This document shows, in pieces, positions 1 through 33,450 of a DNA stretch of 33,450 nucleotides (its first letter is position 1; each line of letters begins with the position of its first letter). The notes under the pieces are model-generated. The model had not been told where the DNA came from. It searched no databases and worked only from the letters and a program-made list of their open reading frames with translations. Position numbers and translations under genes: made by a program. Origin of the DNA: Myxococcales bacterium. GTDB lineage: Bacteria; Myxococcota; B64-G9. The DNA is taken from contig JALVPF010000341.1 in the NCBI GenBank assembly GCA_027031935.1, positions 1-33,450 of the forward strand. The letters are read 5' to 3'.

Positions 1-2
1 GC

Positions 3-239
3 GCAGACCTGTTCGTCGATTACATGAAGGCGGGTTTTCAAATGCCTGAAGGAGAGATGGACCCCGTTGTTTTTCCCGAAAATGGAGTTGATTTGGATGA
101 AATCCTGGCATCTGTGGAACGAAAGTGGATACGGGAGGCTCTTTTGGCTAGCGGGGGTGTCAAGAAGAGGGCTGCTGACCTGCTGGGCATATCTTTCAGG
201 TCCTTTCGATACAGGCTCGCAAAGCTGGACATGGAGTGA
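3..239 (+). CDS. pilR: C-terminal fragment of sigma54-dependent NtrC-family response regulator (PilR-like), Fis-type HTH; 5' end outside window
   Basis: Open frame from window edge; ...RKWIREALLASGGVKKRAADLLGISFRSFRYRLAKLDME matches Fis/NtrC C-terminal HTH; lies directly upstream of pilin genes with a sigma54 promoter. Confidence 0.75.
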   Translation, partial: ADLFVDYMKAGFQMPEGEMDPVVFPENGVDLDEILASVERKWIREALLASGGVKKRAADLLGISFRSFRYRLAKLDME

Positions 240-412
240 CCAATACTGCTAAGAAAACCTTTCGTCCTATGCAAAAATTTCATTGCAAAAGCTTGATTGT
301 CCGGATTTGTATTTAATTCCATAGATGATCCGTAATGCTTTAACTCCTTGAATTTTGGGATCTTGTGTTATTTGTAAGACATTTTGCCATGTTTTTGGCT
401 TGCTCATTATCA

Positions 413-427
413 TGGCATGTAACCTGC
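413..427 (+). promoter_or_regulatory. sigma54 (-24/-12) promoter for pilin genes
   Basis: TGGCAT-GTAAC-CTGC vs consensus TGGCAC-N5-TTGC; GG-N10-GC spacing exact; ~58 nt upstream of pilin ATG at 486 and downstream of pilR. Confidence 0.7.
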
Positions 428-485
428 ATAACTATGTTTGATCTTAATCCGTTTGATTATGGTCATTTTTCTTCAGGAGGTTGTG

Positions 486-1058
486 ATGCCCGGCAGGTAT
501 CCATATTTACGCAAAAATACGAAAAAGGGTTTTACACTCATAGAGTTGATGATCACCGTTGCTATCATTGGGGTTTTGGCTGCTGTGGCAATACCTGTCC
601 TTTCGGGTTACATACAGCGCTCCAAAGCGTCTGAAGCCTTTACTGTCTTGCAGGGAATCCGGGACAAGGAAGAAGCCTATTTCGGCGATTACAGGCGTTA
701 TACTGCCCCTATACCGTTTTATCCTGGGGGAAACTGCAATGACACATGCGCTGCTACCAGTTGGAATATTGCCAGGACCTGGAATCCTGTGCCCGACGCG
801 TGGAAAGAGCTTGGGTTCAACCCTGATGGGCCTACATATTACATGTATTCAGTAACATCTCCATACAATGCAGCTGGAGTGTTCAACAGCGGAATGGCAA
901 GACCAGCCAATGTGGGCACCTCATGGCCTGTCGCCATGAAACCCTGGTTCATGGCGGAAGCTTGTGGAGATCTGGATTGTGACGGTCAACCTGCACACTA
1001 CTATATCAGTTCTGCCAACAAGAATGTGTTTGCCCAAGAGGGAGATGAAACCTATTGA
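486..1058 (+). CDS. Type IV pilin-like prepilin
   Basis: AGGAGG RBS at ~475; KNTKKG^[32 protein letters not shown] class III prepilin signal. ORF track start 438 extended upstream; 486 preferred. Confidence 0.92.
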
Positions 1059-1089
1059 TGAAAGAAGGCCATTTGCTGGAGGAGGGCCC

Positions 1090-1686
1090 ATGAGATCAAT
1101 TCGCAAGCCAAGGGAAGTTCGAGGCATGACCTTGGTGGAACTGATGATTGCCATGGCCATAGTCGGTGTGCTTGCCGCAATAGCCATTCCGGTTTTCTCT
1201 GGCTATATCAGGGAGGCTGACCTGAACGAGGCTGTCGGAAATCTGCAGGGAATTCTGGAAGCTGAACAGGCATATTTTTCTCGTTTTCAGCGTTATACGA
1301 CGCCGCTTACCGAGTGTCCCGTGGGAGCCTTGCCTGTCAATAACACTGTCCAATGGACGTTCTGTACCCCTGGTTGGCGACAGTTGGGGTGGTCACCTGA
1401 TGAAGGTGTATCCTTTCACTATCAGGTTTTTTCCGGCTGTGATGCTGCGGGAAATTGTAACACCAGCCCCATGGTATACGGAGGTTGGCCTGTAGGTGGA
1501 ATGGACACATTTGGAGTGAAATGGTCTGATGAGTTCTCTGCCATCAGCCCACAAGCTTGGTGTGCGGTACAGGCCATAGCCGACGTTGATGGGGATACCA
1601 AACCGGTCTACCTGAGAACCAACTCTTATAATCACAAGATTTACCGCTATCCCAATCCGGAAGTGGATGGAAAAGTCACCTATTGA
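1090..1686 (+). CDS. Type IV pilin-like prepilin (+1 Met)
   Basis: GGAGGAGG RBS before ATG 1090; PREVRG^MTLVELMIAMAIVGVLAAIAIPVFSGYI. Confidence 0.9.
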   Translation: MRSIRKPREVRGMTLVELMIAMAIVGVLAAIAIPVFSGYIREADLNEAVGNLQGILEAEQAYFSRFQRYTTPLTECPVGALPVNNTVQWTFCTPGWRQLGWSPDEGVSFHYQVFSGCDAAGNCNTSPMVYGGWPVGGMDTFGVKWSDEFSAISPQAWCAVQAIADVDGDTKPVYLRTNSYNHKIYRYPNPEVDGKVTY

Positions 1687-3487
1687 TCATTCGGAAGGCT
1701 GCTGAGATGGTCTTGTCTTGTGGATTCGCCTGCCTGGCGATGCCCAGCATGTATCTCGCCAGCCCTGGTAGCTTTAGGTGCTGGGCTGCAACTGCCTGAA
1801 AATATGCGTGCCATGCGAGCACATTTGCTGTCCTGGCATCCTTGGATGCGTTACATGTCAGCTTGATGTTCTTGAATATTCTTTTTTGTAAAGAAAGCAT
1901 TTCTTCATCTGTATGGTTTTGCAAGGCTTTTATTTGCCAGAGCAGACCAAAAGGCCTGATTGGCATCAAGGACTCGTCTGCTGGAAAGTGTGGACCCAAA
2001 TCCATGGCCAGTGGGACCGCTTCGGCAAACTTCAGAACACCTGCCGCAGTCAAATTTGAATCCGGGGGCAGGTGCTTGACTATATCAGGTCGTATGGATG
2101 ATAGTCGGGAACGCAATGCTGAATTGTCCAGGTCACGTAAAAACAGGATTGTCGCATCTGGACGAATGTTTCTTACTTTCGTAAGGTAATCCAACATGAA
2201 AACCAGGTTGAAATCAGCACAGAGCACAACCGAAGCCTTTGGCAACTCGTGGAGAGTGCGTGTGACCATGGTTTCGGAGCAGTTGCATTGGGAACGATTT
2301 TCTTTTGGTGCAAGGAACAATAGCGTATGTAGGCACATGAGCACAGACAGGATACTGACTATCAGATAGGCGTGTTTGCGCAAGGGATGTAAGACTCCAG
2401 CTATCATTATCCATGAGATGTTCGAGAATAAACCAACTGATACGAAGGCCAGCAGGGCGTAGCCGCTTACGTCCGGGTTGTCCAGTCTAAACGAGCGCTC
2501 GATGAGCAGGGGCACGAAGGCTGCTGCCATGGTGATGAGTAAACCCGCAGCCAAATGCATGCTGCTGCGAAGAAGTGCGTATATACCCAGCATTCCAAGG
2601 ATCAGCAGGGGCCACCCTGTTTCTGTGATGAGTAGGAGAAAAACATTGTAGATGTTGGAAGCAAAGCTTGTTGGCCCCCCGGAGAAGGTGTGACTGAAGG
2701 TGGCTCCTGAGATGAAATTCAACCAGCCAGAAAAAGAAGTTGGATCTCCCCATCGTACATCTGCCCATCCATGTACCATGAATCCGATAAAGGCAAGGGG
2801 TGTGGCGCCTAAAAGAAAAAGAAGAAAAGCTCTGCCGATCTTGCCTGGAGCAAGGAGCTTTGATCTGAGTTTGGATCTCAGAGAGGCGAAAAGTAAAACA
2901 GGCAGGGGAACGAGAGCCACCAGTGGATGGACCGCTATTCCCATGCCGGTATAAAGGCTTGCTTGGTATACTGCTTTTTTTATTTCCGAGAAAGACTCCG
3001 TGGTGAAAATTCGCATGGCCTGAAAAAGCACGAGTAAGGCCAGCAATAGCCCAAGGGTGTAGACCTCGGTTCTTACGGCCTGTGATAGAAGTCCGGGTGA
3101 CAGTCCAATTACCACAGCCATCGCAGGGGCTGCGATCATCTCGCCACACCTGTTTGCCCCGGGTGCGAGATTCCTCCAGAGATGCTGATTGATACGGGAG
3201 ATTACATAGATGCTGGCTGCAGCCCAGATGGCTGAGAAAAACATCATTCCCTGACCAGGGTGACCAAAGGGTAAAAGAGATATGACGTGACCAAGCAGTA
3301 CTGCCAGAGGTGAACCAGGGGGATGAAAGGTTCCCAATCGCACAGAAGCTGTTATGAGCTCAGGACTATCCAGCCAGTCAGGGAAAGGGAAGGAGTAGAT
3401 GACATACACAAAGGCACAAGCAGCAGCGGCAATTATGGAAATTATTTTTTCACAAGATGCCTTGCTGTTTGGTCCACAAGATTCCAT
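1676..3487 (-). CDS. DUF2723/PMT-like multi-TM membrane protein, probable lipid-linked-sugar glycosyltransferase
   Basis: N-term WLDSPELITASVRLGTFHPPGSPLAVLLGHV resembles DUF2723 (GDSGELxxAAxxLGIAHPPGYPL); many TM segments; converges with pilin gene (11 bp overlap). Confidence 0.75.
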   Translation of the reverse strand: MESCGPNSKASCEKIISIIAAAACAFVYVIYSFPFPDWLDSPELITASVRLGTFHPPGSPLAVLLGHVISLLPFGHPGQGMMFFSAIWAAASIYVISRINQHLWRNLAPGANRCGEMIAAPAMAVVIGLSPGLLSQAVRTEVYTLGLLLALLVLFQAMRIFTTESFSEIKKAVYQASLYTGMGIAVHPLVALVPLPVLLFASLRSKLRSKLLAPGKIGRAFLLFLLGATPLAFIGFMVHGWADVRWGDPTSFSGWLNFISGATFSHTFSGGPTSFASNIYNVFLLLITETGWPLLILGMLGIYALLRSSMHLAAGLLITMAAAFVPLLIERSFRLDNPDVSGYALLAFVSVGLFSNISWIMIAGVLHPLRKHAYLIVSILSVLMCLHTLLFLAPKENRSQCNCSETMVTRTLHELPKASVVLCADFNLVFMLDYLTKVRNIRPDATILFLRDLDNSALRSRLSSIRPDIVKHLPPDSNLTAAGVLKFAEAVPLAMDLGPHFPADESLMPIRPFGLLWQIKALQNHTDEEMLSLQKRIFKNIKLTCNASKDARTANVLAWHAYFQAVAAQHLKLPGLARYMLGIARQANPQDKTISAAFRMINR

Positions 3488-3499
3488 GAGCTTGATTGC

Positions 3500-4267
3500 T
3501 TATGTGATATCACGCCTGGAGAAGATCAGGGCAGACAGGAGCAAGAGCACAGCGGAATATCCAAACGCGTATGCTGCGCTGATTCCCACGTGGTCCCAGC
3601 CTATGGGCAGCTTGTGTACCACTCTCGTGGCCTTGTTGAACTCGGAAAGATCCGGAAGCCCCCACACCAGGACCTTGAGCAGAGCATAGGCTGCAGCGTT
3701 TTGAGTCTTGTCCATGAGTTTTTCCAGGACCGGCAGGGAGCGGCCCACTACAAAAATCGAGAAGGTGAACACACCGCTGAGATACGGTGATGAAAATGAA
3801 GAGAAGAAAACGGCCATGGCCGCAACCAGGAGTATTTCCAAAAGAGCCAGTACCAGAGACTGGAACAACAACTGCGACGGTGCGATGCCCTCAAATGCCA
3901 GCAGAGCGATCAGTGCTGCGGACAAAACTCCCAACTCCACCAGCAGTGTCGCCCCAAGTCCCAGGTATTTTCCAAAAATGTACTGCCATCTGTAAATGGG
4001 TTTTGTGAGAATCACATAGAGGTTTTTGCGGCGAAGCTCCTTTTGAACCTGGCTCACTCCTATGAGGATTGAAAGTAAAACCCCGAATGCGGATACGCAG
4101 AACAGGCCCCAATCCAGGATCACTCTGGTGCGCTGATCCAGTGCAAGCTCTGCAAGCAAGAGGGCCGATATGATAAAGCCCACGGCAAGCAGAACTATGG
4201 CCAGCATGGTCTTGTTCCTGATGGATTCGCGAAAGGCTGTTGCTGCTACTGAAAGGATGGCTCTCAT
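3500..4267 (-). CDS. pilI: ABC-2 type permease, PilI-like
   Basis: Six-TM ABC-2 permease pattern; adjacent to ATPase; order pilA-PilG-like-ATPase-permease matches Myxococcus pilA-G-H-I. Confidence 0.7.
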   Translation of the reverse strand: MRAILSVAATAFRESIRNKTMLAIVLLAVGFIISALLLAELALDQRTRVILDWGLFCVSAFGVLLSILIGVSQVQKELRRKNLYVILTKPIYRWQYIFGKYLGLGATLLVELGVLSAALIALLAFEGIAPSQLLFQSLVLALLEILLVAAMAVFFSSFSSPYLSGVFTFSIFVVGRSLPVLEKLMDKTQNAAAYALLKVLVWGLPDLSEFNKATRVVHKLPIGWDHVGISAAYAFGYSAVLLLLSALIFSRRDIT

Positions 4268-4271
4268 GGAC

Positions 4272-5258
4272 TCATGGCTCCTGTGATTTTTTTTCTTCGC
4301 CCTGGCCGGTATGGTTTTGTGCCGTATCGTTTTTTATCAGGCGGATAAAGACATCTTCCAGCGAGGCGTGTCTACGCTCCACACCCATGAGCTTGTAGCC
4401 TTTTTGGGCCAACAAGGGCAACACCTGTTCGGGAGCTTGATCGTGTGCGAGAGCCAGGAGGCTGTCGGGTCCGGCAGGCCGAGTCGACGACACCGCAGCC
4501 TTTATTTCCTTGTCCTTCAGTGCTTCGTCGCCCAGCACCAGTATTTCCCAGGTGCCGGCATCTGCGGCCAAAAACTCCCTGGTGGTGCCCTGGGCTATGA
4601 GCTTGCCCTTGTTTAGAAAAGCAACCCTGTGACACACGGCCTGCGCTTCTGCTAAAACGTGAGATGAGAAAAATACGGTTTTTCCGGCCTCGCTGAGTTC
4701 TCCGATGAGGTCCTTGACCCACCTGCGACCCAGGGGGTCCAGTCCACCCATGGGCTCATCCAGGATATAGAGATCCGGATCGGGCAGCATGGCCTGGGCG
4801 ATGCCGCATCGTTGTAACATGCCCTTTGAAAACTTCCTCATGGGTCTTTTTTCCGACGGGTCGAGTCCAACCCGTTCGAGTAGCTCAGGGACTCTGCGCT
4901 TCAATGTAGGTGTATCCATCCCAAAAAGCCTGCCACAGTGGAAAAGGAACTCGGATGGCCTGAGGTAATCGTAGAAGTCGGGCAATTCCGGCAGGTAGGC
5001 TATTTTTTTCCTGATGTGCACATGGGGCAGGGTTTGGCCGAAAATCTTCGCATGTCCGGAGTCCGGTTTGAGCAGACCCACGAGAATCTTGATGGTGGTG
5101 GTCTTTCCTGCTCCGTTGGGGCCCAGGAAACCGAAAACCTCCCCTCTGGGAACGTCGAGATCGAGTCCCATCAAGGCTTCAGAAACCTTGAGCCTTACTC
5201 CCACCCGGAACTTTTTGCTAAGGCCTCTAGCCTGTATTGCCAGGTCTTGCTGGTTCAT
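4272..5258 (-). CDS. pilH: ABC transporter ATPase, PilH-like
   Basis: Walker A GPNGAGKTTT, signature FSKGMLQR, Walker B LYILDEPMGGLDP; start MNQQDLAIQARGLSKKF with GGTGAGGA RBS; ORF track extends to 5315. Confidence 0.85.
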   Translation of the reverse strand: MNQQDLAIQARGLSKKFRVGVRLKVSEALMGLDLDVPRGEVFGFLGPNGAGKTTTIKILVGLLKPDSGHAKIFGQTLPHVHIRKKIAYLPELPDFYDYLRPSEFLFHCGRLFGMDTPTLKRRVPELLERVGLDPSEKRPMRKFSKGMLQRCGIAQAMLPDPDLYILDEPMGGLDPLGRRWVKDLIGELSEAGKTVFFSSHVLAEAQAVCHRVAFLNKGKLIAQGTTREFLAADAGTWEILVLGDEALKDKEIKAAVSSTRPAGPDSLLALAHDQAPEQVLPLLAQKGYKLMGVERRHASLEDVFIRLIKNDTAQNHTGQGEEKKSQEP

Positions 5259-6049
5259 GGTGTCCTCACCAGTAAAAAGAGATCGAAGGGGATAAATGCC
5301 CACTTGGACTGCCATCTTTGCATCAACTCGGTCCTCAGGTCCAAAAGCGCCTGGCGCTCCCGGGGGCTCATGATATACACCAGGCGCTCCTTCAGGGTCC
5401 TGGAGATGTTGGGGTCGTCGGTTCCCATGGCTATGGACTCGAGAACTCGCTTGGCCATGTCTTTTTTCTTTATCTTTGAAAAGAGATCCACGAGCTTCTT
5501 GTTCAGCCAGTCGGGGGCATGGGGTTTTGATGCTGCCATGGAAAAATAGGCGATGGCGTCTTCTGCATCACCAGCTTCGTAATAGAGGTTGAAGCCTATC
5601 CTCATGGGAAAACGGTAGTCGGAAGGAAAACGTGCCATTCCCTTTTCCAGTATTCGGTTGGCTCTGTCCACAAGTTCCTTTGGTACAAAGTCCACCTCTC
5701 GCTTGTAATAAGTTGTGGCAAGGGCTCCCCACAGGTATGCTTTCTTGAAATCAGGATCCACCTTTAGAAGTATGTCGATAAACGACGAAAGCCATGGGGT
5801 TTGCTCGTCTGTGAGCATGTGACTTCCGTAGTAGAGGTTGGCCCGGATGAACATCAGGTCTGCGGCCAGAGTGTGGTAGCCCAGGTCCATTTGCCGGATC
5901 ACTTCTCCTGGAGGAACCAAAAGGACTTCCTGCATGGAAGCCCGGTTTTCCGCAGCGCCTTGGTGCAGTAAAAATCTGGACCAGGCCAGTACCGCCAGGA
6001 AAATTCCCATGGCCAGAACAAATGCGATATGGTGCTTTTTTAAGTTCAT
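5255..6049 (-). CDS. pilG: PilG-like membrane-anchored TPR-type protein
   Basis: N-terminal TM then helical repeat region (QMDLGYHTLAADLMFIRANLYYGSHML...); position between pilA and pilH-like gene; ATGA-type coupling to ATPase. Confidence 0.6.
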   Translation of the reverse strand: MNLKKHHIAFVLAMGIFLAVLAWSRFLLHQGAAENRASMQEVLLVPPGEVIRQMDLGYHTLAADLMFIRANLYYGSHMLTDEQTPWLSSFIDILLKVDPDFKKAYLWGALATTYYKREVDFVPKELVDRANRILEKGMARFPSDYRFPMRIGFNLYYEAGDAEDAIAYFSMAASKPHAPDWLNKKLVDLFSKIKKKDMAKRVLESIAMGTDDPNISRTLKERLVYIMSPRERQALLDLRTELMQRWQSKWAFIPFDLFLLVRTP

Positions 6050-6073
6050 TGGGTAAACAAGATATAGATCAAT

Positions 6074-6103
6074 AAGGGACGAGAGGCAATGCTCCCGTCC
6101 CTT
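6074..6103 (-). terminator. Hairpin between pilA and downstream pilG-like gene (terminator/attenuator)
   Basis: AAGGGACG...CGTCCCTT 8-bp perfect inverted repeat just after the pilA stop; weak U-tract on minus strand. Confidence 0.5.
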
Positions 6104-6146
6104 TTCAGATACAGGTCAGGCAAAAAGTCGTACAGACTTGCAAATC

Positions 6147-6779
6147 CTACCAGTCATCCAGGGTGTCATCGTGCCACACGTGACCTGCGATGAAGGATGA
6201 TGTCTCCAGAGAGAATCCTGCACCCTTCTGCCAGTGACAGAGTGCATCATCATCATCGATGTCTGTCCATGCGTCACACTGGAAGGCGTTCGGTGAAGCA
6301 ATGGCCGCGTTGATGGTAACGCCACCATTGGCTGTATTGTACTGGTAGCATGCATAGGTGGCCTCTGTGATGATGAAGTTCAGGTCTCTGAGGATCAAGG
6401 AGTCACCACCGGCTGCAGCATTGTATACGGCCTCGGGAATGTAGCCCGACTCACCTGAGAGAGATCCAGCTGCGGGAGCCATGAGACCACCGCCACTACC
6501 TGCGACGTCTGGGCAAATGGCCATTCCCATGGGCATTGGAAGCTGGGAGGAAATAGTGGTTCCATTTTGAAGTCCATGGGGTTTATCAAAGTAGTCCACC
6601 GCTCCCTTGTAGCATTTGTCCAGGTTTTCGTTTACTTCTGTAGCCTTCGACTTCCTGATGTAGTCGATGAAGGCCGGGATGGCCACTGCAGCCAGGATAC
6701 CGATAATGGCCACGACGATCATCAGCTCGATGAGGGTAAAACCTCTTCTTCCCAGTTTTCTGCGCAATTTGATAATCAT
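6147..6779 (-). CDS. pilA: Major type IV pilin PilA
   Basis: LGRRG^[46 protein letters not shown]-type RBS just upstream; own sigma54 promoter. Confidence 0.92.
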
Positions 6780-6908
6780 GAATCCTCCTTTTCTTTGCGA
6801 GCCTGCTGGCTCAAATTCAGGTTATCTGCAATCTCGTGCAGAGATGTACGTTGTTATCCTTTTCATTATCCAATTCAGTCATTCACTTCATGCTGCAGGC
6901 TTTTATAA

Positions 6909-6923
6909 GCAATGACCATGCCA
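6909..6923 (-). promoter_or_regulatory. sigma54 (-24/-12) promoter of pilA
   Basis: Minus strand TGGCAT-GGTCA-TTGC, one mismatch to TGGCAC-N5-TTGC, exact GG-N10-GC. Confidence 0.8.
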
Positions 6924-6984
6924 TACTTGCAGAATAAGAAACACAAGTTTAATAATAGCTTAGCGCTTGGTTTGAAGAGTAGCA

Positions 6985-7009
6985 AATAAAAGTGACGCTT
7001 TTTGTCACT
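6985..7009 (-). terminator. Rho-independent terminator of methyltransferase operon
   Basis: Minus strand AGTGAC-AAAAAGC-GTCACT followed by TTTTATTT, immediately after stop at 7012. Confidence 0.55.
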
Positions 7010-7011
7010 CT

Positions 7012-7743
7012 TCATTGACGAATATGGGCAATGGTCAGCATGTAGAGACCCAGCCTGTTGATGCCAGGCATATGTTCAAGGAACTCCTCTGCATTGCTGG
7101 AAAACTGCCTGAATGTCCATAGGGGTGGAGGTACAAGGCCCAAAAAGCTCATGTGTATCTCGGCAAATCCTGCCTTCCGAAAAAGCCTTCGATTTTTCCA
7201 CGGGGTGTGTCGTAAAACCCCGGATTCTATTTGCCAGCTTAAGGCAGGATGCAGGGTGATAAATGCAAGCCAAGCTGCTTGCATGGGATTAGGGTCCATG
7301 AAGACTGCCTTGCCGCCCGGCCGAAGGGCCCTGTGTACACGCTCGATCACTGCCTGAGGGTCTTGAAGGTGATGCAGTATGCCTCTTCCCATAATCAGGT
7401 CATAGTCCCTGACACTGTCCAGGTCTTCTGCCGCTCCATGTTCCGCAGTGAAAGATTCCTGTAGATTGAGGGTGCTTATCTTTTGCTGCAACAGCTCCAG
7501 GGTGCTGGCTGAAAGCTCCAGCCCGGTCACATGACATCCGGCCTGCAACAGCGGTATGGTTGTCCTGCCGGCCCCGCAGCCCATGTCCAAAACCTTCATC
7601 CCGCCCTTTACCCCGGCCAACTCCAACAAGCGCCTGGTCATGGCATCGTGAAAGGGTGTGTGCTGACCGTACATCCGGGAGTATTCTCTGGACTTTGAGT
7701 CGAAATGCGCCTGCTGGCGTTGCAACCAGGAGGATTTTTTCAT
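7012..7743 (-). CDS. Class I SAM-dependent methyltransferase
   Basis: MKVLDMGCGAGRTTIPLLQAGCHVTGLE motif I; GRGILHHLQDP; start MKKSSWLQRQQ overlapping upstream gene (ATGA). Confidence 0.9.
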   Translation of the reverse strand: MKKSSWLQRQQAHFDSKSREYSRMYGQHTPFHDAMTRRLLELAGVKGGMKVLDMGCGAGRTTIPLLQAGCHVTGLELSASTLELLQQKISTLNLQESFTAEHGAAEDLDSVRDYDLIMGRGILHHLQDPQAVIERVHRALRPGGKAVFMDPNPMQAAWLAFITLHPALSWQIESGVLRHTPWKNRRLFRKAGFAEIHMSFLGLVPPPLWTFRQFSSNAEEFLEHMPGINRLGLYMLTIAHIRQ

Positions 7744-8450
7744 GGAGGATACTCCTGGCCCTTTAGTCCGGCAACCAGGACCTGGTATTCTGCAAAGGGA
7801 AGATCCCTGTCGAAGATTTTCAATATGGGAACCATGAAGGCCGGGGTGTTGTTTTGCGAGATCATGCCCGTGGTCCAATGGGCAATCACGCGGGCACCGG
7901 TCTGTTGTACGAGGGAGTTCAAAAAGCCCCTGGTGAATTTGAGCCCACCTCTTTCTGCCTGAACGAGAAGGGAAAAACCAAGCATCAGGGGGTTTGAGAT
8001 ATTCGGCTCTATGAGTACCATGCCTTGTCTTGCCACCCTGGCCATCTCTGCCAAGGCCTTGTCAGGCCTGTCCGTGTGGTGGAGCAGGTTGGCTTCGAAG
8101 CATATGTCAAAGGAGTCATCATCAAAGGGAAGGTTGGTTGCGTCACCAGGAATGATCTCGACACCATGCAGTTCTGCTGCCTTGCTTAGCATATGAACCG
8201 AGGAATCACATCCTGTCACTTTCCCGGCCAACTCGGAAAGGAGCAATGTGAAATTTCCCGGGCCGCATCCCACATCCAGCACCGATTTTCCTCTGAAGTC
8301 CATGACCTTCTGTATCAACTCCAGCTTGGGCTCTGCGTATGCCCTGAAAACCGGGTCGTGTGGAGTTCGATATTTTGCCGAGACCCAGTGTGCTTCCTGA
8401 TCCCTGTCCAGACCCATGGTCTTTGCCAGCGCCTTGAGGATTTTGTGCAT
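7740..8450 (-). CDS. Class I SAM-dependent methyltransferase
   Basis: KSVLDVGCGPGNFTLLLSELAGKVTGCDSS; FDICFEANLLHHTDRP. Confidence 0.92.
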   Translation of the reverse strand: MHKILKALAKTMGLDRDQEAHWVSAKYRTPHDPVFRAYAEPKLELIQKVMDFRGKSVLDVGCGPGNFTLLLSELAGKVTGCDSSVHMLSKAAELHGVEIIPGDATNLPFDDDSFDICFEANLLHHTDRPDKALAEMARVARQGMVLIEPNISNPLMLGFSLLVQAERGGLKFTRGFLNSLVQQTGARVIAHWTTGMISQNNTPAFMVPILKIFDRDLPFAEYQVLVAGLKGQEYPP

Positions 8451-8474
8451 GTGACATCCTTGATGATCAAATGG

Positions 8475-9707
8475 TCATGGCCCGTGCTGGGCTTTTTTTT
8501 CTTCCAGTCTCAGGCGAACCCCCTCCACCACCCTGACCAGGCTGCCCCACAATACGAGCGATATTCCCAGGAGGAACAACATGGAGCCGGTGAGTGTGTA
8601 CGACCAGTGGAGATAGACTTTTCCCGTGGTGAAATAGGTGTAGAGTCCTTCGTAGTTTAGCGCAGGAGCCGCAATCATGAGAATGATCCCCGCAAACCAC
8701 AGGTGTCTTATCACGAATGGTCTCAACAGGAGTTTGGCCAGGATGCTGTTTCTGTAGGGAGGAAGCCTGTGTATTGCAGCCATTATAATATTGGAGACCA
8801 CGCCAAAAAAGATGATGTTTATTCCCGCTACTGCAAGAACGATGACCGTCGTCAGGCGGTATATTTCCCAGTCTTCCACCCGCTGAACCCTGATGTAATA
8901 GGCAAGGGGACTTATGCCCAGAACTATGGCTACCACCAGACAAATCGCGCCCAGCAGCCCAAACATTTTCATGGGGTTGTACCTGTGTGCTGTACGCAGG
9001 ATGGTCCATAAGAATCTCAAGCCGTCTGTTATGGGATTGAGCTTGGAGCCACCAACCCGCTCGTCATAGGGCATGGGTATTTCACGTATGTCCAGCATTC
9101 TATGCAAGGCGCTGGTGCTCATGGCAGGAGTATAATTGAGTCCGTCGGGAAGCTTGTCCAGTTCGCTCAGCGCACTCTTTTTTAGTATGCGCATTCCCGA
9201 GGCAGTGTCAGTGATTTTTTTACCCGTAATCCACGAAAGCAGGTGGGCAAAAAACAGGTTTCCGGTTTTCCTCACCATGGGCATGCCTGTCTTTTGTCCG
9301 CTCAGCCGGGAGCCCAGGATAATATCCGCATCAGTTTCAATCATCTCACGAACGAGATCCACCAGAAACGACGGTGGGTAAGTGCCGTCTGCGTCCAGAA
9401 ACACCAGCCAGTCGCCGTGGGCCCTGGAAAAACCGGTTTTTATGGCATGACCGTAACCACCATTTTTTGCCTGCCGCACGACGCTTACGTCTTTTACTTC
9501 TTCGGCTATCTCCGCCGTACGGTCGGTGGATCCGTCATCTACGACTATTATCTCTACATGGTCAATGATTTCGAATTCTTGCTTGACATGGTCTGCCGCT
9601 TCTCGGAGCCCGTCTAGAACCTTCTTGATTCCCTTTTCTTCATTCAGGGCAGGCAGTACCACCGATACAATTTTTTTTCCACCTTCTGTATTATTATCCT
9701 TTTCCAT
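8475..9707 (-). CDS. Family 2 glycosyltransferase with C-terminal TM segments (polyprenyl-phosphate sugar transferase-like)
   Basis: SVVLPALNEEKGIKKVLDGL, VVDDGSTDRTAEIAEE, FLDADGTYPP, SRLSGQ; 4 C-terminal TMs. Confidence 0.92.
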   Translation of the reverse strand: MEKDNNTEGGKKIVSVVLPALNEEKGIKKVLDGLREAADHVKQEFEIIDHVEIIVVDDGSTDRTAEIAEEVKDVSVVRQAKNGGYGHAIKTGFSRAHGDWLVFLDADGTYPPSFLVDLVREMIETDADIILGSRLSGQKTGMPMVRKTGNLFFAHLLSWITGKKITDTASGMRILKKSALSELDKLPDGLNYTPAMSTSALHRMLDIREIPMPYDERVGGSKLNPITDGLRFLWTILRTAHRYNPMKMFGLLGAICLVVAIVLGISPLAYYIRVQRVEDWEIYRLTTVIVLAVAGINIIFFGVVSNIIMAAIHRLPPYRNSILAKLLLRPFVIRHLWFAGIILMIAAPALNYEGLYTYFTTGKVYLHWSYTLTGSMLFLLGISLVLWGSLVRVVEGVRLRLEEKKAQHGP

Positions 9708-9782
9708 GTCGAGTCATGGTACAGGGGCAAGGAGTTGAATCCAAGTTTTTAACGACAGTTTTCATTGCTCCTGCAGCGTTCG

Positions 9783-12050
9783 TCACTGAATCCTGGTGAC
9801 ATCGATGACTTTCTGCGTGATTACGTCTTGTTCATCAACTTCCACATGCACAACACGGTCGTCCGCTTTTATCCTGTATGGCCCTTGTGCCTTGCAGGGA
9901 AAAGGGCCATCATTGGTCGGGTAGGGCACGAGGAAGACAAACCTTCCGTCCTGGTCTGCCGTGGTTTTTCTCGAATAAGTAAAAGTTCTCGAGGTGTTTG
10001 TCTTTACCAAAAGCCGTAATCGCACTTGACTACCAGGTGTCGCTGCCCCTTCCAGCCTGGCACCCGGTACGACCTGGAATGCTTTCAACGTTGCATTGGA
10101 TGCATCCTTGACGCCAAGAACGGGCGTGGATGCAGAGGATTCCAGCACCAGGCGAAAATGTCCCAGCCCCTTGTGTATACTTCCGTCGGTCCATCGGGCA
10201 GAGCTGTCACCCAACCATAGCCTTGTGGATACACTGTTGAGGTACCTGGCAAGAGGTTCGGTTCTTTTTATAAGGCGTCCTTTCGGGTCAATGCCTGTTG
10301 CAGTCTCGACCACCGGTTCAGATATTTGGGCAATCAGGGCCATGGAACGAGCCTGCCTGATTTGGTTCGAGACTACCATATAGGCAAGGTGCATATTTTT
10401 CATGCCGGAAAAAACTGTATCCTCATCTTCTGAGAGCATCAGGGAAAACGATTTGCTGTTGCCTTCGAGAGCACGACTGGTTCCGAAGGAACTCACCGAT
10501 ACCGGGATCTTCGTCAATTCCAGCAGGGCGTGAGCCTCCATCCAGCCGGTCAGCATTCCCCACTTGGGATGTCCTGCGGAGTCCAAGGGGGAAGGCAGGA
10601 CATGGCGAAGGTCTTGACCGAATTTCCACAGCTGCCGCTGGTATTTTACCGGATCATGGGTATAGAGAAAGACGATTCCTTTCGGTAAGGGCCACAAGGC
10701 CACAACAAGGGACAAACCCAGGGAAACTCCAAGGACCCAGCGTCTGAGGCGTGTTGTGTTTGCAAGTGCTTGCCTGACGCGCCGCAGGCTTGCCACCAGT
10801 GCCCATGCTGTTATCAGGAACAAGGCAGGTGCTGCGAATTCTCCGAAACGCTCTTGCGCCAGCATGAGCCCCAGGCCCATGGTTGACCAAATGAGCACAA
10901 GAATTTTTCCAGGTGCCAGGTCATGGCCTGATTTCATGCGTATGGCAAAAACAGCTATGAAAAGGGGCCAGAAGTAGGCCAGGTAGGAATATAGAATCAC
11001 CGGTCTCATTAAGCTGAAGGTGTGTTTTGGAAAAAGCAGGGAACTGCTTTCCATGGCCATGGAATAGGTCGAGCTGCCTCCTGATGCTACTTCAATGGCG
11101 GTTTTAATGGGCGAAGCCAGCTGGGGGACAAGCAAAAGAACAAGTATGCCAAAAGCGAGCAGAAAAGCACACGTAAGTACAAGCCACTTTTTCCCTTTCA
11201 GTGACGCTAGCCCCAGAATGGCGAAGCCTGCATATGCGAGCAGATGCAGTATGGACGGTCGATAAAGGGAGAAATTGTCCCCTGGATTGCCTGCCCAAAA
11301 GACTACGAGGGCAGACAATACGACCGCAGTGAGTATGCCCCACCTGATGGGGGTAGATGCTTTGTGGTCATCACCCTTGAGGGCATGGAGCATGAGCATC
11401 AAGGCCACCGGGGTAAAATAAATGGGAGGGGTTACGATCCATGACCCCAGGGCCACTGCGGCAAGAGCCGCGCCAAGAAGGCTCCATAGCCTGGAATGCT
11501 CCCTGTTCTGTAGCGCATTGAGAAAAGATATACAAATGCCAAGGCACATGGGAGCTACCAGGGCATGATGATCGATCCTGCCAATTTTCGAGTAATGAAT
11601 GAATCCAATGGACAAAGCAGTAAAAGCTGCTGCCAGCAGGCCGGTGGGCCTGTCGAATATCTTTTTTCCAAGTACCCAGACCAACCAAACGCCGAGCGCG
11701 CCCAAGGCGGGCATGAGCACAGCTCCCCATGCAGCCAGGAAACTTGTGGGTGCACCCAATAGTCCAGGTAATGCTATCATGAGGTCGAAGCCCGGTGGCC
11801 AGGGAATGGAGCCACCCTTGGGGAAGGAGATGTATGGATCCACCAATGGTGCAAGGGGAAAAGATTGGACCAGATGTGTTGCTCTCCACAGGTGGTAGTA
11901 TGGATCCACCCCTGGCATTATGACTGAGCCCTCGCTGAAAACGAATCTCCAGGGAAGACAGCGGGCCACAAAGCCAAGCAGCGCCATGGCGATGGCGGCC
12001 ATCTCCCAGAGCCATGCTTTTTTTTCTTTGCTTGTAGCACTCATGTCCAC
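9783..12050 (-). CDS. STT3/PglB-like oligosaccharyltransferase
   Basis: Many TMs; GVDPYYHLWRA (first loop DxD-like), KIGRIDHHALV, and soluble-domain WGMLTGWMEAHALLELTKIPVSVSSFGT aligning to the WWDYG/W-D-xGH region; GTG start 12050 or ATG 12044. Confidence 0.75.
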   Translation of the reverse strand: MDMSATSKEKKAWLWEMAAIAMALLGFVARCLPWRFVFSEGSVIMPGVDPYYHLWRATHLVQSFPLAPLVDPYISFPKGGSIPWPPGFDLMIALPGLLGAPTSFLAAWGAVLMPALGALGVWLVWVLGKKIFDRPTGLLAAAFTALSIGFIHYSKIGRIDHHALVAPMCLGICISFLNALQNREHSRLWSLLGAALAAVALGSWIVTPPIYFTPVALMLMLHALKGDDHKASTPIRWGILTAVVLSALVVFWAGNPGDNFSLYRPSILHLLAYAGFAILGLASLKGKKWLVLTCAFLLAFGILVLLLVPQLASPIKTAIEVASGGSSTYSMAMESSSLLFPKHTFSLMRPVILYSYLAYFWPLFIAVFAIRMKSGHDLAPGKILVLIWSTMGLGLMLAQERFGEFAAPALFLITAWALVASLRRVRQALANTTRLRRWVLGVSLGLSLVVALWPLPKGIVFLYTHDPVKYQRQLWKFGQDLRHVLPSPLDSAGHPKWGMLTGWMEAHALLELTKIPVSVSSFGTSRALEGNSKSFSLMLSEDEDTVFSGMKNMHLAYMVVSNQIRQARSMALIAQISEPVVETATGIDPKGRLIKRTEPLARYLNSVSTRLWLGDSSARWTDGSIHKGLGHFRLVLESSASTPVLGVKDASNATLKAFQVVPGARLEGAATPGSQVRLRLLVKTNTSRTFTYSRKTTADQDGRFVFLVPYPTNDGPFPCKAQGPYRIKADDRVVHVEVDEQDVITQKVIDVTRIQ

Positions 12051-12104
12051 AGGGAGTATATTCTATTAGTTGCGGGCAAACAAAATGATAATAGGTGCGA
12101 TGTC

Positions 12105-12119
12105 TGGCACAGATTTTGG
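12105..12119 (+). promoter_or_regulatory. Possible sigma54-like element upstream of epimerase
   Basis: TGGCAC-AGATT-TTGG: -24 box perfect, -12 box has GG instead of GC. Confidence 0.25.
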
Positions 12120-12147
12120 GCTTTCATTATCATGAACCGGAATTATT

Positions 12148-13158
12148 ATGAACACTGATTCCAAAGATCACATGGGCCGTATCCTCATAACCGGCGGTGC
12201 AGGTTTCATAGGCTTGTCTTTGGCCTGGCATTTACGGAAATCGGCGGACTTGATTTTGCTCGATTCTCTGCGCCACAGGGTGGATTTCCAAAACCAATGG
12301 GCCAACTCATGCGGAGCGAAGCTGGTGGTGGGAGACGTGCGGGATGCAGATTTGGTCCTGCGCTGCCTGGATGGCTGCAACTGCGTGGTCCACCTGGCTT
12401 CTCTGGCAGGGGTAGACCGGGTCAGAACCAATCCAGGAGAGACTTCCAGGACCATACTGGATGGCACGAAAGCCCTGCTGGACGCCTGTTCGAAGAGTCC
12501 GAATATAAAAAGGATAGTTGTGGCATCCACCAGTGAGGTCTACGGGATAAATGCCGACAGAGATGATGAATATGAGTTCCATGGGCCTTTGCCTGATGAT
12601 GACCCGCGCTGGATTTACGCTGCGTCCAAGCTGGTGGCGGAAAGGATGGTTCTGAATTTTGGTGCGGAGCATGGGCTGGATGCTTTTATCGTACGGCCTT
12701 TCAATGTATATGGCCCGGGTCAGCTTGGCAGGGGGGCGGTGGAGACATTTGTCAAAAGGGCCCTGGCCGCAGAACCACTGGAAGTATTCAATGGAGGCGA
12801 ACAGGTGCGCGCCTGGTGTTTTATCACCGATTTGCTAAAGGGCCTCGAAGCGATACTGCTGGCCCGTGATTTGGCTTCGAACATATACAACATGGGCAAT
12901 CCTTATGCTGCCCTTACCACCAGGCAGTTGGCTTCAAAGATTGTGCACTTGGCTCAATCGAAGAGCACCATCAGGTCACGGCAGGAAACTTTAGCTGAAG
13001 TGCAGTTCAGGGTACCCAACATAAGCAGAGCCGAGACGGAACTCGGCTTTGGACCTGCTGTGGACCTGGAGCAGGGACTGATATGGACCATAGCCTGGTA
13101 CAAGCATTTGCTCGATGGTAGTCCTGTGGCACCTTGGGAGGGTGATTTTGGACTGTGA
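12148..13158 (+). CDS. NAD-dependent epimerase/dehydratase (extended SDR, UDP-sugar)
   Basis: ILITGGAGFIG Rossmann motif, STSEVYG, YAASKLVAE (YxxxK), RPFNVYGPGQ. Confidence 0.93.
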   Translation: MNTDSKDHMGRILITGGAGFIGLSLAWHLRKSADLILLDSLRHRVDFQNQWANSCGAKLVVGDVRDADLVLRCLDGCNCVVHLASLAGVDRVRTNPGETSRTILDGTKALLDACSKSPNIKRIVVASTSEVYGINADRDDEYEFHGPLPDDDPRWIYAASKLVAERMVLNFGAEHGLDAFIVRPFNVYGPGQLGRGAVETFVKRALAAEPLEVFNGGEQVRAWCFITDLLKGLEAILLARDLASNIYNMGNPYAALTTRQLASKIVHLAQSKSTIRSRQETLAEVQFRVPNISRAETELGFGPAVDLEQGLIWTIAWYKHLLDGSPVAPWEGDFGL

Positions 13159-13837
13159 ATTGACCATATTGATCCCGGTTTATAACGAGGCCGAAAATCT
13201 GAAAAAAAACCTTGCCATAATCAAGAACGCGGCACAGTCGCTGACCGGGAACTGGGAGATCCTTGCGGTTGATGACGGGTCTTCGGATTCCACGGCAGAG
13301 ATAGTCAAGCAGGCATCGAGGCAGGATGTCCGCATTCGTCTCGTGTCCCATAAAAAAAACATGGGGCCTGGTGCCGGACTGTATTCTGGCTTGTTCTGGT
13401 CCAGGGGAAAATGGGTGCTGTTTGTCCCGGCCGACTTGGCTTGCAAGCCCAAGCACCTTCTGAGAATGTGGAAAGCCAGAAAGGGCGCGGACCTGGTGGT
13501 GGGCCTTCGCTCCGACAGGAGAGATTACAGCCTTGCAAGAAAGCTCATGAGCGTCACTTATATCGCCTTGATCCGTTTTTTGAGTGGATCGAGCGTGAGA
13601 CAATTCAACTACATACAGATGTGGCGTAGGTCTTTCTTTGCCGGACTGGACCTGCAGTCTAAGGGGGTGTTCATTACGGCAGAGGTGATACTGAGGGCAC
13701 AGAGAAAAAACGCCAGGGTCGTGCAAGTCGGCATGGCTTACCTTCCTCGTACCAGCGGACGTGGAGCAGGTGCCAGGCCTGCTGTGGTTGCCAGATGCCT
13801 CTCGGACCTGGTCGAATTTTTTGCCTTTGGACGGTAA
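13142..13837 (+). CDS. Family 2 glycosyltransferase (dolichol/polyprenyl-P-mannose synthase-like)
   Basis: GTG start with GGGAGG RBS; LTILIPVYNEAENLKKNL, AVDDGSSDSTAEIV; overlaps epimerase by 17 bp. Confidence 0.88.
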   Translation: MILDCELTILIPVYNEAENLKKNLAIIKNAAQSLTGNWEILAVDDGSSDSTAEIVKQASRQDVRIRLVSHKKNMGPGAGLYSGLFWSRGKWVLFVPADLACKPKHLLRMWKARKGADLVVGLRSDRRDYSLARKLMSVTYIALIRFLSGSSVRQFNYIQMWRRSFFAGLDLQSKGVFITAEVILRAQRKNARVVQVGMAYLPRTSGRGAGARPAVVARCLSDLVEFFAFGR

Positions 13838-13897
13838 ATGGGGTTTTCTATTGAATAGACTCGTGATTCCAGGTCTGCAGGGCTGAAGGGAGGAGTC

Positions 13898-14863
13898 TTG
13901 GACGGTTTTGCTGATTTGCAGGTTTGGTTGTGGCAACACTGGATATATACATCTTGCTTCGTCTTTTTGTTTGGTGTGGCGGTGGGAAGCTTCTTGAACG
14001 TTGTGATCTACAGGCTTCCGGATCCGGACCTTTCCATTGTCAAGCCAAGATCCCGCTGCCCGCGATGTGACGCTTCCATCGCCTGGTACGACAACATTCC
14101 CATCCTGAGCTTTGTCTTTTTACGCGGAAAGTGTCGCAAATGCGGTGGCAAAATCTCCTTTCGTTATCCCCTGGTGGAGTTGCTCACGGGAGCTTTTGCC
14201 CTTGGCCTTTTCTTGCAATTTGGTCCAACACTGGCTGTGCCTCTGTATTTCGTTTTTGGAGCTTCTCTCATCGCATGCTCGTTTATCGATCTGGATTACC
14301 TGATCATTCCCAACGAGATCAGCATCCCCGGTATTCTCCTCGGTATTGCAGTGTCTTTTCTGGGGCCGGAAGGATACTGGAAACAGTCCCTGATGGGAGC
14401 GCTCATTGGCGGCGGTGGCCTCTTTCTCATAACATTGATATGGGCTCTTTTGCGTGGCAAGTGGGCCATGGGACTGGGTGATGTAAAACTCCTGGGCATG
14501 ATAGGCGCATGGTTGGGCTGGAAATCGTTGTTGTTCGTGGTCCTCTTTTCTTCCCTGCAGGGCATTGCAGCAGCGGTGGTGATGTTGGTCTTGGGTGTGG
14601 AACTTCAACCTCCACTGGAGGAAGAGGACGAGGAGACGGAACTGGAACGTATTCGCCAGGAGCGACGAAAGAAGTTTGGCCTGGACGAAGCGGAAGACAA
14701 GTCAGAAAAAGATTTGGATGTGGCTGCGGACGAACAGGATGAGCAACAGGAGCCCGTTGGATTTTTTGGTGCTGCAATTCCTTTCGGGCCGTTTTTGGCA
14801 CTGGCTGCCATCGAATATCTTTTTCTCGGCCAGTGGTTCTTCGACCTTCTCGCAGGAAGGTGA
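13898..14863 (+). CDS. pilD: Prepilin peptidase / type IV leader peptidase
   Basis: GSFLNVVIYRLPDPD, CPRCD...CRKCGGKIS double CXXC zinc motif, FIDLDYLIIPNE and GLGDVKLLGMIGAWLG aspartates; TTG start with GGGAGGAG RBS. Confidence 0.95.
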   Translation: MDGFADLQVWLWQHWIYTSCFVFLFGVAVGSFLNVVIYRLPDPDLSIVKPRSRCPRCDASIAWYDNIPILSFVFLRGKCRKCGGKISFRYPLVELLTGAFALGLFLQFGPTLAVPLYFVFGASLIACSFIDLDYLIIPNEISIPGILLGIAVSFLGPEGYWKQSLMGALIGGGGLFLITLIWALLRGKWAMGLGDVKLLGMIGAWLGWKSLLFVVLFSSLQGIAAAVVMLVLGVELQPPLEEEDEETELERIRQERRKKFGLDEAEDKSEKDLDVAADEQDEQQEPVGFFGAAIPFGPFLALAAIEYLFLGQWFFDLLAGR

Positions 14864-14896
14864 AACTGCGGGTTGGCCCTACGCAGGAGGTTATAG

Positions 14897-16510
14897 TTGT
14901 TACGGGCAGGCATGGGTCTGAAACCCTTGATCGCCGTGTATCTCATCATCCTGCTCGCGCTGTGTGCAGGATTGACCGAGCTGGCAGCCGTGCGACTATC
15001 GCGTCATGCCCTGGTGGCAGAGCGCGTGTCCGATGCCAGGATTTTGTTGAGACAGTGGGGGGAGAAACTGGACGAGATGTGTGAGGATCTCTCATCCGAC
15101 CGTCTGTGCAAGGGCTTTGACTCCTGGACAAGGAAACGGCAATCTCTGATGCCATCACTGTTGAGTTTGTCAATCATCGATGGAAACGGAAAATGTGTCG
15201 CAAGCTCTGATCCTGCCATTTCGGCCGGTGCCATGTGGGATGGATTGATACCAGCTGAAAAAAGCGGCCCAAGCGGCGATGGGTGGAGGGTGGTCGACCA
15301 TGGTCATGGACGAAAACTTGCCGTGGAGCTTTCGGTAGCCGATGGCGAATGGTTTCTCCGCGCGTGGTTCTCTCTGGGGCAGACAGACAGGCTGGTGGCC
15401 TTTATCACCACTAGTGCTTCTGTTTACGCTGTGGTCGTGGCAGTCGCCTTGGCTCTCATAGGATGGCTGTTTCTGTACCGTATGGTGGTTCGACCTGTAG
15501 AGCGGCTTCTCGATGTGGCTGACAAGGTCAGCGAGCAGGGAGATCTTTCTCTTTTGATGAGCACTGACAACGGAAGTGAACTCGGTCGCCTCGGGGTAAG
15601 ATTGGGCAGGATGGCGAGAAGAATAAAGGAGGATCACTCCAAGCTGCAACATCACATTTCTCAACTCGAGGATCTCAATCGCAATCTCACCCAGGCCCAA
15701 AAAGCTTTAATCAGACAGGAAAAACTGGCATCGGTGGGTCTGCTTGCTGCCGGACTGGCCCATGAGGTGGGAAACCCCATGGCAGCCATAATGGGTTATG
15801 TGGACATGCTTCGCACCGAAGATTTTTCAGAGACAGAACGTAGTGATGTCCTCATGAGGGTCGGACGGGAGCTGGAAAGAATCGACAAGATAATACAGGA
15901 TTTGCTCGCCTTTTCCAGGCCTGGACGGGGCGAGACCCAAGCATGTAATGCCCATGACCTGATTCAACAGGTCAGAAGCCTTCTCGTGCCACAAAAAAAG
16001 TTCAAGATCATAAGCTTCGAGGCTGAGGTGCCGGATGATCTGCCCCCTGCACTCTGTGACCCGGACCTGGTTAGCCAGGTTCTGATAAACCTCTGCCTCA
16101 ATGCATTGGATGCGCTGGACAAAGATGGACACATGTGGATACGGGCCCTTAGCCTCAGGCGATGTGGCGACAGGATGCTCTGGAATGGTTCTGATTCCGT
16201 ACCGGAATTTTTCGAGCTTGGTCCGCTTCATGGGATCATGCCGCCAAACGATGGACGGGATCTTCCCGAGAATGAAACGGTGATTGTATTTTGTGTCGTG
16301 GATGATGGAGTCGGTATGAGTCAGGAAAATGCCTCGCGAATCTTTGATCCTTTTTTTACCACGAAACCTCCGGGAAAAGGAACTGGACTGGGCTTGGCAA
16401 TCTGTCATACTGCCATCGAATCCATGAATGGACAGATATGGGCCTGGAGCAAGGCAGACCTGGGAACCCAGATGGCATTTTGGATTCCTTCTGCACAGAT
16501 TGAAAAATGA
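14897..16510 (+). CDS. Sensor histidine kinase (2 TM, extracytoplasmic sensor, HAMP, HisKA, HATPase)
   Basis: GLAHEVGNPMAAIMGYVDML H-box; LINLCLNALDAL N-box; VVDDGVGMSQE, FFTTKPPGKGTGLGLAIC; TTG start with CAGGAGG RBS. Confidence 0.93.
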   Translation: MLRAGMGLKPLIAVYLIILLALCAGLTELAAVRLSRHALVAERVSDARILLRQWGEKLDEMCEDLSSDRLCKGFDSWTRKRQSLMPSLLSLSIIDGNGKCVASSDPAISAGAMWDGLIPAEKSGPSGDGWRVVDHGHGRKLAVELSVADGEWFLRAWFSLGQTDRLVAFITTSASVYAVVVAVALALIGWLFLYRMVVRPVERLLDVADKVSEQGDLSLLMSTDNGSELGRLGVRLGRMARRIKEDHSKLQHHISQLEDLNRNLTQAQKALIRQEKLASVGLLAAGLAHEVGNPMAAIMGYVDMLRTEDFSETERSDVLMRVGRELERIDKIIQDLLAFSRPGRGETQACNAHDLIQQVRSLLVPQKKFKIISFEAEVPDDLPPALCDPDLVSQVLINLCLNALDALDKDGHMWIRALSLRRCGDRMLWNGSDSVPEFFELGPLHGIMPPNDGRDLPENETVIVFCVVDDGVGMSQENASRIFDPFFTTKPPGKGTGLGLAICHTAIESMNGQIWAWSKADLGTQMAFWIPSAQIEK

Positions 16511-17757
16511 AGAAATTCCTGAGGGAAAGAATTTTTTGCCTGTCTGTGCTTCTTGTCTTCATTCTCATGCCAAACGGGGTGTTCGCCTCTGTCTCGGAGG
16601 CTTGGCCTTTTGAACCCGACCATGTACTGCTCGTGAAGATCCAGATGAATCCTCAGCAATGGGATACCTTGCGAAAACAGACCAGGACCAACGAACAGGG
16701 TCCGTGGGGAAAGGGCTGCTTTTCCGAACCGGGGCCGACTCCCTTTACCTATTTCCCTGCTCGACTGGACATAGACGGCCAGGTTTTCGAAAATGTTGCC
16801 ATCAGAAAAAAGGGCATGTTCGGTTCTCTGGACGACAAGCGACCGTCGTTGAAGATAAATTTTTCCAAGTTCAGCAAGGGGCGGCGTTTGGCCGGATTGA
16901 AAAAACTCACCCTGAACAATTCTCTGCAGGATCCTTCAATTGTGCGGCAGTGTCTCGGGTATGAACTTTTCAGACAGGCCGGGGTAGTGGCATCCAGGTG
17001 CAGCTTTGCGCATGTGACAGTCAACGACGTGTCACTTGGTGTTTACGTCAACGTCGAATCTGTCGATAAGAGATTTATAAAGCGGCAACTGGGTGATGAG
17101 AGTCTGTGCCTGGAAGAGGGGGCAGAGTCGGATTTTCGTCCTGGCTGGGTTCGTTCCTTCGAACACAAGTTCGGACCCGAGGAAAAATGCCGACGGAGCC
17201 TGGATTCCATCGTGGATTTGTTTTTGGATTCTGATTCGGCCATAGCCGGCAGGCTGGAAAAGTACATGGATCTGGATTCCTTTTATACCTTCTGGGCCAT
17301 CGAGGCCCTTGTGGGCGATGATGATGGGTATACAAGTGCTGCGAACAATTTTTTTGTGGCAAGAGGAGCAGACGGACTCTGGCATTTCATTCCATGGGGA
17401 ATAGATGAGATCATGCAAGGACGAACACAAGCATGCGAACCTTACTGCCAGTATGCAAGGACCTATTCCATATTGACACTCAGGTTGTGGTTGATACCGA
17501 AAATGAGGCAGGCTTTTGTCTCGCGACTTTTGTGGATCATGGACAAATACTGGGACGAGGAGCAACTCGTATCCAGGGCGGAGAAAATGGAGCAGCTCAT
17601 CTGGCCTTTTCTGGACAAGGGGCAGGTGCAGGCAATGCCCGAAGCCATGGAGAATCTAGTTGATTTCGTCTGCAGCCGTCGTGAATTTCTGCATGAGGAG
17701 ATCCAGATGGGCCCCTTTACGGTCCGGCCTTTTTATGCCCGTGCTTTTTGCAAATAG
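16507..17757 (+). CDS. CotH-like (spore coat protein kinase family) secreted protein
   Basis: Signal peptide; IRKKGMFGS...KPSLKINF, KKLTLNNSLQDPSIVRQCLGYELFRQAGVVASRCSFAHVTVNDVSLGVYVNVESVDK, WHFIPWGIDEI; ATGA coupling to the HK gene. Confidence 0.85.
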   Translation: MKKFLRERIFCLSVLLVFILMPNGVFASVSEAWPFEPDHVLLVKIQMNPQQWDTLRKQTRTNEQGPWGKGCFSEPGPTPFTYFPARLDIDGQVFENVAIRKKGMFGSLDDKRPSLKINFSKFSKGRRLAGLKKLTLNNSLQDPSIVRQCLGYELFRQAGVVASRCSFAHVTVNDVSLGVYVNVESVDKRFIKRQLGDESLCLEEGAESDFRPGWVRSFEHKFGPEEKCRRSLDSIVDLFLDSDSAIAGRLEKYMDLDSFYTFWAIEALVGDDDGYTSAANNFFVARGADGLWHFIPWGIDEIMQGRTQACEPYCQYARTYSILTLRLWLIPKMRQAFVSRLLWIMDKYWDEEQLVSRAEKMEQLIWPFLDKGQVQAMPEAMENLVDFVCSRREFLHEEIQMGPFTVRPFYARAFCK

Positions 17758-17834
17758 GCCTTATACGCGGCAGGATATTGACATGGGGCGCGATGCAGGG
17801 TAGACCTGATAGGTGCTAATTTAGGTATTCTGTC

Positions 17835-20723
17835 GTGAAAACAAAGGGGTTTGATGTGCCTAGACAGAGCCTTTTAATCGTGGACGGGGATCCAAAATCC
17901 CTACGGGTCATGGAGGTCAGCCTCCGTAAGGCCGGGTTTTCCATTACTGCTGCCGTTGACGGGGAAGATGCGCTGGAAAAGGCGAAGATCTCTCAACCCG
18001 ATCTGATTATCTCGGATACAAAGATGCAGAACATGGATGGATTCGAGTTTTGCGAGAAAGTGAAGGCCGATCCAATCCTGAAGGAGATTCCATTCATATT
18101 CCTTACCAACCAGAAGGCCATAGAGGACAAGGTTCGTGGTCTGGAACTGGGTGTGGATGATTACCTTACAAAGCCCATCTATATAAAGGAGATAATCACC
18201 AGGGTAAAGATTCTCTTGCAGAAAAAGAAGAGGGAGTCTCTGGAACGCAAGGACCAGAAGGTCAGATTTTCTGGAAATCTGGCTGACATGGGTGTGGTGG
18301 ATCTCATACAGACCATTGAGATCGGCCGAAAGACGGGAATCGCCCTGTTCCATTCTGACACGGAACCTCCAAAGCATGCCACCGTGTATTTCAGGGGAGG
18401 AAAGGTAATAGATGCGGAGCTGGGAAAGCTCCATGGGGAAAAGGCAGTATACCGGCTTTTGCAATGGAACAACGGAACTTTCGAGATCGATTTCAAGCCC
18501 AGCATGAAGCACCCGGACGAGATTTCTCTATCCAGCCAGGCACTGCTCATGGAGGGGATGCGGAGAGTGGACGAGTGGGGACGGATGCTGGAGCAGATCC
18601 CCCCCCTGGATTCCGTGTTCGAAGTGGATTACCTGGAGTTGTCGGATCGCTTGAGTGAGATCCCTGACGAGGTAAACGGAGTACTGCGCCTGTTCGATGG
18701 CAAAAGAACCTTGTTGGATGTGGTGGATGACAGTGATTTTGACGATCTGGAGGCCCTGGGGGTTATATCCAAGTTGTATTTCGAGGGTCTCATCTTTGAG
18801 CCTTCCACGAGGCAAGATGAGCCTGTGGCCACCGAAGCGGAAAGCCACATCGATCAGTGGATCTCGAGGCCCCCACCCCTTGATGATGAATCCCCTGAAC
18901 TAGAGCAGCACAAAGAGCCCGAGGCCCGGGAACCCGAAGCGCAGCAACCCGAGGTACAGCAACCCGAGGTACAGCAACCCGAAGCCCAGCAACCCGAAGC
19001 GCAGGAACCCGAGGCACAGCAACCCGAAGCCCAGCAACCCGAAGCCCAGCAACCCGAAGCCCAGCAACCCGAAGCCCAGCAACCCGAAGCCCAGCAACCC
19101 GAAGCGCAGGAACCCGGGGCGCAGGAACCCGGAGCACAGGAGTCAGTGCAGCTTACGCCTGGTTTGGCTGGTGTTGATGAGAAAGAGAGCCCTGGGACCA
19201 AGCAGGATCTTTCTGAGCCCATGGAGACCCAGGCTGAAGAGCAGATCAGATTTGATTCGGTGGAACCGGAGGACACGGGCGAGCAGAGTTCCTTGCTTGA
19301 TCATCCTCCGCCCGTAATTCTTGAGCCTGAGGCTGCAAGCGAGAAAGAGCAGCCGGCTTCAGAGGCCGCCGTCGAGGAGCAGAAGGTCATAGTGGAGGAT
19401 TTGCCTGACAAACCCTACACTCATGAAATAATGGCGGCTGTCTCTGCTGAGGGTCAAGCCCCTGAATCATCCGGCGAAGAAGCGACTTTTACCGGTATGG
19501 AGAATGCAGCTGACGATACCAGCCCTCAGGCCTCGTCTTCGGCTGACTCTTGGGTGGTGATGGAGAACAAGACAGAGTCTGAGAAGGGAAAGAAGGAAAA
19601 ATCGCCTGACAGTCTTGCTTCCCATGACAAGACGGATCTCTCTGCTGATGCAAAGGCCTCTGAAATAGTTGAAGACATGCTCACCTTGATGCGGCCCAGA
19701 CCCGCTTCCAACGGAATACAGGAGGCGCATGAGCAAAAGGGCACAGCAGAGCCCGTATTGGATGCAATAGTACTGAAGCAGCCAGCTGAATCCGATGCTG
19801 ACACAAAAGAGCAGGAAAACACACAGGCTTCTGATGGTCAGAGAGATTATCAAGAGGGGGAACAGGGCTTTTTTGATGCGGCTCCACCAGTGGATGACGA
19901 TGTGGATTTTCCGGGTCGTTCGAATCGATTTCTCTGGTTCTTTTTGGTTGTAATCATCGGTGCAGGAGTGGGCTATGGGGCTTGGAGATTGGTTCCCATC
20001 CTCGGACAATCAGGTGGAGATGCGGCGACCAATGGTTTGACGCCCGTACCAATGACTCAGGATGGAGGCACGAGATCGACCAAGGGTGTCTCCGCAAAGA
20101 CCAAGCCCAATCAGGATGGCAAGACAACTGCTCTGGCATCTTCTGCCGATGCAGGAATTAAGCATGCCAAGGCCTTGTCTGTGGATGCCGGAGTGGGCTT
20201 GTCTGATGCAGGGTCTTTGTCGTCTGCCACAGGGGATCAAGCAGTCAAGGCAGATTCTGGACAAAAGCTTGCGAATTCAGGCAAGCCGTCTGGGGGCGAT
20301 AAAAAGACCAGTGATGAAAATCAGCCTGCAGATGATGGTTCCAAAACGACGGCACAGGCTGGTGTGGATATGGAATATGCCAAGCTGCTCTCCGATGGCC
20401 AGGCATTCATGAAGGCCCGCAAGTACAGAAAGGCCATAAAGGTCTTGAAAAAAGCCTCGGAGATGAACGACAAGGACTCCAGTGCCCTCGTGGCTTTGGC
20501 CAACGCCTATTTTGAAATGGGATATGACGGCAAGGCCATTATTGCTGCCAGGAAAGCCTTGAAGATCGATCCAAAAAATGGTCGCGCTTATCTGACTCTC
20601 GGAACCATTTATCAGACAGCGGATCAGAATGCCAAGGCCCGCAGGGCATATCATAACTACCTCAAGCTTGATCCAAAGGACAAATCGGCTGCTGAGGTAC
20701 GCAAGATTCTGAAGAATCTCTAA
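17835..20723 (+). CDS. Receiver - DUF4388/PATAN-like - PEAQ repeat - TM - TPR protein (start possibly GTG 17853)
   Basis: [67 protein letters not shown]...[26 protein letters not shown] (DUF4388-like); [26 protein letters not shown]-terminus. Confidence 0.9.
18915..19139 (+). repeat. 15-bp in-frame tandem repeat, 15 units, encoding (Q/E)PEAQ
   Basis: CAACCCGAAGCCCAG unit with substitutions; translation [15 protein letters not shown]...[10 protein letters not shown]. Confidence 0.95.
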
Positions 20724-20725
20724 GT

Positions 20726-21748
20726 ATGAAAACCTCCACGCGGACCATGTTGGTGCTGGGAATTGAATCCTCATGCGATGAGTGTGCTGCAGCACTCATG
20801 CGTGGTGAGGACTTGCTGGCACAGAATGTATCATCCCAGATCGAGCTTCATGCTCCCTATGGTGGTGTGGTGCCAGAGCTTGCGTCCAGGGATCATGTCC
20901 GAAAGATAGTACCGGTGATAAAGTCGGTCATGGAAGCATCAGGTGCCTGTCTCGAAGATCTGGACGGCATTGGGGTCACCGTGGGCCCGGGTCTCATCGG
21001 CTCCCTCCTCGTGGGAGTTACTGCTGCCAAAACCCTCTCCTGGTCTTTGCAAAAACCCATTGTGGGAGTAAATCACCTTGAGGCTCACCTGCGGGCTGCT
21101 TTCATCGATGACCATGACCTGTATTATCCCCATTTGGGCCTTGTGGTTTCCGGTGGCCACACCAGCCTGTTCAGGGTCAATGGAGTTGGAGACCTGGTGC
21201 TTCTGGGAAGGACTTTGGACGATGCCGCGGGGGAGGCCTTTGACAAGGTCGCAAAGCTCCTGGGCCTGTCGTATCCTGGAGGTATAAGTATTCAGCGGGC
21301 AGCAAAAGGGGGAGACCCCAATACCATAAGGTTTCCAAGACCCATGCCCGGGAAACGGCTGGATTCGAGCTTTTCGGGATTGAAAACCTCTGCTGCGGTT
21401 CATATAAGAAAAAACGGGCTTCCAGAGGGAAAGGCTCTTTCCGATTTTACCGCAAGTTTTCAGGAGGCAGTGGTGGACACCCTGGTCAGAAAAACCCTGT
21501 TGGCCGCAAGACGGGAAAAACTGGATCTGGTGGTGGTCTCAGGAGGGGTAGGTGCCAACGAGCGACTGAGAGAAAAGATGAACAAAAAAGCCCTGGCTGA
21601 TGGTGTACGAGTCGTATTTCCTCCCGTGGAGTTCTGCACTGATAATGCGGCCATGGTGGCGGCCTTGGCTGCTGTGTATCTTGGGCGGGGAACCGATCAT
21701 GGCCTTGGCCTGGATGCCAATGCGGGGTTGGGATGGCAGACACTTTAA
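20726..21748 (+). CDS. tsaD: tRNA N6-adenosine threonylcarbamoyltransferase
   Basis: LGIESSCDECAAAL, GGVVPELASRDH, HLEAHL, LVVSGGHT, SGGVGANERLR; start may be ATG 20747. Confidence 0.97.
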   Translation: MKTSTRTMLVLGIESSCDECAAALMRGEDLLAQNVSSQIELHAPYGGVVPELASRDHVRKIVPVIKSVMEASGACLEDLDGIGVTVGPGLIGSLLVGVTAAKTLSWSLQKPIVGVNHLEAHLRAAFIDDHDLYYPHLGLVVSGGHTSLFRVNGVGDLVLLGRTLDDAAGEAFDKVAKLLGLSYPGGISIQRAAKGGDPNTIRFPRPMPGKRLDSSFSGLKTSAAVHIRKNGLPEGKALSDFTASFQEAVVDTLVRKTLLAARREKLDLVVVSGGVGANERLREKMNKKALADGVRVVFPPVEFCTDNAAMVAALAAVYLGRGTDHGLGLDANAGLGWQTL

Positions 21749-22611
21749 ACATCAAGTCGCTTTTGAAAAAACACGGACTGAGGCCAAAGAAATCCTGGAG
21801 TCAGAATTTCCTTGTGGACCTGAGCGTGTTGTCTGACATCGTCGATGCAGCTGACCTGCACGCAGATGATGTGGTGGTAGAGTTGGGCGCCGGACTTGGT
21901 GCGCTGACCGCGATGCTGGCCAAGGATGCCGGCAGGGTGGTTGCTGTCGAGCGTGACCGGGATTTGGCAAAGGTGCTCAGGAGCGAGTTTGCTGCTGATT
22001 CCAGGGTGGAGATCCTGGAGGCAGACGCTGTCCGCCTGAATTGGAATGACTTACTCCCAGACATGCAAAAACCACCTGTGGTAGTCGGCAATCTTCCTTA
22101 TCATATCGCCTCCCAAATCATTTTTTCTCTCCTGGAGCAAGGTGCTTTGCTGGACAGATGGCTGCTCATGGTTCAGAGGGAAATGGCCATTCGCATGGTG
22201 GCTCAACCTGGGGGTCGGGATTACGGGGTTTTGAGCATTCAACTGCAGATGCTTGCGGATGTGGAGTCGGTACTCGATGTAGCTCCAGAAGCTTTTCTGC
22301 CACGGCCAAGGGTTCAATCCAGGGTTGTAAGGTGCAGGCCCCTTCAGGCTCCCAGGGTAGAAATAAAGGACATGGATTTATTCAGACGTGTGGTCAGAGC
22401 AACTTTTTCCCAGCGGAGAAAACAGATCCGCAATAGTCTCAGAGCCAACTTTGGGGGGATACTTTCGGATGACCTGCTGGACCAGGCTCTCGTCCGGGCC
22501 TCGGTCCTGCCTACCGTGCGCCCCGAGCAGCTGAGTCTTGAGCAGTTCGGAGCCCTTTCTGACGCGCTGCTTGTTGGGCTGAAGCATGGCAGGGCTTGGG
22601 GGCATCAATAA
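21733..22611 (+). CDS. rsmA: 16S rRNA (A1518/A1519) dimethyltransferase
   Basis: LRPKKSWSQNFLVD, VVELGAGLGALT, VVGNLPYHIASQI; overlaps tsaD. Confidence 0.96.
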   Translation: MADTLNIKSLLKKHGLRPKKSWSQNFLVDLSVLSDIVDAADLHADDVVVELGAGLGALTAMLAKDAGRVVAVERDRDLAKVLRSEFAADSRVEILEADAVRLNWNDLLPDMQKPPVVVGNLPYHIASQIIFSLLEQGALLDRWLLMVQREMAIRMVAQPGGRDYGVLSIQLQMLADVESVLDVAPEAFLPRPRVQSRVVRCRPLQAPRVEIKDMDLFRRVVRATFSQRRKQIRNSLRANFGGILSDDLLDQALVRASVLPTVRPEQLSLEQFGALSDALLVGLKHGRAWGHQ

Positions 22612-22889
22612 CCCCGTTTTTTTACAGTGGCCATGAGGGTCTGGAGATGGTTGTTGACATAACGACGAAATTCGTCTTCATCCAGGTGCATTTCCTTTAG
22701 AATGTCAGAGAATATCTCCTCGAATCCCTTCAGCTTTTCCCTTCTCATCTTCATGGCGATCTTCAGCAGAGCCGCCTGGTGCATGCGCTCCTGCTTTTCT
22801 CTTTCATTCAGTTCCTGAGCCACGCGCCACCTCCTGGCAATCCTCCGTCCCTCTTGAAAAACCACATAAGCAACGAATGACGTTACCAT
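22605..22889 (-). CDS. Small uncharacterised protein (94 aa)
   Basis: Clean charged helical ORF, convergent with rsmA, no competing ORF; no family recognised. Confidence 0.55.
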   Translation of the reverse strand: MVTSFVAYVVFQEGRRIARRWRVAQELNEREKQERMHQAALLKIAMKMRREKLKGFEEIFSDILKEMHLDEDEFRRYVNNHLQTLMATVKKRGY

Positions 22890-22949
22890 ACAATGCTATA
22901 CACCTGCTGTCAATATTTTGACCAGTTTTCTCCAATTTTCTTGAATAAG

Positions 22950-23060
22950 TTCGACTAAGCTGTCGAATTCAATGAGCTATAGCTCTCTGATTCAGGTGGG
23001 ACCAGGACCGGGGAAAAGTTGTTCAGACAATCCAGTTCCCGGTAAATGAAAACCTGGTCC
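22950..23060. repeat. Cluster of inverted repeats in divergent intergenic region
   Basis: TTCGAC-N6-GTCGAA (22950-22967); GAGCTATAGCTC (22974-22985); nested GGACCAGG/ACCGGG ... CCCGGT/CCTGGTCC (22999-23060). Confidence 0.7.
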
Positions 23061-23079
23061 GGAATGGAAACAATTAATT

Positions 23080-23108
23080 TTGAACTTGTTCCCATTTTAT
23101 GTGATAAG
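23080..23108 (+). promoter_or_regulatory. Candidate sigma70-type promoter for kinase gene
   Basis: TTGAAC-N17-GATAAG. Confidence 0.35.
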
Positions 23109-23218
23109 ATCTTCCTGAATCTCAATCAAAATAGAGTCAGGTGACACCAAATGTCCGGGTTACGCGAAATGGCCGAATTTTTGTTTTCAGCCCTTGGTCT
23201 ATTTCTGGGGTAGACTCC

Positions 23219-25450
23219 ATGGCAAACAATGAGCACAACGGTATATCGACGATAAACTCGTTGCAGGACCGTTATCGAATCGTTGCCAAACTGGGTTCCG
23301 GCGGAATGGCTGATGTGTTTTTGGGTATTCAGCTGGGTGAGGAGGCCTTTCAGCAGCTGGTGGTGATCAAGCGTATCCACTCTCTTTGGCTCGACGACCA
23401 GAACGCAAGGGAGATGTTCATCAGCGAAGCAACGGTCATCGCGTCTCTGAGCCACCCCCATATAGTCAAGATCTTCGATCTGAGCAAGCTGAACAAGGAT
23501 ATCTGCATAGTCATGGAATACGTCAATGGTGAGAACCTTGACTATATCCGCAAGGTTTCCAAGAAGCAGAAAAAAAGCATCCCCTTGCCAATCGTTTGCA
23601 AGTGGATGGTGGAGGCCTGTAATGCCTTGCACTATGCTCACACTGCTACCACTCCTGATGGAAAACCCCTGAACCTGGTTCACAGGGATATAGGTCCTCA
23701 CAACCTCATGACCGACAAGCAGGGCTATCTGAAGGTGATCGATTTCGGAATTGCAAAAAGTACAGCCCGAAGTGATTTGACCACACCAGGCATGATAAAG
23801 GGAAAATTTTCCTATCTCTCTCCCGATCTTTTCAAGCACGAGTCCATTGACGGACGCGCTGATCTATACTCCCTGGGACTTGTGTTTTACGAGCTTCTGA
23901 CTGGCAAAAGATGTTTCATTTTCAAAAAAGACGTGGCTGTGGCTGAGGTACTACGGAGGGTGACGACCGAGCATTTGGACCCACCCTCGAAATTGGCACC
24001 CCTCGTCCCACCGCCCATTGATCGCGTGGTCATCAAAGCCCTGGAAAAGGACAGGGATAAGCGATTTCAGACAGGTGCTGAATTCGCCGAAGCCATTAGG
24101 AAGGCTGCGGCTAGCTTTGGAGGGATCGCATCGAGTTCCAAGGTCACCGAGTGGATGGAAAAGGTGATGGGGGACAGAATCCGTAAAAGGCGAAAATTTG
24201 AAGTACGGGCCATTGAAAAGGCCAAGGCCATGATTTCCAAGGTGGACTCCGAAATTGATCCAGGACTCACCACGGGCTCTTTCAAGGCAGCTGATCAGAA
24301 CTCCATCACCGGCCTCAGTCAGTTCAGAATTCAGCATTCCACCCAAGAACAAATTTCGACTCCTGGATCTGTTGTGGTCACTCAGGAACACAAACGCAGG
24401 TCCAATCCTTATCTCATCCTGGCACTCGGCTTTTTACTGTTTGTGGGTGGTGCCTTTCTGGTGCACAGACTGTTTTTTTCTTCTCCTGAGAAGTCGGCGC
24501 ACGAGACGACGGAAGCAGACACCGGTGCAAAGGTCATGGTTCGTGCAGATCACTTTGGTGCCAAGGTTTTCCTGGATGGCAAGGAGATGGGCGTTTGCGG
24601 ACAAAATGGCATATTGTTGAATCTCCAGCCAGGACAAAAACACATACTGAAACTTCAAAAGGAAGGCTACAAACCATATCAGGTATCTGTTGTTGGAAAA
24701 AAGGGAGTCGAGCTTCTGGTGGATGCAAGCCTCGTAGCCCTTGTAAAACCCGGAGACGGCGGCAAGAAGCTTGTGGCTGCGGCAGGTAACACGGAAAATA
24801 TACCTGAAGGCCCCCAGGTCAGTGCCTCCTCTGGACAAAGCAAAATAAGCGACTCTCACAAGGGGCGGAGAAAAAAACATTCGGGGCGCAAGAAGAACAG
24901 GAAAAAGACCCATGGCAAAAAACTGGCTTCAGTGGATGTTTTGAAAAATGCGACTGCTGAGCCGGAGCACAAGGCGGAATCCAAAGCAGAACCGAAAGAA
25001 GAACCTGAACCTAAGCCAGAGCCCAAGCCAGAGCCCAAGCCAGAGCCCAAGCCAGAGCCCAAGCCAGAGCCAAGGTCAGAACCAAGGTCAGAACCCAAGC
25101 CAGAACCGGAGTCCAAGCCTGGGCCGGAGTCCAAGCTGGAGCCGGAACATGCAGTGCTTGCGTCCATAGAACACAAGGAACCCGAATTTATCAGCGGACA
25201 GGGTAACTGGAGTGGCCAAAAGGTGGCCAAGAGGGGCTGTACCCACTGTCACAACGGAGGCAAGGCTCCAAAGCTGAAATGGGGCATTAAATCAGCTAGG
25301 CAGTGGAAGTTTTTCTTCAGGCGCAAGAGACACAACAGACATGCCAAGCTGGGCAAGCTGTTTTCAAAGAAAGAACTGAAATCTGTGTTGGTATATATAG
25401 TTTCTCAGCTTTCAGACGAGGAAAAATCTGGAATAGCCGGCGTGAAGTGA
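23219..25450 (+). CDS. Transmembrane Ser/Thr protein kinase with PEGA-like domain, EPKP repeat and C-terminal CXXCH cytochrome-c-like domain
   Basis: YRIVAKLGSGGMADVFLG, VIKR, LVHRDIGPHNLMTD, KVIDFGIAKS; TM YLILALGFLLFVGGAFLVHRLF; VFLDGKEMG...GYKPYQVSV; CTHCH at 25238-25252; ORF track start 23141 is an extended GTG. Confidence 0.9.
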   Translation: MANNEHNGISTINSLQDRYRIVAKLGSGGMADVFLGIQLGEEAFQQLVVIKRIHSLWLDDQNAREMFISEATVIASLSHPHIVKIFDLSKLNKDICIVMEYVNGENLDYIRKVSKKQKKSIPLPIVCKWMVEACNALHYAHTATTPDGKPLNLVHRDIGPHNLMTDKQGYLKVIDFGIAKSTARSDLTTPGMIKGKFSYLSPDLFKHESIDGRADLYSLGLVFYELLTGKRCFIFKKDVAVAEVLRRVTTEHLDPPSKLAPLVPPPIDRVVIKALEKDRDKRFQTGAEFAEAIRKAAASFGGIASSSKVTEWMEKVMGDRIRKRRKFEVRAIEKAKAMISKVDSEIDPGLTTGSFKAADQNSITGLSQFRIQHSTQEQISTPGSVVVTQEHKRRSNPYLILALGFLLFVGGAFLVHRLFFSSPEKSAHETTEADTGAKVMVRADHFGAKVFLDGKEMGVCGQNGILLNLQPGQKHILKLQKEGYKPYQVSVVGKKGVELLVDASLVALVKPGDGGKKLVAAAGNTENIPEGPQVSASSGQSKISDSHKGRRKKHSGRKKNRKKTHGKKLASVDVLKNATAEPEHKAESKAEPKEEPEPKPEPKPEPKPEPKPEPKPEPRSEPRSEPKPEPESKPGPESKLEPEHAVLASIEHKEPEFISGQGNWSGQKVAKRGCTHCHNGGKAPKLKWGIKSARQWKFFFRRKRHNRHAKLGKLFSKKELKSVLVYIVSQLSDEEKSGIAGVK
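25005..25140 (+). repeat. 12-bp in-frame tandem repeat (EPKP) linker
   Basis: Repeated CCAGAGCCCAAG encoding PEPKPEPKPEPK, flanked by degenerate units. Confidence 0.85.
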
Positions 25451-25474
25451 GTTTCTGGCAAAAGGGGAGACGAG

Positions 25475-27268
25475 ATGAGACATGAACGCTGGGTACTTGG
25501 AATGGTGTTTTTCTGGATGGCGCTCTTCGCATTTCAAGGTGCCACATGGGCGGGGCCTGAGACCAGGAAAGATCCAGGGGAGACAGAAAAAAAGAGTATT
25601 CAGAAAAAGAAGAAAAAGCCCAGACGTTCCCTTGAAGACCGACTCAGGAGAGTTGGCAGGAGGTTGAGACGAGATCAGCTGGAGCTTGAGAGAATTCTGC
25701 TGGAGGACCTGAAGAAGGAACGCTCCACCACACAGGCCCCACAAGCTGCACCCAAGGTTGATGTGAGCGGTATGGAGGAAAAACTTTCGGATCTGGACGA
25801 GCGCCTCTCTGGGCTGGAGGATGATGTGGAGGGGATGCTGGGAGTTCAGGACAAGCTTCTCAAGAGGGTCAAGAAGGACAAGCTCAGGTGGTCAGCCTCA
25901 TACAGGGCCGTGGTAAACAATTTTCATCTGGTAGACAAGAGCTATGACACCATTCCTGATCACCTTGAGCTTGTTGTGGATGATTTTGGTCAACCGGTGA
26001 TCGATCCGTCCACTGGTCAGGTGATGGCCACGCCAGTATATACCCAGGTGCCCAGGAACCTGGATAAATGGTATGGAAGTCAGTGGTTGAATCGGCTCAG
26101 ATTGACCATGACCTGGGATGTGACAGACAGCTTGAGATTTTATGGTCAGATTGGTGTGTTCAAGTATTTCAATGAACTCCAGAATGAACCGACAACCCTG
26201 GACATGCACACAAACCGGTATCCGCGGGATCCCACCTTGCGCATAGAGAGAGCTTATTTTGACTGGTTCATCTGGGACTGGTTGGTGCTCACCATTGGAA
26301 GGGTGTCGTCTCCAGAGGGCCCTCCTGCGGAACTCAAAGAGAATACCGTACGCAATGCCACCTGGGGTGTACAGATGGTGGAGGCGGAGATGGAAGCAGT
26401 CATGTTGACTTTCCATCTGTCGGGTTTGCTGGAAAATACATATTTCAGGATGTATTACATTCCGTTTCTGGATCACATGGACTTCAGCCTGGCTGATGAC
26501 AGGTTCTTGTTCATGGACTCGGGGATCAAACCCATGCATGCCTATGGTGCCCTGTTCGAGATGAAGATACCCAAGGTCGGAGACAATCTCCTGCAGATCG
26601 GATATGTTTGTGTCCCGCAGTTCAGGCCGAGGAATATCGATATCTCCGTGCCATGGTTGGAAGAGAAGGTCAGCCCATCAGAGCCCACCGGCCAGGATCT
26701 GGGCTCATACTGGATGGTAAACGGCCTCCTGGAATTCAAGAATATCGCAGACAGCGGGCTGGATTTATTCGCAGCCTACGCACTGAGCATTCTCCAGCCC
26801 AGGGAGGATCGCATGATCTATGATGTGCCTGTAAGCTTGCCAATCGTGCATCCTCTGACTGGCCAGCAGGTGGGGACCTATGATGGGACCACCAGGGTAG
26901 AGACAGGTTTGGCTTCGTATGAGGAAGGGAATGGAACCACGAACTTCGGACACATGTTCTATCTCGGCTTCAGATATACTTTTCCCTGGTTCGGAGATTA
27001 CAAGGTCCGCATTGGTGCAGAGGTCAATCATGGTTCCAAGTATCACATCAACTGGAACTCTCCTTCCGATTTGCTCGTAAATCGGCTTGGCACCAAGGGC
27101 TGGGCGTGGGAAGTTTACTACATACAGCAGTTGATAAAGGATCACCTGTTTGCAAGACTCGGATATTTACAGCTCATAAGGGATTATCAGGGATTGCACA
27201 TAGGACCTACCGTTCCCATAGATCAGACAATAGATAATGCGTATCTTCTGATGGAAGCAAAGTGGTAA
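25475..27268 (+). CDS. Outer-membrane beta-barrel/porin candidate (DUF3373-like) with N-terminal coiled coil
   Basis: Signal peptide; coiled coil VSGMEEKLSDLDERLSGLEDDVEG; amphipathic alternating strands (WLNRLRLTMTWDVTDSLRFYGQIGVFKYF); ends in ...LLMEAKW with terminal aromatic. Confidence 0.65.
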   Translation: MRHERWVLGMVFFWMALFAFQGATWAGPETRKDPGETEKKSIQKKKKKPRRSLEDRLRRVGRRLRRDQLELERILLEDLKKERSTTQAPQAAPKVDVSGMEEKLSDLDERLSGLEDDVEGMLGVQDKLLKRVKKDKLRWSASYRAVVNNFHLVDKSYDTIPDHLELVVDDFGQPVIDPSTGQVMATPVYTQVPRNLDKWYGSQWLNRLRLTMTWDVTDSLRFYGQIGVFKYFNELQNEPTTLDMHTNRYPRDPTLRIERAYFDWFIWDWLVLTIGRVSSPEGPPAELKENTVRNATWGVQMVEAEMEAVMLTFHLSGLLENTYFRMYYIPFLDHMDFSLADDRFLFMDSGIKPMHAYGALFEMKIPKVGDNLLQIGYVCVPQFRPRNIDISVPWLEEKVSPSEPTGQDLGSYWMVNGLLEFKNIADSGLDLFAAYALSILQPREDRMIYDVPVSLPIVHPLTGQQVGTYDGTTRVETGLASYEEGNGTTNFGHMFYLGFRYTFPWFGDYKVRIGAEVNHGSKYHINWNSPSDLLVNRLGTKGWAWEVYYIQQLIKDHLFARLGYLQLIRDYQGLHIGPTVPIDQTIDNAYLLMEAKW

Positions 27269-27380
27269 TTGCTCCAACCATCTAGGTTTTCATTGACTTT
27301 TTGGACCGTTATAAGGTATGAAGTCCCATTTACGGCTTGTAATAATCAGCTTTTCGGGATTTCCCGACTAGGGGTCGAGT

Positions 27381-28469
27381 ATGGCTACTACTCGTAAGGG
27401 CAAAAAGAAATCAAAGAAGACAACCGTCAACTCCAAAAAGACTTCCAGAAAAACCCGGAATGTTAAGAAATCATCTGGAAAGACCAAGAAGGTTACCGGA
27501 AAGACCGGGAAGGCCGCTGGCAACACCAAGGTCGCTGGAAAGACCAAGAAATCCACCACAGGGGTTTCGAAAAAATCTGGGAAAAAGAAGCCTGTGAAAC
27601 CGTCTTCCCATTTCAAGCTTATCAGAAAAGTTGCAGACATGAAGAAGCTGGCTCGTGAACTCCGTTCGCGGCGCCGCAAGATAGCCCTGGTTCCCACCAT
27701 GGGCTTTTTACATGAAGGACACCTTTCGCTGATTCGTGAGGCAAGACGTCGTGCTTCGGTTGTGGTCGTCTCTGTTTTTGTTAATCCGAAACAGTTTGGC
27801 GTCAATGAAGACCTCGACAGGTATCCCAGGGATCTTGCAGGGGACAGAAGGAAGATTCGCTCCGAAGGGGCTGATTACATGTTTGCTCCCGATGTGGCGG
27901 AGATGTATCCGGAAAATTTTCAGACATTCGTGGAGGTAACTGGGGTAACGCGTGATTTTTGTGGTGCTTCCAGGCCGTCTCATTTCAGGGGTGTGACCAC
28001 GGTCGTGACAAAGTTGTTTCAGATAGTTCAACCTGACATGGCATTTTTTGGCGAGAAGGATTTTCAGCAGCTCGTGACCATTCGTCAAATGGTCAGGGAT
28101 CTGAACCAGGATATCAATGTCATCGGAATGCCAACCATTCGAGAGGAAGACGGATTGGCCATGAGTTCACGAAACACCTACCTGTCCACCTCTCAACGCC
28201 ATCAGGCCACGGCCATCTATCGCGGATTGAGAAAGGCCAAGCGACTGTGCGATAGCGGTGAGTACGATGCCGCAGAACTATCTGCCGTTGTGCTCGACTT
28301 GTTGAGGGAACAAAGAGACATGGAGATAGAGTACGTTGCCGTAAGCGATCCCAATACCTTAGAGCGCATTCACGAAGTTGAGAAACAGGCGGTATTGATG
28401 GTTGCGGTCAGGGTCGGAGATACCAGGCTTATCGATAATATTCGCCTTACAGTCAGGCGCCGTAGATGA
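27381..28469 (+). CDS. panC: Pantoate-beta-alanine ligase with 78-aa Lys-rich N-terminal extension
   Basis: IALVPTMGFLHEGHLSLIREA, VSVFVNPKQFGVNEDLDRYPR, FFGEKDFQQL, EEDGLAMSSRNTYL. Confidence 0.95.
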   Translation: MATTRKGKKKSKKTTVNSKKTSRKTRNVKKSSGKTKKVTGKTGKAAGNTKVAGKTKKSTTGVSKKSGKKKPVKPSSHFKLIRKVADMKKLARELRSRRRKIALVPTMGFLHEGHLSLIREARRRASVVVVSVFVNPKQFGVNEDLDRYPRDLAGDRRKIRSEGADYMFAPDVAEMYPENFQTFVEVTGVTRDFCGASRPSHFRGVTTVVTKLFQIVQPDMAFFGEKDFQQLVTIRQMVRDLNQDINVIGMPTIREEDGLAMSSRNTYLSTSQRHQATAIYRGLRKAKRLCDSGEYDAAELSAVVLDLLREQRDMEIEYVAVSDPNTLERIHEVEKQAVLMVAVRVGDTRLIDNIRLTVRRRR

Positions 28470-29329
28470 AAGTCCGGTCTGTAATTATTTTGGTCCTTGC
28501 CTTGATGTACTCATGTGGGGGACAGCATGAGTCGCTGAAATACCGTCAGCCACAGCAAAAGGTGCAGGCGAAGGAGTTCAGTGCTCAAGAACTGCTACAG
28601 GTGGCCATTTCTTATAACTCCCAGGGAAAAAGTGAAAAAGCCATTGGGGTTCTCCACAGAGCCTTGAAACAGGATCCGAGCCTAGCTGCTGCTTATCGCG
28701 AGATGGGACTTGCATTGTCCCGTCTCAATCGTCTGGATGAGGCATTGGTCCTACTGAAAAAGGCGGTTGAGCTGGATTCGTCGGATGTGGACGCGGCGCT
28801 CCTGCTGGGAATGATCTTTGATCTGGAACATCATGGCGCGCAGGCGCTCAAGGTATATGAGGACGCCTTGAAGACTAAACCCAATCATCCCGAACTCAAC
28901 CATGAATATGGATTGAGCCTGCTCATGTCAGGTAAACCCACCGAGGCTGTGGCAGCGCTGGAAAGGGCGAGAGCCTTTAGCAACAACGCAGAATTATTGG
29001 GGGATTTGGGATACGCATACCTGCTCTCTGGTCAAAGCAAGAAGGCCAGCAAGGTCTTGAAGGAATCTGTCAGCAGGGATGGCAGCAAACCGGAGGTGCT
29101 TTTCAATCTGGCCAGGGCCTGTGTCGCAGCAGGGGACAACAAATGTGCCTTTGATGCCTTGGGTCATTTGATTAAACTTGTCCCGAATGAACCAGGTCCA
29201 TACTTCAACCTTGGTCTTCTGCTTGAAAAACAGGGAAAGACTTCAAAGGCAAAATTAGCCATAGAAAAGGCTCTGGAGATTGCTCCGGATTTTGCTCCGG
29301 CAAAAAAGTGGCTAAAGGCTCATCCGTAA
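28466..29329 (+). CDS. TPR repeat lipoprotein
   Basis: Lipobox-like MKVRSVIILVLALMYSC^GG; successive TPRs (AYREMGLALSRLNRLDEALVLLKKAVELD); ATGA coupling to panC. Confidence 0.88.
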   Translation: MKVRSVIILVLALMYSCGGQHESLKYRQPQQKVQAKEFSAQELLQVAISYNSQGKSEKAIGVLHRALKQDPSLAAAYREMGLALSRLNRLDEALVLLKKAVELDSSDVDAALLLGMIFDLEHHGAQALKVYEDALKTKPNHPELNHEYGLSLLMSGKPTEAVAALERARAFSNNAELLGDLGYAYLLSGQSKKASKVLKESVSRDGSKPEVLFNLARACVAAGDNKCAFDALGHLIKLVPNEPGPYFNLGLLLEKQGKTSKAKLAIEKALEIAPDFAPAKKWLKAHP

Positions 29330-30138
29330 CATGGCCCTTGCGGAAGGGCTTTTGCCAAAGACCCTATGAGCTCTGCATGCAAAAGTCCGTTCGTGGCACA
29401 GGTGTCTGCACCCGTGTCCCCAAAAGGAGATCCATCGGTAGCTGAGACGACGCCTCCAGCTTGTCTTACCAGGAGAACTCCAGCAGATACATCCCACGGG
29501 TTTAGCTTGTATTCCCAAAAGCCGTCGAGTCTTCCGCACGCTACGTAACAAAGATCCAGTGCAGCTGAACCGCTCCTGCGAACTCCCTGGGTGCGCATGG
29601 TAAGGGCTGCGAACTTGTCCAGGTTGGTAAGGGGACTGTCGCAACGGTCATAAGGAAAACCAGTGGCGAGAATGGATTGGGAGAGCTTTTTTGTTTGGCT
29701 CACTTTTATCGGGGTTGAATTGCAGCTTGCCTTCCCATCGATGGTGGCTTCAAAAATTTCGTCTCTCGTGGGATCGTAAACCACACCCAGAAGTGTCCTG
29801 CCCCTCTGTCGCAGGGCAATGGAACAACAATACGCAGGATAAGCATGGGCAAAGTTGGTGGTCCCATCGAGGGGATCTACCACCCACACCAACTCTGCAT
29901 CCTTGTCCTCATCTGCATTGCTCTCCTCTGCCAGGATATTGGCAGAAGGCAAAGCTTTGGAGAGGATCTTCACAATGGCTTGTTCGCAGGCCTTGTCCAC
30001 TTCTGTGACCAGATCATACAGGCCCTTGTGCTCCACCTGGTGTGCCTTGCCAAGTCCATCTGTCATGATTTGGCCAGCCGCAAGGGCCGCCTGGCGCGCT
30101 GCATCCATGGCCCCCGGAATCAATGGCGTCTCCTCCAA
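29320..30138 (-). CDS. suhB: Inositol monophosphatase family protein
   Basis: LAEES, WVVDPLDGTTNFAHAYP, NPWDVSAGVLLVRQAGG; start could be 30108. Confidence 0.9.
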   Translation of the reverse strand: MEETPLIPGAMDAARQAALAAGQIMTDGLGKAHQVEHKGLYDLVTEVDKACEQAIVKILSKALPSANILAEESNADEDKDAELVWVVDPLDGTTNFAHAYPAYCCSIALRQRGRTLLGVVYDPTRDEIFEATIDGKASCNSTPIKVSQTKKLSQSILATGFPYDRCDSPLTNLDKFAALTMRTQGVRRSGSAALDLCYVACGRLDGFWEYKLNPWDVSAGVLLVRQAGGVVSATDGSPFGDTGADTCATNGLLHAELIGSLAKALPQGPCYG

Positions 30139-31352
30139 AGCATTCCGAGCAAAATCGGCATAAGTACCAGCGGGCCGGGTTTGTCAGAGGATGAACATTG
30201 GCAGCCAAGCTCACCGTCCGCTTGGCCAGGACCCCATTGATAATCAGGATCTTTTTCCAGAGTGAAATTTTGAGTCTTGTTGGCCGATAGCTCAAAAGGC
30301 TCGGTCGTGACGGTCGTATATCCCTCCATGGCAGCACCCATTTGCCAGGTCCCTTCCCTTAGACCTCCAAACCTGTACGTGCCGTCTTGTCCCACGGTGC
30401 TTATCCTGGGCGGAGAATCCTCCTGCCATATACTCACCGTAACTCCAGTGCCGACGGTGGGATCTGCATCCTCGTTCTCCAAAAAACTTACTGTGCCGGA
30501 GACCACAAAGGTTCTGCCCGTGTTACCCCCGTCATTTTTTCTCAAGATAAAGTCCACTGAGGAGTCTTGCTGCACGATGAAGTCGAGCCTGTGATGCCAT
30601 GTGTAATCAGGGCGGGAAGCCGCAATGGAAACAGGGCCTGCAGGAACCCCGTCGAGTTCGTATTCGCCGGATGCGATGGTAGTTGCGGAGACAGCAGGGT
30701 TGGTGCCAAAAACCCTGATGATGGATCCGGATCGATCCAGGGGGTTGTCATCGAGGCGCACGTGTCCCGAAAGCTTGTACGGACCTGCAGAACTGAGAGA
30801 CAGTGCTACTGTCGGTGGGGCTGCAAGATCCACGGCCACACCTGGGCTGGTAGCCACGCGGAATCCTATGGCCATGGCCCTGAAATCATATGTACCTGCA
30901 GGGATGCCGTTGAGGCTGAACGTGCCATCTGACTTGGAAAGAGCTGTTGATACCACCGTGTTACCATTCCTGGCTTGCAGCATGATTGCAGAACAAGGTG
31001 AACCATCACAAGTGGTGGTGCCGGTCACCGATACGGTATCCGCACCAGGGGGTTGGAGATCGAAATCGTGGGAATTGTCTTGTGAGAGATCCACAGCTGC
31101 GGTAGAGCTGGCCATGAGCCCTGGGGCCCAGCAGGTAATTCCATATGAACCTGCAGGAATGGCAGGGATGGCATAGACGCCATCCGAGTTTGTTCTTACA
31201 TGAAGAGTCGTACCTCTCACCAGGATTATGGCGGAATCTACCGGGGTTCCAGTGTCCGAGCGGCTGACAAGACCACTCAGGGTGGATGCTTCAGCCACGG
31301 TCCCGGTGACCATCAGTAGCATGCAAGAGAATGTAACAATGGAACGAAGCAT
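30120..31352 (-). CDS. Surface protein with repeated carboxypeptidase-regulatory/Cna-B-like domains and MYXO-CTERM-like tail
   Basis: Signal peptide; repeated G-x-Y-x-l-x-G-l-p-A-G-x-Y motifs; C-term GCQCSSSDKPGPLVLMPILLGMLWRRRH. Confidence 0.85.
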   Translation of the reverse strand: MLRSIVTFSCMLLMVTGTVAEASTLSGLVSRSDTGTPVDSAIILVRGTTLHVRTNSDGVYAIPAIPAGSYGITCWAPGLMASSTAAVDLSQDNSHDFDLQPPGADTVSVTGTTTCDGSPCSAIMLQARNGNTVVSTALSKSDGTFSLNGIPAGTYDFRAMAIGFRVATSPGVAVDLAAPPTVALSLSSAGPYKLSGHVRLDDNPLDRSGSIIRVFGTNPAVSATTIASGEYELDGVPAGPVSIAASRPDYTWHHRLDFIVQQDSSVDFILRKNDGGNTGRTFVVSGTVSFLENEDADPTVGTGVTVSIWQEDSPPRISTVGQDGTYRFGGLREGTWQMGAAMEGYTTVTTEPFELSANKTQNFTLEKDPDYQWGPGQADGELGCQCSSSDKPGPLVLMPILLGMLWRRRH

Positions 31353-31379
31353 GGCAAAACTACGATAGCATTAATCACC

Positions 31380-32948
31380 TCAACAGGCTACGCCATCGGT
31401 GTTCTTTTCTATCTCCTTTTGCAACTCGCTGGGGGCATCCAAATCCTTGGCAGGATCGTCTGATTCCGGCGTGAGGCGGGGTCTGAACCAAAGGAAGACA
31501 CCCAGGGCCGTGGCGCCAAGGACGATACCTATGATGGTTCCTGTCGTGTCATCCATCCCTATGCAGCCTTTGGAACGTTGCTCCACCAATATGAACGTGG
31601 TGGTCATCACCGTCATGAAGGTGGCAGGCAAAGCGGCCAACCACCACCTGTTTCCACGCCTTGCCAGAAACACCGCCGCTGTCCAGAGTGCGACTGCCGC
31701 AAGGGTTTGGTTGGCCCAACCGAAGTAGCGCCAGATCACCCCAAAAGGCAGGAACATGAGCAGAATGGAGATGGCGAACATGGGCAAGGCTACTATATAC
31801 CTGTTTCTGATCCTCGTCTGGGGCAGATGCAGATAGTCGCCCAATATGAGCCTTGCCACTCGAAATGCAGTATCACCTGAGGTGATGGGCAGAACGATGA
31901 CTCCAAGCACGGCAAGGAATCCGCCAAAAGCACCCATGGAATGGTTGCAGATGGTGTGTACCACCACCGCTGCGTTGTTGAGGTTGGGACCCAGGGCCTT
32001 TGCCAGGCCGGCTACACCCCCATAGTAACCCTGAGCCGCTGAAGCCCAGATGAGAGCGATGAAGCCCTCTGCGATCATGGCGCCATAGAACACGGGTTTC
32101 ATGTATTTTTCGTTGCTCAGGCATCTGGCCATCATGGGGCTTTGAGTCGCATGAAATCCGGAAATGGCACCACAGGATACGGTGATGAAGATGATTGGCC
32201 ATGCAGGTGTATGGTTGGGGTGGAGATTGGCTAGTGTGAAATCGGGTGCGTTCATTTCGCCGAAGATCATGGCCCAGGCCAGGCCGATCACCATTACCAG
32301 CAAGGCGATTGCAAAGAAGGGATAGACTCGTCCTATGAGCTTGTCCACCGGAAGGATGGTGGCTATGAGGTAATATGCAAACACTATGGCCGATACGATC
32401 CACTGCCATATGGTGGCGTGATAGAACGATGTGTTCAAGGCCTGGGTGGTCCCTTGACCGGCCCATCCAAAGACCATGTCTGCCGGCAGCAGATGAACTA
32501 TCAAGGCTGCAGGCGCTTTGACAAAGACCGTACCCACAAGGACCATGAGCAGGAGTATGAAAATGGTAGCGCCATGGCGGGCAAAGTTTCCAAGGTAGTG
32601 ACCAATGAGGGAAGGAAGCCCTGCGCCGTCGTTGCGAATGGACATGGCGCCTGCCATGAAGTCGTGCACTGCTCCACCGAGTATGGCTCCGAAGACGATC
32701 CACAAAAAAACCTGCGGTCCCCAAAGAGCCCCCATGATGGGACCAAATACAGGTCCCAGCCCGGCTATGTTCAACAGTTGTACCAGAAACACCCGCCACG
32801 TGGGCATGGACACGTAATCCACTCCGTCCGCCAGGCGAATGGCAGGTGTGGGCCTACTGGGATCAGGGTGTACGGCGGTGGCTGTAAGCTTTCCATAAAA
32901 CACGTATCCCGTGGCAAGCAGGAAGATTCCCACCAGGAAGATAAGCAT
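31380..32948 (-). CDS. cstA: CstA-family carbon starvation/peptide transporter
   Basis: YFYGK-type start, DGVDYVSMPTWRVFLVQLLNIAGLGPVFGPIMGALWGPQVFLWIVFGAILGGAVHDFMAG. Confidence 0.93.
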   Translation of the reverse strand: MLIFLVGIFLLATGYVFYGKLTATAVHPDPSRPTPAIRLADGVDYVSMPTWRVFLVQLLNIAGLGPVFGPIMGALWGPQVFLWIVFGAILGGAVHDFMAGAMSIRNDGAGLPSLIGHYLGNFARHGATIFILLLMVLVGTVFVKAPAALIVHLLPADMVFGWAGQGTTQALNTSFYHATIWQWIVSAIVFAYYLIATILPVDKLIGRVYPFFAIALLVMVIGLAWAMIFGEMNAPDFTLANLHPNHTPAWPIIFITVSCGAISGFHATQSPMMARCLSNEKYMKPVFYGAMIAEGFIALIWASAAQGYYGGVAGLAKALGPNLNNAAVVVHTICNHSMGAFGGFLAVLGVIVLPITSGDTAFRVARLILGDYLHLPQTRIRNRYIVALPMFAISILLMFLPFGVIWRYFGWANQTLAAVALWTAAVFLARRGNRWWLAALPATFMTVMTTTFILVEQRSKGCIGMDDTTGTIIGIVLGATALGVFLWFRPRLTPESDDPAKDLDAPSELQKEIEKNTDGVAC

Positions 32949-33020
32949 TTGTATGCCTCCTTGTGTTGCCTTGTGTGGAGGAGATTAGGAGATTGTGAGT
33001 TTTTGATCAACACGGAATCC

Positions 33021-33100
33021 TTTTCCCTGGTCTCCCACGACGCTTGGGAGTCCTGTGGCTATGCTGCAGAATCTTTTTCGGCAAGCTGAAGCCTGGACGT
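33021..33100. repeat. Diverged direct repeat, copy 1
   Basis: Core CTGTGGCTATGCTGCAGAATCTTTTTCGG (33053-33081), 28/29 identical to copy 2. Confidence 0.8.
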
Positions 33101-33364
33101 TTCGAGGTGAGCTTTGAATACGCCTGGAAGAGTCTCAAGGCAATGGTGCAAGGGCATGGAATGGAGGCATATAGCCCTAGGGATGTGATCAAGGTAGCAG
33201 GCCGATTGGACATCATCCAAAATGTGGAACTTTGGTTGGGTTTTTTGGAAGACCGCAATTTGAGTGTTCATGATTATCTTGGCATCGAAGATTCAGAGTA
33301 TATCCAAACCGTACACAGGTATTTGGCGGAAGCCACAAGCCTATACGAAAAACATTTTTCTTAG
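33044..33364 (+). pseudogene. HEPN/HI0074-like nucleotidyltransferase substrate-binding protein, apparently N-terminally truncated
   Basis: RFEVSFEYAWKSLKAMV...SPRDVIKVAGRLDIIQNVELWLGFLEDRNLSVHDY; R-x4-H HEPN motif; only TTG start and N-term encoded by repeat copy 1. Confidence 0.6.
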
Positions 33365-33365
33365 T

Positions 33366-33444
33366 TTATCCCTGATTTCCCACCTCGCTTGCGATCTCTG
33401 TGGCTATGCTGCAGAGTCTTTTTCGGTGAGGTGAGGCTCGACGT
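33366..33444. repeat. Diverged direct repeat, copy 2
   Basis: Core CTGTGGCTATGCTGCAGAGTCTTTTTCGG (33398-33426), 345 bp from copy 1; may continue past window. Confidence 0.8.
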
Positions 33445-33450
33445 GGTGAA

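Follow-up and report, generated by a model that had tools for sequence, protein, structure and literature searches.

A predicted transmembrane Ser/Thr kinase with a likely c-type cytochrome-like tail and a DUF3373 porin partner in Myxococcota

Myxobacteria are a group rich in Hanks-type kinases. Haem of the c type is attached outside the cytoplasm, and DHC and SHP can use His as the sixth ligand. Domains of the sCache_heme type show NO and redox properties (PMC12889525, PMC3460858), and the text of the sCache_heme preprint makes no mention of Ser/Thr kinases (PMC12889525). In SHP, the sixth ligand changes with the redox state (PMC2909971), and DUF3373 proteins are listed among the outer-membrane pore-formers (TCDB 1.B.62, PMC4827864). 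We analysed a stretch of 33,450 nucleotides from a Myxococcales bacterium (contig JALVPF010000341.1, hereafter the window), in which a Ser/Thr kinase gene is directly followed by a gene for a DUF3373 protein (Table 1). Judged from its sequence, the kinase is likely a transmembrane protein with an extracytoplasmic c-type cytochrome-like domain that uses His rather than Met as the distal ligand. The preliminary description of the window had proposed the cytochrome-like tail and overlooked the downstream porin; once this gene is considered, the sensor probably has a different location and significance.

Table 1. Features of the kinase and its partner gene, in window positions
Feature	Residues	Position	Strand	Basis
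Receptor Ser/Thr kinase with c-type cytochrome-like tail	743 aa	23219..25450	+	Uninterrupted frame; start backed by orthologues
Hanks-type kinase domain, cytoplasmic	19-284	23273..24070	+	Pfam Pkinase 4.2e-39
Transmembrane helix, sole	397-415	24407..24463	+	Hydropathy scan
PEGA-like domain, optional	439-495	24533..24703	+	Pfam PEGA 7.5e-4
EPKP linker, charged, Pro-rich, TonB-like composition		24704..25189	+	Sequence; weak TonB_N/TonB matches
c-type cytochrome-like domain, C-terminal	658-743	25190..25447	+	Conserved in 7/7; weak CBB3/Cytochrom_C/DHC; AF2; Foldseek
CTHCH haem-attachment motif (C674, C677, H678)	674-678	25238..25252	+	C, C and H invariant in 7/7
H705, candidate distal axial ligand, within RHNRH 704-708	705	25331..25333	+	Sole downstream His invariant in 7/7
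DUF3373 outer-membrane porin with N-terminal coiled coil, partner gene		25475..27268	+	PF11853 1.2e-30, 107 vs cut-off 26.1 bits

Kinase architecture and tail-bearing relatives

The longest frame begins at a GTG at 23141, and the ATG at 23219 was preferred as the start on the basis of the orthologue alignment. The catalytic motifs confirm an intact Hanks-type Ser/Thr kinase: GSGGMADV, VVIKR (48-52), HRDIGPHN (HRD 155-157) and DFG (175-177) are all present, and K51, HRD and DFG show no variation among the three closest orthologues. A KRR cluster precedes the transmembrane helix and predicts an N-in, C-out topology; the hydropathy scan found exactly one above-threshold segment in each of the seven tail-bearing relatives. 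The placement of the tail outside the cytoplasm, proposed in the preliminary description, agrees with this topology, and the other parts named there (a single uninterrupted reading frame, the kinase motifs, one transmembrane segment, the EPKP linker and the C-terminal CXXCH) are all seen in the 743-residue translation. The PEGA-like domain that it listed was detected, but with 19.8 bits it falls slightly under the Pfam cut-off of 20.8. As PEGA was detected in only five of the seven tail kinases, the group is defined by the tail rather than by PEGA. The linker sequence is not conserved among the relatives and the distance from the transmembrane helix to the tail varies from 139 to 328 residues in the seven proteins, being shortest (139) in G185. 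The kinase falls outside the PASTA kinases of the PknB/Stk1 type, scoring 238 bits against a cut-off of 450 with NCBIfam PknB_PASTA and having no PASTA domain. Elsewhere in the window, positions 17835-20723 encode a response regulator-DUF4388 protein with a long PEAQQ repeat, a transmembrane segment and C-terminal TPRs.

The host genome contains 51 matches to the window kinase. Across the nine genomes of the host order, two kinases stand apart from dozens of paralogues: that of G007, 56% identical to the window kinase over residues 10-423, and that of G002, 41% identical over 13-511. Despite the unconserved linker, both end in a tail of the window type with CXXCH. We built a profile from these three tails and searched 195 genomes of the phylum Myxococcota with it, finding four further genes from other families (G182, 8e-28; G185, 4e-22; G192, 4e-10; G015, 3e-8) and none besides. 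All four encode a kinase whose single transmembrane segment is followed by a linker and, at the extreme C-terminus, the tail. With the best 28 candidates per genome scored, some members may be missed, and the 195 genomes thus contain at least seven tail-bearing genes, spread over seven genera and five family groups. A second profile round with all seven tails as rows returned no additional member from the 195 genomes; as its rows are its own hits, it does not count as independent support for the seven. Aligning the tail across contigs gave three loci, which are the records behind G007, G002 and G185, whereas the whole kinase protein gave no match in a close-relative scan of contigs; a search of plasmids for the tail found none.

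Retention of CXXCH by homologous kinases had been set beforehand as a test of the cytochrome reading, and all seven tail-bearing kinases keep the motif; it is absent from 26 of 26 paralogous kinases. Identities of the other tails to the window tail range from 29 to 52%. In a tree of the kinase domains, a branch (94/92) separates the seven tail kinases from the others, and none of 500 label shuffles gave a value as low. Within it are two deep groups, one with the window, G007, G002, G182 and G185 kinases and the other with those of G192 and G015. The paralogues in the tree were sampled from the host family only, and a single origin of the tail kinases is on this phylogeny likely, short of proof.

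The C-terminal domain and its candidate haem ligands

The alignment of the seven tails has 11 invariant columns (G9, C17, C20, H21, Q38, W39, F43, H48, L54, S59 and G84), among them the two Cys and the His of CXXCH and H48, which is H705 of the protein. For a random placement of the invariant columns over the 85 positions, the four ligand columns would all be included with p ~1.6e-4, a figure that ignores the conservation of Cys and His in any metal site. The alignment has no conserved Met, and Met is missing after CXXCH in the window tail, as the preliminary description stated, and in five of the seven tails in all. That description had offered either a His of HNRH as ligand or five-coordinate iron. 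H705, which lies in a plausible place for a second axial ligand, favours the first option, while H708 of the same motif is not invariant among the seven tails; the invariance of H705 also makes a five-coordinate haem less likely. The iron would probably be ligated by two His residues.

The Pfam model Cytochrome_CBB3 matched with E=0.011 in the whole protein and 1.7e-4 in the tail alone, and the seven tails had weak matches to CBB3 (6/7), Cytochrom_C (3/7) and DHC (2/7); no Pfam cytochrome model was seen to score above its cut-off in any of the seven, the best for the window tail being CBB3 with 22.3 against 27 bits. The best match in a PDB profile search was to quinohemoprotein amine dehydrogenase (haem subunit; whole-sequence E 1.8e-4), although neither of the matching stretches was significant singly. 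AlphaFold2 predicted a mostly helical tail with a pLDDT of 80.4. In a Foldseek search with this model, the top 14 matches were all cytochromes c or c-containing enzymes, with E of 0.8 or worse and TM-scores of ~0.5; the top folds were the PCMH cytochrome subunit, c6, OmcF, c554 and NirN, none significant singly. Sequence and predicted fold, neither of them decisive, agree with each other and point to a class I-like c-type cytochrome domain. The preliminary description had named a missing cytochrome fold as a second ground for refutation; the prediction did not give this result, though the fold match is modest. In contrast, PF11845 (sCache_heme) gave no match to the window kinase or the tails in Pfam scans up to E 10, and the tail model is mostly helical. 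Past the predicted cytochrome helix, the kinase C-terminus (window 25427-25447) has the form G-x-[K/R] in all seven tails and is disordered in the model; it is a possible docking peptide.

The host genome encodes a CcsA/CcmC-type assembly protein (6e-42), ResB and CBB3-type c domains above the cut-off, and all seven tail-bearing genomes have PF01578 assembly proteins and matches to Cytochrome_C7 (multihaem c). Genes for cytochrome c assembly are common across bacteria and are a necessary but unspecific condition for haem on the tail.

The DUF3373 porin beside the kinase

In its AlphaFold2 model (pLDDT 64), the partner protein combines a beta-barrel with long helices at the N-terminus, and Foldseek matches the model to OmpF-type porins (5.5e-10). 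A DUF3373 gene lies directly downstream of the kinase in six of the seven loci. Close relatives of the porin (E <= 1e-10) were found in the same seven tail-bearing genomes and in none of the other 188. Label shuffling would give this co-occurrence a probability of ~5e-13, but its true weight is lower as the genomes are related and six of the seven pairs are adjacent, and the pattern can arise partly from shared descent or joint transfer. The most telling case is G185 (locus L063), where the porin is on a different contig from the kinase and has no kinase adjoining it. The pairwise identities of kinases and porins are correlated (r = 0.80, with 45 of 5040 permutations as high), a correlation that shared descent also produces. 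The general DUF3373 family profile is found in 14 genomes, seven of them from another family (f9), and the perfect co-occurrence is therefore valid for the close subfamily only.

The f9 form of DUF3373 is much nearer to the Pfam model than the kinase-linked form. In the three f9 loci read, octahaem cytochrome genes adjoin DUF3373 or stand a few kb away, and together with the kinase loci this means that DUF3373 accompanies c-type cytochromes in two different settings. The stretches with the classical DUF3373 near the octahaem (8x CXXCH) cytochrome gene are 6557-10120 of L079, 8590-11914 of L080 and 8666-18299 of L081; L080 and L081 also encode a small secreted protein (about 105-108 aa). The succession of porin, small protein and cytochrome recalls extI-extJ-extKL of Geobacter (PMC5877670), which we take as a lead only. 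No multihaem cytochrome stands beside the porin in the window, where the kinase with its single CXXCH is the sole CXXCH protein.

A secreted alpha/beta-hydrolase (lipase-like) adjoins the kinase-porin pair in three of the seven loci (L046 3169-5253, L047 8942-10882 and L042 10807-12903), with a second copy at 11036-13117 of L046 and an unlinked relative in the host genome (G000:C21). The hydrolase, beside the kinase in G007, was considered as a general third co-inherited part and rejected: its strong relatives are confined to G000 (unlinked), G002 and G007, and weak relatives occur in 108 of the 195 genomes. In both members of the G192/G015 group, the porin gene is followed by one for a lipoprotein-like protein with no Pfam match (L045 448-1434, L044 5529-6413).

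Possible mechanism, alternatives and related systems

Taken together, we find it reasonably probable that the protein is a receptor Ser/Thr kinase of Myxococcota that carries a periplasmic c-type cytochrome sensing end on a Pro-rich arm, acts at or near the porin and signals by haem state or contact. The apoprotein would receive its haem outside the cytoplasm from the cytochrome c assembly system of the host, and the iron would be ligated by His678 and His705. The composition and length of the Pro-rich arm suggest a reach across the periplasm, and the arm could allow the c-haem tip to work at, or close to, the DUF3373 porin. The separation of the two genes in G185 and the mere 139 residues of its arm weigh against this arrangement. 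The signal may be a change in haem state (redox, or NO or CO displacing His705) or contact of the tip with the porin, and it might alter the dimerisation or position of the kinase and thereby change the phosphorylation of cytoplasmic targets. With two His ligands, the haem could respond to redox potential, or NO or CO could open it, a proposal based on the sensing of NO by c-haem Cache domains (PMC12889525) and the sixth-ligand change of SHP (PMC2909971). A porin-cytochrome-kinase receptor, in which a dedicated barrel receives the c-haem tip at its periplasmic mouth and the tip reports outside redox or ligands to the cytoplasmic kinase, is a possible but doubtful form of this arrangement.

The host assembly consists of 613 contigs and the cytochrome Pfam score of the whole protein is marginal, as might be expected of a chance motif, a mis-assembled metagenome bin or a decaying fusion, yet the same architecture is found in seven separate genomes, in one of them on a 906-kb contig, with invariant ligands and no internal stops; the genes found with the tail profile and the ligand invariance in the seven genomes refute this explanation, which we regard as extremely improbable. 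The invariant C, C, H and H could instead be ligands of zinc or of some other metal, or the two Cys could form a disulfide switch, the cytochrome likeness then being convergent: CXXC with two His can also make a zinc site, a treble-clef zinc finger is weakly matched by one member (E 0.11), and the cytochrome profiles score under their cut-offs. Yet all seven have a His right after the second Cys, which c-haem requires, cytochromes c account for every better-scoring Pfam match and for the top structure matches, and the predicted topology places the domain outside the cytoplasm, where c-haem gets attached. We therefore hold a zinc site or disulfide switch to be improbable.

Our main rival to a sensing haem accepts the haem and gives it another role, in electron transfer or as a structural element aiding kinase folding, docking or reception of a protein signal from the porin, so that the signal is neither redox nor gas. 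TfcP of M. xanthus, with a His/Cys haem, acts on PilY1 instead of serving electron transport (PMC8833165), and it is this service to a surface protein that gives the structural role its standing. The consistent porin partner fits such a role, and the conserved QW..F and C-terminal G-x-[K/R] of all seven tails could be contact surfaces. On the other hand, the c-haem domains studied in fusion with signalling modules behave as NO or redox sensors (PMC12889525), and we consider a non-sensor haem unlikely. If haem is attached, the protein would be a c-haem-sensing Hanks-type kinase in a kinase-rich group, and its fixed porin partner offers a hypothesis for how an inner-membrane kinase learns of outer-membrane conditions. 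DUF3373, a family of unknown function, gains a likely role alongside c-type cytochromes, and the architecture and porin point to an undescribed mode of redox or gas sensing at the cell surface.

The window kinase resembles the transmembrane Hanks-type kinases (the PknB/Stk1 group and myxobacterial Pkn, some with PEGA) in having the kinase inside, one transmembrane segment and a sensor outside, and departs from the PknB/Stk1 type in that its sensor is a CXXCH c-type cytochrome-like domain. With sCache_heme proteins (DUF3365/Tll0287; the MCP sensors GSU0582 and GSU0935 of Geobacter) it shares the putative extracytoplasmic c-haem domain joined via a transmembrane segment to a signalling module, but those domains have a Cache/PAS-like fold with an inserted CXXCH and are found on histidine kinases, MCPs and GGDEF/EAL proteins, whereas the window tail is mostly helical and forms the C-terminus of a Ser/Thr kinase. 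Like class I cytochrome c, CBB3, DHC and SHP, the tail has CXXCH after an N-terminal helix, a C-terminal ExL..V..YI helix and a His near the sixth-ligand position; in DHC, 17 residues separate H51 from the YL signature (PMC2909971), and in the window kinase 20 lie between H705 and Y726. Unlike class I cytochromes c, it scores under the Pfam cut-offs, has no distal Met and is joined to a kinase. TfcP of Myxococcus xanthus is likewise a myxobacterial noncanonical cytochrome c that serves a cell-surface system (PMC8833165), the haem of the window tail being putative; TfcP differs in its His/Cys ligation and in being soluble in the periplasm, with no kinase. As in the porin-cytochrome conduits (Pcc/Mtr/Ext), a gene for an outer-membrane beta-barrel is paired with a c-type cytochrome gene, but here the cytochrome is a single CXXCH domain on a kinase, too small alone for electron transfer across the membrane. 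In the open-access literature, with most subscription papers outside the search, we found no report of a cytochrome-c-tailed or c-haem-sensing Hanks-type Ser/Thr kinase and, in the open-access literature again, no description of the kinase-DUF3373 pair; the word 'cytochrome' is absent from the STYK architecture survey and the kinase classification paper. Histidine kinases and MCPs with c-haem sensors are already known, as are, each by itself, the enzyme and the type of haem domain; what looks new is the combination of a Ser/Thr kinase with a c-haem domain and the partnership with a porin.
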